In this document: positions 1-64,000 of the stretch, piece by piece
Layout of the letters: the number at the start of each line of letters is the position of its first letter
Numbering within the stretch: position 1 is the first letter of the stretch
Origin: an uncultured Spirochaetales bacterium
GTDB taxonomy: Bacteria > Spirochaetota > Spirochaetia > Sphaerochaetales > Sphaerochaetaceae
NCBI GenBank assembly: GCA_949285785.1
Contig: CASEAG010000002.1
Location: forward strand, 1-64,000
Direction of reading: 5' to 3'
Length of the DNA stretch: 64,000 nucleotides
Translations under genes and position numbers: made by a program
Notes under the pieces: generated by a model
The model's database searches: none
What the model was told of the DNA's origin: nothing
Seen by the model: only the letters and a program-made list of their open reading frames with translations

Positions 1-149
1 GATGCGAGAGCTTCGAGAGGAGCTTCACGCTGCCCGAGGACGCCGACGAGCAGAGGCTGGAGGCGAGCTGCAGGAAGGGTGTGCTTGAGCTGGTGGTGCC
101 GAAGAAGGCGAAGGCCGAGCCCAGAAGGATAGAGGTGAAGGTCAACTGA
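1..149 (+). CDS. Hsp20 small heat shock protein, C-terminal fragment
   Basis: This is the 3' end of a gene that begins before the window; the codons read from base 3 to a TGA at 147-149. The last 48 residues contain the end of an alpha-crystallin domain (S-F-T-L-P then G-V-L-E-L-V-V-P-K-K) and a basic tail. The same elements recur in the next gene, so the two are tandem paralogues. Small heat shock proteins hold unfolding proteins in the cytoplasm without ATP. The stop is 28 bases before the next start, so the two are probably co-transcribed. Confidence 0.85.
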   Translation, partial: CESFERSFTLPEDADEQRLEASCRKGVLELVVPKKAKAEPRRIEVKVN

Positions 150-177
150 GACCTGTGATGATAGGAGGATAGGCAAG

Positions 178-591
178 ATGAGATACTATTACACGAGCGA
201 CCCGTTCAACGGGCTCTTCGACGATCTTTTCGGAAGCTGGAGCGACAGCGGCAGGAGGTTTCCTCCTGTGGACCTGTACGAGACGGACAAGGCGTACGTG
301 ATCGAGATGGAGGTTGCCGGATACGGCGAGGACGAGGTGAGGCTGCATGTGGATAGGCACGTCCTGGAGATCTCGAGCGAGGGCGTGAAGGAGGCCGAGG
401 ACAGGAGCTATCTGACCCACGAGATCCACACGCCGGCGTTCAGGAGGAGCTTCAGTCTGCCGGAGAACGTCGACGAGGCGGGCATAGGAGCGTCGTACGA
501 CAACGGGATGCTCGTGGTGACGATTCCCAAGAAGGCCGAGGCGCAGGCGCGTAGGATCGAGGTGAAGATCGCCACAGACGCCGACAGGTGA
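178..591 (+). CDS. Hsp20 family small heat shock protein
   Basis: A 137-residue protein of normal size for a bacterial small heat shock protein. Residues about 35-125 form the alpha-crystallin domain (F-P-P-V-D-L-Y-E-T near the start; F-R-R-S-F-S-L-P-E-N; G-M-L-V-V-T-I-P-K-K at the end). It is expected to be an ATP-independent holdase forming cytoplasmic oligomers. A strong AGGAGG-type ribosome site lies about 7 nt before the ATG. It follows a close paralogue by 28 bases and ends ahead of a GC-rich hairpin. No CIRCE-like or other heat shock operator is visible because the upstream gene is cut by the window edge. Confidence 0.93.
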   Translation: MRYYYTSDPFNGLFDDLFGSWSDSGRRFPPVDLYETDKAYVIEMEVAGYGEDEVRLHVDRHVLEISSEGVKEAEDRSYLTHEIHTPAFRRSFSLPENVDEAGIGASYDNGMLVVTIPKKAEAQARRIEVKIATDADR

Positions 592-659
592 GGCGATGGA
601 ATGAAACGCCCGGATGAGGGGCTGCTCACAAAAGCCGCAATCACGGGATGATGATATGG

Positions 660-699
660 GATGCCGCCGGTTACCCGGGAGAGAGGGGCCGGCGGCATC
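660..699. terminator. GC-rich hairpin after the hsp20 pair
   Basis: An 11-bp perfect stem (GATGCCGCCGG pairing with CCGGCGGCATC) with an 18-nt loop, in the gap between the hsp20 pair and the convergent GH2 gene. On the plus strand it is followed by TTCGTGTCTTC, a weak T tract, so terminator function is inferred from position. The rest of the 592-821 gap shows nothing recognisable. Confidence 0.6.
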
Positions 700-821
700 T
701 TCGTGTCTTCAGGGCCTGTAGTCGGCTCTGATGAACGGCTCGTCCACATTCGTCTCCGCGCTCTTTCCGCGATGAGGCGCAATCCTCCTTCCGGAGAACG
801 GAATACGGGCGTGGATCTGCA

Positions 822-3242
822 TCACCTCGTCGGCGTGCTCGCCCAGTACAGGTCGCATGTCCTCAGCACGGCCTTGAACGTCTCTAGCGGGATGTCGTCT
901 TCGCTGAAGAAAGTGACGGTCTTCTGCGCCGTCGGCCTGATGGAGAACAGGTTCTCGCTGAACGTGCCCCTGAGATCTCCGGCGTCGAGATACACCTGGA
1001 ACGCGGGATGGGTGCAGCTGACGGTGCAGGTGAAGTTGCGTCCGGTCTTCACGACATCCACCTTGAGCAGAGGATCCACGAAGCGGCACCTCTTGGGCTC
1101 CTCCAGGAGCACCAGATCCTCGCGGTAGATGTCCGGTGTGGACAGTTTCACATAGGCGAAGGCTTCTGTGCTGTTGCGTATGAAGGACGTGTACTCCGTG
1201 CTGCAGACCGCCGTGAGCGAACGTGGTGCAAGCACCTTCCTGAAGACCTGCATCTTCAGCTTCTCGCCATGGAACGAGGAGAACTTCAGCGAAACCTTGA
1301 CCTCCTGCTCCTCGTTGCCGTCGTTCAGCGCCATGACGGTCACATGGCCGTCTTTGCGCAGGCACAGCGTCGTGACCGGGGCATAGATGTTCCTCATCTG
1401 GTACATCAGCATCTTCCACTTGCCGCTGTGCTCGATGGCGCTCTCGTCCGCGGCGGGATAGCCCGAGACCAGTGACTTCATGAACAGCCCCATGCATCTG
1501 GCCCCGTGGCTGCGGTAGCGGTCGACCATGGAGGATATCGTCTCGGCCTGCACCAGCTGGGACAGGTAGATCATCTTCTCCAGACTGTCCGGGAAGCGGT
1601 AGTGGACTAGTATCGAGGAGACTATCAGGGAGAATGCACCATGCATGCTCTGGTGCTTCATCATGCTGTCCGTGGCTATGTTGAGCTCTCCTTCCTCGCA
1701 GTAGCGTCTGACCGTTGCAAGGGATGGAATCGACGGGAAGGAGAAGGACGACACGAAGCGAGGCACCTCGTCATCCCTCTCGAGAATCTCGAGTGTGGAG
1801 TTGTCCTGGCTGTACGAGAGGCCGTATGAGGCTTCCGGGTGTTCCCTGACCGTGGATGAGATGTCTTCAACACCGGAATGCGGGACATAGACCAGCGAGG
1901 GGGCGTACCTCTTCATCGCGGTTTCTATCAGACCGTTGTTCAGCCGGTCGTATTCCACCGCCTCCCGCATCGTGAGCCCGGGCAGGGAAGGCGAACCTCC
2001 GCCGCACATCAGCACGATGGACGGATGGCTCTTGAGCCGTAGTATCTGGTACTCGAGCTCCTGTTCGACCTCCGTCCTGAACTCCTCCGTCTGCGGATAT
2101 CCCGCCTCGTCGAACATGAAATCCTGCCAGACCATCAGCCCCAGCCGGTCGCAGCTGTCGTGGAACACCTCGCTCTCATATGCGCTTGAGCAATGCACCC
2201 GGACCGCGTTGAAGCCGACCTGGACCGCGCTCTGCAGAGCCCTTATGCATCTGGTCGGGCTGATCGTCGAGGCCAGCAGGTCAAGACCGGTCCATATGAC
2301 GCCCTTGACGAAGACCGGCCTGTCGTTGATGAACAGCCTGAAGGACCGGCCTCCTTCGTCCGGCTCGTTCTCGAGACGCACGGTCCTGAACGCTATCATG
2401 CGCTTGTCGCTGTGTGATGCGAACGATATGTCCATCGGATAGAGGTGCTGGCCTCCCAGCCCAACGGGGTTCCAGCGTGCCACATCCTCCTCGGGGATGG
2501 TGAAGGTGAAGGAGTAGCAGCCCAGCATGGGGGACACATGCGTCGTCGTGCACTCATGGCGGCCGGCGATGGTCACCGCGAAGTCCACGTCGCACTCTCT
2601 GAACACCTTTGCGGTGATCTCCACCTTCATGATCCAGTTGTGGTCCACCAGGCGTGGAATGCAGTTCCAGCTGTGGACGATGAGCGTGTCGTCCATAACC
2701 AGCCTGACCGGTTCATAGATCCCCACGGGGGTTATGGAGTAGGGGCCGAAGTGGCGTGCGCACTTGCGCACCAGGGCCTGGCGCGGTACCCGAGGAGATT
2801 GGCTCTGGCGCCTGTCCAGCTCGTCCTCAAGCGAGTCGAAGACGATCTCGATGGTGTTCTCTCCGTCGTGCAGGGCTCCAGTGATGTCGAACATGTGGCG
2901 GGCGAATGCATTCGACATGCGTCCTACGGTCCTGCCGTTCACGACAAGCGAGGCGAAGGTGTCCACCGACGAGAGCACGAGCGTACATGTGTCCGTCGGT
3001 TTCCCGCTGAGTGCGACCACTGTCGTCAGCGACCACCGGCAACGGGATATGAAGCGGCTCGTGAGGGCGTTCTCGCCCTTGTACGGATCTTCTATGAATC
3101 CGGCTTCATGGAGCGCGCTGTGCACGTCGAACGGCAATGTGACCTCCACGCTCTTCCCGCACAGGTCCGGGCAGTCGGCCCTGAGGATATCTTCATCCAG
3201 GCACCTGAGCGTCCAGGGGCCTTCAAGCACTATTGTCTTCAT
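822..3242 (-). CDS. GH2 beta-mannosidase-like protein lacking both catalytic glutamates
   Basis: An 806-residue protein with the architecture of GH2 beta-mannosidases: an N-terminal sugar-binding jelly roll, an immunoglobulin-like middle, a TIM barrel from about residue 300 and a C-terminal beta region. The barrel is recognised by V-W-Q-D-F-M-F (371-377) and R-L-K-S-H-P-S-I. The expected acid/base motif G-N-N-E reads G-G-G-S (414-417) and the expected nucleophile motif S-E-F-G reads S-S-F-S (498-501), so both glutamates are serines. The usual R-V-W-G-G-G reads R-V-H-C-S-S. The frame is intact over the full length, which argues against simple decay. No signal peptide is seen, so it is probably cytoplasmic. 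The ATG follows a TATACT box by 7 nt with no ribosome site; the longer upstream open frame is a shadow of nadE. Function is unknown; carbohydrate sensing is one possibility. Confidence 0.8.
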   Translation of the reverse strand: MKTIVLEGPWTLRCLDEDILRADCPDLCGKSVEVTLPFDVHSALHEAGFIEDPYKGENALTSRFISRCRWSLTTVVALSGKPTDTCTLVLSSVDTFASLVVNGRTVGRMSNAFARHMFDITGALHDGENTIEIVFDSLEDELDRRQSQSPRVPRQALVRKCARHFGPYSITPVGIYEPVRLVMDDTLIVHSWNCIPRLVDHNWIMKVEITAKVFRECDVDFAVTIAGRHECTTTHVSPMLGCYSFTFTIPEEDVARWNPVGLGGQHLYPMDISFASHSDKRMIAFRTVRLENEPDEGGRSFRLFINDRPVFVKGVIWTGLDLLASTISPTRCIRALQSAVQVGFNAVRVHCSSAYESEVFHDSCDRLGLMVWQDFMFDEAGYPQTEEFRTEVEQELEYQILRLKSHPSIVLMCGGGSPSLPGLTMREAVEYDRLNNGLIETAMKRYAPSLVYVPHSGVEDISSTVREHPEASYGLSYSQDNSTLEILERDDEVPRFVSSFSFPSIPSLATVRRYCEEGELNIATDSMMKHQSMHGAFSLIVSSILVHYRFPDSLEKMIYLSQLVQAETISSMVDRYRSHGARCMGLFMKSLVSGYPAADESAIEHSGKWKMLMYQMRNIYAPVTTLCLRKDGHVTVMALNDGNEEQEVKVSLKFSSFHGEKLKMQVFRKVLAPRSLTAVCSTEYTSFIRNSTEAFAYVKLSTPDIYREDLVLLEEPKRCRFVDPLLKVDVVKTGRNFTCTVSCTHPAFQVYLDAGDLRGTFSENLFSIRPTAQKTVTFFSEDDIPLETFKAVLRTCDLYWASTPTR

Positions 3243-3249
3243 GACATGA

Positions 3250-3279
3250 AGTATAACAGGGGACGACAGGGAGGGACAA
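3250..3279 (-). promoter_or_regulatory. Leaderless-type promoter of the GH2-like gene
   Basis: TTGTCC, 18 nt, TATACT, then 7 nt to the ATG at 3242. No Shine-Dalgarno fits in this space. Confidence 0.6.
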
Positions 3280-3356
3280 AGGAAAAACACATGCTCCTGC
3301 CAGGCGGAGCAAATACATGATGCGGAAATGCAGGAGACGGCAATGCATGACGGCTG

Positions 3357-3385
3357 TGTCCCATTTCCCCTTTTCCTGCTACAAT
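3357..3385 (+). promoter_or_regulatory. Leaderless-type promoter of nadE
   Basis: TACAAT at 3380-3385 is followed by TCATGTC and the ATG. The -35 position (TGTCCC, 17 nt upstream) is weak. The same 7-nt TCATGTC spacer precedes the ATG of the divergent GH2-like gene. Confidence 0.55.
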
Positions 3386-3392
3386 TCATGTC

Positions 3393-5282
3393 ATGAGAGA
3401 TGGATACATAAAGGTCGGCTCGGTGAGCCCGCATGTCATAGTCGCAGACACGGTCTCCAATGCCTGCAGGACTGTCGAACTGGTCCGCAAGGCGGATGAG
3501 AAGGGTGTGAAGGTGCTCGTCTTCCCCGAGCTGAGCCTGACGGGCTATACGCTGGGGGACCTTGTGTTCTCCTCCGATCTTCTGCAAGGTGCCATCAGGG
3601 CGCTGGAGAAGGTGTGTGGCGAGACCCGGGATCTGGATGTGCTGGCGGTGGTCGGACTTCCGCTTCAGGACCATGGCAAGCTGTACAACACCGCTGCCGT
3701 CATCCATCATGGACGCGTCCTGGCGTTCGTGCCGAAGGCGAATATCCCTTCCTATGGCGAATTCTATGAAGGACGCTGGTACGAGGAGGCCTTCGAGGGT
3801 GTGCGCAGCGTGCGCTTCGAGGACTACGACGTGCCGTTCGGCCGCGACATCATCATCCGCACTCCGCTTCCTTCGTCGTTCGCCCTGTCCGTGGAGCTGT
3901 GCGAGGACCTGTGGGTTCCGCAGAGTCCTTCCGTCTCCCATGCCCTGGCCGGGGCCACCGTCATCGCCAATCTGTCTGCCAGCGATGAGCTGATAGGCAA
4001 GGACGACTACAGGCGGGGCCTCGTGAGGATGCACAGCGCCCGGCTGATCTGCGGCTACATATACGCCAACGCGGGCGAGGGGGAGAGCACGACCGACATG
4101 GTGTTCGCCGGGCATGGCATGATCGCGGAGAACGGTACTCTGCTTGCCGAACAGATCCTGGCTGGAGAGAATATCCTGGTCAGCGAGATCGACACCTCGC
4201 ACCTCGCCAGCGAGAGGATGAAGCACACGACATTCCATAGCCGCGACGTGTGTCAGCATACTACCGTCTGGACCCGTTTCGACGAGTGCGAGACGTACCT
4301 TACGCGTACATACCCACGTTTCCCGTTCGTGCCGCGTGACGAAGGCGAGGTGGCGAAGAGGGCCGAGAGGATAGTCACTCTCCAGGCCCTGGGTCTCCGG
4401 AAGCGGCTTGAGCACACGGGATCGAAGGGCGCCGTGGTAGGGCTTTCCGGAGGTCTGGATTCGACCCTGGCGCTCCTCGTGACGGTCAAGGCGTTCGACA
4501 TGCTGTCCCGCGACAGGAAGGACATCCTCGCCATAACGATGCCATGCTTCGGCACGACGAAGCGCACCAGAAGCAACGCGGAGATCCTCGCCACGGCGCT
4601 CGGCGTCTCGTTCGAGGAGATCGACATAACCTCTTCGGTGAGAAGCCATTTCAAGGACATCGGGCAGAAGGGGGATGTGTACGACGTGACCTTCGAGAAC
4701 GCGCAGGCCAGGGAGCGCACCCAGGTCCTGATGGACAGGGCCAACATGACGGGATCGCTTGTCATCGGCACGGGAGACCTGTCCGAGCTTGCGCTCGGAT
4801 GGGCGACCTACAACGGCGACCACATGAGCATGTATGCGGTCAATGCATCGGTTCCGAAGACGCTGGTGAGACATCTGGTGCACTGGTTCGCATCGTGCGA
4901 CGCCTCCTGCCGCGACGTGCTTGAGGACATCCTGGACACCCCGGTTTCGCCTGAACTCCTTCCCGCCAACGAGGACGGGACCATAGCCCAGGTCACCGAG
5001 GATCTGGTCGGGCCGTATGAACTGCACGACTTCTTCCTGTACCACTTCGTGCGTGCATCGTTCTCCAGGGAGAAGATAAGGAGAATCGCCTACAGGACGT
5101 TCGATGGGGTCTACGACAGGACTGTGGTGGACAAGTGGCTGGACAACTTCTTCCGGCGCTTCTTCAGCCAGCAGTTCAAGCGCTCCTGTCTGCCTGACGG
5201 TCCCAAGGTCGGCTCCGTGACGCTCTCTCCACGTTCCGACTGGAGGATGCCATCCGACGCCTCGTCAGCACTCTGGAGGTAG
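3393..5282 (+). CDS. nadE: Glutamine-dependent NAD+ synthetase
   Basis: A 629-residue two-domain enzyme that makes NAD+ from deamido-NAD+, ATP and glutamine. The N-terminal nitrilase-type glutaminase (residues about 1-290) shows the Glu of F-P-E-L-S-L-T-G-Y, the Lys of F-V-P-K-A-N and the Cys of V-E-L-C-E-D-L-W. The C-terminal synthetase has the PP-loop V-G-L-S-G-G-L-D-S-T and the late G-T-G-D-L-S-E-L-A-L-G-W motif. Length matches the long bacterial form. The start is placed at the ATG 7 nt after a TACAAT box; there is no ribosome site. Its 3' end overlaps the convergent acetyltransferase gene by 18 bases. The gene supplies cofactor and needs no partner in this neighbourhood. Confidence 0.96.
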   Translation: MRDGYIKVGSVSPHVIVADTVSNACRTVELVRKADEKGVKVLVFPELSLTGYTLGDLVFSSDLLQGAIRALEKVCGETRDLDVLAVVGLPLQDHGKLYNTAAVIHHGRVLAFVPKANIPSYGEFYEGRWYEEAFEGVRSVRFEDYDVPFGRDIIIRTPLPSSFALSVELCEDLWVPQSPSVSHALAGATVIANLSASDELIGKDDYRRGLVRMHSARLICGYIYANAGEGESTTDMVFAGHGMIAENGTLLAEQILAGENILVSEIDTSHLASERMKHTTFHSRDVCQHTTVWTRFDECETYLTRTYPRFPFVPRDEGEVAKRAERIVTLQALGLRKRLEHTGSKGAVVGLSGGLDSTLALLVTVKAFDMLSRDRKDILAITMPCFGTTKRTRSNAEILATALGVSFEEIDITSSVRSHFKDIGQKGDVYDVTFENAQARERTQVLMDRANMTGSLVIGTGDLSELALGWATYNGDHMSMYAVNASVPKTLVRHLVHWFASCDASCRDVLEDILDTPVSPELLPANEDGTIAQVTEDLVGPYELHDFFLYHFVRASFSREKIRRIAYRTFDGVYDRTVVDKWLDNFFRRFFSQQFKRSCLPDGPKVGSVTLSPRSDWRMPSDASSALWR

Positions 5283-5825
5283 CGTCAGGACCATGATGTC
5301 GAGATCCAGATGGCTGCCGTCCCTAAGCCTGAATGCGTCGGGAATGGTTCCGCATCTTCTGAAACCGTACTTCCGATAGAGGCCTTCCGCCTTCGTGTTC
5401 CCGCTGACGACCTCCAGCTCGATCTGGGCATAGCCCATGTCCCTCGCCTGGGCGATTGCCGTGTCCATCAGTGCAGAGCCTATGCCTTTCGACTGCCATT
5501 GCCGGGCTATCGAGATGGACAGTGATGCCCTGTGTCCCGTCTTGCAGCCGCTACCTGCCGCACTCAGGTCGCACAGGCCGACGATCATGCCGTCCACGAA
5601 TGCACCGATGAACAGCGACGATGCGTCTTCAAGCCTTCTTCTGATGAATGCACTCTCTTCTTCTGGCGTGAACGTGAACTCGTCCGGGTAGCGGGCGAGG
5701 AAGACCGATTCGCCATAGATCCGCTTCATGAGACCGATTGCCGGCATGGCATCATCTGCAACGAGGCTCCTGATGATGAGCACTGTGCCGTCCTGAAGTG
5801 TCTGTTTCCGTTCTTGCGCCTTCAT
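5265..5825 (-). CDS. GNAT family N-acetyltransferase
   Basis: A 186-residue acetyl-CoA-dependent acyltransferase of unknown substrate. The GNAT fold is clear from S-L-S-I-S-I-A-R-Q-W-Q-S-K-G-I-G-S-A-L (acetyl-CoA pyrophosphate loop R/Q-x-x-G-x-G) and the later L-E-V-V-S-G-N-T-K-A-E-G-L-Y-R-K-Y-G-F, typical of RimI- or phosphinothricin-like members. The chosen ATG lies exactly 7 nt after a TATGAT box with a TTGAAA box 17 nt further up, so the transcript is probably leaderless. An in-frame ATG at 5837 would overlap the -10 box and is less likely. The gene is divergent from the metallo-hydrolase and convergent with nadE. Confidence 0.88.
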   Translation of the reverse strand: MKAQERKQTLQDGTVLIIRSLVADDAMPAIGLMKRIYGESVFLARYPDEFTFTPEEESAFIRRRLEDASSLFIGAFVDGMIVGLCDLSAAGSGCKTGHRASLSISIARQWQSKGIGSALMDTAIAQARDMGYAQIELEVVSGNTKAEGLYRKYGFRRCGTIPDAFRLRDGSHLDLDIMVLTLPPEC

Positions 5826-5832
5826 GAAGATG

Positions 5833-5861
5833 ATCATATCGCACAGGTACGGCTGTTTCAA
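5833..5861 (-). promoter_or_regulatory. Leaderless promoter of the GNAT gene
   Basis: TTGAAA (5856-5861), 17 nt, TATGAT (5833-5838), then 7 nt to the ATG at 5825. This is the clearest example of the leaderless arrangement seen across the window. Confidence 0.75.
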
Positions 5862-5882
5862 CATCTGCGAATCTGATAGACT
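5854..5882 (+). promoter_or_regulatory. Promoter of the metallo-hydrolase gene
   Basis: TAGACT at 5877-5882 with TGTTTC 17 nt upstream. Its -35 region overlaps the -35 box of the divergent GNAT promoter (5856-5861), so both polymerases would compete for the same bases. Confidence 0.5.
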
Positions 5883-5891
5883 GGTGTGGTG

Positions 5892-6656
5892 ATGAAAGTG
5901 ACATTCCTCGGAACGGGGACGAGTCATGGGATTCCCGTGATCGGCTGCCATTGCGACGTGTGCAAGAGCAGCAACCCCAGAGACAAGCGATACAGGTCCG
6001 CCATCATGGTGGAGGAGAACGGATCGAGGATCGTGGTCGACACCGGCTACGAGTTCCGTCTCCAGATGCTCAGGGAGGGTGTGGATAATGTCGACGCCGT
6101 CCTGTACACCCATTCGCATTCGGACCATCTTTCCGGCATAGACGACCTGAGGGTGTTCTCGCAGAAGCGGAACATGACGATATATTCGAACCGGCCGACC
6201 CTTGAATACATCGAGAAGCACTACAGCTACGCATTCGACACACATGGCTTTCCCGGAACGCCGCACCTGAGTGCAGTGGAGCTGGAGCCGCTGAAGGAGG
6301 TCGAGATCGCGGGTATCAGGGTCATGCCTCTTCCCGTGGAGCATGGGCGAGTGACCCATATGCCGATATTCGGCTACAGGTTCGGCTCCTTCGCATACAT
6401 CACGGACTGCACGTTCATCCCGGATGAGGTGTACGATGCACTCAAAGGGGTGGAGACACTTGCGATCGGCGCCCTGAGAAGGCGAGTCCATGGTGCCCAT
6501 TTCTCGTTCGAGGAGGCACATGAGGCAGGATGCAGGATAGGGGCGGAGCGCATCTATTTCACCCATATCAACCACGAGACATGCTATGATGAGATAAACA
6601 CGCTCTACGATGATGCATGGTCCGCCTACGACGGGCTGGAGCTGGAGGTCAACTGA
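5892..6656 (+). CDS. MBL-fold metallo-hydrolase, PhnP-like
   Basis: A 254-residue metallo-beta-lactamase-fold protein. It opens with F-L-G-T-G-T-S-H-G-I-P and carries a C-H-C-D-V-C cluster, as in PhnP-type phosphoribosyl cyclic phosphodiesterases where cysteines bind a structural zinc. The active-site motif is T-H-S-H-S-D-H (H-x-H-x-D-H) and a second metal ligand lies in T-H-I-N-H-E-T. The substrate is not known; PhnP-like phosphodiesterase activity is the family expectation. The start could be ATG 5892 or GTG 5889, which lie 9 and 6 nt after the TAGACT box; there is no ribosome site. Its TGA directly abuts the polA ATG, so the two form an operon. Confidence 0.85.
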   Translation: MKVTFLGTGTSHGIPVIGCHCDVCKSSNPRDKRYRSAIMVEENGSRIVVDTGYEFRLQMLREGVDNVDAVLYTHSHSDHLSGIDDLRVFSQKRNMTIYSNRPTLEYIEKHYSYAFDTHGFPGTPHLSAVELEPLKEVEIAGIRVMPLPVEHGRVTHMPIFGYRFGSFAYITDCTFIPDEVYDALKGVETLAIGALRRRVHGAHFSFEEAHEAGCRIGAERIYFTHINHETCYDEINTLYDDAWSAYDGLELEVN

Positions 6657-9551
6657 ATGGCAGGCGATGATCTTTTCACTGCGGACGAGCTCGACCAGGA
6701 GAAGCTGGCCGCCCAGGTGCGCGAGGCACGGGAGAAGGCAGGTTCGGAAAAGGAAGCGGTCAAGACGGTGCAGTCTGCTCCGCTGACAGGCAGGAAACTG
6801 TACATCGTCGACGGCTATTCCCTGATATACCGCAGCTATTTCGCATTCCTGACGCATCCGCTGACCGACGGACAGGGGAACAACATATCGGCGTTCTTCG
6901 GCTTCTTCAACACCGTGTTCATGCTGATACGCGAATACGAGTTCGACTACTTCGTCATAGCCATGGACAGCAGGGGACCCACGTTCCGTCACAAGATGTA
7001 TCCGCAATACAAGGCTAACAGGGAGGCCGCTCCCCAGGATCTGCACTCGCAGGTGCCTCTGATAATGGACGCCCTGGAGAAGCTCAACATCCCATATATC
7101 GCAAGGGAGGGCTTTGAGGCGGACGATCTGATCGCGACACTTGCCGCCAACGCCTCCAGGATGGGCATAGAGACCGTGATGGTCACGGGCGACAAGGATC
7201 TGCTGCAGCTGGTGGATGACAGGGTGAAGGCGCTCAGGCCACCGAAGAAGAACCAGCCGAAGTACACGCTGTTCGGTACTGATGAGGTGGTGGAGGAGTT
7301 CGGCATCAGACCGTCGCAGATCGTCGACTATCTGTCCATCCTTGGCGACTCGTCGGACAACGTCCCCGGTGTCAAGGGCATAGGCGAGAAGGGTGCCGTG
7401 AAGCTTCTCGAGGAATATGTCTCCCTCGACGGAATCTACAGGCATCTGGACTCGCTTTCGAAAGGGCTGAGGGCGAAGCTGGAGGAGGGGCGTGAGAGCG
7501 CATACCTATCGAAGCGGCTTGTCGAACTCAGGGGCGACGTGTTCACGCTGGATACGTTCGACAGCCCTGAATTCCTCGTCAGCACCATCGACTACCAGAG
7601 TGCGGTCGACGTTTTCAGGCGCCACAACTGCATGTCGCTTGTCAAGACCGCCTCGGCGATGGCCTCGAAGGACAGCGGCGTGGTGCAGAGGGGGACAGAG
7701 GTGTCCGCCGCGGATGGTGATGACGACCCGATGAAGGACGTCACCCGTGACGAGTCTCTTCTCGGGCTGGGCGAGTACGCCCTGCTTACCGACGTCAAGA
7801 CCATAGCCGCCTATTTCGAGGAGGCGCGTCGCAGCGGCGGAGTCATCGCGTTCGACACCGAGACCACGGATCTCGACCCGCGCAAGGCCTCTCTTGTCGG
7901 CTTTTCGTTCTGCTATGCGAAGAAGAAGGCCTTTTACTGTCCTCTGGAGTCCCAGGGAAGAAAGTACCTGGACAGGGATGACGTGATCCGGCTCTTCAAC
8001 GAATGGTTCGCATCCGGAAGGCTCCGCATTGTGGGCCAGAACCTGAAGTTCGACCTGCAGGTCCTCAGATGCATGGGGGTCGGGGGCTTCACGATAGAGG
8101 CCGACACCATGATCTACGCCTGGCTGCTGGATTCGGCTGCGCCTGCATACAATCTCGAGGCGCTTGCGTTGCGCTATCTGTCATATGAGGCGATATCCTT
8201 CGACGACATAGTGCCGAAAGGCCAGGACTTCTCCGCCGTGGATGTGGATACGGCATGCCGCTACGGCGCCGAGGACAGCGATCTGGCATACAGGCTCTAT
8301 CTGCACCTTGGCGGAGAGCTGGAAAGACGTGGCCTGATGAAGGCGTTCCAGACATATGAGAGGCCCCTGATTCCGATACTTGCGGACATGGAGCTTGCGG
8401 GCGTGAAGCTGGACTCGTCATTCATGAAGCAGCTTGACGAGAGGCTGTCTGCCAGACAGGGCGAATACGAGGCCAGGATAAAGGCCAAGGCGGGGCATGA
8501 TTTCAACATCAATTCGACCCAGCAGCTGGCCCATGTGCTCTTCGACGAGCTGGGCCTGCATGCAGGAAAACGCACCCAGCGGGGCTACTCGACCGCGACC
8601 GACACGCTGGAGACCCTCAGGGGAGAGCATCCGATCATAGACGACATCCTCGCCTACAGGGGCGTGACCAAGCTGCTGAGTACATACGTGGATACGCTGC
8701 CCATGATGTGCGACGAGGAGGGGCGCATCCACACCTCCTTCCTGCAGACCGGGACTGCTACCGGAAGACTCTCCAGCAAGAATCCGAACCTGCAGAACAT
8801 ACCTATCAGAAGCGAGGACGGCCGGATGATAAGACTGGCCTTCGTCGCGGCTCCGGGGTGCCGTTTCCTGTCTGCCGACTATTCCCAGATCGAGCTGGTG
8901 GTCCTTGCCCATGTATCTGGGGATGGAGAGCTCAGGAAGGCGTTCCTGGAGGGAGGGGACGTCCACAGGTATACCGCCAGTCTCATTTTCGACAAGGCCG
9001 TCGACGAGATAGACGCCGGCGAGAGGCGCATCGCCAAGACGATAAACTTCGGCATCATGTACGGCATGTCTCCGTTCAGGCTGTCCAATGAGCTGGGCAT
9101 CTCCAGGGCGGATGCCAAGACCTTCATCGACCGCTACTTCGAGCGTTACAGCCAGGTCCGCTCCTACGTGGACAGGGTCGTGAAGGACGCCGAGGAGAAG
9201 GGCTATGTGCAGACACTGGGCGGGCATGTGCGTAGTGTGGTCGGCATCAACAGCAGGAACCGGACCGTCAAGGCGGCTGCCGAACGCGTCGCCCTCAACA
9301 CCATCATCCAGGGCTCGGCGGCGGAGCTGATGAAGAAGGCCATGATCTCGATTTCAGAGCGGCTTGAGAAGGGCGGATACAGGACGCGGATGCTGCTCCA
9401 GGTGCATGACGAGCTGATATTCGAGGTCCCGGACGACGAGCTGGAAGCCGTGAGGAGGCTGGTGAAGGAGTGCATGGAAGGCGTCGAGACGCTCTCCGTG
9501 CCGTTGCATGTCGGCATAGAGGATGCCGTACGCTGGGGGGATATGCACTGA
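6657..9551 (+). CDS. polA: DNA polymerase I
   Basis: A 964-residue polymerase with all three activities. Residues about 45-330 form the 5' nuclease (Y-I-V-D-G-Y-S-L-I-Y-R and G-D-K-D-L-L-Q-L). The 3'-5' proofreading exonuclease is intact (F-D-T-E-T-T-D-L, G-Q-N-L-K-F-D, Y-G-A-E-D-S-D). The polymerase has motif A D-Y-S-Q-I-E-L, motif B R-R-I-A-K-T-I-N-F-G-I-M-Y-G and motif C Q-V-H-D-E-L. The residue after D-Y-S-Q-I-E-L is Val, where most bacterial Pol I enzymes have Arg. About 40 acidic and charged residues precede the first domain. The ATG abuts the stop of the metallo-hydrolase; coaE follows after one base. It fills gaps in replication and repair. Confidence 0.97.
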   Translation: MAGDDLFTADELDQEKLAAQVREAREKAGSEKEAVKTVQSAPLTGRKLYIVDGYSLIYRSYFAFLTHPLTDGQGNNISAFFGFFNTVFMLIREYEFDYFVIAMDSRGPTFRHKMYPQYKANREAAPQDLHSQVPLIMDALEKLNIPYIAREGFEADDLIATLAANASRMGIETVMVTGDKDLLQLVDDRVKALRPPKKNQPKYTLFGTDEVVEEFGIRPSQIVDYLSILGDSSDNVPGVKGIGEKGAVKLLEEYVSLDGIYRHLDSLSKGLRAKLEEGRESAYLSKRLVELRGDVFTLDTFDSPEFLVSTIDYQSAVDVFRRHNCMSLVKTASAMASKDSGVVQRGTEVSAADGDDDPMKDVTRDESLLGLGEYALLTDVKTIAAYFEEARRSGGVIAFDTETTDLDPRKASLVGFSFCYAKKKAFYCPLESQGRKYLDRDDVIRLFNEWFASGRLRIVGQNLKFDLQVLRCMGVGGFTIEADTMIYAWLLDSAAPAYNLEALALRYLSYEAISFDDIVPKGQDFSAVDVDTACRYGAEDSDLAYRLYLHLGGELERRGLMKAFQTYERPLIPILADMELAGVKLDSSFMKQLDERLSARQGEYEARIKAKAGHDFNINSTQQLAHVLFDELGLHAGKRTQRGYSTATDTLETLRGEHPIIDDILAYRGVTKLLSTYVDTLPMMCDEEGRIHTSFLQTGTATGRLSSKNPNLQNIPIRSEDGRMIRLAFVAAPGCRFLSADYSQIELVVLAHVSGDGELRKAFLEGGDVHRYTASLIFDKAVDEIDAGERRIAKTINFGIMYGMSPFRLSNELGISRADAKTFIDRYFERYSQVRSYVDRVVKDAEEKGYVQTLGGHVRSVVGINSRNRTVKAAAERVALNTIIQGSAAELMKKAMISISERLEKGGYRTRMLLQVHDELIFEVPDDELEAVRRLVKECMEGVETLSVPLHVGIEDAVRWGDMH

Positions 9552-9552
9552 T

Positions 9553-10146
9553 ATGGTGACAGGACTTGTCGGAAAGAGCTGTGCGGGAAAGGACATGGCG
9601 GCGGAATTCTTCTTGTCCAAGGGCATTCCCGTGGTCGATGTCGATGCACTAGGGCATGAAGCCCTGGCGGCGAACGTCGACAGGATCGTCGAGGCGTTCG
9701 GGCCCGGGGTACTGAAGGACGATGGCAGCGTCGACCGCAAAAGGCTCGCGTCGATCGTGTTCGCCGACCGGAACCGTCTGGAGACGCTTGACGGGATAAG
9801 CCATCCGTGGATGCGCCGTCAGGTCGAAGCCTTCGTGGCCTCCCATGACGTGTGCATGATAAACTGCGCCCTGTTGGAGAAGATGGAGCTCGTCGGACTG
9901 TGCGACGAGATACTCTTCTTCCACGCCCCGCTCGAGGTGAGGATGAAGAGGGCTGCAATGCGCGATGGTCTGGACGAGAAGGCGTTCCTCGACAGGGACA
10001 GGAGCCAGAGGGAGATAGGATCCACGCTGTTCGAGTGCGGCAGGCGTGTCGTCACCATCCTCAACGACAGCGACCTGGAACATCTTTATCGACAACTGGA
10101 TTTCTATTATGCTACACTGATAGGTAGAGGTTACGTTCATGGGTAA
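9553..10146 (+). CDS. coaE: Dephospho-CoA kinase
   Basis: A 197-residue P-loop kinase that phosphorylates dephospho-CoA in the last step of coenzyme A synthesis. The Walker A region reads G-L-V-G-K-S-C-A-G-K-D, followed by V-D-V-D-A-L-G-H-E, which matches the D-A-D family motif, and the lid region R-D-R-S-Q-R-E-I. In most CoaE the loop is G-x-x-x-S-G-K-S/T; here it ends A-G-K-D, a mild deviation. The ATG is 1 base after the polA stop, so translation is probably coupled. Its 3' end overlaps the next gene by 8 bases. polA-coaE linkage is common in bacteria and supports the call. Confidence 0.9.
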   Translation: MVTGLVGKSCAGKDMAAEFFLSKGIPVVDVDALGHEALAANVDRIVEAFGPGVLKDDGSVDRKRLASIVFADRNRLETLDGISHPWMRRQVEAFVASHDVCMINCALLEKMELVGLCDEILFFHAPLEVRMKRAAMRDGLDEKAFLDRDRSQREIGSTLFECGRRVVTILNDSDLEHLYRQLDFYYATLIGRGYVHG

Positions 10147-11044
10147 GTCGACTCGTATAATTCTTTTGAGCGTCACGGTCGTTCTGGCCGTAGCCGCCTT
10201 CCTTGTCCTATGGGCGGTCCGTCCCGGCAGCGACAGCATGCTGCTGGAGCAGGCTCGTTCGAGACAGGTCCAGGGGCTTGTGGACATCGATGCCGAAGTC
10301 GACTATGACCAGGTCGCGGCTGCGCTTGTCGCGGATGACGGATTCATGAACTCCCTCTCGTCCGTTCTCATCGACGACGAAGAGTCCGCCGCCCGGCTCG
10401 ATGCCGACGAGGTCGAGAAGATCGTCGAGGCTGCCATCGACTCGTATGTCGCAGAGAACATGGGTGAGCTCGAGACGGTCATCGACAATGCCATCAGGGC
10501 CTATGTGGATGACAATATGGATGAGCTCGATGTCATCATCGACGATTCGATCCGCTCATATGTCGATGCAAACTACGACACGCTCCTCTCGCTGATAGCG
10601 CAGCAGGTCGCCCTCGAGTCTGTCGATGAGGATGTGCTGGCACAGGCTCTGGTCGAACCTGTCAGCCAGGCGGTCATGCAGGACCTCCAGGCGTACATCG
10701 GTTCAATCGACGTGGATGCGATCGTTGCGGGTGTCGAGGACCAGGTCGAGGCATATGTCCTGTCGGTCTTCGAACAGGCGACCGGATACACGGATGAGCA
10801 GATCGCCGCATTGAAGGATGCGCTCATGGACAGCGATGAAGTGAGAAGTCTCATGGATGATCTGGAGAGCCGCATCATGGATGAGGTCGACTCCCGTATC
10901 GAGGACAGCGCATCTAGGAGAGTCGTGTCCATCCCCGACTTCGAGTCGAGTCCCGTCGTGACGAGTGAAGACGACTACTCGTCTGTCAGGGAGGCGGAGA
11001 GGCAGGGCGCCATACAGAACCTGCTGAACGCACTGGTCCATTGA
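10139..11044 (+). CDS. Membrane-anchored acidic protein with internal repeats, function unknown
   Basis: A 301-residue protein I do not recognise. Residues 7-27 form one hydrophobic helix, so the rest is probably periplasmic or surface-facing and anchored at the N-terminus. Residues about 97-155 hold three imperfect 19-20 residue repeats of the form I-D-x-x-I-x-x-Y-V-x-x-N-x-x-E-L, rich in Asp and Glu. The remainder looks helical and acidic, and a low-complexity Ser/Asp stretch comes near the end. It overlaps coaE by 8 bases (AGAGG lies about 8 nt before the ATG) and ends at a hairpin, so it is the last gene of the metallo-hydrolase-polA-coaE operon. A coiled or TolA-like spacer is possible, but nothing in the sequence decides this. 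Confidence 0.75.
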   Translation: MGKSTRIILLSVTVVLAVAAFLVLWAVRPGSDSMLLEQARSRQVQGLVDIDAEVDYDQVAAALVADDGFMNSLSSVLIDDEESAARLDADEVEKIVEAAIDSYVAENMGELETVIDNAIRAYVDDNMDELDVIIDDSIRSYVDANYDTLLSLIAQQVALESVDEDVLAQALVEPVSQAVMQDLQAYIGSIDVDAIVAGVEDQVEAYVLSVFEQATGYTDEQIAALKDALMDSDEVRSLMDDLESRIMDEVDSRIEDSASRRVVSIPDFESSPVVTSEDDYSSVREAERQGAIQNLLNALVH

Positions 11045-11066
11045 ACCCGAATCCAGATGAAATGAA

Positions 11067-11093
11067 AGCCCCGCGCCGGTGAGGTGCGGGGTT
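11067..11093. terminator. Hairpin between convergent genes
   Basis: AGCCCCGC pairs with GCGGGGTT (6 GC pairs plus a G-T and an A-T) around an 11-nt loop, followed on the plus strand by CGTCTTTCC. It lies between the repeat protein gene and the convergent KamA-family gene and could serve both. Confidence 0.65.
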
Positions 11094-11103
11094 CGTCTTT
11101 CCT

Positions 11104-12129
11104 TCAGGCTCTGGGATATCTTCTGGTGTCTCCGTCCAGCGTCGTGAAGACGAGCTCGTCTCCATCTGCTGCGACCAGGTGGTCCTTCGTCAGAATGACC
11201 TTGCCACCGCCTTCCGGAAGGTCGATCGTGTACTGGGGCATCGCCAGTCCTGACAGTCTTCGTCTGAGCTCCTGTTCGATCTCGAGACCGCGTTCCACCG
11301 GGACTCTCAGGTGACCGGTGCCCTGGACCAGGTCGCACTGGAAGAGGTAATAGGGCTTTATCCTGTTGTACAGCAGCTTCACGCAGAGCTCCTCCAACGT
11401 GTCCACATCGTCGTTCACACCCCTGAGCAGCACGCTCTGGTTGAATGCGGGTATGCCGAGGGACAGGAACCTCCTCACCGCATCGATGCTCTCGCGTGTG
11501 AGCTCTCCGGGATGATTGAACTGTGTCAGCAGCAGGAACGGTCCGCCGTGGTCATGACGGGCTATGATGTCCATCAGCTCGTCGTCGAAGCGGGATGGGA
11601 AGCTTGCAACCGCTCTTGTGCACAGTCTGAGCACGAGGTCCTCACGGCTCTGCCTGAGAATGCCGAAGAGCCTGTCCAGGCGTTCGTTCGAGAGCGTGAA
11701 CATGTCTCCACCGGTGAGCAGAAGCTCATGGATCTCGTCGTGTCGGGAAAGGTAGGCCGCCGCCTTGTCGATCTCCTCGTCGCTGATCGCCCCGGTGTCC
11801 GTGCCTGTGAAACGGCGTCTGAAGCAGTGGCGGCAGTACGAGAAGCAGCGGTCCGTCGTGAGCAGGGCGGCCCTGTGTCCGTAGCGGTGTATGAGACGGG
11901 AGGTGACGGAGTGGTCCACCTCTGCAAGCGGGTCGATTGAGCAGGAGGTGTCGCACTCTCTGATGTCCGGCACGAACTGGCGTCTGATCGGATCGTCCTC
12001 CCTGTCCTCCATCAGCTTTGCAAGATGGTCAGAGATAAGCAGAGGAAGCGAAGATGGAGAGTCGAACCACCTGGCCTCGCCGGTGGTGAGATGGATATGT
12101 GCTTCAAGATCCTTTCGTGAAGTGATCAT
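11104..12129 (-). CDS. KamA-family radical SAM aminomutase
   Basis: A 341-residue lysine 2,3-aminomutase family enzyme. The radical SAM cluster is C-F-S-Y-C-R-H-C (C-x3-C-x2-C), followed by F-R-R-R-F. The PLP lysine lies in the glycine loop E-G-G-G-K-V-I-L near the C-terminus. It is shorter than the classical clostridial lysine aminomutase and closer in size to EpmB, which acts on elongation factor P, but no efp or epmA is nearby, so substrate is open (lysine, glutamate or EF-P lysine). ATG 12129 begins the conserved I-T-S-R-K-D-L-E region and is used here. An in-frame TTG at 12174 sits 5-6 nt after the -10 box and would fit a leaderless start, so the true N-terminus may be 15 residues longer. 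Confidence 0.85.
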   Translation of the reverse strand: MITSRKDLEAHIHLTTGEARWFDSPSSLPLLISDHLAKLMEDREDDPIRRQFVPDIRECDTSCSIDPLAEVDHSVTSRLIHRYGHRAALLTTDRCFSYCRHCFRRRFTGTDTGAISDEEIDKAAAYLSRHDEIHELLLTGGDMFTLSNERLDRLFGILRQSREDLVLRLCTRAVASFPSRFDDELMDIIARHDHGGPFLLLTQFNHPGELTRESIDAVRRFLSLGIPAFNQSVLLRGVNDDVDTLEELCVKLLYNRIKPYYLFQCDLVQGTGHLRVPVERGLEIEQELRRRLSGLAMPQYTIDLPEGGGKVILTKDHLVAADGDELVFTTLDGDTRRYPRA

Positions 12130-12179
12130 CCTGTGTGTATCCGCCTGAGACAGTGCATGTGCCGAATCTGCCAAGAAAG

Positions 12180-12209
12180 CTTATAGCGCTTCTCCGTGCG
12201 GGTGGTCAA
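12180..12209 (-). promoter_or_regulatory. Promoter of the KamA-family gene
   Basis: TTGACC (12204-12209) and CTATAA/TATAAG with 17-18 nt spacing. It overlaps the last codons of the upstream GNAT gene. Confidence 0.6.
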
Positions 12210-12709
12210 TGCACAGCCGCCCCATCCATGCGCTCATATGCTATGCGGGGACTGCCGTTGTCCGTGTATATCGTGCCGGCCTTCCTGAAGCCGTACTTCT
12301 CGAGCAGATGGCGCATTATCATGTTCTGTTCATGGGTGTCTATGCGGATGTATGGGCAGGTGACGGATGCGAAGTCGACGGCGGCCTTGAGCAGGCCTTT
12401 CATTGAGCCGTCCTGTGCTATGCGGTGGATGACGGCATATGGCTTGTCGTATCTCCATGCCCCGTTCTCGATCACATGGTACGTATGGTCGTCCTCCACG
12501 GCCATATAGAACGTGCCGTGCACTTCGCCATCATCATCCCTCACCTTGTATGTACATCCCTTCGCGACGCACTTCTCGATAAGATGACGCTGTGGGTATC
12601 CGCCTGTCCACTGCCCGGTGTTGCCGCTATGTCTCATTATCATGCGGGCCTTTTCGAAGATGTCCATGAGCAGGTCGATATCCTCTTCATTGGCTCTTTC
12701 AATTTCCAT
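12206..12709 (-). CDS. GNAT family N-acetyltransferase
   Basis: A 167-residue GNAT protein. The N-terminus (I-E-R-A-N-E-E-D-I-D-L-L) and the motif H-R-I-A-Q-D-G-S-M-K-G-L-L (acetyl-CoA loop, here D-G-S-M-K-G) with the late L-L-E-K-Y-G-F-R-K-A-G-T-I mark the family. Residues Q-W-T-G-G-Y-P near position 40 match a common subgroup of Gram-positive and spirochaete GNATs of unknown substrate. ATG 12709 follows a TATGAT box by 7 nt, which decides the start over the in-frame codon 12 bases upstream inside the box. It is transcribed in the same direction as the KamA-family gene but each has its own promoter. Confidence 0.85.
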   Translation of the reverse strand: MEIERANEEDIDLLMDIFEKARMIMRHSGNTGQWTGGYPQRHLIEKCVAKGCTYKVRDDDGEVHGTFYMAVEDDHTYHVIENGAWRYDKPYAVIHRIAQDGSMKGLLKAAVDFASVTCPYIRIDTHEQNMIMRHLLEKYGFRKAGTIYTDNGSPRIAYERMDGAAVH

Positions 12710-12716
12710 GCACCCC

Positions 12717-12722
12717 ATCATA
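12717..12722 (-). promoter_or_regulatory. Leaderless -10 box of the GNAT gene
   Basis: TATGAT followed by GGGGTGC and the ATG (7 nt). I see no good -35 box at 16-18 nt. Confidence 0.5.
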
Positions 12723-12783
12723 TACTTTAGCTTGTGGATGTTGTAGTCATCCCAAGGGAAAAAGGTGTATCCGGAGGTTTATC

Positions 12784-14136
12784 ATGAAGTATGTGAACAT
12801 AGAACTCGGCAAACGTGAGGTACGTGTCAATCTGGCGTCTCTGGAGGGCGACAGGCTCAATGCCAGGTGCTGCGCGCGATCAAGACTGGATGCCGTGTAC
12901 ATCAATGGAAGCTTCTGCATCGATGTCGATGCGATAGTGGCTTGTGCAATCGAAGGACTGCGTGAAGCGGGGCAGGTGGATGCCGTCACGCTCACCGGGG
13001 TTTCGGGGTCGCTCGTCATTCTGGATGGGAACGGACAGCTGCTGATGCCTTGCCGTTCCGTCTCGGACCATCTGTTCGACCATGTGGATGGAGCTCCTGA
13101 TGACAGACGTCTGTTCGACCAGGCCGGCCTGGTCCCTGCGCCGAGAAGCGCACTGTATCAGCTGCTGGCGATCAGAAAGGAGGAGGCTCCTCTGTTCGAG
13201 CGAGCAGAATGCGTCATGTTCCTTTCCGACTACATCAGATACAGGCTCACCGGTGTCAGGGCATGCGACTATTCCCTCGCACAGGCTTCCGGTCTCACTC
13301 TGGCGGGCAGGAGGGAATGGAACACATCGCTGTTCGATGATGTCGGCATGGAGAATCCGTTTCCCGGATTCGCCTCCCAGGACGCCGTGCTCGGCGCCTT
13401 GTCCGAGGATGTCGTCAAGGCGGTCGGTTATGAGGCGGATGTCATCTCCACCCCAGCCAATCCCATAGAGCTCGCCGCATATGTCCTCAGACCTCACATG
13501 GCCATCACGAGCTGGCTTGGCGGCCGGATCGCCCTGTTCAACGAGGGTGCCATACTCTCGGACGAGGTGTTCGAGGCCAGGGGCAAGAACCTGACCCTCG
13601 AGGATGGACGCAACGTCCTCCTGCTGCCATTCGACGGCTATGAGATCATCGGCAGGCTCAAGAAGCAGAGCATCGACGGGACCACGTTCGACACCATCGA
13701 GAATGCGGCAAGGGACAACAAGGTCTTCGAGTACATCGACATAAGGGACGAGCGGCTCATGCATGGTTCTGTGGTCGACGCGGTGAACGCGGTCCTCGAC
13801 GAGCAGGACAAGGAAGGCGTGGACCGTGATGTCGCAATCGGACTGCTGTACAACTCGATCGCCAGGTATACGGCCGGATCCATGCGTCTTCTTGACGAGA
13901 TCAACGAGGCCTGGTGCCCCGAGGTCTATATCCTCGGACAGGCATCGAAGGACCAGTATCTCAACTCGCTGATCGCGATGCACGGCTCGAGGACGGTGTT
14001 CGCCAGTGCGGGATTCGATTCGTCGACCTTCGCCTTCCTCTATCAGATGATCAGGAGAGGCGAGTGTTCCCATGACGACGTCGTGAAGCTCGTCCGCAAT
14101 ACGTCCGGGCTGTCGACGTTCAGACGCATGGAATAA
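12784..14136 (+). CDS. FGGY-family carbohydrate kinase homologue, probably inactive
   Basis: A 450-residue protein with the layout of rhamnulokinase-type FGGY kinases: F-L-S-D-Y-I-R-Y-R-L-T-G then D-Y-S-L-A-Q-A-S-G-L and N-T-S-L-F-D-D-V-G (residues about 146-189). Two key sites are altered. The first phosphate loop, normally D-x-G-A-S-S-G-R, reads E-L-G-K-R-E-V-R. The catalytic Asp of the G/H-D-x-A loop aligns with Asn226 in P-A-N-P-I-E-L-A-A. The frame is full length and undamaged. An AGG-rich ribosome site (GGAGG) stands 8 nt before the ATG, so this gene has a normal leader. It precedes a GtrA-like gene by 11 bases. A sugar-sensing or scaffold role is possible; kinase activity should not be assumed. 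Confidence 0.72.
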   Translation: MKYVNIELGKREVRVNLASLEGDRLNARCCARSRLDAVYINGSFCIDVDAIVACAIEGLREAGQVDAVTLTGVSGSLVILDGNGQLLMPCRSVSDHLFDHVDGAPDDRRLFDQAGLVPAPRSALYQLLAIRKEEAPLFERAECVMFLSDYIRYRLTGVRACDYSLAQASGLTLAGRREWNTSLFDDVGMENPFPGFASQDAVLGALSEDVVKAVGYEADVISTPANPIELAAYVLRPHMAITSWLGGRIALFNEGAILSDEVFEARGKNLTLEDGRNVLLLPFDGYEIIGRLKKQSIDGTTFDTIENAARDNKVFEYIDIRDERLMHGSVVDAVNAVLDEQDKEGVDRDVAIGLLYNSIARYTAGSMRLLDEINEAWCPEVYILGQASKDQYLNSLIAMHGSRTVFASAGFDSSTFAFLYQMIRRGECSHDDVVKLVRNTSGLSTFRRME

Positions 14137-14147
14137 GAGCCGCTACG

Positions 14148-14558
14148 GTGAACCTGCTGCAGAAGTACGGCGATTTCCTGGTCTACTGCGTCTTCGGGGC
14201 CATGGCGACCGCCGTCAACATGCTTTCCTATGAACTGCTGTACAGCGCATGGGGACTGGCGAACGTCCCTTCCGTCGCGCTCAGCTGGCTGCTCGCCGTG
14301 ACCTTCGCCTTCTTCACCAACAGGTACATAGTGTTCCGTGGACGCAAGGGTGAGGTCATGAAGCATTCCATGCTCTTCGAGCTTGGAAGCTTCTATCTGT
14401 GCAGGGCGGCCAGCGGACTTCTGGATGTGGCCATAATGTTCGTCGCGGTCGACGTGATGATGTGGCAGCACACACTTTGGAAGTTCATATCGAATCTCGT
14501 CGTCGGTTTGTGCAACTACCTGGCGGGCAAGTTCTTCATCTTCGCCAAGCGAAAATAG
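14148..14558 (+). CDS. GtrA-like membrane protein
   Basis: A 136-residue protein with four predicted membrane helices (about 10-30, 40-58, 77-97 and 107-127) and the family end motif N-Y-L-A-G-K-F-F-I-F. GtrA-like proteins are thought to flip or bind lipid-linked sugars for cell-surface polysaccharide synthesis; no glycosyltransferase partner is adjacent here. The start is a GTG 11 bases after the FGGY stop, without a clear ribosome site, suggesting coupling to that gene. It ends one base short of the convergent secreted-protein gene. Confidence 0.88.
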   Translation: MNLLQKYGDFLVYCVFGAMATAVNMLSYELLYSAWGLANVPSVALSWLLAVTFAFFTNRYIVFRGRKGEVMKHSMLFELGSFYLCRAASGLLDVAIMFVAVDVMMWQHTLWKFISNLVVGLCNYLAGKFFIFAKRK

Positions 14559-14559
14559 C

Positions 14560-15135
14560 TCACGGCACAGGTACGTAGATCACGGTGCCGCAGGTTGGGC
14601 ATGTGACGAATACCCCGTCATGGGCAGGCCCGTCTCCCGTGATGACGCGTGTCTTTCCGTCTTCGAATCTGATTATGTCGCCACCATCCAGCTCCATGAA
14701 GTCGATTCCGCTTCGCCTGAGCATGGCCCTGGTGCTGCCGGACATGTCGCCGACATGGTAGACCTCGTCCACGTCCAGCCTCTTGAGCATGTCGATGTCT
14801 AGAGGGCTGTCCACGATGAGCATGTCAGGCTCGTCGCCGACCATGTAGAGGGAGTACATGCAGCCTTCGATCTCCGCTTCGGATGCGTTCATGAGGACGA
14901 TCAGTCCTTCGTCGTCTCCCCAGGAGAGGGATGTGATGTGGTCGGTGAAGCGTTCTGCCAGGATGCGGCTGTCGAATGCCCTCTTGAAGTAGACCGTGTC
15001 ATCGACGATGAACTCCTCGTCACCGTCAAGCAGCATATATGACCCGTCGCCGGGTGAAGGGACCACGAGGTCGAACGCCATGAGCGGCATGGCAATCAGC
15101 GCAATGAGCGCAAGTGAAATGATTCTGCGTGACAC
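14560..15135 (-). CDS. Secreted protein of unknown function with C-terminal C-P-T-C motif
   Basis: A 191-residue protein I do not recognise. A signal peptide is clear: two arginines, about 14 hydrophobic residues and A-F cleavage near residue 20, with no lipobox Cys. The body has alternating beta-type segments and many Asp and Glu. The last residues contain V-T-C-P-T-C-G-T-V-I-Y-V-P-V-P, a half zinc-ribbon or redox pair. GTG 15135 is chosen because AGGAGG lies 8 nt before it; the in-frame GTG at 15144 overlaps that site. It is divergent from trmD, with about 120 bases between. It lies in the extracytoplasmic space if the signal is functional. Confidence 0.7.
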   Translation of the reverse strand: MSRRIISLALIALIAMPLMAFDLVVPSPGDGSYMLLDGDEEFIVDDTVYFKRAFDSRILAERFTDHITSLSWGDDEGLIVLMNASEAEIEGCMYSLYMVGDEPDMLIVDSPLDIDMLKRLDVDEVYHVGDMSGSTRAMLRRSGIDFMELDGGDIIRFEDGKTRVITGDGPAHDGVFVTCPTCGTVIYVPVP

Positions 15136-15221
15136 GATGTCCACCTCCTGCAGGCATTATGGCAGCCGCCATTCATCGGAATTGTAACCTGAAGCGAAGC
15201 CGTCGACCAGATGTAGGACGA

Positions 15222-15250
15222 TGGCTCGAAGGCGGCATCTGGTGTAGAAT
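15222..15250 (+). promoter_or_regulatory. Leaderless promoter of trmD
   Basis: TAGAAT at 15245-15250, then GTGCTTC (7 nt) and the GTG start. TGGCTC lies 17 nt upstream of the -10. GGCATCTGNTGTAGAAT also precedes the Bmp gene (21436-21452). Confidence 0.6.
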
Positions 15251-15257
15251 GTGCTTC

Positions 15258-16568
15258 GTGAAGCTGACTCTCCTCACCATATTCCCGCACTTGTTCGACA
15301 GCCTTCTGGCCAATCCTGTCATTGACAGGGCGATTCGCAACGGTCTCGTGGAGATCGATGTCGTCGATATCCGCAGCCACACGGACGGCTGCTTCCGTGC
15401 GATAGACGATTCGCCATATGGTGGCGGGGCGGGACTCCTGCTCAGAGTGGATGCCTTGAGCCGGGCCCTCGATGCCGTGCACGATCCGTCGTCCAGGACG
15501 ATTCTTCTGGGACCCAAGGGAAGGACGTTCACACAGGATATGGCGCATGAGCTTGCCCGTGAGGAACATGTCATTCTGGTAGCCGGGCATTACGAGGGGG
15601 TGGATGCACGGTTCATGAGCCGTGTCGACGATGAGGTGTCCATAGGCGACTACATCCTCACCGGTGGTGAAAGCGCCGCAACCGTCGTGGCTGAAGCCGT
15701 CATACGACTGCTCGATGGAGCACTTCGTGGAGAGTCGTCAATCGAGGAGAGCTTCGAGAACGGGCTGTTGGAGCATCCCCAGTACACGCATCCCGTGGAA
15801 TATGATGGCATGCGTGTCCCTGATGTGCTCATGAGCGGCGACAGGGAGGAAATCGCACGCTTCAATGAGCTCGAGTCAATCAAGGATACCATCAGGCTGA
15901 GGCCGGATCTCCTTCCTCGTGACCAGGAGTTCCGCTTCTTCTCGCTTCACAGGGACTACGGCTATGAGGCGAAGGTCATCAGCTGGCTGGGCGGAAGGAT
16001 CCCCGTCCCCACTGTCGTTCATGAGGAAGGGCGTTACCTCCTGCTTGACAGGTTGAAGGGCAGGAGGCTGAGAGGATCGTCCAGGAACAAGGTGCTTGGC
16101 ACCTGTGCACATGTCCTTGGAATGCTGTGGTCCATGGACACTTCCGGCTGTCCCTGCCTGAAGGATATCCAGTGCACGCTTGCAGACCTGAAGGGCCGTT
16201 CGATGTCATATGACCTGTGGTGCACAGTGGACAGACTTGAGAGGATGACTGTCGAAGAGGAACTGGTGTTCTCGCATGGTGCTCTCACGCTGGACAACAT
16301 CATCGTGAATGGAAACGGTCTTGTCGGCATACTTGATCTTCGCCAGGCCGGTCTTGCGGACCGCCACAGGGATCTTGCATCGATACTCGTCTCCCTTGAA
16401 GAGGAGGGGATCGACGGGCGCGATCTGATCGATATGCTGGAAGTCGAGATCGACGAAGAGAAGCTTGCGTATTTCACACAGCTGGGAAGACTGGAGAGAT
16501 CCCGGCTTCCGTCTGGCACTTCCTGCATATCGCTTTCGGGAAAGAAGAGATCCAGTAGCGAAGAATAG
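15258..16568 (+). CDS. trmD: tRNA (guanine37-N1)-methyltransferase fused to an APH-like pseudokinase domain
   Basis: A 436-residue protein; TrmD alone is usually 230-260. Residues 1-220 are a complete TrmD, with the SPOUT knot visible in L-L-G-P-K-G-R-T-F, A-G-H-Y-E-G-V-D and I-G-D-Y-I-L-T-G-G-E; it methylates G37 of tRNAs to prevent frameshifting. Residues about 235-400 resemble APH(3') phosphotransferases: W-L-G-G-R-I-P-V-P-T-V, H-G-A-L-T-L-D-N (340-347) and G-I-L-D-L-R-Q-A-G-L-A-D-R (357-369). The catalytic Asp of H-G-D is Ala342, while Asn347 and Asp360 keep the APH(3') spacings of 5 and 18. The beta strands and ATP-binding Lys of the N-lobe are absent. GTG 15258 follows a TAGAAT box by 7 nt. 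The domain's role is unknown; RNA or partner binding is possible. Confidence 0.88.
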   Translation: MKLTLLTIFPHLFDSLLANPVIDRAIRNGLVEIDVVDIRSHTDGCFRAIDDSPYGGGAGLLLRVDALSRALDAVHDPSSRTILLGPKGRTFTQDMAHELAREEHVILVAGHYEGVDARFMSRVDDEVSIGDYILTGGESAATVVAEAVIRLLDGALRGESSIEESFENGLLEHPQYTHPVEYDGMRVPDVLMSGDREEIARFNELESIKDTIRLRPDLLPRDQEFRFFSLHRDYGYEAKVISWLGGRIPVPTVVHEEGRYLLLDRLKGRRLRGSSRNKVLGTCAHVLGMLWSMDTSGCPCLKDIQCTLADLKGRSMSYDLWCTVDRLERMTVEEELVFSHGALTLDNIIVNGNGLVGILDLRQAGLADRHRDLASILVSLEEEGIDGRDLIDMLEVEIDEEKLAYFTQLGRLERSRLPSGTSCISLSGKKRSSSEE

Positions 16569-16650
16569 GATTTCAGCCACTGCGCGCTGAAACGGGGACA
16601 GGTGACGATTCGGGTAACGATAGCCATGTCTCGCTGTAGCAGAAAAGAAG

Positions 16651-16683
16651 AAAGCCTCCCGACTCTTTAGGTCAGAAGGCTTT
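16651..16683. terminator. Bidirectional terminator between trmD and tRNA-Val
   Basis: AAAGCCT pairs with AGGCTTT, extended by an inner GAC/GTC pair. T-rich tracts follow on both strands (TTTTCGATTT on plus, CTTCTTTTCT on minus), so it can end both trmD and the tRNA gene. Confidence 0.75.
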
Positions 16684-16689
16684 TCGATT

Positions 16690-16761
16690 TGGGCGGTATA
16701 GGGTTTGAACCTATGACTTCCACCACGTCAAGGTGGCACTCTCCCGCTGAGTTAACCGCCC
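16690..16761 (-). tRNA. tRNA-Val (GAC)
   Basis: A full cloverleaf on the minus strand: acceptor GGGCGGT/ACCGCCC, D arm ACTC/GAGT, anticodon stem CCACC/GGTGG with loop TTGACGT (anticodon GAC), T arm ATAGG-TTCAAAC-CCTAT. CCA is not encoded. A promoter of its own lies just upstream. Confidence 0.95.
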
Positions 16762-16774
16762 AGCGACTCTCTGC

Positions 16775-16803
16775 ACATTACAGCAATTAAGGATTTGTGT
16801 AAA
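16775..16803 (-). promoter_or_regulatory. Promoter of tRNA-Val
   Basis: TTTACA (16798-16803), 17 nt, TAATGT (16775-16780), 13 nt before the tRNA 5' end. Confidence 0.6.
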
Positions 16804-16885
16804 GAGGGTACGAATGTTTTTTTTCTGGTGGCGCTCTTCACGACATTTTGTATGCAGATTCATCCTGGACGGGATGGTAAAAGAG

Positions 16886-16912
16886 ATCCTCACCCGGGGG
16901 GTGGGTGAGGAT
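16886..16912 (-). terminator. Terminator of the small secreted protein gene
   Basis: ATCCTCACCC pairs perfectly with GGGTGAGGAT (10 bp, 7-nt loop); the minus strand continues CTCTTTTACC. It lies just after the stop of the 92-residue gene. Confidence 0.8.
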
Positions 16913-16937
16913 GACCGGGAAACTATTGCAACGGCTG

Positions 16938-17216
16938 TCACTCAGCCGTAAAGCACAACTTCATTCCATCGGATGCGAGCGAATAGTCGAAATCAGTGGT
17001 ATCGGCAATCATTCTGCCATCCTTGTCATATGCAGCGAATGACACTTTATCAGTGTTCATGCCCACGCTTATCCTGTCCTCCGCAATCGAGACGGTCGCT
17101 TTCGGCGGGACCGTCGCCACGAGATGCAATGTCACGACCTCGGTCTTTGCGAAAATGGAAAAAGCGGAGGCGATGAGGATGATTGTCATCATTGCGGTTT
17201 TCTTCAGATTCTTCAT
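16938..17216 (-). CDS. Small secreted protein of unknown function
   Basis: A 92-residue protein with a clear signal peptide (M-K-N-L-K-K, a 15-residue hydrophobic core, then I-F-A-K cleavage near residue 23) and a mature part of about 70 residues that alternates hydrophobic and polar residues as in a small beta sandwich. The start is the ATG after a GGAGGT ribosome site 9 nt upstream; longer readings would leave the signal peptide inside the protein. It has its own terminator. The 585-base upstream gap is AT-rich and repeat-bearing, suggesting tight regulation. I find no family match. Confidence 0.7.
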   Translation of the reverse strand: MKNLKKTAMMTIILIASAFSIFAKTEVVTLHLVATVPPKATVSIAEDRISVGMNTDKVSFAAYDKDGRMIADTTDFDYSLASDGMKLCFTAE

Positions 17217-17801
17217 CTTCTTACACCTCCTGCTCGTAGAATGTAGCTGTAAAATACAGGCACTTCTTACATTGGTCAATATAAATCTTTGTAATATAAG
17301 AAAATAACATTGGTCATACTTGTTACATGAATGAGTATGGACTTATGACATCATGATGCTTCCACAATTCGCTTTCAGTCGATATTTCGTCATGTAATGT
17401 AAGAAGAAATGCCGAAGATTTCCCTGATTTGCAACGAAATTGACCGGTTTATCTTATGACATATGGTTACATATGACATAGGTCATAATATGGTCTCACA
17501 ACCTGTTTTGGATGCTTGTGATAAATTGACAAATCCAATCGTTGTTGTACGTTTTTGCCGTACATTGCGCAGCTTGATGTCACAAGTGTCCTGACTTTGT
17601 CACAGAACATGTGACAAGTCGTGCCTGGTTTAAGGGCATGTCTCCTGTATCGCTTTGCCCACAGATGCATTGCCCATCATGTTTCCTGTTGATATTTGTG
17701 GATTCTCTCATTTTTCTTGAGCTCTTTTTGTTTTTCATCGACGAAAGTACACACAAAAGCGATCCTTTCATGCTAGAATTCCTACTACAAGAGGTGAGCT
17801 A
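17217..17801. promoter_or_regulatory. Long AT-rich intergenic control region
   Basis: This 585-base gap lies between the divergent small secreted protein gene and the nucleoside ABC operon. It is much richer in A and T than the flanking genes and has no credible reading frame. It holds a 10-base direct repeat ACATTGGTCA (17269-17278 and 17307-17316), two copies of ATGACATA around 17456-17481 and a perfect palindrome at 17597-17617. TAGAAT just upstream of the importer ribosome site (17773-17778) is the likely -10 of that operon. No riboswitch fold could be recognised. Confidence 0.5.
17597..17617. promoter_or_regulatory. Palindromic operator candidate
   Basis: TTGTCACA, 5 nt, TGTGACAA: an 8-bp perfect inverted repeat. 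The shape fits a dimeric helix-turn-helix regulator such as the Crp/Fnr family. A 13-base near match to its right half and flank lies at 34081-34093. Confidence 0.5.
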
Positions 17802-19334
17802 TTGGAAAAGAGCAACGCCATTGAGATGCTGGGCATCACCAAGAGCTTCGGGCAGGTGCTGGCCAACGACCACATAGACTTCTCCGTCAGATGGGGTGAG
17901 ATCCTCGCCCTGCTGGGAGAGAACGGAAGCGGAAAGACGACGCTGATGAACATGCTCAGCGGAATCTATCAGCCGGATGAAGGCCGCATACTCGAGGATG
18001 GACAGGAGATATATATCCGGTCTCCGAAGGATGCCTACGAGCATGGCATTGGAATGATCCATCAGCACTACAAGCTCATCGAGGTCTTCACCGCGGCCCA
18101 GAACATGATTCTCGGTCTTGATGAAGGCAGAATGGACATGCGAAAGGTCGAGAGCCGGGTCAAGGAGATCTGCGACCGCTACGGTTTCGAGATCGATCCT
18201 GCGATGAAGGTGTACGACATGTCCGTGTCGCAGAAGCAGACCGTGGAGATCGTCAAGGTCCTCTTCCGCGGTGCGAACATCCTGGTGCTGGATGAGCCGA
18301 CTGCAGTGCTGACCCCCCAGGAGACGGTCAAGCTCTTCAAGGTCCTTAGGAACATGAAGGAGGACGGCAAGGCCATCGTCATCATCACCCACAAGCTCAA
18401 TGAGGTCATGGAGGTCAGCGACCGCGTCTCCGTATTGAGAAAGGGCCAGTACATCGGCACTGTCGAGACGAGTCGGACGAATCCGCAGGCCCTGACGGAC
18501 ATGATGGTCGGACATGCGGTGAGCCTCAACATCGACAGGCCCAGATATGACAATCCGCAGACCAGGCTTGTCGTCGAGGGGCTGACATGCGTCGACGAAG
18601 AGGGCATCGCCAGGCTCGAGGACGTATCGTTCACCGCCAACACCGGAGAGATCCTCGGCGTGGCCGGCATCTCGGGCTCGGGACAGAAGGAGCTTCTCGA
18701 GGCCATGACCGGGCTGTATCCGGTCAAGGCGGGAAGTGTCCGCTTCCTGAACGACAAGGGAGAGGAGGTCGAGCTCATCGGCAAGACTCCGATGCAGATC
18801 CGCAGGACCGGCGTCGGGATGGCGTTCGTGCCTGAGGACAGACTCGGCATGGGCCTTGTAGGATCCATGGGAATGACGGGCAACATGATGCTGCGCTCCT
18901 GGCGCAATGGAAGAGGCGCCCTCCTCAAGAGGAAGGATCCCCAGGCGCTCGCCGACAGGATTCTGGAGGAGCTGGAGGTCGTCACCCCAGGAACCGAATA
19001 CCCGGTGCGCCGCCTGTCCGGAGGAAATGTCCAGAAGGTGCTTGTCGGACGCGAGATAGCCATACAGCCTTCGGTTCTGCTGACCGCCTACGCCGTGAGA
19101 GGCCTGGATATAAACACCTCATATACCATCTATAGGCTGTTGACCGAGCAGAAGATGAAGGGCGTCGCCGTCGTATATGTCGGCGAAGACCTCGATGTGC
19201 TTCTCGAGCTCGCAGACCGCATCCTCGTCCTGTGTGGCGGCCGTGTAAGCGGCATCGTCGATGCAAGGACGACCACCAAGGAGGAGATAGGACTCATGAT
19301 GACCCATCTCGGAGGCAAGGAGGTGAATGGATGA
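17802..19334 (+). CDS. Nucleoside ABC importer, ATP-binding protein
   Basis: A 510-residue protein with two nucleotide-binding domains, as in the BmpDEFG/YufO and RnsB purine nucleoside importers. The first has Walker A G-E-N-G-S-G-K-T-T and Walker B L-V-L-D-E-P-T-A-V-L-T. The second has L-S-G-G-N-V-Q-K-V-L-V-G-R-E but its Walker A region is A-G-I-S-G-S-G-Q-K and Walker B ends L-L-T-A-Y-A-V-R-G-L-D, lacking the catalytic Glu, as usual in this family. It powers uptake with the two permeases that follow. The start is TTG 17802, supported by GAGGTGAG 3-4 nt upstream. It overlaps the next gene by 4 bases. Confidence 0.93.
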   Translation: MEKSNAIEMLGITKSFGQVLANDHIDFSVRWGEILALLGENGSGKTTLMNMLSGIYQPDEGRILEDGQEIYIRSPKDAYEHGIGMIHQHYKLIEVFTAAQNMILGLDEGRMDMRKVESRVKEICDRYGFEIDPAMKVYDMSVSQKQTVEIVKVLFRGANILVLDEPTAVLTPQETVKLFKVLRNMKEDGKAIVIITHKLNEVMEVSDRVSVLRKGQYIGTVETSRTNPQALTDMMVGHAVSLNIDRPRYDNPQTRLVVEGLTCVDEEGIARLEDVSFTANTGEILGVAGISGSGQKELLEAMTGLYPVKAGSVRFLNDKGEEVELIGKTPMQIRRTGVGMAFVPEDRLGMGLVGSMGMTGNMMLRSWRNGRGALLKRKDPQALADRILEELEVVTPGTEYPVRRLSGGNVQKVLVGREIAIQPSVLLTAYAVRGLDINTSYTIYRLLTEQKMKGVAVVYVGEDLDVLLELADRILVLCGGRVSGIVDARTTTKEEIGLMMTHLGGKEVNG

Positions 19335-20425
19335 GCACTGTCACCAAGACGCCTTTCGTCCGCCTTGCGAAGCGGACCGACATCAATCCGAGGCGGGCCT
19401 GGATCATCCGTGTCTCGTCGATCGTCATCGCACTGCTTCTCGGCTGCATCCCGATGATCATAACAGGTACCAACCCAGTGGACGCCTATTCGGTCATCGT
19501 CCAGGGATCTCTTCTCAGGCCGGTGTACTTCCGGCAGACGGTGAAGATAGCCATACCGCTGCTTGCCTGTGCCCTGGCCATCGCCCCATGTTTCAAGATG
19601 CGCTTCTGGAACATCGGCGCAGAAGGGCAGATCACCATCGGTGCGATGTGTGCGACATACTTCGCGCTGTACTGGGTCGGCAAGGTCCCCCATGTCATGC
19701 TTCTTGTGATCATGTTCCTGGCCGGAGTGGTCGGAGGCGGGCTGTGGGGTCTCATCCCCGCGTTCTTCAAGGCGAAGTGGAACACGAACGAGACTCTGTT
19801 CACGCTGATGATGAACTACATCGCCATAGGCATCGTCGCATGGCTGCAGGGCGGCCCCTGGGAAGGCAGGCAGGGAAGCCAGCTGATACCGCAGTTCAAC
19901 GCCGCCGCCAGGCTGCCTGACCTCTTCGGTGTCCACATCGGATGGATCTTCACCCTGATTCTTGTCGTCCTCATGTACTTCTATATGAACAAGACGAAGC
20001 AGGGCTATGAGATCGCGGTCATAGGCGACAGCACCAACACGGCCCGCTACGCCGGAATGAACGTCGGCTACATAATGATGCGCACCATGGCCATATCCGG
20101 AGCCATAAGCGGCTTCGTGGGCTTCATGATCGTCTCGGGTGCGAACTACACACTCTACAGCGGAGTGGCCGACGGCGTCGGCTTCACCGCAATAAGCGTC
20201 GCCTGGCTGAGCCAGCTCAATCCATTCGCGATGATCGTCATCTCGATGCTGCTGGCTGTTCTGGACAAGGGTTCGACGACGTTGCAGTCGCGCCTGGGCG
20301 TCCCCGCATCGATCTCCGACATCATCACCGGAATCCTGCTGTTCACGATGCTCAGCTGCGAGTTCTTCATCAACTACCGTCTCATCTTCCGAGGACGTGC
20401 ACAGGACAAGGAGGACGTGAAATGA
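19331..20425 (+). CDS. Nucleoside ABC importer, permease 1
   Basis: A 364-residue inner-membrane permease of the BmpD/RnsC-like branch. About eight to ten hydrophobic helices follow a basic N-terminus (first helix about 24-45), with the family loop F-W-N-I-G-A-E-G-Q-I-T-I-G and the later A-I-G-I-V-A-W-L-Q-G-G-P-W. ATG 19331 overlaps the ATPase stop (ATGA) and its own stop overlaps the next permease in the same way, so the three are translated as a coupled unit. GGAGGTGAA stands just upstream. The substrate is most likely a purine or other nucleoside, in keeping with the adenine genes 2 kb downstream. Confidence 0.93.
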   Translation: MSTVTKTPFVRLAKRTDINPRRAWIIRVSSIVIALLLGCIPMIITGTNPVDAYSVIVQGSLLRPVYFRQTVKIAIPLLACALAIAPCFKMRFWNIGAEGQITIGAMCATYFALYWVGKVPHVMLLVIMFLAGVVGGGLWGLIPAFFKAKWNTNETLFTLMMNYIAIGIVAWLQGGPWEGRQGSQLIPQFNAAARLPDLFGVHIGWIFTLILVVLMYFYMNKTKQGYEIAVIGDSTNTARYAGMNVGYIMMRTMAISGAISGFVGFMIVSGANYTLYSGVADGVGFTAISVAWLSQLNPFAMIVISMLLAVLDKGSTTLQSRLGVPASISDIITGILLFTMLSCEFFINYRLIFRGRAQDKEDVK

Positions 20426-21405
20426 ATACGATCGTCACTCTTATCACGGCAGGAATAACGTTCGGAACCGTGCTCATGTACGGCACACTCGGAGAGATAC
20501 TCACCGAGAAGTCCGGAAACCTCAATCTCGGTGTCGAGGGCATCATGTACATGGGAGGCGCTTTCGGGCTTGCCGGAGCCTTCTACTACGAGAAGGCCGC
20601 CGGAGCCGCCGCAAGCGGCCCCGTGGCGATCCTCTTCGCCCTGCTTGCCGCGTTCGCCGCTGGATGTGCAGCCAGTGCGATATACAGCTTCCTCACCATA
20701 ACGCTGCGTACCAACCAGAACGTCACAGGTCTCGCCCTCTCGATCTTCGGAACGGGCGTCGGCCAGTTCGTCGGAGAGTTCATGCGTCTGAGCGAAGGCG
20801 GATACGTCGCGCTGAGCAACCATCTCAAGGACTCCTTCGCCGCCGCGATAATGCCGGACTTCCTTCAGGGCATACCTGTCCTTGGGCAGATACTCTTCAG
20901 CCATACGGTCTTCTTCTATATGGCGATCGTCCTGGCGGTGCTGATGCATCTGTATTTCACAAGGACCCGTTCCGGCCTATATCTGAGGGCGGTGGGAGAG
21001 AGCCCGGCGACCAGCGATGCCGCGGGAATCAACACAACACGCTACAAGTATCTTGCCACGATCATCGGCGGAGGCATCTCGGCGATCGGCGGCATGGTGT
21101 ACATAGTCACGACGGCCGGCTGCGTATGGAACCACGAGGGCCTGTCCGGAGTCGGCTGGCTCGCGGTCGCGCTTGTCATCTTCTGCATCTGGAAGCCGTT
21201 GAACGCCATCTGGGGCAGCGTGATCTTCGGTGCGATGATGATCATGTACCTGCGCGTGTCGCTCCCGTTCATGCCGCAGCAGCTGTACAAGATACTGCCG
21301 TATGTGGTCACGGTCATCGTCCTGATCTTCACCAGCATGCGCAACAGCCGAGACAAGCAGCCTCCTGCATCGCTGGGAGTGAACTATTTCCGCGAAGAGC
21401 GGTGA
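20422..21405 (+). CDS. Nucleoside ABC importer, permease 2
   Basis: A 327-residue permease with the diagnostic loop G-N-L-N-L-G-V-E-G-I-M-Y-M-G, which defines the RnsD/BmpG side of the nucleoside importer. About eight membrane helices are visible, with L-R-A-V-G-E-S-P-A-T-S-D-A-A-G-I-N as the coupling region facing the ATPase. The ATG overlaps the previous stop by 4 bases. The binding-protein gene follows after 95 bases that contain a hairpin and a promoter-like sequence. Confidence 0.93.
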   Translation: MNTIVTLITAGITFGTVLMYGTLGEILTEKSGNLNLGVEGIMYMGGAFGLAGAFYYEKAAGAAASGPVAILFALLAAFAAGCAASAIYSFLTITLRTNQNVTGLALSIFGTGVGQFVGEFMRLSEGGYVALSNHLKDSFAAAIMPDFLQGIPVLGQILFSHTVFFYMAIVLAVLMHLYFTRTRSGLYLRAVGESPATSDAAGINTTRYKYLATIIGGGISAIGGMVYIVTTAGCVWNHEGLSGVGWLAVALVIFCIWKPLNAIWGSVIFGAMMIMYLRVSLPFMPQQLYKILPYVVTVIVLIFTSMRNSRDKQPPASLGVNYFREER

Positions 21406-21419
21406 AAATGTCTGTGGAG

Positions 21420-21452
21420 CAGGTGCCACGAGGATGGCATCTGTTGTAGAAT
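21420..21452 (+). promoter_or_regulatory. Hairpin and internal promoter ahead of the Bmp gene
   Basis: CAGGTGCC pairs with GGCATCTG (8 bp, one G-T; 21420-21443) and is followed by TAGAAT (21447-21452) with TGCCAC 17 nt upstream. It could raise expression of the binding protein relative to the permeases, by a second promoter or by stabilising a processed mRNA. Confidence 0.45.
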
Positions 21453-21500
21453 AGGATAGGGCTTCCCGGGTGGGAGGCGACATGAAAAAGGAGAAGAGAC

Positions 21501-22715
21501 ATGAAAAGACTATCCTTAGTCCTGATTGTGCTGGCCATGGTCAGTGCGATGGTGTTCGCAGGCGGCTCCAGCGAGAGCGCTGCCGCGACAGGCGATTCCA
21601 ACACGGTGAAGGTGGGACTCATCTGCATCGGCGACGAGAACGACCAGGGATACACCTACAACTTCATCCGTGGCCGTGACGAGGCGACGGAGAACCTTGC
21701 CAAGGAGGGTATCAACGTAGAGTGGCTGACCATCTACAACATCGGCGAGGACTCGAGCTGCATCGACGCCAACATCGAGGCCGCCGAGGAGGGATGTCAG
21801 ATCATCATCAACAACAGCTATGGATTCGAACCCTACATGCTCGAGGTCGTCGACGACTATCCCGAGATCACGTTCATCAGCTGCACCAGCTACATGAGCT
21901 GGAACGACGGCAGGGACAACACCCACAACGCGTTCGCCAACATCTATGAAGGCCGCTACATCGCAGGTGTCGTCGCCGGCATGAAGCTGCAGCAGATGAT
22001 CGACGAGGGGCAGATCACTCCCGAGCAGGCCGTCATCGGCTATGTCGGAGCATTCCCGTTCGCAGAGGTCGTCTCCGGCTACACCAGCTACTTCCTCGGT
22101 GCAAGGAGCGTATGTCCCTCCGTCACGATGAAGGTCATGTATGTGAGCTCCTGGTCCGATGCGACCGCCGAGTCCGATGCAGCCCTCGCCCTGATCGACC
22201 AGGGATGTGTGCTCATCAGCCAGCACTCCGACAACACGACTCCGGCCACCGCCGCCCAGAGCCGTGGCGTCTACCACACCGGCTACAACAACGACATGAC
22301 GGGCATCGCCCCCGATGCATCCCTCATCGGTACGAGAATCGACTGGGGCATCTACTTCACCGAGGCCATCAGAGCCTATGTCAACGGCGAGGAGATTCCT
22401 CAGGACTGGTGCAAGGGAATGGGTGAGGGCGCAGTCGTCATGACTCCGCTCAACGAGGCCATCGCCGCTCCTGGAACCGCCGAGAAGATCGCCGAGGTCG
22501 AGGCCGCGATCGCAGACGGAAGTCTCGAGGTGTTCGATACCTCCACGTTCACCGTCGGTGGACAGACGGTCACCACCGCAATGGCTCTCGATACCGATGG
22601 CGACTTCACGCCTGACAGCGTCGAGGCTGTGCACGATGGTGCATTCCACGAGTCCGAGGCTCAGAGCGCACCGTACTTCACGCTCAGAATCGACGGAATC
22701 GTCGAGCTCAACTGA
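21501..22715 (+). CDS. Bmp-family nucleoside-binding protein
   Basis: A 404-residue extracytoplasmic binding protein of the BMP (basic membrane protein / PnrA / TmpC) family, the substrate receptor of the importer encoded just upstream. The mature part begins V-K-V-G-L-I-C-I-G-D-E-N-D-Q-G-Y-T-Y-N, with the later family feature I-G-T-R-I-D-W-G-I-Y-F. The signal peptide ends M-V-F-A-G-G-S-S-E-S, so there is no lipobox Cys; tethering must be by another means or the protein is free in the periplasm. AAGGAG lies 8-9 nt before the ATG. Spirochaete relatives bind purine nucleosides. A strong hairpin follows the stop. Confidence 0.93.
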   Translation: MKRLSLVLIVLAMVSAMVFAGGSSESAAATGDSNTVKVGLICIGDENDQGYTYNFIRGRDEATENLAKEGINVEWLTIYNIGEDSSCIDANIEAAEEGCQIIINNSYGFEPYMLEVVDDYPEITFISCTSYMSWNDGRDNTHNAFANIYEGRYIAGVVAGMKLQQMIDEGQITPEQAVIGYVGAFPFAEVVSGYTSYFLGARSVCPSVTMKVMYVSSWSDATAESDAALALIDQGCVLISQHSDNTTPATAAQSRGVYHTGYNNDMTGIAPDASLIGTRIDWGIYFTEAIRAYVNGEEIPQDWCKGMGEGAVVMTPLNEAIAAPGTAEKIAEVEAAIADGSLEVFDTSTFTVGGQTVTTAMALDTDGDFTPDSVEAVHDGAFHESEAQSAPYFTLRIDGIVELN

Positions 22716-22737
22716 TCCGTTACCGGGTTTTGCGATG

Positions 22738-22765
22738 AGAGGGCAGGTCGAGAGACCTGCCCTCT
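22738..22765 (+). terminator. Terminator of the nucleoside importer operon
   Basis: AGAGGGCAGGTC pairs perfectly with GACCTGCCCTCT (12 bp) around a GAGA tetraloop. The T tract is weak, but position and strength favour termination. Confidence 0.75.
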
Positions 22766-22793
22766 GTCATGTCCACGAGGTGGAGAGCTTCCT

Positions 22794-22821
22794 TTGCCTT
22801 TTCGCCTTTTCGATGTATCCT
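22794..22821 (+). promoter_or_regulatory. Leaderless promoter of recX
   Basis: TTGCCT (22794-22799), 16 nt, TATCCT (22816-22821), 7 nt, ATG. Confidence 0.7.
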
Positions 22822-22828
22822 CTCTGTT

Positions 22829-23242
22829 ATGACTGCATACGACAAGGCGCTCTATCTGCTTGGAATGAGGGAGCACGGAAGAAGGGAACTGGAGCTCAAG
22901 CTCATAGGCAAGGGCTATGACGGTGACGATGTGTCGCAGGCTCTGGACCGGCTCGAGGACGAGGGATATCTGTCAGACGAGCGCTTCTGCGAGTCATATA
23001 TCCGATCCAGACTCAGAAGAACACCCGAGGGACGTACGGTCATGATGCACAGGCTGATGGAGAAGGGCATAACGCCCTCCCAGGCATCATCCGCCGTCGC
23101 ATCATACTACGACGAGCATGAGGACGAGATAGAGGAGATCTTCCGCTCGTATGCCGCGAGGCTATACGAGCAGAAGGGTGAGATGAAGGCGAAGGCCGCC
23201 CTCATGCGCAAGGGCATTAGGCTCACGGATCGATTCCGGTGA
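22829..23242 (+). CDS. recX: Regulatory protein RecX
   Basis: A 137-residue helical protein that modulates RecA filaments. Three RecX-type three-helix repeats are visible: A-L-Y-L-L-G-M-R-E-H-G-R-R-E-L-E-L-K-L, then L-E-D-E-G-Y-L-S-D-E-R-F-C-E-S-Y-I-R-S-R, then the last repeat ending A-A-L-M-R-K-G-I. The gene stands alone rather than beside recA. Its ATG is 7 nt after a TATCCT box and lacks a ribosome site. The stop overlaps the convergent adenine deaminase gene by 20 bases. Confidence 0.9.
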   Translation: MTAYDKALYLLGMREHGRRELELKLIGKGYDGDDVSQALDRLEDEGYLSDERFCESYIRSRLRRTPEGRTVMMHRLMEKGITPSQASSAVASYYDEHEDEIEEIFRSYAARLYEQKGEMKAKAALMRKGIRLTDRFR

Positions 23243-24956
23243 AGGCGAATGCGCTGACGTCGAACAGCCCGGTGTCCGTTATCTTCAGTGCGGGAATGAC
23301 CGGAAGCGCCATGAACGACAGTGTCATGAACGGGTCTATGTCCCTGTTCACACCCAGTCTGTCATAGGCGATCTCGTGCATCTGCCTGAGAACGTCGTAC
23401 ACGCTCATCGCATCATCGTCCGTCATCAGGCCGGCTATCTCCAGACGATGGGTCATCAGCACCTTGCCATCCTGTACGATCGTTATGCCGCCACCGGTGG
23501 CGACCAGTTCATCGACCGCCACAGCCATGTCCTCATCGCTTGTGCCGATCACGATGATGTTGTGCGAGTCATGGGATATCGAGGTGGCGACTGCACCGTT
23601 CTTCATGCCATAGCCTGCAATCAGTCCGACTCCGACGTTCCCTGTGCCCTTGTGGCGTTCCACGGAGGCTATCTTCAGGACATCCAGATTCTCGTCGCGT
23701 ACGAAGAGACCGTCTTCGTCGCGATTCACATCCATCACCAGATTGTCGGTGACCACTGAACCGGGATTGATGCCTATGACCCGGGCCCTGTCGCTTTTGA
23801 GGGGAAGCGCGAGGCGCCAGACGCTGAAATCCTTCACGTCCATCATGCCCGATACCCCGACCGGCTCAACATGGCGGGCCTTCTCGAGGATGAGTCCATG
23901 TGATGCGACGAGTCTTCCCTCGACGTAGACCTCATCGGCCCTTATGGACGACAGGTCATCTGCAATGAAGAAGTCGGCTCTCAGGCCAGGTGCGATGGCA
24001 CCGCGGTCCTTGAGACCGTAGCATGTGGCTGCGTTGATTGTCGCGGCGGCGATGGCCCTCTCCGGTCTCATCCCCGCTCCGATTGCGAGGTTCACCGCGT
24101 TCTGGATATGGCCCTTGTCTATGATGCTCTCAGGCTGGCAGTCGTCCGTACAGAACATCACGCGGTTCATGTTGTCCTCGTCGACACCGGGCAGCAGGGC
24201 GAGCACGTTGCGGCATGCGGTGCCTTCCCTTAGCGCGACGTACATGCCGCGTCTGACCCTGTCGACAAGCTCCTGCGGCGTGGCGCATTCGTGGTCGCTC
24301 ATGATCCTGCAGGCGGAGTAGGCGTCCAGATCCCTGTCCTTCACGTCAGGGGCATGGCCGTCGATGAGCTTGCCTGTCGAATAGGCGCACTCCAGCTTGT
24401 CCAGCACGAAAGGAAGCCCTGCGGCGATTCCAGGGTAGTTCATCATCTCGCCCAGTCCGAGGATGCGCGGCTCGTCGATCATCTTTTCAATCGAATCGGC
24501 CAGCAGTACAGCCCCTGCATTCTCGCTGTCGGTGGCCGGCACGCAGGATGGGAACATGAGATAGACGGAAAGCGGCAGGTCGGCCGATGCGTCGAGCATG
24601 TACCTCATGGCGTCGAGTCCTGCCACGTTGCATATCTCATGTGGGTCCGCGACGACCGTGGTGGTGCCCTTGGGCACGATCAGGTCGCTGAACGCGGCCG
24701 GTGATACGTGTGACGATTCGATATGGCAGTGGGCGTCGATGAATCCGGGGACCACGTAGCGTCCTCCTGCGTCGATCGTCCTCTTGGCCTTCACGTCGGC
24801 GCTGAAGGAGGCGAAATGCCCGTCAACCACCGACACGGCCGCCGGAAAGGTGCACTTGTTGAACACGTCCACCACCTGGCAGTTCGTGATGAGAAGGTCG
24901 GCTTCCCTGCGTCCTTCGCATACGTCTATGAGCGTCGCTGCAAGCTTCTTGTCCAT
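23223..24956 (-). CDS. ade: Adenine deaminase
   Basis: A 577-residue amidohydrolase of the usual length for Ade, converting adenine to hypoxanthine and ammonia. The metal site is G-F-I-D-A-H-C-H-I-E-S-S (H-x-H), followed by the family motif V-A-D-P-H-E-I-C-N-V; the later C-T-D-D-C-Q-P motif is present, and the C-terminal domain carries S-I-S-H-D-S-H-N-I. GGAGGT lies 7 nt before the ATG at 24956, which decides the start. It is divergent from an AzgA-type purine permease, forming an adenine uptake and deamination pair, and lies beside the nucleoside importer. TATCAT upstream (24977-24982) is the likely -10. Confidence 0.96.
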   Translation of the reverse strand: MDKKLAATLIDVCEGRREADLLITNCQVVDVFNKCTFPAAVSVVDGHFASFSADVKAKRTIDAGGRYVVPGFIDAHCHIESSHVSPAAFSDLIVPKGTTTVVADPHEICNVAGLDAMRYMLDASADLPLSVYLMFPSCVPATDSENAGAVLLADSIEKMIDEPRILGLGEMMNYPGIAAGLPFVLDKLECAYSTGKLIDGHAPDVKDRDLDAYSACRIMSDHECATPQELVDRVRRGMYVALREGTACRNVLALLPGVDEDNMNRVMFCTDDCQPESIIDKGHIQNAVNLAIGAGMRPERAIAAATINAATCYGLKDRGAIAPGLRADFFIADDLSSIRADEVYVEGRLVASHGLILEKARHVEPVGVSGMMDVKDFSVWRLALPLKSDRARVIGINPGSVVTDNLVMDVNRDEDGLFVRDENLDVLKIASVERHKGTGNVGVGLIAGYGMKNGAVATSISHDSHNIIVIGTSDEDMAVAVDELVATGGGITIVQDGKVLMTHRLEIAGLMTDDDAMSVYDVLRQMHEIAYDRLGVNRDIDPFMTLSFMALPVIPALKITDTGLFDVSAFAFTGIDP

Positions 24957-25023
24957 ATGCTCTACCTCCACGGGACATGATAGCACGGTTTGCGGTGTGG
25001 CTGGGCATGGAAGATGTGCCGGT

Positions 25024-25042
25024 GATCATCTTGTTGATGATC
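25024..25042. promoter_or_regulatory. Palindrome between ade and the purine permease
   Basis: GATCATC, 5 nt, GATGATC: a 7-bp perfect inverted repeat in the divergent control region, a candidate operator. No purine riboswitch core was found in the gap 24957-25215. Confidence 0.4.
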
Positions 25043-25113
25043 TGGTCCATGTGCCATGGGTTCGCTGTATGGACAGGATAGTCGCCCGTAGACAGTATGG
25101 TAGTCGAAATTCC

Positions 25114-25142
25114 TTGCGGCATGCCAATTTGTCACCTATACT
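25114..25142 (+). promoter_or_regulatory. Promoter of the purine permease gene
   Basis: TTGCGG (25114-25119), 17 nt, TATACT (25137-25142). The start site would fall near 25149, giving a leader of about 67 nt, in contrast to the leaderless genes. Confidence 0.65.
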
Positions 25143-25215
25143 GTGATTGTTGCGACACGTTGCAATGCGGATGTCATCCGCACCTGACACACCATCACCT
25201 AGGGAGGGGAAGCCT

Positions 25216-26580
25216 ATGAAGGATTTCTTCAAACTGCAGGAGGCGGGAACGAACGTAAGACGTGAGATAGTCGCAGGCCTTACGACGTTCTTCACCATGG
25301 CCTACATCATATTCGTCAATCCGAATATGCTCAGCGAGACCGGCATGAGCTGGGAAGGAGTGTTCGTCGCAACCTGTCTTGCAGCTGCGGTGGGAACGCT
25401 GATCATGGCGCTCTTCGCCAACGTACCATACGCAGTGGCTCCCGGAATGGGCCTGAACGCCCTGTTCGCCTACACAGTATGCCTGGCTGGAGGATTCACA
25501 TGGAAGCAGGCCCTCGCGATGGTCTTCATCTGCGGCCTCATAAACATAGTGATCACGGTCACCAAGCTCAGGAAGTCGATAGTCAAGTCGATACCTGAGA
25601 GCCTGCAGAACGCCATCGGCGGCGGTATCGGACTGTTCATCGCATACCTCGGCTTCAACAATGCGGCGCTCATCTCCTTCACTGGAGCATACCCGAGCGT
25701 CACCCCGGGCATGCAGCCTCTGAATACACCGTCCCTGGTCCTTGCCGTGATCGGACTGATGATCATCGTCATCCTGATGGTCATGCAGGTCAAGGGCGCG
25801 ATCCTGATCGGCATCGTGGCCACAACGATCATCGGAATCCCGATGGGCGTCACACAGATCCCGTCATCCATCTTCTCCGATTCCGGTACATGGACCGGAT
25901 TCCGTGAAGTCGCGTTCGCGTTCTTCGGAGGCGACGGATTCGTCTCCCTGTTCTCCGACCCCGCCAAGATCCCGTTCGTCATCGTGACGATCTTCTCGAT
26001 GTGTCTGTCCGATACCTTCGACTCGATAGGAACGTTCATCGGAACCGGACGCAAGAGCGGAATCTTCGATGCCGAGGACGAGAAGGCGCTCGAGGGAAGC
26101 GGATTCAAGAGCCGTCTGGACAAGGCCCTCGTAGCCGACAGCTTCGCGACCAGCATCGGCGCACTGTTCGGAACAAGCAACGCGACTACCTACGTCGAGA
26201 GCTCCGCAGGTATCGCGGCGGGTGGACGCACTGGTCTCACCAGCCTCGTGACCGCCATCATGTTCCTGATCTGTCTGCCGTTCGCAGGATTGATCGGCAT
26301 GGTTCCCGGCGCCGCCACGAGCCCTGCACTGATCGTCGTCGGTATCCTGATGGTCGAGCCGTTCGCGAAGATCAAGTGGACCGATTTCAGCGAAGCGGTC
26401 CCCGCATTCTTCACGGTCGCCGTCATGAGCTTCACCTACGGCATCACCAACGGTATCGCGGCAGGATTCATCATGTACTGCATCACGCTGATCTGCACGA
26501 AGAGGGCCAAGGACATCCACCCGATCATCGCCGGTGCCTCCATCCTCTTCATCGTCGACATCATCCTCAAGGCCATCTGA
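25216..26580 (+). CDS. AzgA-type NCS2 purine permease
   Basis: A 454-residue inner-membrane permease. It starts F-F-K-L-Q-E-A-G-T-N-V-R-R-E-I-V-A-G-L-T then T-F-F-T-M-A-Y-I, the hallmark of the AzgA-like adenine/guanine/hypoxanthine symporters, and has D-T-F-D-S-I-G-T-F and the S-S-A-G-I-A-A-G-G-R-T-G region near residue 335. Twelve to fourteen helices are expected. GGGAGGGG lies about 6 nt before the ATG. It faces adenine deaminase across a shared control region, so imported adenine can be deaminated at once. A terminator hairpin follows. Confidence 0.94.
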   Translation: MKDFFKLQEAGTNVRREIVAGLTTFFTMAYIIFVNPNMLSETGMSWEGVFVATCLAAAVGTLIMALFANVPYAVAPGMGLNALFAYTVCLAGGFTWKQALAMVFICGLINIVITVTKLRKSIVKSIPESLQNAIGGGIGLFIAYLGFNNAALISFTGAYPSVTPGMQPLNTPSLVLAVIGLMIIVILMVMQVKGAILIGIVATTIIGIPMGVTQIPSSIFSDSGTWTGFREVAFAFFGGDGFVSLFSDPAKIPFVIVTIFSMCLSDTFDSIGTFIGTGRKSGIFDAEDEKALEGSGFKSRLDKALVADSFATSIGALFGTSNATTYVESSAGIAAGGRTGLTSLVTAIMFLICLPFAGLIGMVPGAATSPALIVVGILMVEPFAKIKWTDFSEAVPAFFTVAVMSFTYGITNGIAAGFIMYCITLICTKRAKDIHPIIAGASILFIVDIILKAI

Positions 26581-26605
26581 CACGACGGCCCGGAATTGGA
26601 ACGGG

Positions 26606-26630
26606 ATGCTCCTGTCTCAGACAGGGGCAT
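26606..26630 (+). terminator. Terminator of the purine permease gene
   Basis: ATGCTCCTGTC pairs with GACAGGGGCAT (11 bp, one T-G, 3-nt loop), 25 bases after the stop. Confidence 0.75.
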
Positions 26631-26641
26631 TCCTGTCATTG

Positions 26642-26670
26642 TTGCCACCATATGAGTCTTTGAGTATCAT
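26642..26670 (+). promoter_or_regulatory. Leaderless promoter of the AOR-like gene
   Basis: TTGCCA (26642-26647), 17 nt, TATCAT (26665-26670), 8 nt, ATG. Confidence 0.7.
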
Positions 26671-26678
26671 TTCGTGAC

Positions 26679-28232
26679 ATGGAAGGCAGGATTCTCAGGA
26701 TATCGCTGGAGGACGAGACCGTAAGGCAGGAGCGCGTGGACGACCTGTCCATCGTCGACCTGTACGACGTGGTCGATGAACGCACCTTTGCCATCGCCTT
26801 TCCCGGATCGTCTGGGACCCTCGCGCTCTACATCAACAGACAGAGTGGACGCTTCTGCCGTGATGCGGCCCAGTCCGCCCTTGGTGCGAAGATGAATGCA
26901 CTGGGCTTGTGTGCGGTCGTCGTGACAGGTGTCGCGCACAAGCTGTCGTATCTCTATGTCAGCGACGACGACATCTCGATATACCATTGCGAGAACATAC
27001 GCTTCTCATCCGCCCGGAGGTTCTTCCAGCTCCTCTCGTCCAGCGAGGACGACGGATGCATCGCCATCGGCGAGGCGGGAGAGAGGACGAGCCCTCTTGG
27101 CGCTGCCTTGCTGGATACCTCGATGGGTATCGGACGCGGAGGACTTGCCGCGGCAATGGGCTCGATGAACTTCAAGGGCATCATAGCCCACACGGTGTCA
27201 TCACCAGATGGCAAGCAAGCCCCGTCCTGGCCCAGAAGCCGGATCGCCAAGGCCTTCTCTCTGCATGGCTCATCATCCTTCGTTGACAACGGGCTGGCAA
27301 ACGGGTGGCTCTCCACCAGATACTTCAACGGGCATTACGATCCCCGATGCGTCTATCTCGACGGCCGAATGGCATCCAGAATATACAAGGCCGACCATGT
27401 GGCATGCCCGGGCTGCCGCATCGCCTGCCGTCTCGAGGAGGCCGGCGAGCCTCTTGTCGACTGGAGTGCGGCCATGGCGCTTGGAAGCAACATGGGCATA
27501 TTCTCCCTGCAGAAGGTGAACGCCCTGGCAAGGGCATGCATCGCCAGAGGGCTGGATCCTGTCGACACCGGCGAGGTCCTGTCGTATCTGAACACGCTCG
27601 AATCCGTTCCATACACGATTCCGGCTGTCAGAGGGGCGGATGTCGGGGAGCTGGAGCGGATCATCGGCCTGATTGGGGCCAGAAAGGGCAACGGGGAGGC
27701 GGTATCCGCCGGCCTGACAGCACTTGATGGCGCGCTGAGCATCGATGGCAGGAGCTGCAGATACGACTTCCGTGGCTGCCATGCGCAGGCGCTGTTCAGC
27801 GTCCTGGGCGAGAACACTCCATGCTACGTCGACCTCGCCAAAGGGCTTCACAGGATGTTCGACGACGAGACTGTCGGTCGGATCGCGGCCTATCTGAGGC
27901 TCTTCACCCACGCGATGGAGAACATGGGTTCTCCTGCCTTCTTCATGCTGCCGATGTACTTCGACATGGTCTCGCTCCGTCCGATGCGATGGCGGGCGAT
28001 GATGCGCCGCATCATGGCACGCTTCGATGCAAAGGCCGGAGGTGTTCTGCAGCAGGGACTCGGATCCGTCGAAGCGTTCGACAGGCTCCATGGTCCGATT
28101 GAGCACCTTCCGCAACGCTTCCTGCTGCCTTCCGAAGTCGGCTACACGGATGAGGTGAACATGGTCAAGCTGACCCTGGGCTACCAGGACGAGATGCAGT
28201 ACATCAGGAAGAAGATCGCCTCTGGCAGGTGA
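26679..28232 (+). CDS. Divergent aldehyde:ferredoxin oxidoreductase-family protein
   Basis: A 517-residue relative of the tungsten-dependent aldehyde:ferredoxin oxidoreductases, about 80-100 residues shorter than typical members. Family marks are I-G-R-G-G-L-A-A-A-M-G-S-M-N-F-K-G-I (151-168) and the cluster motif C-P-G-C-R-I-A-C (243-250, C-x2-C-x3-C). Much else is eroded: the N-terminal tungstopterin loops (G-P-L-T-G and G-G-x-F-G in relatives) are absent, and the fourth cluster Cys near the C-terminus seems to be replaced (T-H-A-M-E-N-M-G-S-P, 410-419). A three-Cys cluster or a non-catalytic role is possible. ATG 26679 follows a TATCAT box by 8 nt. It ends just before the convergent phosphodiesterase. 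No tungsten uptake or molybdopterin genes are nearby. Confidence 0.75.
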   Translation: MEGRILRISLEDETVRQERVDDLSIVDLYDVVDERTFAIAFPGSSGTLALYINRQSGRFCRDAAQSALGAKMNALGLCAVVVTGVAHKLSYLYVSDDDISIYHCENIRFSSARRFFQLLSSSEDDGCIAIGEAGERTSPLGAALLDTSMGIGRGGLAAAMGSMNFKGIIAHTVSSPDGKQAPSWPRSRIAKAFSLHGSSSFVDNGLANGWLSTRYFNGHYDPRCVYLDGRMASRIYKADHVACPGCRIACRLEEAGEPLVDWSAAMALGSNMGIFSLQKVNALARACIARGLDPVDTGEVLSYLNTLESVPYTIPAVRGADVGELERIIGLIGARKGNGEAVSAGLTALDGALSIDGRSCRYDFRGCHAQALFSVLGENTPCYVDLAKGLHRMFDDETVGRIAAYLRLFTHAMENMGSPAFFMLPMYFDMVSLRPMRWRAMMRRIMARFDAKAGGVLQQGLGSVEAFDRLHGPIEHLPQRFLLPSEVGYTDEVNMVKLTLGYQDEMQYIRKKIASGR

Positions 28233-28235
28233 AGG

Positions 28236-28769
28236 CTATCTTGACAGAGACAGCACGACCCTGTCTCCCTTGAGCTTCCTGACTTCTACCGAGCTTTCCG
28301 TTATCACGGCATAGGTCGCCTTGTACTCGCTTCTGGGGCGGGCAGGGGAGCCCGGGTTCAGGTGGATCACGCCATTGGAGTCTACATACAGCACAGGGAC
28401 ATGCGTATGGCCGAGGATGAAGATGTCGCCACCTGCAAGAGGGAACGGGAATCCGGATGGTTCGCTGATGTAGTGTCCGTGGGTCATCGCGACATGACTG
28501 CCGTCCGGGCATGCCAGGTATGCCGTATCCTTCGGAATCGCGAGGCCTGCATCCTTGAAATCCCACAGCCAGTCGCAGTTGCCCTTGACGGCCACGTATG
28601 CACATGGGGCGTTGTGGAGAATCATCGCCATGGCTGCCGACTTCGGGCACAGGTCCCCTGCAATCAGGATGCGCGAGGCATCCATGTCCCTGGCCCGGTC
28701 CGCGATGTCCTGCAGCATGGCTGCATCTCCGTGTATGTCGGAAGTGACGATGTATGTGTATCTCTCCAT
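28236..28769 (-). CDS. YfcE/MJ0936-family metallophosphoesterase
   Basis: A 177-residue calcineurin-like phosphodiesterase. Metal ligands are clear: T-S-D-I-H-G-D (D-x-H), A-G-D-L-C, K-G-N-C-D (G-N-x-D), M-T-H-G-H and I-L-G-H-T-H. Members hydrolyse phosphodiesters in vitro with Mn or Ni; the cellular substrate is unknown. ATG 28769 lies 6 nt after a TAGACT box with no ribosome site, so the mRNA is probably leaderless. It is divergent from tRNA-Arg and ends 3 bases from the convergent AOR-like gene. Confidence 0.92.
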   Translation of the reverse strand: MERYTYIVTSDIHGDAAMLQDIADRARDMDASRILIAGDLCPKSAAMAMILHNAPCAYVAVKGNCDWLWDFKDAGLAIPKDTAYLACPDGSHVAMTHGHYISEPSGFPFPLAGGDIFILGHTHVPVLYVDSNGVIHLNPGSPARPRSEYKATYAVITESSVEVRKLKGDRVVLSLSR

Positions 28770-28775
28770 GTGTGA

Positions 28776-28781
28776 AGTCTA
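28776..28781 (-). promoter_or_regulatory. Leaderless -10 box of the phosphodiesterase gene
   Basis: TAGACT, then TCACAC (6 nt) and the ATG. The -35 position is weak. Confidence 0.5.
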
Positions 28782-28818
28782 GCAGAAAAGGGATTTCGGC
28801 GCACCCTCGTTCCATGGA

Positions 28819-28847
28819 TTTACATTTATCTCTTTTGTTGCTATATT
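28819..28847 (+). promoter_or_regulatory. Promoter of tRNA-Arg
   Basis: TTTACA (28819-28824), 17 nt, TATATT (28842-28847), 20 nt before the mature tRNA 5' end. Confidence 0.7.
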
Positions 28848-28867
28848 CAGCAAGTACCACAACGGAA

Positions 28868-28941
28868 GGTCCCATAGCTCAGCTGGATAGAGCACTTCCC
28901 TCCTAAGGAAGGGGTCGCGCGTTCGAATCGCGCTGGGGCCA
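28868..28941 (+). tRNA. tRNA-Arg (CCU)
   Basis: A full cloverleaf: acceptor GGTCCCA/TGGGGCC (one T-G), D arm GCTC/GAGC, anticodon stem CTTCC/GGAAG with loop CTCCTAA (anticodon CCT), T arm GCGCG-TTCGAAT-CGCGC. CCA is not encoded. The NusG-like gene starts 26 bases after its 3' end with no visible terminator between. Confidence 0.95.
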
Positions 28942-28967
28942 TATCCGATCCTTCCGGAAAATATCCC

Positions 28968-29573
28968 ATGAACTATTATGTACTCGCCTGCGAGACGGGC
29001 CGCGAAGAGAAGAACATCAGACTGCTTGAGAGCACGGTGAGGCGTCTCCTTCCGGGGGCCTATGTAAAAGGCTACAGCCCTGTCAGGGAGAGCCGCGAGT
29101 TCTGTGCCAGGTCGTGGTCCATGAAGCTGCGTCCCCTGATACCCGGCTATGTGATCGTCGTGAGCGACAGCGAACTGTGGAGGATAAGGAAGGAGATCTT
29201 CATGATCTCGGACACGTGCTACGGCTTCCTGAAGAACATCGACGGGACCTGCGAGCTGCGCGGGGGCGACCTGGCCTTCGCCATGTGGGTCGAGGAGAAC
29301 GGCGGACATATCCGCCCATCGAAGATCATCATCGACGAGAACAGGTTCTCGCCTCAGGACAAGGTCATGATAGTATCGGGGCCGCTGAAGGATCTCGAAG
29401 GGACGATAACATCCATCTACAAGGGAGTCAGGGTCACTGTCGAGGTCAAGGTCATGAACGAGGTGCGCCGCCTGACGCTTCCCGTCGAGGTCGTCGACCG
29501 CATTCCCGCCGTCGATGAGAAGAAGGACAGTGGGCGTTTCGTCGTCCGAACGCTTGAGGACGGGGAGAAGTGA
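28968..29573 (+). CDS. NusG-like specialised transcription factor (LoaP/RfaH type)
   Basis: A 201-residue protein with an N-terminal NGN domain (M-N-Y-Y-V-L-A-C-E-T-G-R-E-E, then L-I-P-G-Y-V-I-V near residue 63) and a C-terminal KOW motif (V-M-I-V-S-G-P-L-K-D-L-E-G-T at about 135). Such NusG paralogues ride with RNA polymerase to suppress termination in particular long operons, usually for exopolysaccharide or secondary metabolites; neither is seen here. No good ribosome site precedes the ATG. With no terminator after tRNA-Arg, the likely transcript starts at the tRNA promoter, and tRNA 3' processing would leave an mRNA with a leader of about 26 nt. It may instead be the sole NusG of the organism, but its divergence argues against this. 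Confidence 0.85.
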   Translation: MNYYVLACETGREEKNIRLLESTVRRLLPGAYVKGYSPVRESREFCARSWSMKLRPLIPGYVIVVSDSELWRIRKEIFMISDTCYGFLKNIDGTCELRGGDLAFAMWVEENGGHIRPSKIIIDENRFSPQDKVMIVSGPLKDLEGTITSIYKGVRVTVEVKVMNEVRRLTLPVEVVDRIPAVDEKKDSGRFVVRTLEDGEK

Positions 29574-29574
29574 A

Positions 29575-30198
29575 ATGGAATTCACCCTGACGCTTGTCAG
29601 ACACGGTGAGAGCGAGGCGAACGTGAACCACATGCTCTCGGGCTGCATGGATGTCCCTCTCACGCAGCATGGAAGGATGGAGCTCAAGGCGCTCAGGGAC
29701 AATGTGGACTACCCTGTCAGCGACAGGTACTACTGCTCTCCGCTCCAGCGCTGCCAGGACACTTTCCGCATACTGTTTCCAGACCGTACTCCCATAGTGC
29801 GCGACTGTTTCAAGGAGATAGACTTCCGCTCCCTGGAGGGCTGGGTGCTCAGCACGAAGGCGGAGATCGACGCCTACTTCGCCAGCTGGGTCGCGGACGA
29901 ACCGTATCTTGACGAGGAGACCTTCAGCGATGTGGCGGCCCGTGCGAAGCCCGCCATCCTGGACACCGTCAGGGAATGCCTTGAAGACGGACTGTCCAGC
30001 GCCACGGTCGTCATGCACTCCGGAATAATGCGCACTGCGGTGATAGCCCTCTTCGGCCAGCCGAAGGAGGACTTCCTGTCCATGAGCGTGCCCAACGGTC
30101 TGGGCTATGTCGTCACGTTCGACGACGACAGGCCGGTCTCGTACCATGGACTGCTTCGCAGGGACGGAGCCTCCTCCAGAGGTGCAGGCATCGGCTGA
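29575..30198 (+). CDS. Histidine phosphatase family protein
   Basis: A 207-residue protein of the phosphoglycerate mutase-like superfamily. The phosphohistidine motif L-V-R-H-G-E-S-E-A-N is at residues 7-16, the second basic motif is Y-Y-C-S-P-L-Q-R-C, the conserved Glu is in E-I-D-F-R-S-L-E-G and the second His is in V-M-H-S-G-I-M-R. It is expected to be a cytoplasmic phosphatase (CobC or GpmB-like) of unknown substrate. GGGGAGAAG stands about 6 nt before the ATG, which is 1 base after the NusG-like stop, so the two genes are co-translated. Confidence 0.9.
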   Translation: MEFTLTLVRHGESEANVNHMLSGCMDVPLTQHGRMELKALRDNVDYPVSDRYYCSPLQRCQDTFRILFPDRTPIVRDCFKEIDFRSLEGWVLSTKAEIDAYFASWVADEPYLDEETFSDVAARAKPAILDTVRECLEDGLSSATVVMHSGIMRTAVIALFGQPKEDFLSMSVPNGLGYVVTFDDDRPVSYHGLLRRDGASSRGAGIG

Positions 30199-30225
30199 TG
30201 GATGTAAAACATTGCCGGTGCCTCA

Positions 30226-30255
30226 TTGATACTCTGCATCGGCTTTGGGTATCCT
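30226..30255 (+). promoter_or_regulatory. Promoter of the MFS-EamA operon
   Basis: TTGATA (30226-30231), 18 nt, TATCCT (30250-30255), with a ribosome site AGGAGAG before the GTG start at 30285. Confidence 0.65.
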
Positions 30256-30284
30256 GTCTCCTGTATTCATAGGAGAGACAAGCC

Positions 30285-31583
30285 GTGGCAGAGAGAAAGA
30301 GCCTGAAGGGCTATTACCTTACGACGTTCCTCATCGGACTGGGATTCTTCACGATGGGTCTGATGGATCCCCTTTACGACACCTACATCCCAATCTTCCT
30401 GGCGAAGTACATCGACAGCAGCAGTTTGATCGGCATGATCATGACGTTCGACAACATCCTGGCCATCTTCCTCATCCCGGTCACCTCGGCCTTGAGCGAC
30501 AGGCTGGACACCCCGATCGGCCGCAGGATGCCGTTCATTGTCATCCTGCTTCCCATAGCCGCCCTGCTCTTCGGCCTGATTCCATTCGCGGCTCTCTCGT
30601 CGCTGTGGCTGCTGGTCGCCCTCGTCTTCCTTTTCAACCTGTCCAAGCAGTCGGTCCGCGGCCCCGTGGTCGCGCTCATGCCCGACATGGTCCCCGGCGA
30701 CCTGCGCTCGGAGGCCAACGGAGTCATAAACACCATGGGAGGCATCGCCACGATACTCGGAACCGTGGCCCTGGCGCGGCTGATGGACGTGTACATCTTG
30801 ATCCCGGGACATGAGGAGCCCGTGAACGACATACTTGCCTTCCCGGTGGCGTCCGTGTTCGTCGTCCTCGCCGTCGTCCTGCTGTTCATCTTCGTCAAGG
30901 AACGCAACTCCCAGGTGCCACGCGAGAGCAGCAAGGAGGAGAAGGAGCCCATACTCAGGAGCCTGAAGGTCGTCCTCGGGGAGAAGAACAAGAGCGCGCT
31001 GTTCATCCTGATCTCGCTGCTGTGTTGGTTCATCGCATACCAGGGTGTCCTTCCGTTCGTCGGCCTGTACAGCGTCGAGGTCTTGGGCACCAGCAGCGGT
31101 ACGGCATCCCTTGCCGCGGGCATGGTCGGCATCGCATACGCCATCTTCGCGATCCCCTCGGGAAAGGTCGCACACCGCTTCGGACGCAAGAGGACGATCC
31201 GCATCTCCCTGGTCTGTCTGGTCGCCGTGACCGTGCTCGTGTTCATACATAGCTACCTGACGGCATCATGGAACGGCATGGCGAGGCTGCTGACGTTCTG
31301 GGCGTTGCTGTTCCTCTTCGGCATCTTCTGGGTGTCGGTCGTCACAAACTCGTTCCCGATGCTCTGGCAGATGTCGGACTACAGTACAGTGGGCATCTAC
31401 ACCGGCCTGTACTACTTCTTCAGCCAGACGGCCAGCATCATCGCTCCTCCGATCTCCGGTGGCTGCATCGACCTGTTCGGCTACCCCTCGCTCTTCCTCT
31501 TCACGGCCTTCTTCATGGCCGTTGCGTTCTTCACGATGAGGAAGGTGGACAGGGGCGAGCCTGACGACCTGGCGAAATCCTGA
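30285..31583 (+). CDS. MFS transporter, SLC45/GPH-like
   Basis: A 432-residue major facilitator with twelve predicted membrane helices. The loop after helix 2 reads A-L-S-D-R-L-D-T-P-I-G-R-R-M-P, typical of the SLC45 and glycoside-pentoside-hexuronide branches, which carry sugars such as maltose, sucrose or beta-glucosides with H+ or Na+. A second-half copy of the motif is H-R-F-G-R-K-R-T. The start is GTG 30285 with AGGAGAG 7 nt upstream. It overlaps the following EamA gene by one base. The cargo cannot be told from sequence. Confidence 0.88.
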   Translation: MAERKSLKGYYLTTFLIGLGFFTMGLMDPLYDTYIPIFLAKYIDSSSLIGMIMTFDNILAIFLIPVTSALSDRLDTPIGRRMPFIVILLPIAALLFGLIPFAALSSLWLLVALVFLFNLSKQSVRGPVVALMPDMVPGDLRSEANGVINTMGGIATILGTVALARLMDVYILIPGHEEPVNDILAFPVASVFVVLAVVLLFIFVKERNSQVPRESSKEEKEPILRSLKVVLGEKNKSALFILISLLCWFIAYQGVLPFVGLYSVEVLGTSSGTASLAAGMVGIAYAIFAIPSGKVAHRFGRKRTIRISLVCLVAVTVLVFIHSYLTASWNGMARLLTFWALLFLFGIFWVSVVTNSFPMLWQMSDYSTVGIYTGLYYFFSQTASIIAPPISGGCIDLFGYPSLFLFTAFFMAVAFFTMRKVDRGEPDDLAKS

Positions 31584-32458
31584 TGGATGGACAGAGGCGG
31601 CAAGGGCATCTCCTTGCCGCGTTCTCGGTGCTGCTGTGGTCCACGACCTTCGTCAGCACCAAGATCCTGCAGACGACGTTCACCTCGCTCGAGATACTCT
31701 TCATCCGATTCTGCATCGGCTACCTGGTGCTCACCTTGATGCACCCCAGACCGGCACGCTTCGCTGGCGCAAGGAAGGAGTTCGACTTCGCCCTGGCCGG
31801 CCTGCTTGGCATAATGCTGTACTACCTGTGCGAGAACATCGCGCTGGAGCACACGGGTGCGGCCAACGTGTCCGTGCTCGTATCGACGGCACCGTTCTTC
31901 ATCACGCTGGTGTACAAGATCTTCAGGTGGAACGACACCAGGATCACACAACGCTTCCTCATCGGCTTCGCGGTGACGTTTTCCGGCCTGGTGCTGACCT
32001 GCCTTCCGGCCGATGGAGGCTTTTCGATCAATCCTCTGGGAGACGGAATCGCATTGGCCGCCGCAATGGTGTGGGCCTTCTATTCGTTCGTCATAGACCG
32101 TGTGAACGCAGGCGGCGGGAACATAATCGCGAACACGAGACGGACCTTCCTGTACGGCATCCTCTTCATGATCCCGCTCATGGTCTTCGACGGCTTCAAC
32201 GTCACAGTCGAAGAGCTCATGAGGCCTGTGAACCTGTTCAACCTCATGTTTCTCGGAGTAGGGGCCTCCGCATTGTGCTTCGCCTCATGGTCGGGTGCGA
32301 TGAAGAGGCTGGGGCCACTCGTGTCAGGCTGCTATATTTATATCATCCCTGCCGTGACGACGTTCTTCAGCTTCATCATCCTGGGTGAGGCGATCACGCC
32401 TGCATCTCTTGCCGGCACCGCACTTGTCATCCTGGGACTCTTCGTGTCGAACCGCTGA
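31583..32458 (+). CDS. EamA/DMT family transporter
   Basis: A 291-residue drug/metabolite transporter with ten helices in two EamA repeats: the first begins L-L-A-A-F-S-V-L-L-W-S-T-T-F-V, the second near residue 150 (N-P-L-G-D-G-I-A-L-A-A-A-M-V-W-A). The ending L-A-G-T-A-L-V-I-L-G-L is characteristic. Members export amino acids, nucleobases or other metabolites. The ATG overlaps the MFS stop (TGATG), so translation is coupled; the pair may exchange or import related compounds, but this is inference. Confidence 0.9.
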   Translation: MDGQRRQGHLLAAFSVLLWSTTFVSTKILQTTFTSLEILFIRFCIGYLVLTLMHPRPARFAGARKEFDFALAGLLGIMLYYLCENIALEHTGAANVSVLVSTAPFFITLVYKIFRWNDTRITQRFLIGFAVTFSGLVLTCLPADGGFSINPLGDGIALAAAMVWAFYSFVIDRVNAGGGNIIANTRRTFLYGILFMIPLMVFDGFNVTVEELMRPVNLFNLMFLGVGASALCFASWSGAMKRLGPLVSGCYIYIIPAVTTFFSFIILGEAITPASLAGTALVILGLFVSNR

Positions 32459-32475
32459 CGGCGATGAAAATGAAA

Positions 32476-32500
32476 GGAGCGCCCGCTTGACAGGCGCTCC
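32476..32500. terminator. Terminator between convergent EamA and lipoprotein genes
   Basis: GGAGCGCC pairs with GGCGCTCC (8 bp, 9-nt loop). The minus strand continues TTTCATTTTC, so it best fits the lipoprotein gene, but it can serve both. Confidence 0.75.
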
Positions 32501-32521
32501 ATGATCTGGAGTGACGGGTGT

Positions 32522-33937
32522 TCAGTCGTCGAAGTCGAGGTACTCGTAAGGTCCGTACGATACCTTCAACAAGTGGCCGTGTCCCCAATCATCGTCATCG
32601 TAGAGGAATCTCTCCCTTCCTACGATGTCCTCTTCCAGCAGATCGTCGGCATCGCCGTTCCAGTTCCGCCCGATCTGTTCTGCCTCCTCCTCGCTCAGGG
32701 GAGTCGCCTGGGTGAGCTTGGCGATCAGGGTCCTGTCATTGGTCTTGTAATCTTCGTCGAATGTCGCCACATAGTGGTTTTCGCCATTAACATCAGTTGA
32801 TTCTCCGACGACGATGTTGTTCCGGCCGTCCACAGCTCCGTTGGCTTCTCTAACTATCGAGTGGTAGTATCTGTTGCCGCTGACATAAGGCGCATTGGAG
32901 TTGACGAATGTGACATTGCTGTTTCCTGATGCATTTTCGACGACGAGTCCGTTGACCACCTTGCCTGTTGCTTCTGTCAGGGTTTTGGCCTTGCAGTTGC
33001 GAAGATCGACTTCTACCTCCAGCTCCGTTTTGCCGTCGTGCTCGATGTTGAGCTTCCTGTAGTCGAGAGTCGTGAACTCGATGTTCCTCATCTCGAGCTC
33101 GACCTCGATCTCCTCGACATACCGGGGGTAGCCGCCGGATGGTGGTAAGATATTGAAGCTCTTGAATTCCGTTCTTTCGCTTCTGTTCCAGTCGTCATCG
33201 TAGCCGCCGATGATCTTGAGCTCGATCTCGCGCTCATCATCACCCCAGCCGCTGGAGACGTTCAAGAGGTGTGAGATGTCGAACGAATGGACTATGCCTT
33301 TGCGCATCTTGATCGTGAGCTCGTCATCATCGTCGTAGCCCCTGTGTTGGCCTAGGAACTCGAGGATATCATCGATATTGCTGAAAGGACGGGCGGCAGA
33401 ACCGTCACCGTCAACAGCTGTACCCGGATCGAAATAGACGCCACGGTCGAAGGTCGGGCGGATGTACTTGATGTATTCCGGCCTGATGTAGATCGTCTGG
33501 CTGTCATCATCGGTCAGGCTGGCGATCTCGGCCATGACCTGGCGCCAGGAATCAGGATAATCCCTCTTCATCTCCGCCCTGGAGCTGCGGGGTATCTTCC
33601 ATTCGTCGAAGACGAAGCCGGTTCTAGTCGATACGGTGTATCTTACGGTATCTCCTGCAACGTTGACGGTAGTCGAGAATTCGGTGTCGTTGGTTTCTGC
33701 CGACTGTCCTGTCGACCTCAGCCTGTTCGTGACATTCTCGCCACCGACACTTATTTCTGCCGATGCGAATCGCGAGCCGCTTGCTGCGCGGCTTGTCGTG
33801 TCTGCCGTTCCGTAGACCTTCACCTGCGCCTGAGTGTAATTGCCGGATCCGGAGGAGACGTCGTCGCAGGCGATAATGGTGAGGGCGAGGACAATCACTA
33901 GGAAGGCAAGCAGAGCACCTGTTCTGTTTGTTCTCAT
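32522..33937 (-). CDS. Asp-rich surface lipoprotein with probable beta-helix region
   Basis: A 471-residue lipoprotein: basic start, hydrophobic core and lipobox L-T-I-I-A-C at about residues 18-23, so it is lipid-anchored and probably surface- or periplasm-facing. Residues about 160-210 include G-D-G-S-A-A-R-P-F-S-N-I-D-D-I-L-E, a DUF1565-like entry often seen before parallel beta-helices, and the C-terminal half has short Asn-rich repeats (N-A-S-G-N-S-N-V-T-F-V-N-S-N) that suit one. Asp clusters could bind calcium. Base composition is lower in GC than neighbours (26 of 60 in one sampled line, 32881-32940). AAAGGAG lies 8-9 nt before the ATG. No family is assigned; adhesion or glycan binding is a guess. 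Confidence 0.72.
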   Translation of the reverse strand: MRTNRTGALLAFLVIVLALTIIACDDVSSGSGNYTQAQVKVYGTADTTSRAASGSRFASAEISVGGENVTNRLRSTGQSAETNDTEFSTTVNVAGDTVRYTVSTRTGFVFDEWKIPRSSRAEMKRDYPDSWRQVMAEIASLTDDDSQTIYIRPEYIKYIRPTFDRGVYFDPGTAVDGDGSAARPFSNIDDILEFLGQHRGYDDDDELTIKMRKGIVHSFDISHLLNVSSGWGDDEREIELKIIGGYDDDWNRSERTEFKSFNILPPSGGYPRYVEEIEVELEMRNIEFTTLDYRKLNIEHDGKTELEVEVDLRNCKAKTLTEATGKVVNGLVVENASGNSNVTFVNSNAPYVSGNRYYHSIVREANGAVDGRNNIVVGESTDVNGENHYVATFDEDYKTNDRTLIAKLTQATPLSEEEAEQIGRNWNGDADDLLEEDIVGRERFLYDDDDWGHGHLLKVSYGPYEYLDFDD

Positions 33938-34186
33938 AGTGTGTTCTCCTTTCTGGTAGATACGGATCAATCCGTAGGCCAAGTCTAGCATGACGCATTG
34001 CTTCGTGTTGTGTTTCGTTGCAAATAGCAAAAATATTATAGAATTGCAAATGATGTTACATGATATTGTCTCATTATGGTATGTGACAAATCGTAATTCA
34101 CCATGAGTAATGATTTCACATGGCTTTCGCCTGCCTGTACGGTGCCATGATTGCCCCATCGCCTTCAAAGCGCTAGACTTCTTTCC
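33938..34186. promoter_or_regulatory. AT-rich divergent control region
   Basis: A 249-base gap between the lipoprotein and beta-barrel genes. It holds TAGACT on the minus strand (33982-33987) followed by a small hairpin in the leader (TACGGA-TTGA-TCCGTA, 33961-33976), the plus-strand promoter at 34151-34179, two copies of TTGCAAAT (34018-34025 and 34044-34051) and ATGTGACAAATCG (34081-34093), which nearly matches 17609-17621. Confidence 0.5.
34151..34179 (+). promoter_or_regulatory. Leaderless promoter of the beta-barrel gene
   Basis: TTGCCC (34151-34156), 17 nt, TAGACT (34174-34179), 7 nt, ATG. Confidence 0.75.
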
Positions 34187-35347
34187 ATGAAGAGAAGACT
34201 GCTTGCGTCACTCGTCGTGGCGCTCATTGCCATTTGCACGATATCGGCAGCTCCTGTCGAGTTCGTATTCGGAGGTCTCGACCAGCACGCCGAGGTGCTG
34301 GGCGGCTTCCTGCCATCGTTCCTCAAGGCCGGCGCCGGATACAACGGCTTCAGCCTGATAGACGGGAACACCACGCAGATCAATCTGCTTGTCGGTGGCG
34401 GCTACAGCCAGAGGAAGGTCTGGCAGACGCCCGTGACCGGAAGCGTCCAGGACCATGATCCGATCGTGTACGACACGATCCGCGCCGAGTGGGAGGTGGG
34501 CCTCTCCCAGGGCCTTCTGCAATCCACGGTCCCCGGCAAGGATCTTCTGACTCTCTCCGTAGGCTACATCGGCCGCTACGAGAGGAACATCGACTCGTTC
34601 CGCGAAGGCAAGGTGCGCAACAACAATGGAGAGTACGTCATCGATTCTCTTGATAACCGCATCGGAAAGGACTACGAGGGCGCGATCTATCCCGATCTCA
34701 GGGGCGACAGACAGCACCTGGGCACGCTTTTCAGCTTCGACGTGATGCTCGACATGATGGACGACCAGGGGATGTACAGCAACGGACTGCTTGCAAACGC
34801 GAGTGCCGAATGGGCCCCGCTGGCGCTCAACAGCGCACTTGACGGTGTGGCGGACTACTACTCGCTGACGTTCAACGCAGTCGGGGCATACACTCCGTAC
34901 AGCTTCGTCGAGGACGGCCAGCACTGGTTCAGTCTCACCTTCGTCGACCGCTTCAACGTCAACTGGACAGACGGCGAGGAGGTCCCGGTGTACGCGCAGG
35001 GGCCGGTGTCTCTCGGCCGCAAGGTGCGTGGCTACAACACCTGGACATACAACACGCAGTTCACCGTCGTGAACAACCTCGACCTCAGGCTTGCCGGACC
35101 GGACTGGCACAGCATCTTCCCTCGCGTGAACCTGTTCTTCGACGTAGGATACGGTTGCGGTGACTACTTCAACACCGACATCGCGGGTGACAACTTCCTG
35201 ATGAGCGCCGGTGTGCAGCTCACGGTGAGCTTCTTCGACTTCATCGACCTGGGCTACCAGATCGCGTACCTGTTCGACGGCTACAAGTTCTCCGAAGGCC
35301 CCGATACCAGCGTGACGGGTTCCTTCACGTTCTTCCTGGACTTCTGA
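34187..35347 (+). CDS. Outer-membrane beta-barrel protein
   Basis: A 386-residue protein with a signal peptide (M-K-R-R-L-L, hydrophobic core, I-S-A-A-P cleavage near residue 22) and a mature part of alternating hydrophobic and aromatic residues ending in G-S-F-T-F-F-L-D-F, an amphipathic strand with a C-terminal Phe as required by the Bam machinery. Strands such as W-F-S-L-T-F-V-D-R-F-N-V-N-W are evident. I cannot assign a named porin family; it may be a spirochaete-specific barrel. The ATG is 7 nt after TAGACT and lacks a ribosome site. It is divergent from the surface lipoprotein, so the two may be co-regulated. Confidence 0.82.
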   Translation: MKRRLLASLVVALIAICTISAAPVEFVFGGLDQHAEVLGGFLPSFLKAGAGYNGFSLIDGNTTQINLLVGGGYSQRKVWQTPVTGSVQDHDPIVYDTIRAEWEVGLSQGLLQSTVPGKDLLTLSVGYIGRYERNIDSFREGKVRNNNGEYVIDSLDNRIGKDYEGAIYPDLRGDRQHLGTLFSFDVMLDMMDDQGMYSNGLLANASAEWAPLALNSALDGVADYYSLTFNAVGAYTPYSFVEDGQHWFSLTFVDRFNVNWTDGEEVPVYAQGPVSLGRKVRGYNTWTYNTQFTVVNNLDLRLAGPDWHSIFPRVNLFFDVGYGCGDYFNTDIAGDNFLMSAGVQLTVSFFDFIDLGYQIAYLFDGYKFSEGPDTSVTGSFTFFLDF

Positions 35348-35378
35348 GCCAGAACGGCATTCGTAGATGTCTATGTCG

Positions 35379-35402
35379 GGACCCTGTCGCTTGGCAGGGG
35401 CC
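35379..35402. terminator. Imperfect hairpin between convergent genes
   Basis: GGACCCTG pairs with CAGGGGCC (one mismatch, 8-nt loop) between the barrel gene and the convergent acyltransferase-like gene. Confidence 0.45.
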
Positions 35403-35404
35403 TG

Positions 35405-35911
35405 CTATCTTCGTCTGAGCGTAAGCAGTCTCCTGCCGAAGCTTGTCCCATCTTCCTCGGGAATGACGAGACGGCTGCCGTGTATCTTCAGCACCCGCTC
35501 GAGGCGGGGTCTGTTGTATCGCTGTATCAGAATGCAGGGGATGTTTATCGCCAGGTAGAAGGCCGGTATGAAGGCGCAGTATGGCTGCTTGTGATACAGC
35601 AACAGCAGCAACGTGACGAATATGCACAGCACATGTGCCACCTCCGCCCTGACGGTCTCGAGTATGAACATCGAGATGTAGGCGGCGTCATCGCCCTTCA
35701 TGTCCTTCTTGTCGAACGGACCCACGCTGGGTATGTAGTCCTTCCATGCCTTTATGTGCAGGACCTTTTCGTAAAAGCGTGTCTCGCGCCGTGAAGGGGC
35801 CATGTGCAGGCGGAATGACGAGAGAGTCCTGTATGATAGCCTGTTGACCGCATAGGATACGACGATGTGGGCGAGTGCAATGGAGAACAGGAGCACGTAG
35901 TCGCTTTTCAT
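35405..35911 (-). CDS. CrtO-like acyltransferase family membrane protein
   Basis: A 168-residue membrane protein resembling the glycosyl-4,4'-diaponeurosporenoate acyltransferase family: F-Y-E-K-V-L-H-I-K-A-W-K-D-Y-I-P, then F-I-L-E-T-V-R-A-E-V-A-H, then the hallmark N-I-P-C-I-L-I-Q-R-Y-N-R-P-R-L. Three to four hydrophobic segments are visible. In Staphylococcus the enzyme acylates a carotenoid; no carotenoid genes are present here, so the acceptor is probably another lipid or glycan. The ATG is 2 bases after the rlpA stop, so it is the second gene of that operon. A terminal basic stretch R-R-L-L-T-L-R-R-R follows the conserved region. Confidence 0.72.
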   Translation of the reverse strand: MKSDYVLLFSIALAHIVVSYAVNRLSYRTLSSFRLHMAPSRRETRFYEKVLHIKAWKDYIPSVGPFDKKDMKGDDAAYISMFILETVRAEVAHVLCIFVTLLLLLYHKQPYCAFIPAFYLAINIPCILIQRYNRPRLERVLKIHGSRLVIPEEDGTSFGRRLLTLRRR

Positions 35912-35913
35912 GT

Positions 35914-36531
35914 TCAATACGGGCTTCTTGCCCCCTTGACCAGAGGTTCGGTTATGCCGATGGACGATAGGGTGTCCAGCGTGTCCTGGAGAAGGTACGC
36001 CTGGACGTTGGCGACGCTGATGCGCACCATGGTGTCGTTGACTATCTCGACTGTCGGCTTCAAGTCCGCCTTGCGGAGGTTGTCGTATACGGTGTATGCG
36101 TTGGCGATGTTGGTGTATGAGCCTACCTGCAGCGTATACCATCCCGTCTGCGATCCGTCCACGTATTCGCTTTCGGGAACCTCCGGGGTGCTGACCACCT
36201 CAATCGTGACAGGTGCGATGCCCTGGTCGTAGAAGCCAAGCTGTCTGGCGCCTTCCGGAGTCAGGTCTATGATCCTGTTCTCGACGTACGGACCCCGGTC
36301 GTTGATGCGCACTTCTATCGACTGCCCGTTCTCGTCGTTTGTCACGCGGACTATGGAGCCGAAGGTCAGGCTCTTGTGGGCGGCGGTGAGCTTCGTGTTG
36401 TCGAATATCTCGCCGTTGGCGGTCAGGGCGTCCGGCCTGTCGGCCGTATACCAGCTTGCGATGCCGGTCTCGGCGGCCATAAGCGAGAGTGTTATGCAGA
36501 TCAGCAGTGCAGTCAGGATCAGCTTCTTCAT
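35914..36531 (-). CDS. rlpA: RlpA-like septal peptidoglycan protein
   Basis: A 205-residue exported protein with a signal peptide (M-K-K-L-I-L, cleavage after M-A-A near residue 20), a double-psi beta-barrel (G-I-A-S-W-Y-T, L-T-A-A-H-K-S-L, V-R-I-N-D-R-G-P-Y, ending I-D-L-T-P-E-G-A) and a C-terminal SPOR domain (W-Y-T-L-Q-V-G-S-Y). RlpA cleaves or binds denuded glycan strands at the septum. There is no lipobox Cys, unlike E. coli RlpA. The ATG lies 7 nt after a perfect TATAAT. It is divergent from lysS, and the acyltransferase-like gene follows. Confidence 0.9.
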   Translation of the reverse strand: MKKLILTALLICITLSLMAAETGIASWYTADRPDALTANGEIFDNTKLTAAHKSLTFGSIVRVTNDENGQSIEVRINDRGPYVENRIIDLTPEGARQLGFYDQGIAPVTIEVVSTPEVPESEYVDGSQTGWYTLQVGSYTNIANAYTVYDNLRKADLKPTVEIVNDTMVRISVANVQAYLLQDTLDTLSSIGITEPLVKGARSPY

Positions 36532-36538
36532 ATCGGAA

Positions 36539-36544
36539 ATTATA
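36539..36544 (-). promoter_or_regulatory. Leaderless -10 box of rlpA
   Basis: TATAAT followed by TTCCGAT (7 nt) and the ATG at 36531. No clear TTGnnn box lies at 16-18 nt. Confidence 0.6.
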
Positions 36545-36613
36545 ATATCCACAGGAGACATTGGATAGATGCACATCCCTGCATCCGACCGATGCCGCCC
36601 TGGGGCGGACTTG

Positions 36614-36642
36614 TTGATGAAGTCATCCTCTTTTGACATAAT
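36614..36642 (+). promoter_or_regulatory. Near-leaderless promoter of lysS
   Basis: TTGATG (36614-36619), 17 nt, CATAAT (36637-36642), 8 nt, ATG. The spacer contains GAGG, but it is too close to the presumed start site to be in the mRNA in full. Confidence 0.65.
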
Positions 36643-36650
36643 CGTGAGGC

Positions 36651-38228
36651 ATGAGCGAGAATCAGCAGACACACTGGGCGGACATATACGCCGACAGGAT
36701 AATAAGGGAGAAGGGCGACAAGGATGTCTACACCTGTGCAAGCGGCATCACGCCCTCCGGCACGGTTCATATCGGAAACTTCCGCGAAATCATCTCCGTG
36801 GAGCTGGTGGTGAGGGCCCTCAGGGCAAGGGGGAAGAATGTCCGCTTCATCTACAGCTGGGACGACTACGATGTCTTCAGGAAGGTCCCGAAGAACATGC
36901 CTGAGCCTGAACTGCTCGAGACGTACCTTCGAAAGCCCATCACGCTGGTTCCCGACACCACGGGTCAGGCCGACAACTATGCCAGGAAGAACGAGCTGGA
37001 TGTCGAGCGCATTCTGCCTTCCGTTGGTGTGAATCCCGAGTATCTCTATCAGGCCGAGCGCTATCGCAGCGGCATGTATGCCGAGGGCATGAGGACGGCA
37101 CTGGAGAAGAGGGACGAGATCCGTGCGATTCTCGACGAGTACCGCACACAGCCGCTGGGCGATGACTGGTGGCCGGTTTCCGTCTTCTCGGCGTTCACCG
37201 ACAAGGACACGACGACTGTGCTCGCCTGGGACGGCGAATACGGCGTGACGTACCGCGACGACTCCACCGGCCAGGAGGAGACCATAGACCTCAGGACGAC
37301 TCCCTATGCGAAGCTGCCCTGGAGAATCGACTGGCCGATGAGATGGGCCAGGGAGGGCGTCGACTTCGAGCCTGCCGGCAAGGACCATCACAGTGAAGGC
37401 GGTTCGTTCGACACTTCACGCCGGATCGTGAAGCTCTTCGGTGGAGAGGCCCCCGTGTCGTTCCAATACGACTTCATCTCCATCAAGGGGCGGGGTGGCA
37501 AGATTTCGTCCTCGTCCGGCGAGGTCATATCCCTTTATGACGTGCTTGAGGTCTACACACCGGAGATCTGCCGATATCTTTTCGTCTCGACCCGTCCGAA
37601 CACCGAGTTCGCCATCTCGTTCGACCTGGACGTGCTGAAGATCTACGAGGACTACGACAACTGCGAGCGCATATATTTCGGACTGTTGAACGTCAACGAG
37701 AAGAGGCGCGAGAAGGAGAAGAGGATATACGAGCTGTCGCAGGTGAGCGACGAGATCCCCACCGAACCCGGCTACCAGATTCCTTTCCGCCATCTGTGCA
37801 ACCTGCTGCAGATCCATGGCGGCGACATCGATGCAGTCATCGGCTCGCTCGAGGGTGTCACCGAAAGCCAGAAAAAGAGGCTCGAGGTGCGCTGCCGCTG
37901 CGCCTGGAACTGGATCACCACCTTCGCTCCGGAGGACTTCCGCTTCTCGCTGGCCGACTCCGACAGTCCGCTGGTCGAGGTCTCCGACAGTCAGAGAGCC
38001 GCACTCAGGGACCTTGCCGGATACGTCGAGAAGTATCTGGAGGACACTCCAGAGAAGGCCTTCTCCGACTACATCTACAAGGCATGTGCGGACAACGGTG
38101 TCGAGAACGCCGAGTTCTTCACCACCGTCTACAAGGTGCTGATCGGCAAGGAGCGAGGTCCCAAGCTCGCCGGATTCCTCAAGGCCTGCTCCAAGGACAG
38201 GCTCATGAAGATACTCTCGAGATACTGA
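36651..38228 (+). CDS. lysS: Class I lysyl-tRNA synthetase
   Basis: A 525-residue class I (archaeal type) lysyl-tRNA synthetase, the form found in spirochaetes and archaea, unrelated to the class II enzyme of most bacteria. The HIGH-type motif is T-V-H-I-G-N and the KMSKS-type motif is K-I-S-S-S-S-G. The Rossmann core is interrupted by the D-D-Y-D-V-F-R-K region, and the helical C-terminus from about 390 binds the anticodon. It charges tRNA-Lys in the cytoplasm. The start is the ATG 8 nt after CATAAT. The ABC exporter pair follows within 12 bases and may be co-transcribed. This gene is one of the better clues to the spirochaete origin. Confidence 0.97.
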   Translation: MSENQQTHWADIYADRIIREKGDKDVYTCASGITPSGTVHIGNFREIISVELVVRALRARGKNVRFIYSWDDYDVFRKVPKNMPEPELLETYLRKPITLVPDTTGQADNYARKNELDVERILPSVGVNPEYLYQAERYRSGMYAEGMRTALEKRDEIRAILDEYRTQPLGDDWWPVSVFSAFTDKDTTTVLAWDGEYGVTYRDDSTGQEETIDLRTTPYAKLPWRIDWPMRWAREGVDFEPAGKDHHSEGGSFDTSRRIVKLFGGEAPVSFQYDFISIKGRGGKISSSSGEVISLYDVLEVYTPEICRYLFVSTRPNTEFAISFDLDVLKIYEDYDNCERIYFGLLNVNEKRREKEKRIYELSQVSDEIPTEPGYQIPFRHLCNLLQIHGGDIDAVIGSLEGVTESQKKRLEVRCRCAWNWITTFAPEDFRFSLADSDSPLVEVSDSQRAALRDLAGYVEKYLEDTPEKAFSDYIYKACADNGVENAEFFTTVYKVLIGKERGPKLAGFLKACSKDRLMKILSRY

Positions 38229-38240
38229 GGTGGGCTGCGC

Positions 38241-39959
38241 ATGGGCACGCTGCTGGGTCATCTGAGAAAGTATGTGAAGGAGTGCGTCCTAGCGCCTCTG
38301 TTCAAACTGCTGGAGGCCGTGCTGGAGCTGTTCGTCCCGCTTGTGGTGGCTTCCCTCATAGATGTGGGCATAGCGAATGGGGACACGGGCTACATCATGC
38401 GCATGATTCTCGTGCTGTTCGTCCTTGCCCTGGTAGGTCTTGCAGTCTCGATAACCGCACAGTACTTCTCGGCGAAGGCGGCGGCATTGTTCGCCAGGGA
38501 CACGAAGAGGGCCCTGTTCCGCCATATCCAGACGTTCTCGCTGGCCGACTGCGACAGGATCGGCCTGCCGACGCTGATAAACAGGATGACGGGCGACATG
38601 AACCAGGTCCAGTCCGGAGTAAACATGACGCTGCGCCTGTTGCTCAGGTCCCCGTTCGTCGTCTTCGGTGCGGCAATCATGGCATTCACCGTGGATGTGA
38701 AGGCCGCCATCATCTTCGTCATAGTGATACCGCTCATGTCGCTGGTGGTCTATGTTCTTCTGAGCATGAGCGTGCCCCGGTTCCGGAGAGTCCAGGGACA
38801 GGTGGACCAGCTCCTTGCCCAGACACGTGAGAACTACAAGGGTGCCCGCGTCCTGAGGGCCTTCAACCTGCAGGACGAGCAGATCGAAAGCTTCCACGAG
38901 CGCAATGACGCGCTGGTGGCGAATCAGCTGAAGGCGGGTGGCATCTCTATCCTCACGAATCCTCTCACGAGCTTCATCATCAACATGGGCATTATCGCGG
39001 TGATCTGGTACGGGGGAATCCGCGTCGACTTCGGCTCTCTGAGCCAGGGCAGTGTCGTGGCCCTGTTCAACTATATGAACCAGATCCTCGTCGAGCTTAT
39101 AAAGCTGGCATCCCTGATCCAGACCATGACCCGCGCGCTTGCAAGCGCACGCCGTGTGGAGACCGTGTTCCGCACCGGAACTTCGATGGCCGACGGCGAG
39201 CTTGAGGAGTGCGATGAAGAATGTGACGATGCGATCGTCTTCGACCACGTGACGTTCAGATACAACGAAGGTGGAGCTCCCGTGCTAGACGACATATCGT
39301 TCACGCTCAAGAGGGGCCAGACGCTCGGAATAATAGGCGCCACGGGTAGCGGCAAGTCCACGCTCGGTGCCCTGATCGGACGACTATATGACGCAGATGA
39401 GGGTGAAATAGAGATTCTAGGCCATCCGATAAGGTCTTACAGGCTCTCGTTCCTCCATGACAAGGTCTCCATCGTGCTGCAGAAGGCCAGACTGCTTCGC
39501 GGCACCATAGAGGGCAACATGAGGCTTGCCCGTCCAGATGCCACCGCAGTGCAGATCGAGCAGGCGCTCAGGGATGCGCAGGCTTGGGACTTCGTCTCCG
39601 ACAAGGGTCTCGACGCTCCGGTTGAGGCCGGCGGACGCAACTTCTCCGGCGGCCAGAGACAGAGGCTCTCGATAGCGCGTGGCCTCGTCCATGGCGGCGA
39701 GATATTGATACTCGACGACAGCTTCTCGGCTCTGGACTACGTCACCGACTCCAGGGTGCGCAAGGCGCTCTCCGGACGCTCGATGACCAAGGTCATCATC
39801 TCGCAGCGCACCTCCTCGATACTCGATGCTGACCTCATACTCCTTCTGGACAACGGCCGCATCATCGCCAGAGGGCGCCATGAGGAGCTGATGGCCTCCA
39901 GCGAGGTGTACAGGCAGATCTACTACACGCAGTTCGAGAAGGAGGTGGAGAATGCATAA
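38241..39959 (+). CDS. Heterodimeric ABC exporter, half with degenerate site
   Basis: A 572-residue half transporter: six membrane helices (about residues 15-300), then an ATPase with Walker A G-A-T-G-S-G-K-S-T, signature F-S-G-G-Q-R-Q-R-L-S-I-A-R-G and Walker B L-I-L-D-D-S-F-S-A-L-D. The catalytic Glu is Asp, as in the degenerate subunit of TM287/288- or LmrCD-type exporters. It pairs with the next gene, which it overlaps by 8 bases. Substrates of this class are drugs or lipids; none can be assigned. A weak GAGGTGGG ribosome site lies about 10 nt before the ATG. Confidence 0.93.
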   Translation: MGTLLGHLRKYVKECVLAPLFKLLEAVLELFVPLVVASLIDVGIANGDTGYIMRMILVLFVLALVGLAVSITAQYFSAKAAALFARDTKRALFRHIQTFSLADCDRIGLPTLINRMTGDMNQVQSGVNMTLRLLLRSPFVVFGAAIMAFTVDVKAAIIFVIVIPLMSLVVYVLLSMSVPRFRRVQGQVDQLLAQTRENYKGARVLRAFNLQDEQIESFHERNDALVANQLKAGGISILTNPLTSFIINMGIIAVIWYGGIRVDFGSLSQGSVVALFNYMNQILVELIKLASLIQTMTRALASARRVETVFRTGTSMADGELEECDEECDDAIVFDHVTFRYNEGGAPVLDDISFTLKRGQTLGIIGATGSGKSTLGALIGRLYDADEGEIEILGHPIRSYRLSFLHDKVSIVLQKARLLRGTIEGNMRLARPDATAVQIEQALRDAQAWDFVSDKGLDAPVEAGGRNFSGGQRQRLSIARGLVHGGEILILDDSFSALDYVTDSRVRKALSGRSMTKVIISQRTSSILDADLILLLDNGRIIARGRHEELMASSEVYRQIYYTQFEKEVENA

Positions 39960-41679
39960 GTCGACCATCTCCCGCGCACTCCTCTATCTTGCACGCTACA
40001 AGGTCGAGTTCGTCCTCTCGTTGCTCATGGCACTGGTCTATGTCGTCGCATCACTCTACATACCTCTTGTGGCCGGCGAGGCGATAGACAGTCTTGTGAC
40101 AGGCGGCGTCGACTTCGAAATGCTCTTGTCCTGTCTGATGCGGATATTCGTCACCGCAGTGGTCTGCTTCATTTCGCAGTACGTCCTCTCGCGGCTCAAC
40201 AACCGCATGGCCTACAGGATCTCGCACGACATGCGCAACGATGCTTTCGACAAGATCTCGCGCCTGCCGTTCAGCTATCTGGACAGCCACAGACAGGGCG
40301 ATGTCGTGGCCCGCGTCATCTCCGACGTGGACCAGGTGTCGGATGGCCTTCTGCTGGGTTTCAGCCAGTTCTTCAGCGCAGTCCTGACGATTCTCATGAC
40401 TCTTTACTACCTCTTCTCGCTCGACTACCTGATAGCCCTCGTCGTCATCCTCGTCAGTCCGCTCTCCCTGGTGGTTGCGACCTTCATCGCGAAGAAGACC
40501 CACAGGTATTTCAGGCAGACGGCCGAGAAGCGCTCCCTTCAGACCGACATCACCGACGAGTTCATAACCGACACCGCCGAGGTGCTGTGCTACAATCTCC
40601 AGGGCTCCTGCCAGAAGACCTTCGATGACGTCAACGGGCGGTGGGCTGCTAGCTCGCTCAAGGGTACCTTCTATTCGTCGCTGGTCAATCCCGCCACCCG
40701 CGCCGTGAACAGCATCGTGTACGCAGCCGCCGCGCTGTGCGGCGCCCTTCTTGCCGTGGCGGGGAGACTGAGCGTCGGAGGTCTGGTCAGCGCGCTGAGC
40801 TATGCCAACCAGTACACCAAGCCATTCAACGAGATCACTGGAGTCGTCACCGAGCTGCAGAACGCGCTGGTGTGCGCATCCCGCATCTTCAGCCTCCTGG
40901 ATGAGAAGGAGGTCGTTGACGATGGCGTCAGGACGCTTGCGGACGATGCCCTGTCGGTGAGTTTTAGTGACGTATGCTTCTCATATGTCGAGGGACAGGA
41001 TCTCATCAAGGGCTTCTCGCTTGACATAGACAAGGGACGCCATGTGGCCATCGTCGGCCCCACCGGAGCCGGCAAGAGCACGATAATAAACCTCCTGATG
41101 CGCTACTATGAGACCGATTCTGGACAGATACTCATCGATGGAACGGACATAAGGGACATAAGCCTTGCCAGTCTCCGCCTCTCGTTCGGCAGCGTCTTGC
41201 AGGATTCGTTCATCCTTTCCGCAAGTGTCAGGGACAACATAACCATGGGACGCGATTTCTCCGACGAGCAGGTCATCGATGCCTGCAGAAGAGCGCATGT
41301 GCATGACATCATCATGCGTCTGGAGAAAGGATACGATACCATGCTGGACGATGACGAGGGACTGCTGTCGGCAGGAGAACGTCAGCTCATCTCCATCGCC
41401 AGATGCATGCTGGATCTGCCGAATCTTCTGATTCTCGACGAGGCGACAAGCAGTATCGACACCAGGACCGAAGGCCTGATCCAGTCCTCGTTCAACGAGA
41501 TGACTGCGGGCCGTACGAGCTTCGTCGTCGCGCACAGGCTGTCCACGATACGCAATGCGGACATCATCCTCGTGATGAAGGACGGCGACATCGTCGAGGC
41601 CGGCAGCCATGACGAGCTGCTTGCCAGAGGCGGCTTCTACAGCGAGCTGTATTCAAGCCAGTTCGCCATCGGCTCCTGA
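39952..41679 (+). CDS. Heterodimeric ABC exporter, catalytic half
   Basis: A 575-residue half transporter with six helices and an ATPase with canonical sites: G-P-T-G-A-G-K-S-T, L-S-A-G-E-R-Q-L-I-S-I-A-R and L-L-I-L-D-E-A-T-S-S-I-D, with the H-loop V-A-H-R-L-S-T. It supplies the consensus ATP sites of the dimer. The ATG overlaps the end of the previous gene. A strong terminator follows. Confidence 0.94.
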   Translation: MHKSTISRALLYLARYKVEFVLSLLMALVYVVASLYIPLVAGEAIDSLVTGGVDFEMLLSCLMRIFVTAVVCFISQYVLSRLNNRMAYRISHDMRNDAFDKISRLPFSYLDSHRQGDVVARVISDVDQVSDGLLLGFSQFFSAVLTILMTLYYLFSLDYLIALVVILVSPLSLVVATFIAKKTHRYFRQTAEKRSLQTDITDEFITDTAEVLCYNLQGSCQKTFDDVNGRWAASSLKGTFYSSLVNPATRAVNSIVYAAAALCGALLAVAGRLSVGGLVSALSYANQYTKPFNEITGVVTELQNALVCASRIFSLLDEKEVVDDGVRTLADDALSVSFSDVCFSYVEGQDLIKGFSLDIDKGRHVAIVGPTGAGKSTIINLLMRYYETDSGQILIDGTDIRDISLASLRLSFGSVLQDSFILSASVRDNITMGRDFSDEQVIDACRRAHVHDIIMRLEKGYDTMLDDDEGLLSAGERQLISIARCMLDLPNLLILDEATSSIDTRTEGLIQSSFNEMTAGRTSFVVAHRLSTIRNADIILVMKDGDIVEAGSHDELLARGGFYSELYSSQFAIGS

Positions 41680-41705
41680 TTCGTCAGTACGGCTTCCAAA
41701 TGAAG

Positions 41706-41742
41706 AAGGACATGCCCCATGGAAATGGAACATGTCCTTTTG
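41706..41742 (+). terminator. Terminator of the ABC exporter operon
   Basis: AAGGACATG pairs perfectly with CATGTCCTT (9 bp, 16-nt loop that itself contains CCATGG), followed by TTTG. It is one of the few classical terminators in the window. Confidence 0.8.
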
Positions 41743-41766
41743 TCGTCGAATAGTAAGTGTGGCTTA

Positions 41767-42681
41767 TCAGGTGTTCTGACGGAAGAGACGGTCCAGTGTG
41801 GCCTGGTTGTTTCTCCACTTGTTCTGCGCCTTGACGCGTAGATCGAGAGTGAGCTTCATGCCGGGGAATATCCTCTTTATCTCGCCAAAGCTCTGCTTGC
41901 GGATCGTCCTGATGTTCTCGCCTCCCTTGCCGACGATTATACCCTTCTGGCCTTCGCGTTCGGTGACTATGAACGCCCTGATCCAGACCGATGACGAATC
42001 CTGGTCGTATTCGATGTCGGAGACCTCGACATACACTACATGCGGAAGTTCGTCGCTAAGCAGATTGATCGTCTTCTCTCGTATGATCTCGCTGATGCGG
42101 AACTCCAGGTTCTGGTCGGTATAGCTTTCGCTCGGGTACAGCATCTGTCCATACGGGGCGACCTTGAACAGTTCTATCAGTATCTCGTCGACCCCGTCGT
42201 CCTTGAGACCGCTGGCTGTGAGTATGACGGCCTTTGGGAGCCTTTCCTCCACGTATCGCCGTGCAGTCTCGACCTCCTCCTGCGTGAGGATGTCCGACTT
42301 GTTGATCACGGCGATGACAGGCACCCTGACCCTGGTCAGTATCTCGACTATGGCATCCTCTTCGCTCCTGGCTTCGCGCTTCGCGTCGATCAGATAGAGG
42401 ACCGCGTCGCTGTCGTCAAGGCTCGAGACTGTTATCTCCTGCATCCTCCGGTTGATCTCGCGGCCCCCGAGATGGTAGCCCGGAGTGTCGGTGAAGATGA
42501 GCTGGCCACGCTGGTCTGTGTATATTCCGCGTATCGCGTTGCGGGTGGTCTGGGGTGTGGATGCGGTGATGCTGACCTTCATTTCGCAGATCGTGTTGAC
42601 CAGGGTCGATTTGCCAACGCTGGGCCTTCCGATGAGCGACACCGTCGCGCATCTGACAAGTCTGTCGTCTTCTCTTTCCAT
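41767..42681 (-). CDS. era: GTPase Era
   Basis: A 304-residue GTPase for 30S ribosome assembly. The G domain has G-R-P-S-V-G-K-S-T (G1), D-T-P-G (G3), N-K-S-D (G4) and T-A-S-G (G5, S-A in most); the C-terminal KH domain contains G-K-G-G-E-N-I, which binds the 3' end of 16S rRNA. Length is normal. The start is ATG 42681, 9 nt after TATAAT and with no ribosome site. It is divergent from clpP, with only 24 bases between the two start codons. Confidence 0.96.
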   Translation of the reverse strand: MEREDDRLVRCATVSLIGRPSVGKSTLVNTICEMKVSITASTPQTTRNAIRGIYTDQRGQLIFTDTPGYHLGGREINRRMQEITVSSLDDSDAVLYLIDAKREARSEEDAIVEILTRVRVPVIAVINKSDILTQEEVETARRYVEERLPKAVILTASGLKDDGVDEILIELFKVAPYGQMLYPSESYTDQNLEFRISEIIREKTINLLSDELPHVVYVEVSDIEYDQDSSSVWIRAFIVTEREGQKGIIVGKGGENIRTIRKQSFGEIKRIFPGMKLTLDLRVKAQNKWRNNQATLDRLFRQNT

Positions 42682-42690
42682 GGGTTTCCA

Positions 42691-42698
42691 ATTATACT
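42691..42698. promoter_or_regulatory. Overlapping divergent -10 boxes of era and clpP
   Basis: The eight bases ATTATACT read TATACT on plus (42693-42698, 7 nt before the clpP ATG) and TATAAT on minus (42691-42696, 9 nt before the era ATG). The two -10 boxes share four base pairs. Confidence 0.65.
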
Positions 42699-42705
42699 CG
42701 CTTAC

Positions 42706-43281
42706 ATGAGTGAAGAAAAGAAGAACGCAGAGCAGCCGAGCCCTGCTCTTGGCGAGAAGCTGATGAAGACGCGCTCCATCATGCTCACCGGAGAGATCAC
42801 GAAGGAGAGCGCGGACCAGGTGATCAGGAATCTCCTGGTGATGGACAGCGAGAGCAGCGATCCGATAACCATATACATCAACAGCCCTGGTGGCGACGTG
42901 GACGGCGGATTCGCCATCTACGACATGATCCGCTTCGTCTCATCTCCTGTCAGGACGGTCGGAATCGGACTGGTCGCATCTGCAGCTGTCATAGTCCTGC
43001 TGGCTGCACAGAAGGAGAACCGTTACGGATTCACCAACTCGACATACCTGATCCATCAGCCGATGACCGAGATGCGGGGTGTCGCTGCGGACATCGAGAT
43101 ACATGCGCAGAACATGGAGCATTGTCGCCAGATGACCGACAGCATAATAGCCGAGGCCTGTGGCAGGAGTCTTGAAGAGGTCCACAGGGACACCGAACGC
43201 GACCACTGGATCTACAGCCAGGGAGCCGTCGAATACGGCCTGATCAGCCGTGTGATAACCCGCAAGGACGAGCTTAAATAG
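42706..43281 (+). CDS. clpP: ATP-dependent Clp protease proteolytic subunit
   Basis: A 191-residue ClpP. The catalytic triad is Ser in G-L-V-A-S-A-A (family G-x-A-A-S-M-A/G), His in Y-L-I-H-Q-P and Asp in E-R-D-H-W-I; I-N-S-P-G-G-D-V lies before. ClpP forms the protease chamber with ClpX or ClpA, none of which is encoded here. It is a single-copy-like gene apart from clpX, so it could be a second ClpP paralogue; the A-S-A-A variant around Ser and V-I-V-L-L after it are unusual. ATG 42706 lies 7 nt after TATACT. A poly-basic K-R/K-D-E-L-K tail ends it. Confidence 0.88.
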   Translation: MSEEKKNAEQPSPALGEKLMKTRSIMLTGEITKESADQVIRNLLVMDSESSDPITIYINSPGGDVDGGFAIYDMIRFVSSPVRTVGIGLVASAAVIVLLAAQKENRYGFTNSTYLIHQPMTEMRGVAADIEIHAQNMEHCRQMTDSIIAEACGRSLEEVHRDTERDHWIYSQGAVEYGLISRVITRKDELK

Positions 43282-43337
43282 GCTCTTTTAGCAGAAAAAC
43301 CACATTCCTTTGTATATGGAGATGAGGAGGCGCTCAC

Positions 43338-44309
43338 GTGAAACCCATCTCCATTGTCTTTCTCTATGCAGTGCTCGCACTGTGCTCCTGCACCAATGAT
43401 GTGCCTGAGGCATCGAGCGGCCTGTCGATTGCCACATTCAATGCCCAGACACTCTTCGACGATGTCGATGATGGTGACGAGTTCTCGCCGTTCCGCCGTC
43501 ATGAAGGCTGGAGCCGGAGCCGATACGAAGCCAGGCTGGCCAGACTGAGGGACCTGGTCAAATCGGATCTCGAGGTCGATATCCTCTTTCTCCAGGAGGT
43601 GGAGAGCACGAAGGTCCTTGAGGATCTCCTGGATGACACCATGAGGCGTCGTGGCTATGTTTATTATGCAATAGCCGATATTGATAATCCTATCTCGGTA
43701 GGATTTATCAGTAAGTACAAGCCCATATCGGTTACACTACACCGCATAGAGGAGCAGAGAATCGTCATGAGGGCAGAGTTCCAGGTCAGTGGAAGACAGC
43801 TGGTGGTCTATGTGCTGCATGCGAAGAGCAACCTCGGGGATGCGGATGAGAACCGCATGCTCCGCAAGGAATACGCCTCGCTTGTGAACAGCATGGCCAG
43901 AGGAGACAGGGGCGCTCCTGTCATCGTCCTTGGCGACTTCAACAGCGAACCGGTCACGGATGCCTCCGACATGCTGACCATGGCCGGAGTCATGTCGGGC
44001 CCCCAGATAGCAGGGATGTCCTCGATACCCGTCTCATCGTCACGCGAGGGACTTGACCAGTACATGTTCTATGATGCGATGCTCGATCCGGTACACCCTG
44101 CCGGAGCCGACGGCACGTACTTCCATGAGGGCACGTTCTACGATTATGACCGGATACTCATGAACGACGCCGCACTGGAGGCCTTTCCTGATGCGAACCT
44201 CAGGATCGTGAGTGCACAGGCCCAGAACGGAATCTATCCTCATCGTTACGACATGGAGGAGGACAGCGGTCTGTCGGACCATTTCCCAGTGAAGTTGACT
44301 CTGATGTGA
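43338..44309 (+). CDS. Endonuclease/exonuclease/phosphatase family lipoprotein
   Basis: A 323-residue protein of the DNase I-like superfamily: S-I-A-T-F-N-A-Q-T-L-F near the start, F-L-Q-E-V-E, V-V-L-G-D-F-N-S-E-P and S-D-H-F-P-V at the end provide the metal and catalytic residues. A lipoprotein signal (hydrophobic core ending L-C-S-C, lipidated Cys near 18) places it outside the cytoplasm, where it may degrade DNA or phosphoesters for nutrition. The start is GTG 43338 with GAGGAGG 7-8 nt upstream. The glycosylase gene begins 10 bases after it. Confidence 0.85.
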   Translation: MKPISIVFLYAVLALCSCTNDVPEASSGLSIATFNAQTLFDDVDDGDEFSPFRRHEGWSRSRYEARLARLRDLVKSDLEVDILFLQEVESTKVLEDLLDDTMRRRGYVYYAIADIDNPISVGFISKYKPISVTLHRIEEQRIVMRAEFQVSGRQLVVYVLHAKSNLGDADENRMLRKEYASLVNSMARGDRGAPVIVLGDFNSEPVTDASDMLTMAGVMSGPQIAGMSSIPVSSSREGLDQYMFYDAMLDPVHPAGADGTYFHEGTFYDYDRILMNDAALEAFPDANLRIVSAQAQNGIYPHRYDMEEDSGLSDHFPVKLTLM

Positions 44310-44319
44310 CGATGAGTGG

Positions 44320-45072
44320 ATGATATCCGGCATGGAAGAGCTCAGGGAGATACTCACAGGCGGACAGAGCTTCAGCTGGACGGACGAGGGCGACTGCTTC
44401 TCCGCAACGCTGAACGAGAAGGTGTACAGGGTCAGGAGTGCAGAGGACTTCGAGGACGATTCCTTTCTGCACGAATACTTCGACCTCGACTACGACTACG
44501 ACAAGGCCCGCCGCGAGATTGCAGCGAAGGACGATGTGCTTGCAGGTGCCGTGAATGCCTTCCCGACACTGCGCATCCTGCGCCAGGATCCGTGGATCGC
44601 ACTCATCAGCTTCATACTGAGCCAGAACAACAACATCAAGAGGATCACGGGCCTGTACGGCAAGCTTTGCAGGGCATATGGACACGAGGTGGAGAAGGGC
44701 TACTGGTCCTTCCCGACGCCGCAGGAGCTTTCGCGCACGAGCATGGCGGAGCTCAGGGAGCTGAAGGTCGGCTTCCGTGACAGCTACATAATGGATGCGA
44801 TCGACAAGGCGGATATCCTGACGGAGATCCCGGCTCTCGACTATCATGATGCCGAGTCGAGACTGATGAGCATAAGAGGCATCGGGAAGAAGGTCGCCAA
44901 CTGCGTCCTGCTGTTCGGCTTCCATCGCATGGACGCCTTCCCGATAGACGTGTGGATACGCAAGATCCTGGACAGATACTATCCGGGCAAAGGTGTGGAA
45001 TACTTCGATCCGTACAGGGCGCTGTGCCAGCAGTACCTGTTCAGCTATGCGAGGTTCCTGGACCTGGAGTAG
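44320..45072 (+). CDS. OGG1-type 8-oxoguanine DNA glycosylase
   Basis: A 250-residue helix-hairpin-helix glycosylase. The OGG fold is shown by F-I-L-S-Q-N-N-N-I-K-R-I near residue 100 and the active site G-I-G-K-K-V-A-N-C-V-L-L-F-G (catalytic Lys) with F-P-I-D-V-W-I (Asp). It removes 8-oxoguanine from DNA and may nick by lyase action. The start is ambiguous between ATG 44320 and ATG 44332, since neither has a strong ribosome site; coupling to the preceding lipoprotein gene is likely. The 3' end lies 1 base from the convergent rex gene. Confidence 0.88.
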   Translation: MISGMEELREILTGGQSFSWTDEGDCFSATLNEKVYRVRSAEDFEDDSFLHEYFDLDYDYDKARREIAAKDDVLAGAVNAFPTLRILRQDPWIALISFILSQNNNIKRITGLYGKLCRAYGHEVEKGYWSFPTPQELSRTSMAELRELKVGFRDSYIMDAIDKADILTEIPALDYHDAESRLMSIRGIGKKVANCVLLFGFHRMDAFPIDVWIRKILDRYYPGKGVEYFDPYRALCQQYLFSYARFLDLE

Positions 45073-45073
45073 T

Positions 45074-45706
45074 TCACTCCTTGGGGAACTTCAGCTCGTA
45101 GAATATCTGCTCGAGCTCGAGACCGATGTTTATGTTGTGCACCACCGGCATGATGCCGTCGCGCGTCCTGACGGGCTTGAGCGTGACCGGGGAGAAGTTC
45201 ATCACCCCTGTGATGCCTGCCGCCAGAAGATCGGAGTACGTGTCCGTCGCGGCGGACTCGGGGACGGTTATGATCGCGACGTCGACCTTGAGCGCCCCGA
45301 TCACCTCCTCGAGCCTCGACATGGGATACACCGGAATCGGCTGTGACGGGTCGGAGTACACAAGCGGATCGTTGTCGAAGCCGGCGACGATCCTTATGCC
45401 GTCGCTCTCGAAGCCGGAGTAGTGCATGAGTGCCTTGCCGATTCTTCCACAGCCCACGACTATGACATGCTGCTCGTCACCCTTGCCGAGGATCGAGCCG
45501 ATGCGCTCGATCAGGTCGGTTATCTCGTATCCCCCGCGCTTCTGCCCGTGGATCTCCAGCTGGGAGAAGTCCTTGCGCACGACGGCCGCGCTGACGCCTG
45601 CGGCGTCCGCAAGATTATGTGCGAAGACCTTCTCAAGACCTATGGTGCGCAGACGGTTGAGCGCCCTGTAGTATCGTGTAACTCTGATCAGCATGTCGTT
45701 GTTCAT
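45074..45706 (-). CDS. rex: Redox-sensing transcriptional repressor Rex
   Basis: A 210-residue Rex: an N-terminal winged helix (R-V-T-R-Y-Y-R-A-L, then S-A-A-V-V-R-K-D-F-S-Q-L as recognition helix) and a Rossmann domain with V-V-G-C-G-R-I-G-K-A-L. Rex releases DNA when NADH is high, relieving fermentation genes. GGAGAG lies 7 nt before the ATG. It is divergent from the hydrogenase operon that consumes NADH to make H2, a strong hint that it controls that operon. TTGACA (minus, about 45757-45762) is a good -35 for its own promoter. Confidence 0.95.
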   Translation of the reverse strand: MNNDMLIRVTRYYRALNRLRTIGLEKVFAHNLADAAGVSAAVVRKDFSQLEIHGQKRGGYEITDLIERIGSILGKGDEQHVIVVGCGRIGKALMHYSGFESDGIRIVAGFDNDPLVYSDPSQPIPVYPMSRLEEVIGALKVDVAIITVPESAATDTYSDLLAAGITGVMNFSPVTLKPVRTRDGIMPVVHNINIGLELEQIFYELKFPKE

Positions 45707-45881
45707 GTCATCTCTCCGGATTTATGTGAACCATGTAACATTTTCATGCATCATATGTCAATAAACACATGCCAGATTTGGCGAAATGTGCCTTTAATTA
45801 TATTATCCTGCGCACCCGATTTACATTTCCCCTGGAAATTCCGTACTATTGAACCTATCTGAAAACAAGTAGGAGGAGTCA
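45707..45881. promoter_or_regulatory. rex-hydrogenase divergent control region
   Basis: A 175-base AT-rich gap. The hydrogenase promoter is TTTACA (45820-45825), 18 nt, TACTAT (45844-45849), with AGGAGG before hydC. I could not find a clear Rex operator (TTGTGA or TTGTTA palindrome); TTATGTGAACCATGTAACA at 45724-45742 is at best a poor match. Confidence 0.5.
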
Positions 45882-46346
45882 ATGTCTCAGAATATCTTTT
45901 CTGACGATCTGCTCGAATTCATCGACGAGTGGAAGGACAAGCCGGGAAACCTGATCATGGTCCTTCACCGCGTGCAGTCGGAGGTCGGCTACATCTCCCG
46001 CGAAGCGGCGGACGAGGTGTCCCGTCTCCTGGACGTGCCGCTGTCGACGATATGGGGCGTCGTCACGTTCTATCATTTCTTCAAGCTTACCAAACCCGGC
46101 AAATACAATATCCAGGTCTGTCTCGGCACGGCCTGCTATCTTAAGGGGGGCGACATCATCGTCGAGGAGCTGGAGAAGCTCAAGGGGCTCAAGGTCGACA
46201 GTCTGACCGAGGACGGCCTCTTCTCCCTCCAGGCGGTACGCTGCGTCGGCTGCTGCGGACTGGCTCCGGTCATGACGATCGGCGGCGAGGTCTTCGGCAA
46301 GGTTTCCAAGGACCAGATCCCGGGCATCCTCGACAAGTTCAGCTGA
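45882..46346 (+). CDS. hydC: NADH-dependent [FeFe] hydrogenase, NuoE-like subunit
   Basis: A 154-residue thioredoxin-fold [2Fe-2S] subunit. Four cysteines are in C-L-G-T-A-C and C-V-G-C-C-G-L-A-P, as in NuoE and the gamma subunit HydC. It passes electrons between the flavin subunit and others in the bifurcating hydrogenase. GTAGGAGG stands 8-9 nt before the ATG. First gene of a five-gene operon; the next ATG overlaps its stop. Confidence 0.92.
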   Translation: MSQNIFSDDLLEFIDEWKDKPGNLIMVLHRVQSEVGYISREAADEVSRLLDVPLSTIWGVVTFYHFFKLTKPGKYNIQVCLGTACYLKGGDIIVEELEKLKGLKVDSLTEDGLFSLQAVRCVGCCGLAPVMTIGGEVFGKVSKDQIPGILDKFS

Positions 46347-46822
46347 TGGATGCGCTGGATTTCCTCTTCGAGGCGGTCAAGAACAGCCTCGAGGCCGGAG
46401 CCACACAGGTGGAGCTGGCCGTGGAGAGGTCCCATGGCACGGTGCACGTCACCTGTACGGATGACGGTGCATGGAGTGCGGATGGAGACGTCTTCGCCAG
46501 AGGATATTCGACCAAGGGAGAGGGCAGAGGAGAGGCCCTGCATCTGCTCAGGCAGCTGGACGGCGATGCCGGACTTGAGAGGTACGCAGATCACAGCGTG
46601 CTCTCGTACAGCTTTCCTGAAGACATGATGAGCGAGGCTTCGCAGGTCTATCCCTTCCTCTTCTCCATGTGCCGCAGCAGAGGCGTACGCCTCGTGCTGA
46701 AGAGTGAGGGAATGGTGCTTACCGACCAGGACATGGCCTCCAGATTCGGAGACCTGGAGACGGCGGAGGGCATCATGGGCATGAAGAGGTTCATCGCCTC
46801 TTCAATCGATAACGAGAAATAG
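46346..46822 (+). CDS. GHKL-type ATPase domain protein in the hydrogenase operon
   Basis: A 158-residue protein with a Bergerat-type ATP-binding fold but no histidine kinase dimerisation domain. The N box is F-E-A-V-K-N-S-L-E-A-G-A and the G2 box is R-G-Y-S-T-K-G-E-G-R-G-E-A-L; the G1 box seems altered (T-D-D-G-A-W-S-A-D-G). The C-terminal 50 residues (R-L-V-L-K-S-E-G-M-V-L then M-A-S-R-F-G-D) are not recognised. Similar stand-alone ATPases sit in hydrogenase operons of fermentative bacteria, with unknown purpose; assembly or anti-sigma-like regulation are candidates. It overlaps the hydC stop (TGATG). Confidence 0.75.
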   Translation: MDALDFLFEAVKNSLEAGATQVELAVERSHGTVHVTCTDDGAWSADGDVFARGYSTKGEGRGEALHLLRQLDGDAGLERYADHSVLSYSFPEDMMSEASQVYPFLFSMCRSRGVRLVLKSEGMVLTDQDMASRFGDLETAEGIMGMKRFIASSIDNEK

Positions 46823-46832
46823 GAGTCAAGAT

Positions 46833-47207
46833 ATGGCAAAACTGTCATTGGAGGAACTGAGAGCCTTGCGCGCCAGGGAGAGCGTCAGACTTGAGAAGCG
46901 CGACATCCATGGCAAGCAGGTGCATGTCGTGGTCGGCATGGGCACCTGCGGCATCCAGGCTGGAGCCAAGGTCACTCTCAACAGCATCGTCGACGAGATC
47001 GAGGCGAAGGGCCTCAAGGACGTCATCGTCACGCAGGCCGGCTGTCAGGGCAGATGCGACATGGAGCCGGTGGTGGAGGTCTACAGCCCGCAGCTGGGGG
47101 CGGTCGCCTACGGCAAGGTGGACGCGAAGGTCGCCAAGCGCATAGTCGATGAGCACATCATCGCCGGCAAGGTCATCGAGGACCACCGCATAAAGTTGGA
47201 GGGTTGA
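46833..47207 (+). CDS. (2Fe-2S) ferredoxin domain protein
   Basis: A 124-residue thioredoxin-like ferredoxin. G-M-G-T-C-G-I-Q-A-G-A and A-G-C-Q-G-R-C-D-M-E-P give three Cys, the fourth ligand being unclear (no other Cys is present in the sequence), so the cluster may be incomplete. Related domains are the N-termini of HydB and NuoF-like proteins. AGGAGT lies 6-7 nt before the ATG, and HydB starts 1 base after its stop. It probably shuttles electrons to the HydABC complex or is an extra subunit (HydD-like). Confidence 0.8.
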   Translation: MAKLSLEELRALRARESVRLEKRDIHGKQVHVVVGMGTCGIQAGAKVTLNSIVDEIEAKGLKDVIVTQAGCQGRCDMEPVVEVYSPQLGAVAYGKVDAKVAKRIVDEHIIAGKVIEDHRIKLEG

Positions 47208-47208
47208 G

Positions 47209-48996
47209 ATGGGATTCAGGAACTACATTCTGGTCTGTGGCGGAACCGGCTGCGAGTCGTCGAAGTCCGACCTGATCTACAAGACGCTTATCGAGGAGGC
47301 CAGGGCCCAGGGAGTCGCCGACCAGGTCCAGGTCATCAAGACGGGATGCTTCGGCTTCTGCGAGCAGGGACCCATCGTGAAGATCCTTCCGGAGGACTCC
47401 TTCTACGTGAAGGTCAAGCCCGAGGATTCGAAGGAGATCATCAGCGAACATGTCATCAAGGGCCGCGAGGTAACCAGACTGCTGTACAACAAGACGCCGA
47501 AGAAGCCTCTTGAGCAGGTCGAGGACATCCAGTTCTACCAGAAGCAGCTGCGCGTCGTGCTGCGTAACTGTGGCGTGATCGATCCCGAGAACATCGACGA
47601 CTACATCGCAAACGACGGTTATGTGGCCCTCGAGAAGGCCCTCTTCGAGATGAGCGAGGACGACATCATCGAGCAGGTCAAGATCTCCGGATTGAGAGGC
47701 CGCGGCGGCGCAGGCTTCCCGACCTGGATGAAGTGGAACTTCACCAAGCAGGCCGAAGGCGATGTCAAGTACGTCGTGTGCAACGCGGACGAGGGAGACC
47801 CCGGTGCATACATGGACCGCTCGACGCTTGAAGGCGATCCGCATTCCGTCCTCGAGGCCATGACGATCTGCGGAAAGGCGATCGGCGCCCACCAGGGATA
47901 CATCTACATCCGTGCCGAGTATCCTCTGGCGATCCACAGGCTCGAGGTCGCCATGAAGCAGGCCAGGGAGTACGGCCTGCTCGGCAAGGACATACTCGGA
48001 TCCGGCTTCGACTACGACATCGAGATCCGTCTCGGCGCAGGCGCGTTCGTCTGTGGCGAGGAGACCGCTCTCCTGCAGTCTATCGAGGGCCACAGGGGCA
48101 TGCCGCAGCCTCGTCCGCCATTCCCTGCGGTCAAGGGCCTGTGGGGCAAGCCGACGGTCATCAACAACGTCGAGACCTGGGCGAACATCCCCGTCATCAT
48201 CGCCAAGGGTGGTGCCGAGTTCGCCAAGATCGGAACCCCGGACAGCCATGGAACAAAGGTCTTCGCTCTTACCGGCAAGGTGTGCAACTCCGGACTCGTC
48301 GAGGTCCCGATGGGCACCACGCTACGCGAGATCGTCTTCGATATCGGAGGCGGCATCGCGGGTGGACGCAAGTTCAAGGCGGTCCAGACCGGAGGCCCCT
48401 CGGGCGGTGTCATCACCGAGGAGAACCTCGACACCCCGATCGACTTCGGCGGTCTGCAGCGCATCGGCTCCATGATGGGCTCCGGCGGAATGATCGTCAT
48501 GGACGACAGCGACTGTATCGTCGATGTTGCCAAGTTCTATCTCGAGTTCACCCGTGACGAATCCTGCGGAAAGTGCTTCCCCTGCCGCATCGGCGGAAAG
48601 AGCCTGTACAACCTGCTGGACAAGATCACTATCGGAAACGGCACCGAGGAGGACCTTGAAGAGCTGAGGACCATCGCCCATGCCATGCAGAAGGGTTCGC
48701 TGTGCGCCCTCGGCCAGACGGCTCCCAACCCCGTCCTGTCGACGCTGCGCTACTTCCCCGAGGAGTATGAAGCCCATATCAAGGACAAGAAGTGTCCTGC
48801 CGGCAAGTGCAAGAAGCTGATCAGGTACTCGATCGATCCCAACAAGTGCATCGGCTGTACGGCCTGTTCCAGGAAGTGCCCGGTGGGCGCCATCTCGGGC
48901 GAGCTGAAGAAGCCGCATTCCATCAACCAGGCTGCATGTATCAAGTGCGGCGTGTGTCGCCAGACTTGCAAGTTCTCGGCGATCACAGTCGAGTAG
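47209..48996 (+). CDS. hydB: NADH-dependent [FeFe] hydrogenase, NuoF-like flavin subunit
   Basis: A 595-residue subunit: an N-terminal thioredoxin-like [2Fe-2S] domain (C-G-G-T-G-C-E, T-G-C-F-G-F-C-E), the NuoF core with NADH and FMN loops (L-R-G-R-G-G-A-G-F-P-T, C-N-A-D-E-G-D-P-G-A), the [4Fe-4S] site E-S-C-G-K-C-F-P-C-R-I-G, and a C-terminal two-cluster ferredoxin (C-I-G-C-T-A-C-S-R-K-C-P and C-I-K-C-G-V-C-R-Q-T-C). This is the HydB layout of bifurcating hydrogenases: it oxidises NADH (with ferredoxin) and passes electrons to HydA. The ATG is 1 base after the previous stop. Confidence 0.96.
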   Translation: MGFRNYILVCGGTGCESSKSDLIYKTLIEEARAQGVADQVQVIKTGCFGFCEQGPIVKILPEDSFYVKVKPEDSKEIISEHVIKGREVTRLLYNKTPKKPLEQVEDIQFYQKQLRVVLRNCGVIDPENIDDYIANDGYVALEKALFEMSEDDIIEQVKISGLRGRGGAGFPTWMKWNFTKQAEGDVKYVVCNADEGDPGAYMDRSTLEGDPHSVLEAMTICGKAIGAHQGYIYIRAEYPLAIHRLEVAMKQAREYGLLGKDILGSGFDYDIEIRLGAGAFVCGEETALLQSIEGHRGMPQPRPPFPAVKGLWGKPTVINNVETWANIPVIIAKGGAEFAKIGTPDSHGTKVFALTGKVCNSGLVEVPMGTTLREIVFDIGGGIAGGRKFKAVQTGGPSGGVITEENLDTPIDFGGLQRIGSMMGSGGMIVMDDSDCIVDVAKFYLEFTRDESCGKCFPCRIGGKSLYNLLDKITIGNGTEEDLEELRTIAHAMQKGSLCALGQTAPNPVLSTLRYFPEEYEAHIKDKKCPAGKCKKLIRYSIDPNKCIGCTACSRKCPVGAISGELKKPHSINQAACIKCGVCRQTCKFSAITVE

Positions 48997-49010
48997 GAGG
49001 TCGTGAAGTT

Positions 49011-50759
49011 ATGCTAGTACATTTGACAATACAGGGAATTGAAGTGGCAGTGGAGCAGGGTTCCACGGTCCTCGAGGCGGCTCTCAAGGCCGGCATCAGG
49101 ATTCCGACCCTCTGCTACCACCCCGATCTCAGGCCCTTCGGATCCTGCGGACTGTGCATCTGCAAGCAGGAGGGTTCGGCCAAGATCATCAGGGCCTGCG
49201 CCACGCCTGTGGCCGAGGGCATGAAGATCATCACACATGACAACGAGCTGTACGAGGTCAGGAAGACCATCCTCGAGCTGATCATGAGCACGCACCCGGC
49301 GAGCTGCCTGACCTGCGTCAGGAACAACAAGTGCGAGCTGCAGAAGCTGTGCATCGAGTACGGTATCCGCGAGCAGCCGTTCGAGACGAGGATCAAGGAG
49401 CTTCCGAAGGACACCTCCACGAAGGCCATCATCCTCGACCCGTCCAAGTGCATCAAGTGCGGCCGCTGCGTCCAGGTCTGCCAGAGCCTCCAGGGGGTCT
49501 ACGCCCTCGAGTTCATCGGTCGTGGAGACGCCACGCAGATGTGTCCTGCGGCCTCTCTGCCTCTCAACGACAGCCCGTGCATCAAGTGCGGACAGTGTGC
49601 TACGCACTGTCCTGTCGGTGCGATCTACGAGGTCGACGAGGGTGGCAGGTTCCTCCGTGAGGCGTCCGCCAGCGAGAAGGTCGTGGCGGTGCAGATCGCA
49701 CCTGCCGTGCGTGTCGCCTTGGGCGAGGAGTTCGGCTTCAAGCCCGGCGAGCTGACCACCGGCAAAATCTACACTGCGCTGCGCCGTCTCGGTGCGGATT
49801 ACGTCTTCGACACCAACTTCGGCGCCGACATGACGATCATGGAGGAGGGCACGGAGCTCGTGAAGCGCGTAAGCGAGGGCGGTGTGCTGCCTCAGATCAC
49901 CTCCTGCTGCCCCGGCTGGATCGAGTACGTGACCAAGTACTATCCCGACCTGATCGAGAACCTCTCGTCGGCCAAGAGCCCGATGATGATGCAGGGAGCC
50001 ATCACGAAGACCTACTGGGCGGAAAAGATGGGAATCGATCCTGCCAGCGTCTACTCCGTGGCCATCATGCCCTGCACGGCGAAGAAGGCCGAGATCCATC
50101 GCGACGAGCACATGAAGAGCAGCGGCTACGATGATGTCGACCTTGTGCTCACCACACGTGAGCTGGCTAGGATCATCCGCCAGCGTGGAATCGACTTCGC
50201 CGCTCTTCCCGAGAGCGAGGCGGACAGCCCGATCGGAGAATACTCCGGCGCCGCCACCATCTTCGGTGTCACGGGAGGCGTCATGGAGGCTGCCGTGAGG
50301 ACGGCATACCATGCGATCTCCGGCAAGGAGCTGTATGATCCCGACATCATGACCGTGCGTGGAAACGGCGAGTTCCGCCATGGCGCGATCGATGTGGATG
50401 GCAAGACGACTCTCCGCTTCGGCGTCGTGCATGGCATGGGCAATGCCAAGGCGATCCTGGACGAGATCCGTGCCGCCAAGCAGCGTGGCGAGAGGGCTCC
50501 ATACGAGTTCATAGAGGTCATGGCATGCCGCGGAGGATGTATCGCAGGCGGCGGCCAGCCGCTTGGTACCGATGACGAGGTCCGCTCCAAGAGGACCAGC
50601 GGCTCGTACACCGACGACAAGAAGGCGAAGGTGCGCTGCAGCCACCAGAACCCGTCTGTCATCAAGTGCTACGAGGAGTTCTTCGGCGAGCCACTGAGCG
50701 AGAAGGCCCATCATCTGCTGCACACCGAGTACACTCCGGTTCCCGTATACAAGAACTGA
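49011..50759 (+). CDS. hydA: [FeFe] hydrogenase catalytic subunit, group A3 type
   Basis: A 582-residue hydrogenase. N-terminal [2Fe-2S] domain (C-G-L-C-I-C), a His-Cys3 cluster (H-P-A-S-C-L-T-C), two [4Fe-4S] clusters (C-I-K-C-G-R-C-V-Q-V-C, C-I-K-C-G-Q-C-A-T-H-C) and the H-cluster motifs: L1 T-S-C-C-P-G-W, L2 M-P-C-T-A-K-K-A-E, L3 E-V-M-A-C-R-G-G-C-I-A-G-G-G-Q-P. All canonical ligands are present. With HydB and HydC it should couple NADH and ferredoxin oxidation to H2 production in the cytoplasm. No hydE, hydF or hydG maturases lie in the window, so they must be elsewhere. AGGAGG is 9-10 nt before the ATG. A hairpin follows. Confidence 0.97.
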   Translation: MLVHLTIQGIEVAVEQGSTVLEAALKAGIRIPTLCYHPDLRPFGSCGLCICKQEGSAKIIRACATPVAEGMKIITHDNELYEVRKTILELIMSTHPASCLTCVRNNKCELQKLCIEYGIREQPFETRIKELPKDTSTKAIILDPSKCIKCGRCVQVCQSLQGVYALEFIGRGDATQMCPAASLPLNDSPCIKCGQCATHCPVGAIYEVDEGGRFLREASASEKVVAVQIAPAVRVALGEEFGFKPGELTTGKIYTALRRLGADYVFDTNFGADMTIMEEGTELVKRVSEGGVLPQITSCCPGWIEYVTKYYPDLIENLSSAKSPMMMQGAITKTYWAEKMGIDPASVYSVAIMPCTAKKAEIHRDEHMKSSGYDDVDLVLTTRELARIIRQRGIDFAALPESEADSPIGEYSGAATIFGVTGGVMEAAVRTAYHAISGKELYDPDIMTVRGNGEFRHGAIDVDGKTTLRFGVVHGMGNAKAILDEIRAAKQRGERAPYEFIEVMACRGGCIAGGGQPLGTDDEVRSKRTSGSYTDDKKAKVRCSHQNPSVIKCYEEFFGEPLSEKAHHLLHTEYTPVPVYKN

Positions 50760-50784
50760 GCGTATTCACAGCGTACGATTCTAC

Positions 50785-50811
50785 AGAAGCCGGGTGTCCT
50801 GCCCGGCTTCT
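50785..50811 (+). terminator. Terminator of the hydrogenase operon
   Basis: AGAAGCCGGG pairs perfectly with CCCGGCTTCT (10 bp, 7-nt loop), 25 bases after the stop of hydA. Confidence 0.8.
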
Positions 50812-51099
50812 GGCATATGGGGGCGCCATGCATCATTTCATCGCTGTTCCATCCACGAAAATGCATCATGCATTCGTCTGAAGACCCGACGATGATTCCC
50901 GTTTCACACCATGCGTCAGTCCAGGCGTAGCCCATCCCAATTTGTTTTTTCCATGGATTGATATGGAAAAATCCGCCTTCCAGTATTGCCCATGTGAAGT
51001 GTGAAATAGTACTTTTTGTGAGGACCTGAAGAATATATGACTTGTGTGTTCCCCGTCCGGGGACGGAAGGTGGTCATTTCATCTTGTCCAGGAGATATT
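50812..51099. promoter_or_regulatory. Control region of the exporter operon
   Basis: A 288-base gap without a credible gene. It has a hairpin TTTTTCCAT / ATGGAAAAA (9 bp, 8-nt loop; 50946-50971), an inverted pair TTTCACAC (50902-50909) and GTGTGAAA (50999-51006) and a GC hairpin (CCGTCC-GG-GGACGG, about 51053-51066) in the leader. AGGAGA precedes the ATG. I looked for a sigma-54 -24/-12 element (TGGCA then TTGC) and did not find one. Confidence 0.5.
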
Positions 51100-52548
51100 A
51101 TGAGACGATCCATATCAGCAGTGGCTGTCGCACTCCTGTGTGCAGGGATGCTCTTCGCCACACCGTATGAGGAGATCCTGAGCAGGGCGATGGAGAACAG
51201 CCCGCAGATGAAGAACGTGGAGCTGACCTATCTCAACAGCCTCCTGACCCAGCAGCAGAACGACCTGGACGATGCGGTCAAGGTGACGGTGAGTACGGGG
51301 CAATGGAATATTGCTTTTGAAGAAGAGTCGATTGGTACTATGAATGGTGGAGTGCAATCGAATTCTTTAATTTCTGCTCTTGCTGGTTATAATTCTCCCT
51401 CTGTTTCTGTAGCGATTCCTAATGGTGAGAGCGAGACAAAAATAACTGCGAGTACTGGATTGAATTTCAACTATGGTGAACAGAAATCATATAGTATTTC
51501 GCCTTCTTTGAGCGCATCCCACACGTTCGACCTGACCGGCTACGACTCGGATCTGGCCGTGGATCTGTCCAATGCAAGATCCTCGATCCAGAGCGAATAC
51601 ACGTACAGGAATGCGCTGCTTTCCTTCGAGAGCCAGGTGCTCACCAGTATCAAGACGCTTCTCCAGGCGGAGCAGACTCTCAATGAGACGAAGTACGAGC
51701 TTGCAAAGGCCGAACAGACGCTCTCGGATGCACTTGAACTTGGAAACATGACGGAGGGAAGCGTCTCGTATCTCCAGTCCATGAATGCAATCAATCTTCA
51801 GAAGCGCACGATCGATGCGACCGAGAAGCAGATCGAGACCGCCAAGCAGCAGTACACGACGCTTACAGGACTTGTGTGGGATGGTGTCGAGGATCTTCCT
51901 TCTCCAGACCTGACCATCAATGTCCTGTCAACGGGAAACACTTCGGTCGTCCTTGCCGGAATCGATGTGGAGCTTGCACAGCAGGCAATTGAAGAATTGA
52001 ATCATAAGATTGGAACTTCTGAGCTTTCCATAGATGGTGCAATTGGTGGAGATTTCTCAAAGGATTCAACCTCTTATGATGGAAGTGCAGGTGTTGCCTA
52101 TTCGGCAGGCAACTGGGCAGTTGGGACAGCTTTTGGTGGCAGTTTCGACAACCAGTCAGGAAAGTTCCATCCAACTCTTTCTGTAGGCGCGTCATGGACC
52201 AACAAGACAACCAAGAAGAGCGACGAGATCGAGCTGCAGATGCTTAACAACGATCTGGTGAGCGCCCAGAACGAGCTTGCAGATGCCAAGACGTCATACA
52301 TCCAGGACATGCAGAATCTGCAGATCGAGATACTGAATCACGAGTATACTCTGCAGAACAATGCGGCGCAGAAGGAGTACTTGGAGTCGAATCTCGAATA
52401 CCAGCAGACGCTGTTCGACTCCGGCCTTTGCACGCAGCAGGATGTTGATGATGCACGCAAGCAGGTGGAGTGGGCCTCCGTGCAGGATATGATAGACACC
52501 ATCGAGGGACTTCTCCTCCAGATCAAGATAGCACAACTGAATCTCTAG
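51100..52548 (+). CDS. TolC-family outer-membrane efflux protein, mosaic
   Basis: A 482-residue outer-membrane channel. A signal peptide (M-R-R-S-I-S, hydrophobic core, L-F-A-T cleavage near residue 22) is followed by two TolC-type repeats with helical hairpins (A-M-E-N-S-P-Q-M-K-N-V-E-L, then T-L-N-E-T-K-Y-E-L-A-K-A-E-Q-T; second copy E-I-E-L-Q-M-L-N-N-D-L-V-S-A-Q-N-E-L). Between the helices of each repeat lie segments (residues about 68-139 and 296-366) with a plain change in base composition and codon use: 22 and 24 GC per 60 against 32-34 in flanks. By homology these are the barrel and surface loops. It forms the exit duct for the MacAB-type pump encoded next. AGGAGA lies 4-5 nt before the ATG. 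Confidence 0.88.
   Translation: MRRSISAVAVALLCAGMLFATPYEEILSRAMENSPQMKNVELTYLNSLLTQQQNDLDDAVKVTVSTGQWNIAFEEESIGTMNGGVQSNSLISALAGYNSPSVSVAIPNGESETKITASTGLNFNYGEQKSYSISPSLSASHTFDLTGYDSDLAVDLSNARSSIQSEYTYRNALLSFESQVLTSIKTLLQAEQTLNETKYELAKAEQTLSDALELGNMTEGSVSYLQSMNAINLQKRTIDATEKQIETAKQQYTTLTGLVWDGVEDLPSPDLTINVLSTGNTSVVLAGIDVELAQQAIEELNHKIGTSELSIDGAIGGDFSKDSTSYDGSAGVAYSAGNWAVGTAFGGSFDNQSGKFHPTLSVGASWTNKTTKKSDEIELQMLNNDLVSAQNELADAKTSYIQDMQNLQIEILNHEYTLQNNAAQKEYLESNLEYQQTLFDSGLCTQQDVDDARKQVEWASVQDMIDTIEGLLLQIKIAQLNL
51303..51515 (+). other. AT-rich mosaic tract 1 in the TolC-like gene
   Basis: About 213 bases whose base composition and codon choice differ from the rest of the gene: the line 51361-51420 has 22 G+C of 60 (37%) against 34 of 60 at 51181-51240 and 32 of 60 at 51541-51600. 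The frame is unbroken. It encodes the first barrel/loop region. Edges are estimates. Confidence 0.7.
51985..52195 (+). other. AT-rich mosaic tract 2 in the TolC-like gene
   Basis: About 211 bases of the same kind: the line 52021-52080 has 24 G+C of 60 (40%). It encodes the equivalent barrel/loop region of the second TolC repeat. Edges are estimates. Confidence 0.7.
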
Positions 52549-52572
52549 GAATGACGATACGAAGGAATGACC

Positions 52573-53688
52573 ATGAGCGAAGACAAGAATACGAAGATCA
52601 ATGATGAAGTGGTTCTCAGCGAGAGCGAGAAGCAGGAGAGGATCCTGCGCGAGCAGTTCAAGATCAAGAAGAGGAACAGGCGGATAAAGAAGCTCGTCAT
52701 CTGGGCCATCGTCATACTCGTCCTGGTGCTCGGCCTGAGCTGGTACATGCAGCTGAGGGAGAACATGAGGGCTGAGCAGGAGGCCATGATGGCACGTTCC
52801 AGCCAGGTGCAGGCAAAGGTCACCCGCAACGTGTACACGGCCACCATCGACCTGTCGGGCTACGTCGAGGCATACGACATCCAGAACGCACGCTTCCGTG
52901 CAACAGGCCCCATCACTGCGGTCAACGTGGAGGAGGGTGACATCGTCCATGAAGGAGATGTCCTGGCCACCATCGACAGCACAAGCCAGACATACAATGT
53001 GGAAAGCATCAGGCGCCAGATCCGCGAGGCCGAGCTCAACGGAACACAGTCGCAGCTCGAACTGCTGAATCTGCAGCTGACCACTGCACTCAACAACCTT
53101 GAGTACACGAATCTCGTGGCCAACTTCGACGGCACCGTCGCCGATGTGAACATCACCGAGGGCGACTACTTCGAAGCCGGAAGCACCGATGCCGCGGTAA
53201 CCATCGCGGACCTCTCCCGCCTGAAGGCCACGGTGGAGATAGACGAGATCGACATGCAGTATGTCTACCTTGGTCAGACGGCATACCTCACCTTCGACTC
53301 CATTCCGGGGCAGGTCGTGGAGGCCTACGTCTCCTACATCCCGACGCTCGGCACATATTCCAGCCAGGGCATCGGCGTGGTGGAGGTGGAGCTGACCATC
53401 GACAATCCTCCTGCATCCCTCAAGCCCGGTTACAGTTTCGAGGGCACCATAGCAAGCGAAGGGGATGTGGAGATGCTTCTCCTGCCGCAGGCTGCGGTCA
53501 CGACCGGGCGCGGCGGTGCAACCACCGTCCAGAAGCTTCTGGAGGACGGCACGACGGAGACGGTCAGCGTCAGCGTGAAATACCTTGGAGAGGGGACCTG
53601 CCAGCTCGTTGCCGGCAACCTCGTCGAGGGGGACACCCTGGTCTATACCAGAGAGACCGGTGGCTTCATGGGCATGATGAGGTTCTAG
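52573..53688 (+). CDS. MacA-like membrane fusion protein
   Basis: A 371-residue periplasmic adaptor. About 48 charged residues precede one membrane helix (38-60), then a split lipoyl/biotinyl domain (G-P-I-T-A-V-N-V-E-E-G-D-I-V-H-E-G-D-V-L) around a short helical hairpin, and beta-barrel domains (F-D-G-T-V-A-D-V-N-I, P-G-Q-V-V-E-A-Y-V). It links MacB-like ATPase/permease to the TolC-like channel. AAGGA 6-7 nt before ATG 52573 decides the start over ATG 52567. The gap to the TolC gene is 24 bases. Confidence 0.9.
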   Translation: MSEDKNTKINDEVVLSESEKQERILREQFKIKKRNRRIKKLVIWAIVILVLVLGLSWYMQLRENMRAEQEAMMARSSQVQAKVTRNVYTATIDLSGYVEAYDIQNARFRATGPITAVNVEEGDIVHEGDVLATIDSTSQTYNVESIRRQIREAELNGTQSQLELLNLQLTTALNNLEYTNLVANFDGTVADVNITEGDYFEAGSTDAAVTIADLSRLKATVEIDEIDMQYVYLGQTAYLTFDSIPGQVVEAYVSYIPTLGTYSSQGIGVVEVELTIDNPPASLKPGYSFEGTIASEGDVEMLLLPQAAVTTGRGGATTVQKLLEDGTTETVSVSVKYLGEGTCQLVAGNLVEGDTLVYTRETGGFMGMMRF

Positions 53689-53691
53689 CCT

Positions 53692-54372
53692 ATGTCCGAA
53701 AACGTCATAGAACTGGTGAACGTACGCCGCTACTATATCGTGGGCGACTTCTGCGTCAAGGCGCTTGACGGGGTCTGTGCACAGATACGCAAGGGCTCGT
53801 TCACCGCGATCATGGGTCCCTCCGGTTCGGGCAAGAGCACGATGATGAACCTCATCGGCTGTCTCGACACCCCGACCAGCGGGTACATAAGGATCGACGG
53901 GGAATACACCAACAACCTCACCGAGAAGGAGCTTGCCGACATCCGCAACCGCAAGGTCGGCTTCGTCTTCCAGCAGTTCAACCTGCTTGGCAAGCAGACC
54001 GCCCTGGACAATGTCATGACGCCGCTTCTTTATGCCGGTGTCAGAGGACGCGAGAGGAAGGAGAGGGCGGAGGCCCTGCTCGAGAGGGTCGGCCTGAAGG
54101 ACAGGATGAAACACCTGCCCAGCGAGTTGTCGGGAGGTCAGAAGCAGCGTGTCGCCATAGCCAGGGCGCTGGTGAACAACCCGTCCATCCTGCTTGCCGA
54201 CGAGCCTACCGGTGCGCTCGACAGCCGTACCGGCGACCAGATCATGGAGCTGTTCCAGGACCTCAACGACGAAGGCCGCACCGTCGTCTTCGTCACGCAT
54301 GACAGAGGTCTTGGCATGAGATGCCGTGAGCAGATCTACATCCATGACGGAAAGATTGTGGAGGCGCTGTGA
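53692..54372 (+). CDS. MacB-like ABC exporter, ATP-binding protein
   Basis: A 226-residue ATPase of the MacB/LolD family: Walker [10 protein letters not shown], the family Q loop F-V-F-Q-Q-F-N-L-L, signature [15 protein letters not shown] and Walker [12 protein letters not shown]. It powers the pump from the cytoplasm. In E. coli MacB this domain is fused to the permease; here it is a separate gene, whose stop overlaps the permease ATG. The start follows the MacA-like stop by 3 bases. Confidence 0.95.
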
Positions 54373-55553
54373 TGGTCTGGGAGAACATAAAGATAGCTCT
54401 TACATCGATGGTCCACAACAAGATGAGGACTCTGTTGTCCCTGCTTGGAATCATCATCGGCGTCGCTGCCGTCGTGGCAATACTGAATCTCGGCCAGTCC
54501 GTCACCGAATCGATCACGGAGAGCATGAATGTCGGCGGAATAGACATGGTCAACGTCTTCCCCTCCGGCTCGTCGCGTGAGCTGAACGTCTTCGACGAGG
54601 CATTCGGCGAGACGCTGATGAACAACGTTGACGGAATAGAGTCGGTGCTTCCCGTCGTATCGTCGACCACCAGGGTCAGGAGCGGACAGGACATACTGTC
54701 GGTGTCGATCTCCGGCGTAACATCGAACTTCTTCGAGGTGAACAATGCCGAGCTGCTGTACGGAGAGTATTTCACCGCACTGGACAACATAAACCGCCGT
54801 CAAGTCGTCGTCCTGGGAAAGGACGTCGCAGACGAGCTCTTCCCGGTCGGCAACGCGGTCGGCTCATACGTGTCCATCTTCCGCCAGTCCTCCAAGCGCT
54901 ACCTGGTCGTCGGTGTCCTTGACGAGAAGGATTCCACTCTCGGCAACAGCTTCGACAACACGATCTTCATCCCGCTGAACACATATGGCCAGAGGTTCAG
55001 GAGGATCACCACCATGTCCAGCTACACCTGCAAGGTGTATGACGGCGTGGATGCCACGGTGGTCTCGGACAACATAGAGAACTACCTCAACGACCTGGTC
55101 GGATCGGACTACTTCATGGTCATGAGCGCAGCATCCCTCGTGGAGATGTCGCAGGAGGTCATGACCACGCTCTCCACGTTCCTCGCCGCCATAGCCGCCA
55201 TCTCGCTGCTGGTCGGTGGAATAGGAATCATGAACATCATGCTCGTCTCCGTCGCGGAGAGGACAAGGGAGATAGGCATCCGCAAGGCGCTAGGCGCGAG
55301 TCCCGGCGTAATAATGGGTCAGTTCCTTGTCGAGGCGCTCACGCTCACGATCATCGGAGGTCTCATAGGACTGCTGATCGGTAGCCTGATCAGCTATGCC
55401 ATTGTCAATCTGGCTGGCTGGAGCCTATACTTCAGCTATTCGGCGATCGTCCTGTCGATCGGCTTCAGCATGTTCGTCGGCGTGTTCTTCGGATGGTATC
55501 CGGCGGCCAAGGCATCGAAGCTCGATCCGATCGAGTCGCTGAGCTACGAGTGA
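54372..55553 (+). CDS. MacB-like ABC exporter, permease
   Basis: A 393-residue permease: one helix near the N-terminus (L-L-S-L-L-G-I-I-I-G-V-A-A-V), a large periplasmic MacB_PCD domain (about 45-250) and three C-terminal helices with G-G-I-G-I-M-N-I-M-L-V-S-V-A-E-R-T-R-E-I-G then I-R-K-A-L-G-A, the FtsX/MacB core. It moves substrates from the periplasm into the TolC channel by mechanotransmission. ATG overlaps the ATPase stop (TGATG). Substrate unknown: macrolides, peptides or lipoproteins are typical of the family. Confidence 0.95.
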   Translation: MVWENIKIALTSMVHNKMRTLLSLLGIIIGVAAVVAILNLGQSVTESITESMNVGGIDMVNVFPSGSSRELNVFDEAFGETLMNNVDGIESVLPVVSSTTRVRSGQDILSVSISGVTSNFFEVNNAELLYGEYFTALDNINRRQVVVLGKDVADELFPVGNAVGSYVSIFRQSSKRYLVVGVLDEKDSTLGNSFDNTIFIPLNTYGQRFRRITTMSSYTCKVYDGVDATVVSDNIENYLNDLVGSDYFMVMSAASLVEMSQEVMTTLSTFLAAIAAISLLVGGIGIMNIMLVSVAERTREIGIRKALGASPGVIMGQFLVEALTLTIIGGLIGLLIGSLISYAIVNLAGWSLYFSYSAIVLSIGFSMFVGVFFGWYPAAKASKLDPIESLSYE

Positions 55554-56953
55554 TGAGAAAAGGGAAAAGGGAAGGAAAGGGCAGAATAGGTCGCCTGTTC
55601 AGCAGCTGGTTGCCTCAGGAGAAGCGGGAGATGCTTCTCGTAGAGGTGTCCCTGACCCTTGCCTTCCTTGCCCTTATGGTCCTGATTCTCGTCCTGTCAT
55701 CGGTCATATCGACATCCAACAGGCTCCAGCTGGAGAACGCGGTGGAGAGACAGTTCAACGATGTCGCCCTGGCCCTTCAGCAGAACAAGACCAGCGAGCT
55801 CGACATGCTCTCGAACGAGAACGTGAGAGGCGTGGGCATATACAATTCGTCGGGAACCCTCGTCATGGGCTGGGGCAGTGTATACAACATGCTGCCAGTC
55901 GCCTCGATAGCACAGGAGGCCGGTCGGAGCGAAGGCGCCACGATAATGAACTTCGACAGCAGCACAGAGACGATGGAGTACATCCGCTTCCTGCGTGTCC
56001 CGTTGCCTGTGACTTCGATCGAGCTGCTTTCCGCCGGACTGATGGGCACGGCCTCGATGGCCGACACCTCCACGATCATGTTCATCTCGTTCGACGGCTC
56101 CGGCTTCATTGCCCAGCAGCGGCTGGTTGTGTTCGTCTCGTTCGTGGGCTTCATCTGCGTCATCGCCCTGTATCTGTTCGTCCTCAAGATCGACCGGCAG
56201 AACCGGCAGTACAAGGAGCAGATGGCGAAGCAGAACAGCCTCGTGAGTCTCGGCCAGGCTGCACGCACGCTCACCCATGAGATCAAGAACCCGCTGAGCG
56301 CCATAACCATACAGCTTGCTCTGCTCAAGCGCCAAGTCAAGGATCCTGAGCTGCAGGACGAGCTGAAGCTGATGGAGAGCGAGACACAGCGTCTGATCTC
56401 GCTGACGAACAGGGTGTCAGACTTCCTCCGCAACCCGGAGGGTCAGCCTGAGCAGATCGACCTCATGGATCTCATACACCAGCTCGTTCCGCTGTTCGCA
56501 TACCCGGTCACCATCGCGCCCTCGAGCGTCAGCCAGGCATATATCCTTTTTGATCCGGACAGGCTTCGCTCCGTGATCGAGAACATACTCAAGAACGGCA
56601 TCGAGAGCTGCGAGGGCCGCGACCCGCAGGTCGAGGTAGAGGTGGTCCTCGGACGCAGGGGGATGTACCATGTATACGTCCGCGACCGTGGCGACGGCAT
56701 ACAGGGCGATGTGGAAAAGCTCTTCGATCCCTTCTATACTACCAAGATACATGGTTCGGGAATCGGGCTTGCCATTTCACGCCAGTTCCTCCGCGCCCGC
56801 GGCGGGGATATCAAGATCGGTCCCAGACCGGGAGGCGGCACCGTGGTCGAACTGACCGTGGCCAAGTACTCCTTCGTACAGGAGCTGGTGGTGGCAGGAC
56901 CATCCGGCGGCAGACGTCGCCACAGGAGGAGAGGTGAGAGTTCTCATAGTTGA
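55553..56953 (+). CDS. Sensor histidine kinase, NtrB-like
   Basis: A 466-residue membrane sensor. Two helices (about 28-52 and 185-207) enclose an extracytoplasmic sensor domain of some 130 residues with no known fold seen. The cytoplasmic part has the phosphoacceptor L-T-H-E-I-K-N-P-L-S-A, N box N-I-L-K-N-G-I-E, G1 D-R-G-D-G-I and G2 G-S-G-I-G-L-A-I-S. The tail is basic. It should phosphorylate the next gene's product, which overlaps it by 20 bases. Placement downstream of the exporter suggests it senses what the pump exports or cell-envelope stress. Confidence 0.92.
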   Translation: MRKGKREGKGRIGRLFSSWLPQEKREMLLVEVSLTLAFLALMVLILVLSSVISTSNRLQLENAVERQFNDVALALQQNKTSELDMLSNENVRGVGIYNSSGTLVMGWGSVYNMLPVASIAQEAGRSEGATIMNFDSSTETMEYIRFLRVPLPVTSIELLSAGLMGTASMADTSTIMFISFDGSGFIAQQRLVVFVSFVGFICVIALYLFVLKIDRQNRQYKEQMAKQNSLVSLGQAARTLTHEIKNPLSAITIQLALLKRQVKDPELQDELKLMESETQRLISLTNRVSDFLRNPEGQPEQIDLMDLIHQLVPLFAYPVTIAPSSVSQAYILFDPDRLRSVIENILKNGIESCEGRDPQVEVEVVLGRRGMYHVYVRDRGDGIQGDVEKLFDPFYTTKIHGSGIGLAISRQFLRARGGDIKIGPRPGGGTVVELTVAKYSFVQELVVAGPSGGRRRHRRRGESSHS

Positions 56954-58283
56954 CGACGAGGTTAACATAAGATCGACGATGAGCCGGTTCTTCGCGATCG
57001 AGGGCATAGATTCCGATGGGGCGGAGAACGGCTTCTCGGCCCAGCGCATGCTGGGCGAAACCCCGTACGACGCGGTGCTTGTCGACCTGAAGATGCCAGG
57101 CATGGACGGCATCGAGCTCATCCGCTGGATCCGCAGCGAAGGCTTCCGCATGCCGGTGATCATGATCAGCGCCCATGGAGACATCTCCGATGCCGTGAGC
57201 GCACTCAAGGAGGGCGCTCAGGACTACATCGTCAAGCCCTTCGATCCGGAGGAGCTGTGCATCAGGATAAAGAGCCTGGTCGAGTCCTCCAATCTGCGCA
57301 GCATCGTCGAGAACGCCAAGGCAAGCGAGGAGGAGAACGGATCCCTCGTCGGCGAAAGCGCTCCCATGATGCACATCAAGGAGATCATCAGGAAGATCGC
57401 ACCTTCCAATGCCACTGTCCTCATAACCGGGGAGAGCGGCACGGGAAAGGAGGTCGTCGCACGCGAGATACACTCCTGGTCCGCCGTCAAGGACGGCCCG
57501 TTCGTCGCGATCAACATCGGAGGCGTTCCAGAGAATCTCCTGGAAAGCGAGCTGTTCGGCTATGAGAAGGGCGCCTTCACAGGTGCGGCTAGCCGCAAGA
57601 ACGGCATGTTCGAGCTGGCTGGAGGCGGTACGCTGTTCCTTGACGAGATAGGCGACATGCCTCTCTCGTTGCAGGTGAAGATCCTGCGTGTCCTGCAGGA
57701 GCGCAAGATCACCAGACTCGGCGGTACGACTCCGATGCCGATCAATGCAAGGATAATAGCCGCCACTAACAAGGATCTGGAGTCGATGGTGCGCGAGGGC
57801 ACTTTCCGCGAGGATCTGTTCTACAGGCTCAACGTCGTGCGCATCGAGATTCCACCGCTTCGCGAGAGGGCGGACGACATACCTCTTCTGGCCGCCAGCA
57901 TTATCTCCAGATACAACCGCACGATGGGCACCAAGATAACCGGCTTCACCCCCCAGGCCCTTGAAATGCTCAAGAAGCACGAGTTCTACGGCAATGTGCG
58001 TGAGCTCGAGAACATCCTCGAGCGTACCATGATATTCGCCGACAGCGACATAATCCGCGTCGAGGACCTGGATCTCAGAGGTTCCGTGTCCCGTCCGTCC
58101 ACGAACCACAGGCATGTGGATGGCGCCGATGGTGGTGCGGTGACGCTCAAGGACATCGAGAAGAGCGCCATCATCCGTTCCCTGCAGCGCTGGGAGGGAA
58201 ACCGCACACATGCCGCCCAGGAGCTGGGCATCAGCAGACGTACGCTCATCAGCAAGATCGCGGAGTACGGGATTCAGCTGTAA
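56934..58283 (+). CDS. Sigma-54-dependent response regulator, NtrC family
   Basis: A 449-residue regulator: receiver (L-I-V-D-D-E, D-L-K-M-P-G-M-D, K-P-F-D), AAA+ central domain with Walker A T-G-E-S-G-T-G-K-E and the sigma-54 contact loop E-K-G-A-F-T-G-A, and a Fis-type helix-turn-helix (N-R-T-H-A-A-Q-E-L-G-I-S-R-R-T-L). It activates RpoN promoters once phosphorylated. Start is GTG 56934, with AGGAGGAGAG immediately before it. Its targets are not evident: I saw no -24/-12 promoter ahead of the exporter operon. Confidence 0.95.
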   Translation: MRVLIVDDEVNIRSTMSRFFAIEGIDSDGAENGFSAQRMLGETPYDAVLVDLKMPGMDGIELIRWIRSEGFRMPVIMISAHGDISDAVSALKEGAQDYIVKPFDPEELCIRIKSLVESSNLRSIVENAKASEEENGSLVGESAPMMHIKEIIRKIAPSNATVLITGESGTGKEVVAREIHSWSAVKDGPFVAINIGGVPENLLESELFGYEKGAFTGAASRKNGMFELAGGGTLFLDEIGDMPLSLQVKILRVLQERKITRLGGTTPMPINARIIAATNKDLESMVREGTFREDLFYRLNVVRIEIPPLRERADDIPLLAASIISRYNRTMGTKITGFTPQALEMLKKHEFYGNVRELENILERTMIFADSDIIRVEDLDLRGSVSRPSTNHRHVDGADGGAVTLKDIEKSAIIRSLQRWEGNRTHAAQELGISRRTLISKIAEYGIQL

Positions 58284-58309
58284 ATCCCATATGGGACTGT
58301 ATTGAGCGC

Positions 58310-58339
58310 TTGAAATCGGGTTTTCATCCATGATAAGCT
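58310..58339 (+). promoter_or_regulatory. Promoter of the Crp/Fnr-type gene
   Basis: TTGAAA (58310-58315), 18 nt, TAAGCT (58334-58339), 9 nt before the ATG. The -10 box is a weak match. Confidence 0.45.
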
Positions 58340-58359
58340 CTGCCTGTCATGCAGAGCTT
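58335..58359. promoter_or_regulatory. Palindrome spanning the start codon of the Crp/Fnr-type gene
   Basis: AAGCTCTGC, 7 nt, GCAGAGCTT: a perfect 9-bp inverted repeat from the -10 box into codons 2-4 (ATG at 58349). It may be an autoregulatory operator or a start-blocking hairpin in the mRNA. Confidence 0.55.
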
Positions 58360-58948
58360 CCTTTCCTTGCTGCTTGCCAGCCAGATAGATGGCAGACGGA
58401 GTGTCTGTGTAAGAAAAGGGCTTTCCCTGGACGATGTCTTTCCATCCGGGAAGATGATAGTCGTCATCGATTCGGGGGAGCTTGAAGTCAGATGCCGTCA
58501 TGGCGCCTTGGCGAACATCATCAGTGCAGGAGATGCCTATGGGATATCCAACCTGTTCTGCGATGCCCCTCTTGCCAGTCATCTGAAGGCCAGGACGGAC
58601 GTTGCCCTCACTCTGCTTCCCAAGCAGAGCGTACGCTCGCTCATGGATGGCGACATAAGGCTCTACCATGAATATTGCCGGCTTCTGAACAGGAAGCTGG
58701 ACTTCCTGTTCTCGCGTGTGGAGCTTCTCAGCATCAAGAGCAACAGGAAGCGCGTCGCAGGCTATCTGCTTTCGCCACCCGGAGGGCCGCTGCCCTCGCG
58801 CGAGGCGCTTGCGGACTATCTCGCGATGGGCAGGTCGGCTCTCTTCCGGGAGCTCGGCCATCTTGAGGAAATAGGTGCGATAAACTATTCCTCCCAGGAC
58901 ATCGTCGTCCTGGACAGGAACAGACTCAAGGAGGTTGCAGATGCTTAG
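58349..58948 (+). CDS. Crp/Fnr family transcriptional regulator
   Basis: A 199-residue regulator with a cyclic-nucleotide-binding-like beta-roll (G-K-M-I-V-V-I-D-S-G-E-L-E-V, then I-S-A-G-D-A-Y-G-I-S-N-L-F), a dimer helix and a C-terminal winged helix (L-P-S-R-E-A-L-A-D-Y-L-A-M-G-R-S-A-L-F-R-E-L). No Fnr-type Cys cluster is visible (Cys residues are scattered), so the ligand is unknown. The importer operon begins inside its last codons: the next ATG overlaps its stop by 8 bases, so it is co-transcribed with and likely controls that importer. Confidence 0.85.
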   Translation: MQSFLSLLLASQIDGRRSVCVRKGLSLDDVFPSGKMIVVIDSGELEVRCRHGALANIISAGDAYGISNLFCDAPLASHLKARTDVALTLLPKQSVRSLMDGDIRLYHEYCRLLNRKLDFLFSRVELLSIKSNRKRVAGYLLSPPGGPLPSREALADYLAMGRSALFRELGHLEEIGAINYSSQDIVVLDRNRLKEVADA

Positions 58949-59918
58949 AAGAATCATATCGACGATACTGGTCGCCATGATGGCGCTCTGTCTTTACGCC
59001 CAGCCTGCCGGCGAGGTCACGACCGGCGAAGCGGAAGTCACCCAGGTGCGCGTGGCGGCGCTCAAGGGTCCCACTGCGATGGGACTCGTCCAGCTGATGG
59101 ACAGGAGCGAGGCCGGCCCGGTGGGGGGCAGCTCATATGAGTTCTCCCTGGTCGCCAGTCCGACGGAGATGACTCCCCGGATAGTGCGTGGAGAGGTCGA
59201 CATCGCCGCTCTTCCCGCAAATCTCGCCAGCGTGATATACAACAACACCGACGGTGCGGTGCAGGTGCTTGCCGTCAACACTCTCGGTGTGCTCTACATC
59301 GTCGAGCATGGCGATAGTGTCCATTCGCTTGCCGATCTTGCAGGAAGGACCATCTACGCCAGCGGAAAGGGTTCCACACCGGAATACTCCCTCGATTACA
59401 TTCTGAAGGAGGCCGGGCTTGCAGACCAGGTGAAGGTTGAGTGGAAGAGCGAACATGCGGAGTGCGTCGCTGCCTTGGTCAATGACAGCGACGGCGTGGC
59501 GCTTCTTCCCCAGCCGTTCGTGACGACCGCCATGATGCAGGACGATTCGATCCGCGTGGCGATCGACCTGAACGACGCCTGGGACGAGGTCAGTCCCGAC
59601 TCCTCTCTGATAACAGGTGTCATCGTTGCCCGCAGACAATTCGTCGAGGCCAACCGCGATGCAGTCGATGCGTTCCTTGCCGACTATGCCCTCTCGACGG
59701 CGTTCGCCAATGACGACACGCAGGCGGCGGCTGCTCTCGTGGGCAAGTACGGCATCGTGCCGGAGGCCGTGGCCCTGAGGGCGCTTCCTGAGTGCAACAT
59801 CGTATGCATCACGGGAAATGAGCTGGAGAACGACCTGAGTGCCTACCTCGAGGTGCTGTACAATGCCAATCCGGCATCCGTCGGCGGCACTCTCCCCGGT
59901 GAGGACTTCTACTATTAA
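58941..59918 (+). CDS. NitT/TauT-type ABC importer, substrate-binding protein
   Basis: A 325-residue binding protein with a signal peptide (M-L-R-R-I-I, hydrophobic core, L-Y-A-Q cleavage near residue 21, no lipobox). The fold is of the periplasmic type II (NMT1/SsuA-like): V-R-V-A-A-L-K-G-P-T-A-M-G at the start, R-G-E-V-D-I-A-A-L-P-A-N then L-A-G-R-T-I-Y-A-S-G-K-G-S-T-P-E-Y as hinge regions. Ligands of the family are nitrate, taurine, sulphonates, thiamine precursors; the sequence does not discriminate. AAGGAGG precedes ATG 58941. Confidence 0.85.
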   Translation: MLRRIISTILVAMMALCLYAQPAGEVTTGEAEVTQVRVAALKGPTAMGLVQLMDRSEAGPVGGSSYEFSLVASPTEMTPRIVRGEVDIAALPANLASVIYNNTDGAVQVLAVNTLGVLYIVEHGDSVHSLADLAGRTIYASGKGSTPEYSLDYILKEAGLADQVKVEWKSEHAECVAALVNDSDGVALLPQPFVTTAMMQDDSIRVAIDLNDAWDEVSPDSSLITGVIVARRQFVEANRDAVDAFLADYALSTAFANDDTQAAAALVGKYGIVPEAVALRALPECNIVCITGNELENDLSAYLEVLYNANPASVGGTLPGEDFYY

Positions 59919-60660
59919 GACCAGGCTTGCAAAGGTCCTTTGCGTACTCTTCTGGCTGGCGGTGTGGCAGGCGGCTGCCGTCGTAGTCGGCCAGAGGATA
60001 CTCATCGTAGGCCCGGTGGAGGTCGTGATCCGGCTGTTCGAGCTTCTCGGAGAGCCGGAGCTGTGGTCCTCCAGCGTGTTCTCGACCGTGCGCATAGCAG
60101 GCGGATTCCTGCTCGCCCTTGCCAGTGCCCTCGTCCTTAGCACGCTTGCAAGCGTCAACAGGTGGGTCAGGGCGCTGGTAGAGCCGCTGGTGCAGACGTT
60201 CAAGGTGGTTCCCGTCGCCTCGATCGTCATCGTCGTGCTGATCTGGGTGAACTCGCGCAACCTGTCCGTGATCATATCGTTCATGATGGTCTTCCCCGTG
60301 CTGTACACGAATCTGCTGAGCGCCATCGAATCCACCGACAGACAGATGATCGAGATGGGCCGCACCTACCGCCTGGGCGTCTATGAGAAGCTTCGGCTGA
60401 TATATCTGCCGCATGTGTATCCCGCTTTCCTGTCGTCCTCGTCCCTCTCTCTGGGCCTGGCATGGAAGAGCGGGGTGGCCGCCGAGGTCATCGGAATCCC
60501 GGATGGAAGTCTCGGCGAGCGGCTGTATGATGCAAAGGTGTTCTTCGCCACTGCCGACGTCTTCGCATACACTCTGCTGATCGTGATCCTCTCGGTGGGT
60601 TTCGAAGTGCTGATGAAGGCTCTGATCAGGTATCTTGGGCGGAGGCTGGAGGCTGTATGA
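59899..60660 (+). CDS. NitT/TauT-type ABC importer, permease
   Basis: A 253-residue permease with five to six helices and the coupling motif E-M-G-R-T-Y-R-L-G-V-Y-E-K-L-R-L-I-Y-L-P (E-A-A-x3-G in most families). The start is set at GTG 59899, overlapping the binding-protein gene by 20 bases, because no later ATG precedes the first helix; no ribosome site is seen and translation would be coupled. It overlaps the ATPase by 4 bases (ATGA). Confidence 0.88.
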   Translation: MRTSTIKTRLAKVLCVLFWLAVWQAAAVVVGQRILIVGPVEVVIRLFELLGEPELWSSSVFSTVRIAGGFLLALASALVLSTLASVNRWVRALVEPLVQTFKVVPVASIVIVVLIWVNSRNLSVIISFMMVFPVLYTNLLSAIESTDRQMIEMGRTYRLGVYEKLRLIYLPHVYPAFLSSSSLSLGLAWKSGVAAEVIGIPDGSLGERLYDAKVFFATADVFAYTLLIVILSVGFEVLMKALIRYLGRRLEAV

Positions 60661-61223
60661 GAGGAGTCTTCACGAAGCATTATGACGGCAGGGCCGTGCT
60701 CGATGGCTTCATGCTCGAAATACAGGAAGGAAGTGTCGTGCGGATAATGGCTCCATCGGGAGGTGGCAAGACGACGCTGTTGCGTCTCGTGTCCGGACTC
60801 GAGGAGAACGAATGCGGCCTCGAGAACGACTTTGCGGGACAGACGTTCTCATGGGTGTTCCAGGAGGACCGGCTCGTCGGCAGCATGAGCGGCCTGTCTA
60901 ATGTCCGTCTTGCAACCCGCGGCAAGGTCGACAGGGCGACCATCGTCTCGGCATTCGAAGAGCTGGGGCTCGATGAACCCGCAAAGAGGGTCGACGAGTG
61001 CTCCGGCGGAATGAAGAGACGTATAGCGCTGATACGCGCCATGCTCGATGATGGCCGGATCGTCATCCTCGATGAACCTTTCACAGGACTTGACCGTGAA
61101 AGCCGACAGCTCGCATGCCGCTTCATAGCGCGTCATCGCCATGGCCGGACCGTGCTGCTTGTCAGCCATGAGGATGATGACGGACTCCTGCTGGACATCG
61201 ACAGGACGATCAGCCTTCTGTAG
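60657..61223 (+). CDS. NitT/TauT-type ABC importer, ATP-binding protein
   Basis: A 188-residue ATPase, short for the family (usually 240 or more). Walker A is A-P-S-G-G-G-K-T-T, signature C-S-G-G-M-K-R-R-I-A-L-I-R-A and Walker B I-V-I-L-D-E-P-F-T-G-L-D, H-loop V-S-H-E-D-D. The C-terminal helical part is missing, and the Q loop is F-Q-E-D-R-L, as usual. It completes the importer with the two genes before it. Confidence 0.92.
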   Translation: MRGVFTKHYDGRAVLDGFMLEIQEGSVVRIMAPSGGGKTTLLRLVSGLEENECGLENDFAGQTFSWVFQEDRLVGSMSGLSNVRLATRGKVDRATIVSAFEELGLDEPAKRVDECSGGMKRRIALIRAMLDDGRIVILDEPFTGLDRESRQLACRFIARHRHGRTVLLVSHEDDDGLLLDIDRTISLL

Positions 61224-61239
61224 GGCGTGCCAATCGTGC

Positions 61240-61245
61240 TATGCT
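61240..61245 (+). promoter_or_regulatory. Leaderless -10 box of the oligopeptidase gene
   Basis: TATGCT followed by CATCTC (6 nt) and the ATG at 61252. Confidence 0.45.
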
Positions 61246-61251
61246 CATCTC

Positions 61252-62979
61252 ATGATCGACAAGACACTTCCCTGCTGGGATCTTTCCCCCGTTTTCAGCT
61301 CTCCGGATGGAGATGACTTCAGACAGGCTCTCTCATCCGTCAGCGACCTGTGTTCATCGCTGTCATCCCGTCTCGCGAATGGCTGTTCCATCGCTTCCGT
61401 CCTTGACGACTACAACAGGCTGCTTGCGACATACGAGACGCTGGGCGCCTATTCCAGCTGTCTGCTGACGACGGACACCACCTGCGAGGCTTATCTCAAG
61501 GCCGTGACCGATGTGGAGTCGCATGGCGTCGCCATCGCAAAGGTCGAGAACCTTTTCCTGGGCAATCTCGTGGCCCATGAGGACGAGATACACGGCGATG
61601 GGCTCGGACCATATGCCTATGTCCTTGGCCATATGCTGGAGGATGCACGACATCGCATGAGCCTGGCCGAGGAGACGCTTGCCGCGGACCTGGCCAGAAG
61701 CGGGTCATCCGCATTCGAGCGCCTGTTCGACACGATGACCAGCTCCATCGCCGACGATGGTCGTACTCTCACCCAGCTTAGAGGCGATGCCACATCGCCT
61801 GACAGGGAGGTGAGGAGGACATCATACCAGCGTGAGAAGCGCATCCTGGCGCAGAACAGGGAGCCGATCGCCGCATGTCTGAACGCGATCAAGGGTACAT
61901 GCCTGACGCTTGAAGGCCGCCAGGGCTGGAAGAGCCCGCTGGAGCACAGCATCTTCACCTCCCGCATTTCGATGGAGACTCTCGAGGTCCTGGTTACCAC
62001 GCTGGAAGGCAACCTGGACATGTTCAGACGATACTTCCGGACAAAGGCGAAGCTGCTCGCACTGGACGAGCTGGCATGGTACGACATCAGCGCGCCGGTG
62101 AACGTGCCCGGTGTCCAGCCCAGGCAGTATTCCTTCTGTGATGCCAGGGACCTCGTCGTCAGGAGCTTCACATCCTTCAGCCCGCAGATGGGCGCTTTCG
62201 CAGACAGGGCCTTCGAAAACCACTGGATAGATGCACAGCCCCACAAGGGCAAGGTCGGGGGTGCCTACGATATCGCGTTCCCGCTTGTCGGACAGAGCCG
62301 GGTGCTGACCAACTTCACCTTCGACTACTCGTCCGTGTCCACACTTGCGCATGAGCTCGGGCATGCCTACCACGACTCACAGGTCATGGGGCTTCCCTCA
62401 CTGCTGTATTCGTATCCGATGACGCTTGCCGAGACGGCAAGCATCTTCAGTGAACAGATACTCTTCCAGGAGGTGCTGAAGACCTGCAGCGAGGCGGAGT
62501 CGATACCAATCATCGAAAGCTTCGTCGCCGACGCCGCACAGGTATGCGTCGACATCCTCTCGCGCTACTACTTCGAGACTGCCCTGTTCGAGAGAAGGAA
62601 GTATGGGGAGGTCAGTGCAGACGGCATGTGCGCACTGATGGCGGATGCACAGAATCGCAGCTACGGAGATGCGGTCGTCGACAAGCATGAGTACATGTGG
62701 GCGGTCAAGGGGCACTACTATTCCGTCGATTTCAGCTTCTACAACTACCCGTATGCATTCGGCCAGCTGTTCGCCCTTGGCCTGTTCGCCCGATCCTCTG
62801 GCGATGCCGGATTCGCGGACAGCTACAGGAGGCTGCTCTCGCTGACCGGAAGCATGAGCGCCGAGGATGTGGCCTCAAGCGCCGGAATTGACATAAGGAG
62901 TCCTTCCTTCTGGCAGGAGGGCATGGACGTGATCCGTGGATACATAGAGAGGCTTGCCGACTTTGCAGACAGAATGTGA
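61252..62979 (+). CDS. Oligoendopeptidase F-like M3 family metallopeptidase
   Basis: A 575-residue cytoplasmic peptidase of the M3B (PepF) family. The zinc motif is L-A-H-E-L-G-H-A-Y-H-D-S (H-E-x-x-H), with the third ligand Glu in T-L-A-E-T-A-S-I-F-S about 25 residues later. The substrate-binding region F-D-Y-S-S-V-S and the C-terminal G-H-Y-Y-S-V-D-F-S-F-Y-N-Y-P-Y-A-F-G-Q match the family. It degrades short peptides. ATG 61252 is 6 nt after TATGCT. The methyltransferase gene starts within its last 17 bases. Confidence 0.93.
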   Translation: MIDKTLPCWDLSPVFSSPDGDDFRQALSSVSDLCSSLSSRLANGCSIASVLDDYNRLLATYETLGAYSSCLLTTDTTCEAYLKAVTDVESHGVAIAKVENLFLGNLVAHEDEIHGDGLGPYAYVLGHMLEDARHRMSLAEETLAADLARSGSSAFERLFDTMTSSIADDGRTLTQLRGDATSPDREVRRTSYQREKRILAQNREPIAACLNAIKGTCLTLEGRQGWKSPLEHSIFTSRISMETLEVLVTTLEGNLDMFRRYFRTKAKLLALDELAWYDISAPVNVPGVQPRQYSFCDARDLVVRSFTSFSPQMGAFADRAFENHWIDAQPHKGKVGGAYDIAFPLVGQSRVLTNFTFDYSSVSTLAHELGHAYHDSQVMGLPSLLYSYPMTLAETASIFSEQILFQEVLKTCSEAESIPIIESFVADAAQVCVDILSRYYFETALFERRKYGEVSADGMCALMADAQNRSYGDAVVDKHEYMWAVKGHYYSVDFSFYNYPYAFGQLFALGLFARSSGDAGFADSYRRLLSLTGSMSAEDVASSAGIDIRSPSFWQEGMDVIRGYIERLADFADRM

Positions 62980-64000
62980 ATACCTCACGACAGGTGCCAT
63001 AGGCTGTGCCATGGTCGATGGAAGGACGCTGTACCTCCCCGGACTTCTTCCGGGGGAGACGGGGGAATACCCGACGCTGTTCGAGAGGCGTGGGCATCTC
63101 AAGGCGACGGATCTCCATCGCATCGGTTCTGCCCCTGAACGCATCGCTCCGGCATGTCCGTACTCCGGCATCTGCGGAGGTTGCGACTTCGATTACGTGG
63201 ATGAGGAGCACAGCGCACTGTTCAAGAGCGCGATCGTGAAGGCCAACATCGAGAAGGCCACGGGACGTGACATCTCGGATGTGATGATGCCGCCTCTTCA
63301 CGCTTCATCCTCCTGCTACCGCTCACGCTGTCGAATACATGTCAGCATGAAGGACAGGCGCATAGGCTTTCTTGCAAAGCACAGCAACGAGCTGGTGGAT
63401 GTGGGCCGGTGTCCGATGCTGACGCAGAGGCTGAACGACATCCTCGCAGATCCTAGAAGTCTGTTCACCAGGGCCCAGAGCCATCTGTTCTCAAGCGGGG
63501 TGAACCGCAAGACCGGCTTCGTGGAGCTCGCGCTCTTCGATGCGGATGACAAGGTGCTCATCGCAGGCGAGGAGGGGGTGAAGACAGTCGGGCCATACCG
63601 CTTCCATCTGAGCGCCGGCGTGTTCTTCCAGTCCAATGCCGTGCTGCTTCCACGGCTCTTCGAGACCGTGAAGCGGAACGTCATGGGCAGCCGTGTCATG
63701 GATTTGTACAGCGGGGTGGGCACGTTCTCCACAATACTGGAAGGCGAGGGTCTTGAGGTCGTTGCCGTCGAACGGGACCGCCAGTGTCTCTCCTTCGCCA
63801 GGCGGAACGCCCCTTCGGCCAGGTTCTTCACCGATGACGTCGCACTGTGGTCGAAGAAGACCAGGGGAGGAGTGGATACGGTCATCGTCGATCCTCCACG
63901 TACCGGACTGGGCCAGGCTGCCCATACGATCGCTTCCTGGTCGGCCGGCAGGGTGATATATGTCTCGTGCAACAGCGCGACTCTCGCAAACGACCTGAGG
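62963..64000 (+). CDS. TrmA/RlmD-family RNA uracil-C5-methyltransferase, truncated by the window end
   Basis: At least 346 residues; the 3' end is beyond the window. A TRAM-like N-terminus (G-A-I-G-C-A-M-V-D-G-R-T-L-Y-L-P-G-L-L-P) is followed by the [4Fe-4S] site C-P-Y-S-G-I-C-G-G-C (C-x5-C-x2-C) with the fourth Cys in G-R-C-P-M, the SAM motif D-L-Y-S-G-V-G-T-F and the catalytic V-S-C-N-S-A-T-L-A-N-D-L (S-C-N-P-x-T-L in most). It forms 5-methyluridine in rRNA or tRNA. TTG 62963 overlaps the peptidase stop by 17 bases; ATG 63011 would lose most of the TRAM-like domain. Confidence 0.88.
   Translation, partial: MQTECEYLTTGAIGCAMVDGRTLYLPGLLPGETGEYPTLFERRGHLKATDLHRIGSAPERIAPACPYSGICGGCDFDYVDEEHSALFKSAIVKANIEKATGRDISDVMMPPLHASSSCYRSRCRIHVSMKDRRIGFLAKHSNELVDVGRCPMLTQRLNDILADPRSLFTRAQSHLFSSGVNRKTGFVELALFDADDKVLIAGEEGVKTVGPYRFHLSAGVFFQSNAVLLPRLFETVKRNVMGSRVMDLYSGVGTFSTILEGEGLEVVAVERDRQCLSFARRNAPSARFFTDDVALWSKKTRGGVDTVIVDPPRTGLGQAAHTIASWSAGRVIYVSCNSATLANDLR

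Follow-up and report, generated by a model that had tools for sequence, protein, structure and literature searches.

The gene at positions 825-3242 (minus strand) of the window, that is, the whole stretch of 64,000 nucleotides that was analysed, encodes a predicted inactive homologue of the GH2 beta-mannosidases (806 aa), and we think it reasonably probable that this protein is a pseudoenzyme retained for what its C-terminal domains do without catalysis, in binding or as a scaffold, after two losses of catalysis from an ancestor at the nadE locus. What marks it as a pseudoenzyme is homology to an enzyme family with the catalytic residues lost, together with purifying selection on the gene.

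The open reading frame runs from an ATG at 3242 to a final sense codon at 825, with the stop codon at 822-824, and its assignment relies on the ORF, on Pfam and on a PDB sequence search, whose hits are GH2 beta-mannosidases with E values down to about 4e-58. The frame stays open upstream to 5045 (a mechanical ORF of 1407 aa), the extra part being antisense to nadE; we set the start at 3242 and not further upstream because the homologues begin there, and M1 is conserved in all nine inactive congeners, in agreement with the ATG at 3242. Pfam detects Glyco_hydro_2_N2 (PF22666, E = 4.3e-27) and Ig_mannosidase (E = 2.7e-15) in the 806-aa protein and, together with the predicted fold, gives the domain order of GH2: a jelly roll, an Ig-like domain, the barrel and two C-terminal Ig-like domains. 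The N-terminal jelly-roll domain (residues 31-166) is encoded at 2745-3152, the barrel segment with both former catalytic sites (residues 381-505) at 1728-2102, and the C-terminal Mannosidase_ig and Ig_mannosidase domains (residues 621-800) at 843-1382, all on the minus strand. The divergent neighbour on the plus strand (3393-5282) is an NAD+ synthetase-like gene, named nadE from its sequence, which serves here as the marker of the ancestral locus. Just upstream of the gene, at 3250-3279 on the minus strand, lie two promoter-like elements, TTGTCC and a TATACT preceded by TG, spaced by 18 nt; the region has two promoter-like sites of that kind, where chance would give 0.9.

The AlphaFold2 model of the protein (mean pLDDT 84.6, pTM 0.88) superposes on solved GH2 beta-mannosidases (VIA Z 35-37 over 763-783 residues, Foldseek TM-score 0.88-0.90), with low confidence at the barrel mouth (block means of 44-79 for residues 411-540 and 54-75 for residues 571-610). 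The protein is 22-24% identical to the GH2_13 exo-beta-mannosidases, namely the Xanthomonas GH2 exo-beta-mannanase (6BYC/6BYE), Bacteroides Man2A (2JE8) and mouse MANBA (6DDT), and resembles them in length, domain order, predicted fold, the Arg of strand beta-2 and the C-terminal Ig_mannosidase domain. Unlike these enzymes, it lacks the nucleophile Glu and the NE motif, its pocket Trp and Gly residues are replaced, and its sister-genus relatives mostly lack the catalytic part of the barrel.

The catalytic positions were assigned by alignment to the Xanthomonas mutants 6byg and 6byi (E477A and E575A), whose titles give E575 as the nucleophile and E477 as the acid/base. This alignment bears out the original prediction of a GH2 beta-mannosidase homologue with both catalytic Glu residues changed to Ser: Ser417 (1992-1994, minus strand), preceded by Gly where the active enzymes have the NE motif (416-417), stands opposite E477, and Ser499 (1746-1748, minus strand) opposite E575 of the Xanthomonas enzyme. 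A comparison of homologues showed that the loss is common to nine species, but not Ser itself: position 417 is Ser in three species, Tyr in three and Glu, Cys and Arg in one each, and position 499, the site of the invariant nucleophile on loop 7, is Ser in eight and Ala in one. Ser for Glu is thus no fixed feature of the inactive clade. Assembly or sequencing error was rejected as a source of the substitutions, as nine species agree.

The predicted change of RVWGGG to RVHCSS was likewise confirmed, at residues 348-353 (2184-2201, minus strand), where Arg348 is kept and Trp350 has become His. Further along the alignment, KSLVSGYPAADE (residues 589-600; 1443-1478, minus strand) replaces WQLNDNWPVASW, with WQLND changed to KSLVS (589-593) and ASWS to ADES (598-601), and the residues that surround the sugar in active enzymes (W350, G352-353, N415-416, D593 and W600) are also replaced in the window protein. 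A Trp near the C2/C3 hydroxyls is specific to the beta-mannosidase subfamilies (PMC12243196); in this column, assigned by motif only, the protein has His350 (Asp in one species), and in the column of the strand beta-2 Arg, also assigned by motif only, Arg348 is found in all nine inactive species. The WQDFM motif, like Arg348, is largely kept in the inactive congeners. The nucleophile Glu is described as invariant in GH2 (PMC12243196) and, judged on this defining residue as aligned, the window protein is a descendant of GH2_13 and not a working member of it. We infer that it would not hydrolyse glycosides and that the GH2 mechanism would be impossible for it.

We then examined the spread of the gene among relatives. 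It is present in 12 of the 16 genomes of the window's genus and absent from the others. The original prediction turned on close homologues in sister genomes being without the Glu residues, and the congeners divide on this point: nine, among which are the nearest homologues (50-84% identity), have neither the nucleophile Glu nor the pocket motifs, but three (G001, G005 and G007, 44-45% identity) are fully intact at the same nadE locus, with both Glu kept. Both residues are at least 95% conserved among 22 active relatives within the family and are found in 119/119 homologues examined outside it (40 from other Spirochaetia families and 79 from genome-contig records, mostly Alphaproteobacteria), so that no inactive form occurs among these 119. 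A sister genus (g10) of the same family, probably the Sphaerochaetaceae, has a related inactive protein of 348-801 aa, a few of these lengths being possibly shortened by contig ends, in 34 of the genomes fetched. Most of the inactive g10 proteins lack approximately residues 381-505 (about 120 barrel residues, with both catalytic positions), residues 601-800 are present throughout, and in the short forms sampled Pfam still detects Ig_mannosidase and mostly Mannosidase_ig as well.

About half of the inactive g10 genes, as well as the active gene of G029 from the same genus, are divergent from nadE and arranged as in the window; because of this shared arrangement, we place the active, inactive and barrel-less forms at one ancestral locus. 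The active nadE-locus enzymes (G001, G005, G007 and the sister-genus G029) resemble the window protein in their position, in about 33-45% identity and in six C-terminal residues including R707, and differ from it in keeping both catalytic Glu and all of the pocket motifs. The linkage to nadE is explained by shared descent. The neighbours gave no clue to a partner: nadE is the only stable one, and the gene content on the opposite side varies, with small heat-shock genes in the window and in G008 but TRAP transporter genes in G011. In the window, that side (1-591) holds two consecutive Hsp20-like small heat-shock genes, convergent to the gene, the first of which is cut by the contig end; the pair is also found in G008. 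In one further genome, G045 (L135 and L147), an inactive short form coexists with a GH2 beta-mannosidase that is distantly related to it and has both Glu, and hence the inactive protein does not depend on the absence of the enzyme.

The tree unites the 12 proteins from the window's genus in a clade (SH-aLRT 100), inside which the nine inactive ones form a clade of their own (100), and it groups the inactive g10 proteins separately (99). A tree in which all of the inactive proteins were constrained to a single clade was worse by 52 log-likelihood units, and their single origin was rejected in the AU test (p-AU 0.013). Catalysis was therefore lost independently in the window's genus and in the sister genus, although this p value is also the limit to which one loss with later replacement can be rejected. 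A pair of proteins of about 705 aa in genus g13 (G082 and G083; L163:4243-6354 and L164:4856-6976) also lacks the catalytic motifs; the branch that carries the pair is very long, at 2.5 changes per column, and of unsure placement, and by its sequence the pair is possibly a third independent loss.

To describe selection on the gene, dN/dS was obtained by Nei-Gojobori counting, and weight was given to close pairs only, as distant pairs are saturated at synonymous sites. Between the window and G008, its nearest species, the gene has a dN/dS of 0.142, compared to 0.109 for nadE, 0.103 for polA and 0.080 for a metallo-beta-lactamase-fold gene; together with the loss in nine species, this upholds the claim that the gene is under selection despite the lost GH2 mechanism. 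Over the inactive pairs, dN/dS is 0.10-0.26; in the sister-genus short forms it is 0.05-0.13, and the barrel-less pair G041/G046 has 0.051 vs 0.052 for nadE. Across 43 inactive proteins, 33 positions are at least 97% fixed.

The distribution of this constraint within the protein has changed. Relative to nadE, dN over the whole gene is 1.4-2.2 in inactive congeners vs 0.6-0.8 in active ones. The rate of residues 381-505 is 0.16-0.33 for active pairs but 1.3-3.0 for inactive ones (about 8-fold higher) and that of residues 506-620 rises from about 0.26 to 0.8-2.2, whereas the last Ig-like domain goes from 1.0-1.2 to 1.0-1.9, so that constraint is reduced 2-8 fold in the barrel, is relaxed about two-fold in the N-terminal domain and is least changed in the C-terminal domains. 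The lowest pairwise identities among the inactive congeners are those of the N-terminal domain (0.46) and residues 381-505 (0.49), and the C-terminal domains are among the highest (0.67 and 0.64); the active enzymes show the reverse ranking, with the barrel leading. Of the columns that vary among active enzymes, 49/142 in the C-terminal domains are invariant in the inactive congeners, vs 24/129 in the barrel (p = 0.004). In summary, the protein is maintained by purifying selection, and constraint has shifted to the beta-sandwich domains, mainly the C-terminal ones.

Six C-terminal residues (K653, K661, Y697, K699, R707 and R769), whose span at 936-1286 (minus strand) encodes the proposed binding face, show no variation among the inactive proteins of the two genera (43/43) or the active nadE-locus enzymes (4/4), and are much less regular in the 25 other active enzymes listed, where R707 is mostly Ile, Val, Glu or Leu (G076 has Arg). 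Since they persist in proteins that have lost the barrel segment, contact with that segment is not the reason for their conservation. They alternate with hydrophobic residues along the predicted strands and, as read from this pattern, are likely exposed on one face. The net charge of the C-terminal domain pair is near zero, and an anionic ligand is hence only one option.

These observations would fit an ancestor common to the two genera that was a catalytically competent, probably cytoplasmic GH2 beta-mannosidase beside nadE. The nine-species clade of the window's genus would have lost its catalytic residues and most of the sugar pocket once, on its stem, with the full-length protein kept; in the sister genus, the same loss would have occurred independently, and much of the barrel would have been removed there. 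Selection may now act on a function of the beta-sandwich domains, which are non-catalytic, and chiefly of the two C-terminal Ig-like ones; this pair probably binds a partner (a protein or an anionic ligand) via the face of K653, K661, Y697, K699, R707 and R769. We infer both binding as the mode of action and a second role older than the loss of catalysis. Against this explanation, the invariant Lys and Arg residues could be structural, the C-terminal domains kept their constraint without becoming more constrained, and relaxation by about two-fold is seen in the N-terminal domain too. More tentatively, and with a little less than an even chance, the GH2 beta-mannosidases of this lineage may already have been bifunctional, with a second job in the C-terminal Ig-like domains, catalysis being lost at least twice and the barrel cut away stepwise in one genus.

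A rather unlikely alternative is that the old pocket was re-lined (His350, Ser352, Ser353, His455, Glu459, Ser476, Asp599 and Glu600) as a new active or binding site, which would make the protein a new enzyme or a sensor of a different ligand. Thirteen formerly invariant barrel columns do carry a different residue that is fixed in all of the inactive congeners compared, and Arg348 is kept; however, these re-fixed columns (13/73) are no commoner than invariant ones among ordinary variable barrel columns (24/129, Fisher p = 1.0), which demoted the new active site as a candidate. Moreover, segment 381-505 is among the fastest-evolving and is mostly deleted in the sister genus, and the barrel mouth is where AlphaFold2 confidence is low.

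We consider it unlikely that the protein binds or senses glycans with the ligand site of the barrel kept and only cutting lost, as the original prediction had proposed. The predicted fold is intact (TM-score about 0.89), with Arg348 and WQDFM largely kept, but the residues surrounding the sugar were replaced too, so that this part of the prediction is not supported, given the lost sugar site, the roughly 8-fold faster segment, re-fixing at background level and the parallel loss of the barrel segment in the sister genus. GH130 and GH26 mannan genes were found in none of the 16 congeners searched, and the idea of a remnant mannan pathway was rejected on the same absence.

That the protein is still a glycosidase, using some other residue or the substrate as the nucleophile in an unusual mechanism, is very unlikely: active GH2 subfamilies with a substituted acid/base residue are known, for example GH2_21 (PMC12243196), but the nucleophile Glu, invariant across GH2 in the same source, is Ser or Ala in all nine species here, and no replacement carboxylate is constrained beyond background. 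That the gene is a functionless relic in slow decay is extremely improbable: it evolves faster than its active congeners and is absent from several genomes of the genus, but it is open over about 800 codons in nine species, with the low dN/dS values and the 33 fixed positions given above.

Pseudo-glycosidases that kept the fold, lost catalysis and took on a binding or regulatory role include the Klotho proteins, the chitinase-like CHI3L1 and heparanase 2. Unlike the window protein, these are animal proteins of other GH families, and to our knowledge none of the known pseudo-glycosidases has the barrel cut away in its relatives. No earlier report of inactive GH2 beta-mannosidases was found in the open-access literature. 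As a rule, a pseudoenzyme is encountered alone, as an end product. At this locus, related species carry active, full-length inactive and barrel-less orthologues, and with two independent losses it can be tested directly whether a second function or the loss of catalysis came first. If the bifunctional ancestry is true, the barrel-less protein shows what the second job needs, and the locus offers a natural series from an enzyme to a pure binding protein. To annotate these bacteria as beta-mannosidase producers from the sequence of this gene alone would be an error in no fewer than nine species of one genus and in 34 genomes of another.

Two minor observations concern the surroundings of the gene. 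In G011, the polA side of the locus has a HEARO RNA (HNH endonuclease-associated RNA and ORF, RF02033, 88.3 bits) nearby, at L153:958-1182 (minus strand). Six of the nine inactive congeners have a contig that stops approximately 100-400 bases from the 3′ end of the gene, and the window contig ends 0.8 kb beyond it, which suggests a repeated or hard-to-assemble element downstream of the gene.

Follow-up and report, generated by a model that had tools for sequence, protein, structure and literature searches.

A paralogous TrmD fused to an APH(3')-derived pseudokinase in Sphaerochaetaceae, and its co-occurrence with G37 of tRNA-Val(GAC)

TrmD, the tRNA m1G37 methyltransferase, has been described as single copy, essential, and strict for G36-G37, and it is an antibacterial drug target. 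What purpose could a kinase-derived domain serve at the end of such an enzyme? The question is raised by the first 64,000 nucleotides of a contig from an uncultured Spirochaetales bacterium of the family Sphaerochaetaceae (here called the window). A single uninterrupted open reading frame (ORF) extends on its plus strand from a GTG at position 15258 to a stop at 16568 and encodes 436 amino acids with no internal stop; homologues occur in 10 other species. The original prediction interpreted it as a complete TrmD followed in frame by an aminoglycoside phosphotransferase (APH)-like domain, and the ORF, the family profiles, and the predicted fold all agree with this interpretation. As also predicted, a literature search turned up no account of such a TrmD. 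The architecture, a paralogous TrmD joined to a pseudokinase derived from APH(3'), is real, conserved, and apparently new to the literature.

The genome containing the window also has an ordinary trmD gene, encoding 242 amino acids, on another contig (C38) near rpsP and ffh, and an ordinary TrmD is likewise present in each of the 10 other genomes with the same fusion. This makes the fused gene a paralogue, designated TrmD2 below, and it sits outside the ribosomal-protein operon. The fusion as the cell's only TrmD was thereby ruled out. The original prediction had placed the kinase-derived domain on the essential enzyme, which proved incorrect: the domain is carried by a paralogue of patchy inheritance, in a cell that also has a normal TrmD. 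An assembly artefact or read-through was also ruled out, because the window's form (the pseudo-APH form) is common to 11 genomes of 11 species in two genera (g1 and g16), and the extension is thus not unique to this assembly.

The TrmD part comprises residues 1 to 220 (positions 15258 to 15917, plus strand), as delimited by profiles, alignment, and fold. It scored above the equivalog cutoffs of both TrmD models (254.8 bits against a cutoff of 220 for NF000648 and 246.6 bits against 195 for TIGR00088). Its fold aligned with Pseudomonas aeruginosa TrmD (PDB 6joe) over 215 residues (Z, 23.0), with the SPOUT trefoil knot and the TrmD C-terminal domain both present. Published TrmD structures assign the reading of G36 to Asp50, catalysis at G37 to Arg154 and Asp169, and contact with the D stem to Ser198-Gly199-x-His201 (PMC5372744, PMC9508554). 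The window protein retains D50, G59, R150 (equivalent to Arg154), and E164 (equivalent to Asp169). In the alignment, Asp50, Gly59, Arg154, and Asp/Glu169 were invariant across the 11 pseudo-APH homologues, and Asp50, Asp51, Gly59, Arg154, and Glu/Asp169 were unchanged in every TrmD2. Upstream of the gene, a putative promoter, the -10-like box TAGAAT (15245 to 15250, plus strand), ends 7 nt 5' of the start codon and has an identical position in genomes G008, G079, G081, and G102. No Shine-Dalgarno sequence was seen upstream of the start, and the mRNA is possibly leaderless. In three species, a gene for an MTA/SAH nucleosidase, which would clear the methyltransferase by-product, lies immediately upstream of the fusion gene (G012, at L034:8609-9313; G009; and G001). 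The window's protein had no match to a defence system.

The APH(3')-derived domain spans residues ~230 to 413 (15945 to 16496, plus strand) according to profiles and fold. Residues ~230 to 410 matched the Pfam APH family (PF01636; E value, 2.6e-12), with scores of 93.7 to 96.9 bits for the APH(3') model NF033068, under its equivalog cutoff of 205 bits. The sequence match to the solved APH(3')-IIIa begins at residue 51/52 of the latter (E value, 3.7e-13). The predicted model aligned with the APH(3')-IIIa structure 3q2j over 208 residues (Z, 20.9; 29% identity), and the APH part had pLDDT values of 94 to 98 in a deeper model made with a 35-row alignment, which confirms the kinase-derived fold. 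The N-lobe had been described as missing, and this is correct for beta1 to beta3, the ATP loop, and the nucleotide-binding Lys; the retained part nevertheless starts at helix alphaC, and residues ~237 to 264 form alphaC and beta4-beta5 ahead of the C-lobe. Residues 413 to 436 (16494 to 16565, plus strand) form a C-terminal tail that alignment and structure prediction place only in the window's protein, and it is predicted to be disordered (pLDDT below 50 at residues 419 to 436).

Where a kinase has HGD, the window protein has H340-G341-A342 (16275 to 16283, plus strand). The predicted replacement of the catalytic Asp by Ala342 is thus correct, and the Asp is absent from all 11 homologues, which have A, S, K, N, or R at this position. 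Asn347 and Asp360 stand at the positions originally given, but the hint that the metal ligands are preserved does not extend to the relatives, in which these positions are N/S/H/R and D/G/N, respectively. Because neither residue is conserved, the domain is, as judged from its sequence, a true pseudokinase, with ATP-binding, metal-binding, and catalytic residues lost in the pseudo-APH clade. The reading frame is nonetheless intact in all 11 homologues, and pairwise dN/dS values of 0.14 to 0.36 for the APH part and 0.08 to 0.23 for the TrmD part (with dS saturated in the more distant pairs) show that both halves are under purifying selection. The best-conserved APH positions group at SHG.L.L, NGNG, and AG.A.R.RD. 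Most members have a mildly acidic APH part, without an obvious RNA-binding surface.

TrmD2 was found in 31 of 139 genomes of the family, in several states that go beyond the original prediction. Two members of genus g8, G022 (L040:9255-10772) and G156 (L088:9807-11210), encode a TrmD2 with a complete APH part (Lys, HGD, N+5, and D+18). The APH part of G156 scored above the APH(3') equivalog cutoff (216.8 versus 205 bits), and this protein may combine a working aminoglycoside kinase with a tRNA methyltransferase. Four further g8 genomes (G157, G158, G151, and G160) keep the Lys, HGD, N, and D and have most substrate-binding helices deleted (L089:960-2180, L090:8827-10047, L091:9936-11153, and L093:3183-4109); these forms could possibly be kinases with a different target. 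Thirteen genomes have a TrmD2 without any APH part, and the TrmD2 gene of G159 is interrupted by a contig end. No fused relative was detected in 395 genomes of the class outside the family, and no full-length fusion was detected among plasmids, phages, and viral contigs. Phage records, including OR847215.1, OR848630.1, and ON470592.1, do carry trmD; in ON470592.1, rimM adjoins trmD as on bacterial chromosomes, and such records look like host DNA.

Phylogenetic analysis placed TrmD2, including the unfused and kinase-complete members, in a single clade apart from all canonical TrmD (support, 100/98), within which the pseudo-APH forms were also a single clade (100/100). Unfused TrmD2 proteins were nested among the g8 fusions (95/81 and 99/91), which would make the fusion ancestral; a single clade of fusions was not rejected by the AU test (p = 0.23). 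On a species tree of seven proteins, the distribution of TrmD2 needs 18 changes, indicating that it has often been lost and/or transferred. Four related g16 genomes carry, in one conserved neighborhood, chromosomal APH(3')-like genes that stand alone and have intact motifs (L306:1498-2286, L308:1495-2283, L309:1492-2280, and L310:1492-2271). The standalone APH(3') genes of G067, G068, G094, and G095 were ruled out as the donor because they failed to cluster with the fused kinases.

The residues that contact the D stem provide a clue about the added domain. The Ser-Gly-Asn/Asp/His-His motif is absent from the window protein, which has SGDR instead of SGNH at residues 193 to 196. In Haemophilus influenzae TrmD, His201 reads the D-stem pair G10:C25 (PMC5372744). 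This residue was replaced in every one of the 17 aligned sequences from the fused lineages (16 with a demonstrated fusion, plus G159, which is cut by the contig end). Among unfused TrmD2 sequences, 11 of 12 retain it, as do all 14 canonical TrmD sequences. Trp207 and Arg208 were additionally replaced in all 11 pseudo-APH forms. The loss of His201 is the best evidence tying the extra domain to tRNA binding, as a correlation rather than a proof.

A candidate tRNA lies next to the gene. A tRNA-Val(GAC) gene with the anticodon loop TTGACGT (C36, G37) is encoded at positions 16689 to 16762 on the minus strand, convergent with the fusion gene and 120 bp past its stop. In 10 of the 11 pseudo-APH loci, this tRNA gene is 0.06 to 3 kb from the fusion, across several different gene neighborhoods. 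Among the 45 tRNAs of the window's genome, it alone has G37 without a preceding G36. Across the 139 family genomes, a complete tRNA-Val(GAC) had G37 in all 25 cases in which TrmD2 was present; in the 82 cases without TrmD2, it had G37 in 19 and A37 in 63 (the full sequence was read for 20 of the 63 A37 genes). Two 3' fragments, in G067 (G37) and G081 (A37), were excluded from these counts. The association was strong in a Fisher test that ignores the kinship of the genomes (p = 8e-13), and comparison of independent pairs gave about five in the same direction and none in the opposite direction (sign test, p of ~0.06). The unfused and g8 members had no linkage to the tRNA, yet G37 was present wherever their tRNA-Val(GAC) was found. 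In G006 (97% complete), which has an unfused TrmD2, neither a tRNA-Val(GAC) nor any other odd G37 tRNA was found, and its sister G003, also with an unfused TrmD2, probably has no tRNA-Val(GAC). Phylogeny thus confounds the association, and there is a counterexample to it. Coevolution of TrmD2 with the A10-U25 pair of tRNA-Val(GAC) was ruled out as a discriminator, because this pair is nearly family-wide regardless of TrmD2.

Our main reading, to which we assign a probability of roughly 0.4, is that TrmD2 is a dedicated m1G37 methyltransferase for tRNA-Val(GAC) in which the dead kinase domain helps to hold the tRNA. Some Sphaerochaetaceae, gut spirochaetes included, would accordingly possess a second, specialized enzyme beside the normal TrmD. 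With the catalytic pocket intact, the TrmD part would be expected to bind AdoMet and to transfer its methyl group to N1 of G37. The C-terminal part, descended from an APH(3')-type kinase and apparently kept as a folded, noncatalytic domain, would bind or position the tRNA and so compensate for the altered motif that reads the D stem. The likeliest special substrate, as suggested by co-occurrence and gene linkage, would be the tRNA-Val(GAC) with C36-G37. TrmD requires G36-G37, and its linker helix stays disordered with a G36C tRNA (PMC5372744, PMC9508554). Because of this requirement, the C36-G37 tRNA-Val should escape canonical TrmD and would profit from an altered enzyme. Several observations argue against this reading: Asp50, the reader of G36, is conserved in TrmD2 despite the proposed C36; 19 genomes have a G37 tRNA-Val(GAC) without TrmD2; G006 and probably G003 have TrmD2 without this tRNA; the phylogenetically controlled sign test gives a p of only ~0.06; and the mild acidity of the APH part does not suggest RNA binding. 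The stronger claim, that a TrmD-family enzyme switched its specificity to C36-G37 in this one tRNA while a resistance-type kinase domain became a tRNA-holding module, seems doubtful to us. Of the roles originally suggested for the fusion, tRNA recognition has gained support from the His201 loss and from the linkage to and co-occurrence with tRNA-Val; control and localization of methylation have gained none.

The linkage could instead stem from mobile elements, because tRNA-Val(GAC) seems to be a hotspot for integration in the family: att-like 3' fragments of it occur elsewhere in the genomes of G081, G097, G087, G074, and G100 (L378, L379, L394, L403, and L404), and an integrase-like gene adjoins it in G012 (L034:11278-12513). 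TrmD2 would then be a redundant m1G37 methyltransferase carried by elements that integrate at this tRNA. The APH remnant would be a decaying partner needed only for solubility or folding, and hitchhiking would account for the G37 link. The patchy presence of TrmD2, with its 18 changes, fits this explanation, as does the faster evolution of the APH part (mean identity of 52%, compared with 73% for the TrmD part). We regard it as unlikely, given that selection has kept both parts, that the fusion gene is free of flanking att fragments at all 11 loci, and that the unlinked unfused and g8 members also accompany G37. No trmD2 remnant was seen beside tRNA-Val in the TrmD2-negative genomes G010, G014, G091, and G105.

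Three further explanations appear less probable still. Pseudokinases are frequently allosteric modules, and the domain might be a sensor whose ligand (a nucleotide, an aminoglycoside-like molecule, or a protein) switches G37 methylation. The HG.L.L and AG.A.R.RD surfaces are indeed its most conserved parts; however, the ATP loop, Lys, and catalytic Asp are gone, as are both metal ligands in most members, and the substrate-binding insert is ~20 residues shorter, so that we give a sensor little credence. That TrmD2-APH was originally a bifunctional aminoglycoside resistance protein, combining RNA methylation with drug phosphorylation and now degenerate or repurposed in the window, is suggested by the complete kinase motifs of G022 and G156 and by the score of the latter. 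This origin is improbable, since the kinase cannot work in the pseudo-APH clade, the target of TrmD is tRNA rather than the aminoglycoside target sites, and no aph gene adjoins an unfused TrmD2. Lastly, the replacement of the D-stem readers His201, Trp207, and Arg208 in pseudo-APH members could mean that TrmD2 methylates another RNA (another tRNA position, rRNA, or mRNA). Asp50, Arg154, Glu/Asp169, and the rest of the G37 pocket are fully conserved, which, together with the association with G37 of tRNA-Val, makes this a slim prospect.

Because TrmD2 combines a retained pocket with a missing D-stem contact and an extra arm of kinase origin, it is a natural test of what determines TrmD specificity. 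One family contains members with a complete kinase, without the substrate lobe, headless, and unfused, and together they are an unusually full record of the passage from a resistance-type enzyme to a noncatalytic domain. If the tRNA-Val link is true, enzyme and tRNA would be a dedicated pair that is probably spreading between genomes.

Among known systems, TrmD itself (TIGR00088/NF000648; PDB 1uak, 4yvg, and 6joe) resembles the window protein in fold, equivalog scores, and catalytic residues. The window gene differs in being a second copy outside the ribosomal-protein operon, with the three D-stem residues replaced and an APH-like domain of ~190 residues where the usual C-terminal helices stand. 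The APH(3') phosphotransferases, of which APH(3')-IIIa (PDB 1j7i and 3q2j) is the closest, have the same fold between alphaC and the final helix; the window domain is without beta1 to beta3, the nucleotide-binding Lys, and the catalytic Asp, its metal ligands are unconserved, and its substrate lobe is shortened. TrmD-Tm1570 (TrmD-COG4752) fusions, such as that of Calditerrivibrio nitroreducens (PDB 8b1n), likewise carry an extra C-terminal domain on one chain with TrmD, and there the partner is a second SPOUT methyltransferase (PMC11187310, PMC1829167). In contrast, the second domain of the window protein is a dead kinase (PF01636) rather than a SPOUT domain (PF09936), and it belongs to a paralogous enzyme. 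A precedent for considering APH-related proteins alongside pseudokinases comes from bacterial spore kinases such as CotI/YtaA (PMC2860764); these are spore-coat proteins without a methyltransferase domain, which sets them apart from the TrmD2 fusion.

Follow-up and report, generated by a model that had tools for sequence, protein, structure and literature searches.

A mosaic efflux duct gene in spirochaetes, with two exchanged segments in the predicted outer-membrane barrel

The ducts of efflux pumps are usually regarded as conserved drug and vaccine targets. Several other outer-membrane proteins are known to be mosaics. In E. coli, 21 mosaic families have been described—including FhuA, LamB, OmpA, OmpC, OmpF and FadL, with CusC also named—in which a conserved gene carries hypervariable regions in exposed loops, intragenic recombination occurs, and a limited number of sequence types is found (PMC12175518). 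TolC itself is absent from the main text of that work, where the exchange is read as favouring phage resistance. A loop-bearing porin of Neisseria, the 16-stranded PorB, is likewise reported to be altered by exchange within the genus (PMC10327514). Solved structures of E. coli TolC and related outer membrane factors (1ek9, 9tg4, 3pik) show a helical duct built of two repeats, with two strands per repeat and four per subunit. Among spirochaetes, Treponema pallidum carries four duct paralogues, TP0966–TP0969, tied to a pump of MacAB type whose ATPase and permease are encoded by separate genes; in published models, each subunit has four strands and a pair of large outer loops (PMC8407342).

The locus of interest lies in the window, the whole 64,000-nucleotide stretch of DNA analysed here (the first 64 kb of contig C2; GC 58%), from a spirochaete genome (Spirochaetales) of 2.05 Mb in 40 contigs, ~96% complete. 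Open reading frames and profile matches place a TolC-like duct gene first in a MacA-MacB operon (Table 1), and the gene is predicted to encode an outer-membrane duct serving an ABC efflux pump of the MacAB type. The OEP profile (PF02321) matches the duct protein in its second repeat only, with a score that is weak but above threshold (30.9 bits against a cut-off of 22); in a profile search of the whole genome the protein scores 26.5 bits, again above the cut-off. Duct, adaptor, ATPase and MacB permease are encoded together, as in a MacAB-TolC pump of putative transport function, and a MacA-type adaptor gene adjoins the duct gene in 80 of 81 relatives across the family. As in T. pallidum, a spirochaete duct is linked here to a MacAB-type pump whose ATPase and permease have a gene each; T. 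pallidum has four duct paralogues (PMC8407342), whereas a single mosaic gene is found here. Two further outer-membrane efflux genes lie elsewhere in the genome, on contigs C9 and C32.

Table 1. Coordinates of the pump operon and of the parts of the duct gene (window positions; T1 and T2, first and second tract; residues are those of the duct protein).
Feature	Positions	Strand	Basis
TolC-like outer membrane factor (predicted efflux duct), 482 aa	51100..52548	+	ATG at 51100; Pfam OEP; AlphaFold2 model matches TolC
First duct helices, conserved left anchor	51166..51299	+	51100-51299 96% identical to G011 gene; helices 23-33, 35-55
T1, first barrel segment, replaced, low GC3	51300..51522	+	Likelihood breakpoints; identity to G011 gene 26-58%; strands and loops, residues 61-144
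Most variable outer loop, residues 75-91	51322..51372	+	Entropy; up to 25 inserted residues in relatives
Middle duct helices, conserved between tracts	51523..51986	+	89% identical to G011 gene; helices 150-256, 281-304
T2, second barrel segment, replaced, low GC3	51987..52194	+	Likelihood breakpoints; identity to G011 gene 51%; strands, residues 307-366
Last duct helices, conserved right anchor	52195..52545	+	93% identical to G011 gene; helices 373-481
MacA-type periplasmic adaptor	52567..53688	+	Pfam HlyD_D23, HlyD_3
MacB-type ATPase	53692..54372	+	Pfam ABC_tran; best NCBIfam match MacB, under its cut-off
MacB-type permease	54369..55553	+	Pfam MacB_PCD, FtsX

Comparison with the closest relative, a sister species (G011) that carries the same operon, revealed two sharply bounded tracts in the duct gene, hereafter T1 and T2. 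Firstly, protein identity is 93% in the helices, 38% in T1 and 42–45% in T2 (depending on the exact border). Secondly, the divergence extends to synonymous positions: where the two genes encode the same amino acid, third codon positions agree in 251 of 303 codons outside the tracts and in 17 of 58 inside them (p=2e-15), the corresponding agreement for MacA and MacB being 0.83–0.86. A likelihood segmentation of the alignment, which is blind to composition, places the breakpoints at 51300, 51508–51522, 51987 and 52194. These lie within a few bases of the borders (51303–51515 and 51985–52195) that a sequence-only reading of the window had drawn from composition. Among 66 pairs of open reading frames compared between the two species, the duct gene is the only one in which a strong internal divergence block is also synonymously saturated.

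Other features were also noted in the comparison with the sister species. Several large drops in identity at codon 0 most likely reflect wrong start codons or wrong-strand open reading frames, and a third-position value of 0.39 for a hydrogenase gene was discarded since the start had been placed inside the upstream gene (the value is 0.92 in the 66-pair comparison). The protein encoded at 10139–11044, which has no Pfam match and carries acidic, heptad-like repeats, is 38% identical to its G011 counterpart from about residue 60 onwards and 78% identical in the rest; its synonymous identity is normal, a pattern of fast protein change without import. Within the duct gene, the left flank (51100–51299) has a third-position identity to G011 of 0.98 against a contig median of 0.76, as if it had recently been homogenised.

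The two tracts also differ from the rest of the gene in composition. The sequence-only reading had described two AT-rich tracts at 37% and 40% GC; both are real, and T1 (38.5% over 51303–51515) is close to the figure given, but T2 is shallower (45.5% over 51985–52195), the left, middle and right parts of the gene having 58.1%, 54.4% and 51.8%. The dip is a third-codon-position, synonymous effect: GC at third positions (GC3) is 0.26 in T1 and 0.32 in T2 against 0.74 in the rest of the duct gene, while GC at the first two positions is 0.44, 0.53 and 0.44, respectively. From amino-acid content, using per-amino-acid codon choice in 63,820 codons of the same contig, a GC3 of 0.75 is expected for T1 and 0.72 for T2; the deviations amount to z = -9.6 and -7.8. 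Of 166 open reading frames tested (204 kb of contig C2), none has an intragenic GC3 dip stronger than that of T1; the remaining two outer-membrane efflux genes in the genome show no dip. In the G011 gene, the same tracts have a host-like GC3 of 0.70–0.72 and resemble those of other members of the genus; it is therefore most likely that the window's lineage received foreign alleles. Across most of the genus (G002–G015) the tracts are slightly poorer in GC3 than the helices, though not consistently so elsewhere in the family, and part of the composition signal may thus be general. A common stock of low-GC3 barrel alleles may exist within the genus. Elsewhere in the window, a secreted, lipoprotein-like protein is predicted at 32522–34168 (minus strand); it has no Pfam match and a GC3-poor start (0.42 vs 0.69).

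The mosaic evidence consists of comparisons between species, and neither of the two outcomes that the sequence-only reading had named as counting against it was seen. Sister-clade tests on the T1 and T2 trees were not significant (p 0.11–0.25), as is to be expected when alignments are so short and branches long; it is accordingly divergence, composition and reassortment, and not tree topology, that carry the case.

Replacement of these segments had been proposed to be a repeated event, and this is borne out in the genus and, most clearly, in a second genus of the family. In the same genus, both tracts of a second genome (G009) diverge from two relatives (G012 and G001) beyond the helices, synonymous sites included (p=4e-5 and 1.5e-4), while the G012/G001 pair, serving as a negative control, has no such excess (p=0.27). 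The tract borders of G009 are less sharp in the segmentation, and G009 is a second, weaker case of exchange involving both tracts. In another genus of the family (g3), helices are 95–99% identical in protein and the pairings of T1 and T2 alleles differ. At the nucleotide level, L132 and L135 agree at 99.5% of bases in T1, 100% at the right end and 76.7% in T2, while L132 and L140 agree at 72.4% in T1, 99.8% in the middle and 100% in T2. Segmentation gave, for one g3 pair, a T1 of 60% between flanks of 97.5% and 99.9%, and for another, a first T2 loop of 48% with a right end of 100%. In this genus, T1 and T2 reassort independently on near-identical helices. These computations establish the mosaic, its borders, its recurrence and its reassortment. 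Since relatives swap T1 and T2 one at a time, the exposed face of the pump acts as a set of exchangeable modules. One g3 pair of species (L145/L147) shows tracts that are more alike than the helices, also at synonymous positions (0.96 vs 0.84, p=6e-4), which suggests a recent transfer of the tracts between these two.

The window protein (pLDDT 83.8, 29 sequences) and the L132 protein (pLDDT 90.9, 67 sequences) were modelled with AlphaFold2, and both models have the TolC-like, two-repeat fold with long periplasmic helices; the best TolC-like matches reach Z 18.8 (374 residues, rmsd 5.7) and Z 19.4, respectively. It had been noted that placement of the tracts in the periplasmic duct would speak against an exchange of surface segments. 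Instead, in both models T1 and T2 fall on the outer-membrane barrel and its surface loops, in line with the original assignment to the barrel and loop part of each repeat. Variability across relatives agrees: four peaks coincide with predicted outer loops, where insertions of up to 25 residues occur, while the turns PNDG and AGNW on the predicted periplasmic side are more conserved. Model confidence is low in the first loop of the window protein (residues 71–97).

Like TolC and the related solved factors, the protein is a two-repeat helical duct whose gene shares an operon with MacA and MacB. It differs from them in the predicted number of strands: four per repeat and eight per subunit in both models, twice the number in TolC. 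Taken jointly, the beta parts of both repeats align with portions of the barrels of porins and BamA (Z ~9–12, ~110–140 residues). Eight strands per subunit, in two models of single chains, depart from the four of the classical 12-stranded TolC type, and we therefore file the duct in the OEP superfamily, outside that type. According to the models, a trimer would have 24 strands. A search of solved structures with the duct sequence gave no relevant match, and a literature search found no published 24-stranded TolC-type duct.

Taken together, we consider it highly probable that the barrel segments of this mosaic gene have been replaced by deeply diverged homologous alleles through homologous recombination, the rest of the gene being kept; selection would hold the alleles diverse. 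The donor would be an unsampled, low-GC3 relative with homologous, deeply diverged barrel alleles. Incoming DNA would have recombined with crossovers in the conserved helix-coding flanks, leaving the remaining gene in place. Given the alleles common to exchanged partners and the crossovers in conserved flanks, homologous recombination is the simplest process. Repeated, independent exchange of the same segments across the family would then yield a conserved periplasmic chassis with two exchangeable barrel/loop cassettes. A search of 139 family genomes turned up no donor sequence for T1 or T2, the best T1 match being 58–59% over ~41 residues. A ComEC homologue is present in the genome. ComEC is common, and its presence alone is no proof of competence.

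The alternative that survives best, though very improbable, is rapid point-mutational divergence in place, by relaxed or positive selection on the loops with loss of codon preference and no import. It would fit the loops being the most variable positions, the mildly GC3-poor tracts of several genus members, and the L004/L006 pair, in which the T1 protein is 80% identical with no synonymous excess. It does not account for saturated synonymous positions inside the window/G011 tracts next to ~83% identity outside and sharp borders, for the GC3 retained by the G011 tracts, or for the identical alleles that exchanged partners in g3 have in common.

A dedicated diversification system, as the sequence-only reading had suggested, is only about half as credible as that. 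Such a system—silent donor cassettes with gene conversion, as for tprK and vls, or a diversity-generating retroelement—could explain why two defined tracts per gene are repeatedly exchanged. Against this, the donor copies that had been predicted elsewhere in the genome did not appear: in the window's own genome, no second copy of T1 or T2 was found beyond chance matches of up to ~20 bases, and protein searches were also negative. Neither a dedicated reverse transcriptase nor a template copy of a retroelement was detected there; the sole RVT_1 match is a group II intron reverse transcriptase/maturase (L052:16129–17592, on C2 at ~120 kb, outside the window). At ~96% completeness of the genome, a missing donor locus is possible.

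Less probable still is an assembly chimera, in which foreign tracts were joined to host flanks in a metagenome-assembled genome. The genome is in 40 contigs, the close relatives found for it in public records are metagenome assemblies, and assemblers can jump between strains at shared words. But each of the four in-frame joins would require exact word matches to a donor with synonymous saturation in its tracts, and this in itself presupposes a natural allele flanked in the same way. Moreover, the same mosaic form occurs in g3 genomes assembled in one or two contigs (L132, L133, L139 and L140), so metagenome assembly is not the cause of those mosaics. Finally, low GC as an ordinary property of barrel-coding DNA has almost nothing left to recommend it: the barrel segments are rich in Ser, Thr, Asn, Gly and Tyr, but amino-acid content is ruled out as a cause by the expected GC3 values above, and general barrel codon use by the lack of a dip in the G011 gene and in the two other ducts of the genome.

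Diverse alleles would persist through selection on the exposed part of the duct. In enterobacteria, phages and bacteriocins are known to enter by way of TolC, as described for colicin E1 (PMC9020818), klebicin C (PMC8324772) and phage U136B (PMC10304864). Phages, bacteriocins or hosts (through immune pressure) that land on the spirochaete duct may similarly select on its exposed loops, while the need to dock to MacA may hold the helices constant.

Mosaic outer-membrane proteins as such are not new. The duct shares with those of E. coli (PMC12175518) a mostly conserved sequence with local intragenic recombination, sequence types that are limited in number and, as judged from models and variability, variable regions in exposed loops. 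The E. coli proteins vary within one species, whereas the present variation is between species and affects a MacAB-linked duct; unlike them, the duct has two independently reassorting barrel halves and is strongly marked in its third-position composition. As an exchanged, loop-bearing protein it is like Neisseria PorB, which PMC10327514 presents as a porin, while here the protein is the duct of a three-part pump. What is new is an efflux duct in which two barrel cassettes reassort independently across species, together with a barrel of predicted doubled strand number. We tentatively propose, at slightly less than even confidence, a family-wide class of MacAB-linked ducts with eight strands from each subunit; the outer-membrane barrel of a trimer would then have 24 strands and twelve surface loops, and the two barrel halves would be swapped between species as cassettes that reassort independently while the docking chassis stays fixed.

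Third-position composition within one gene can place recombination borders to within a few bases. If eight strands per subunit are true, outer-membrane factor architecture is broader than the solved 12-stranded structures. For these spirochaetes, the exposed part of the duct is interchangeable between species and the pump-docking part is fixed, separating surface identity from pump function.
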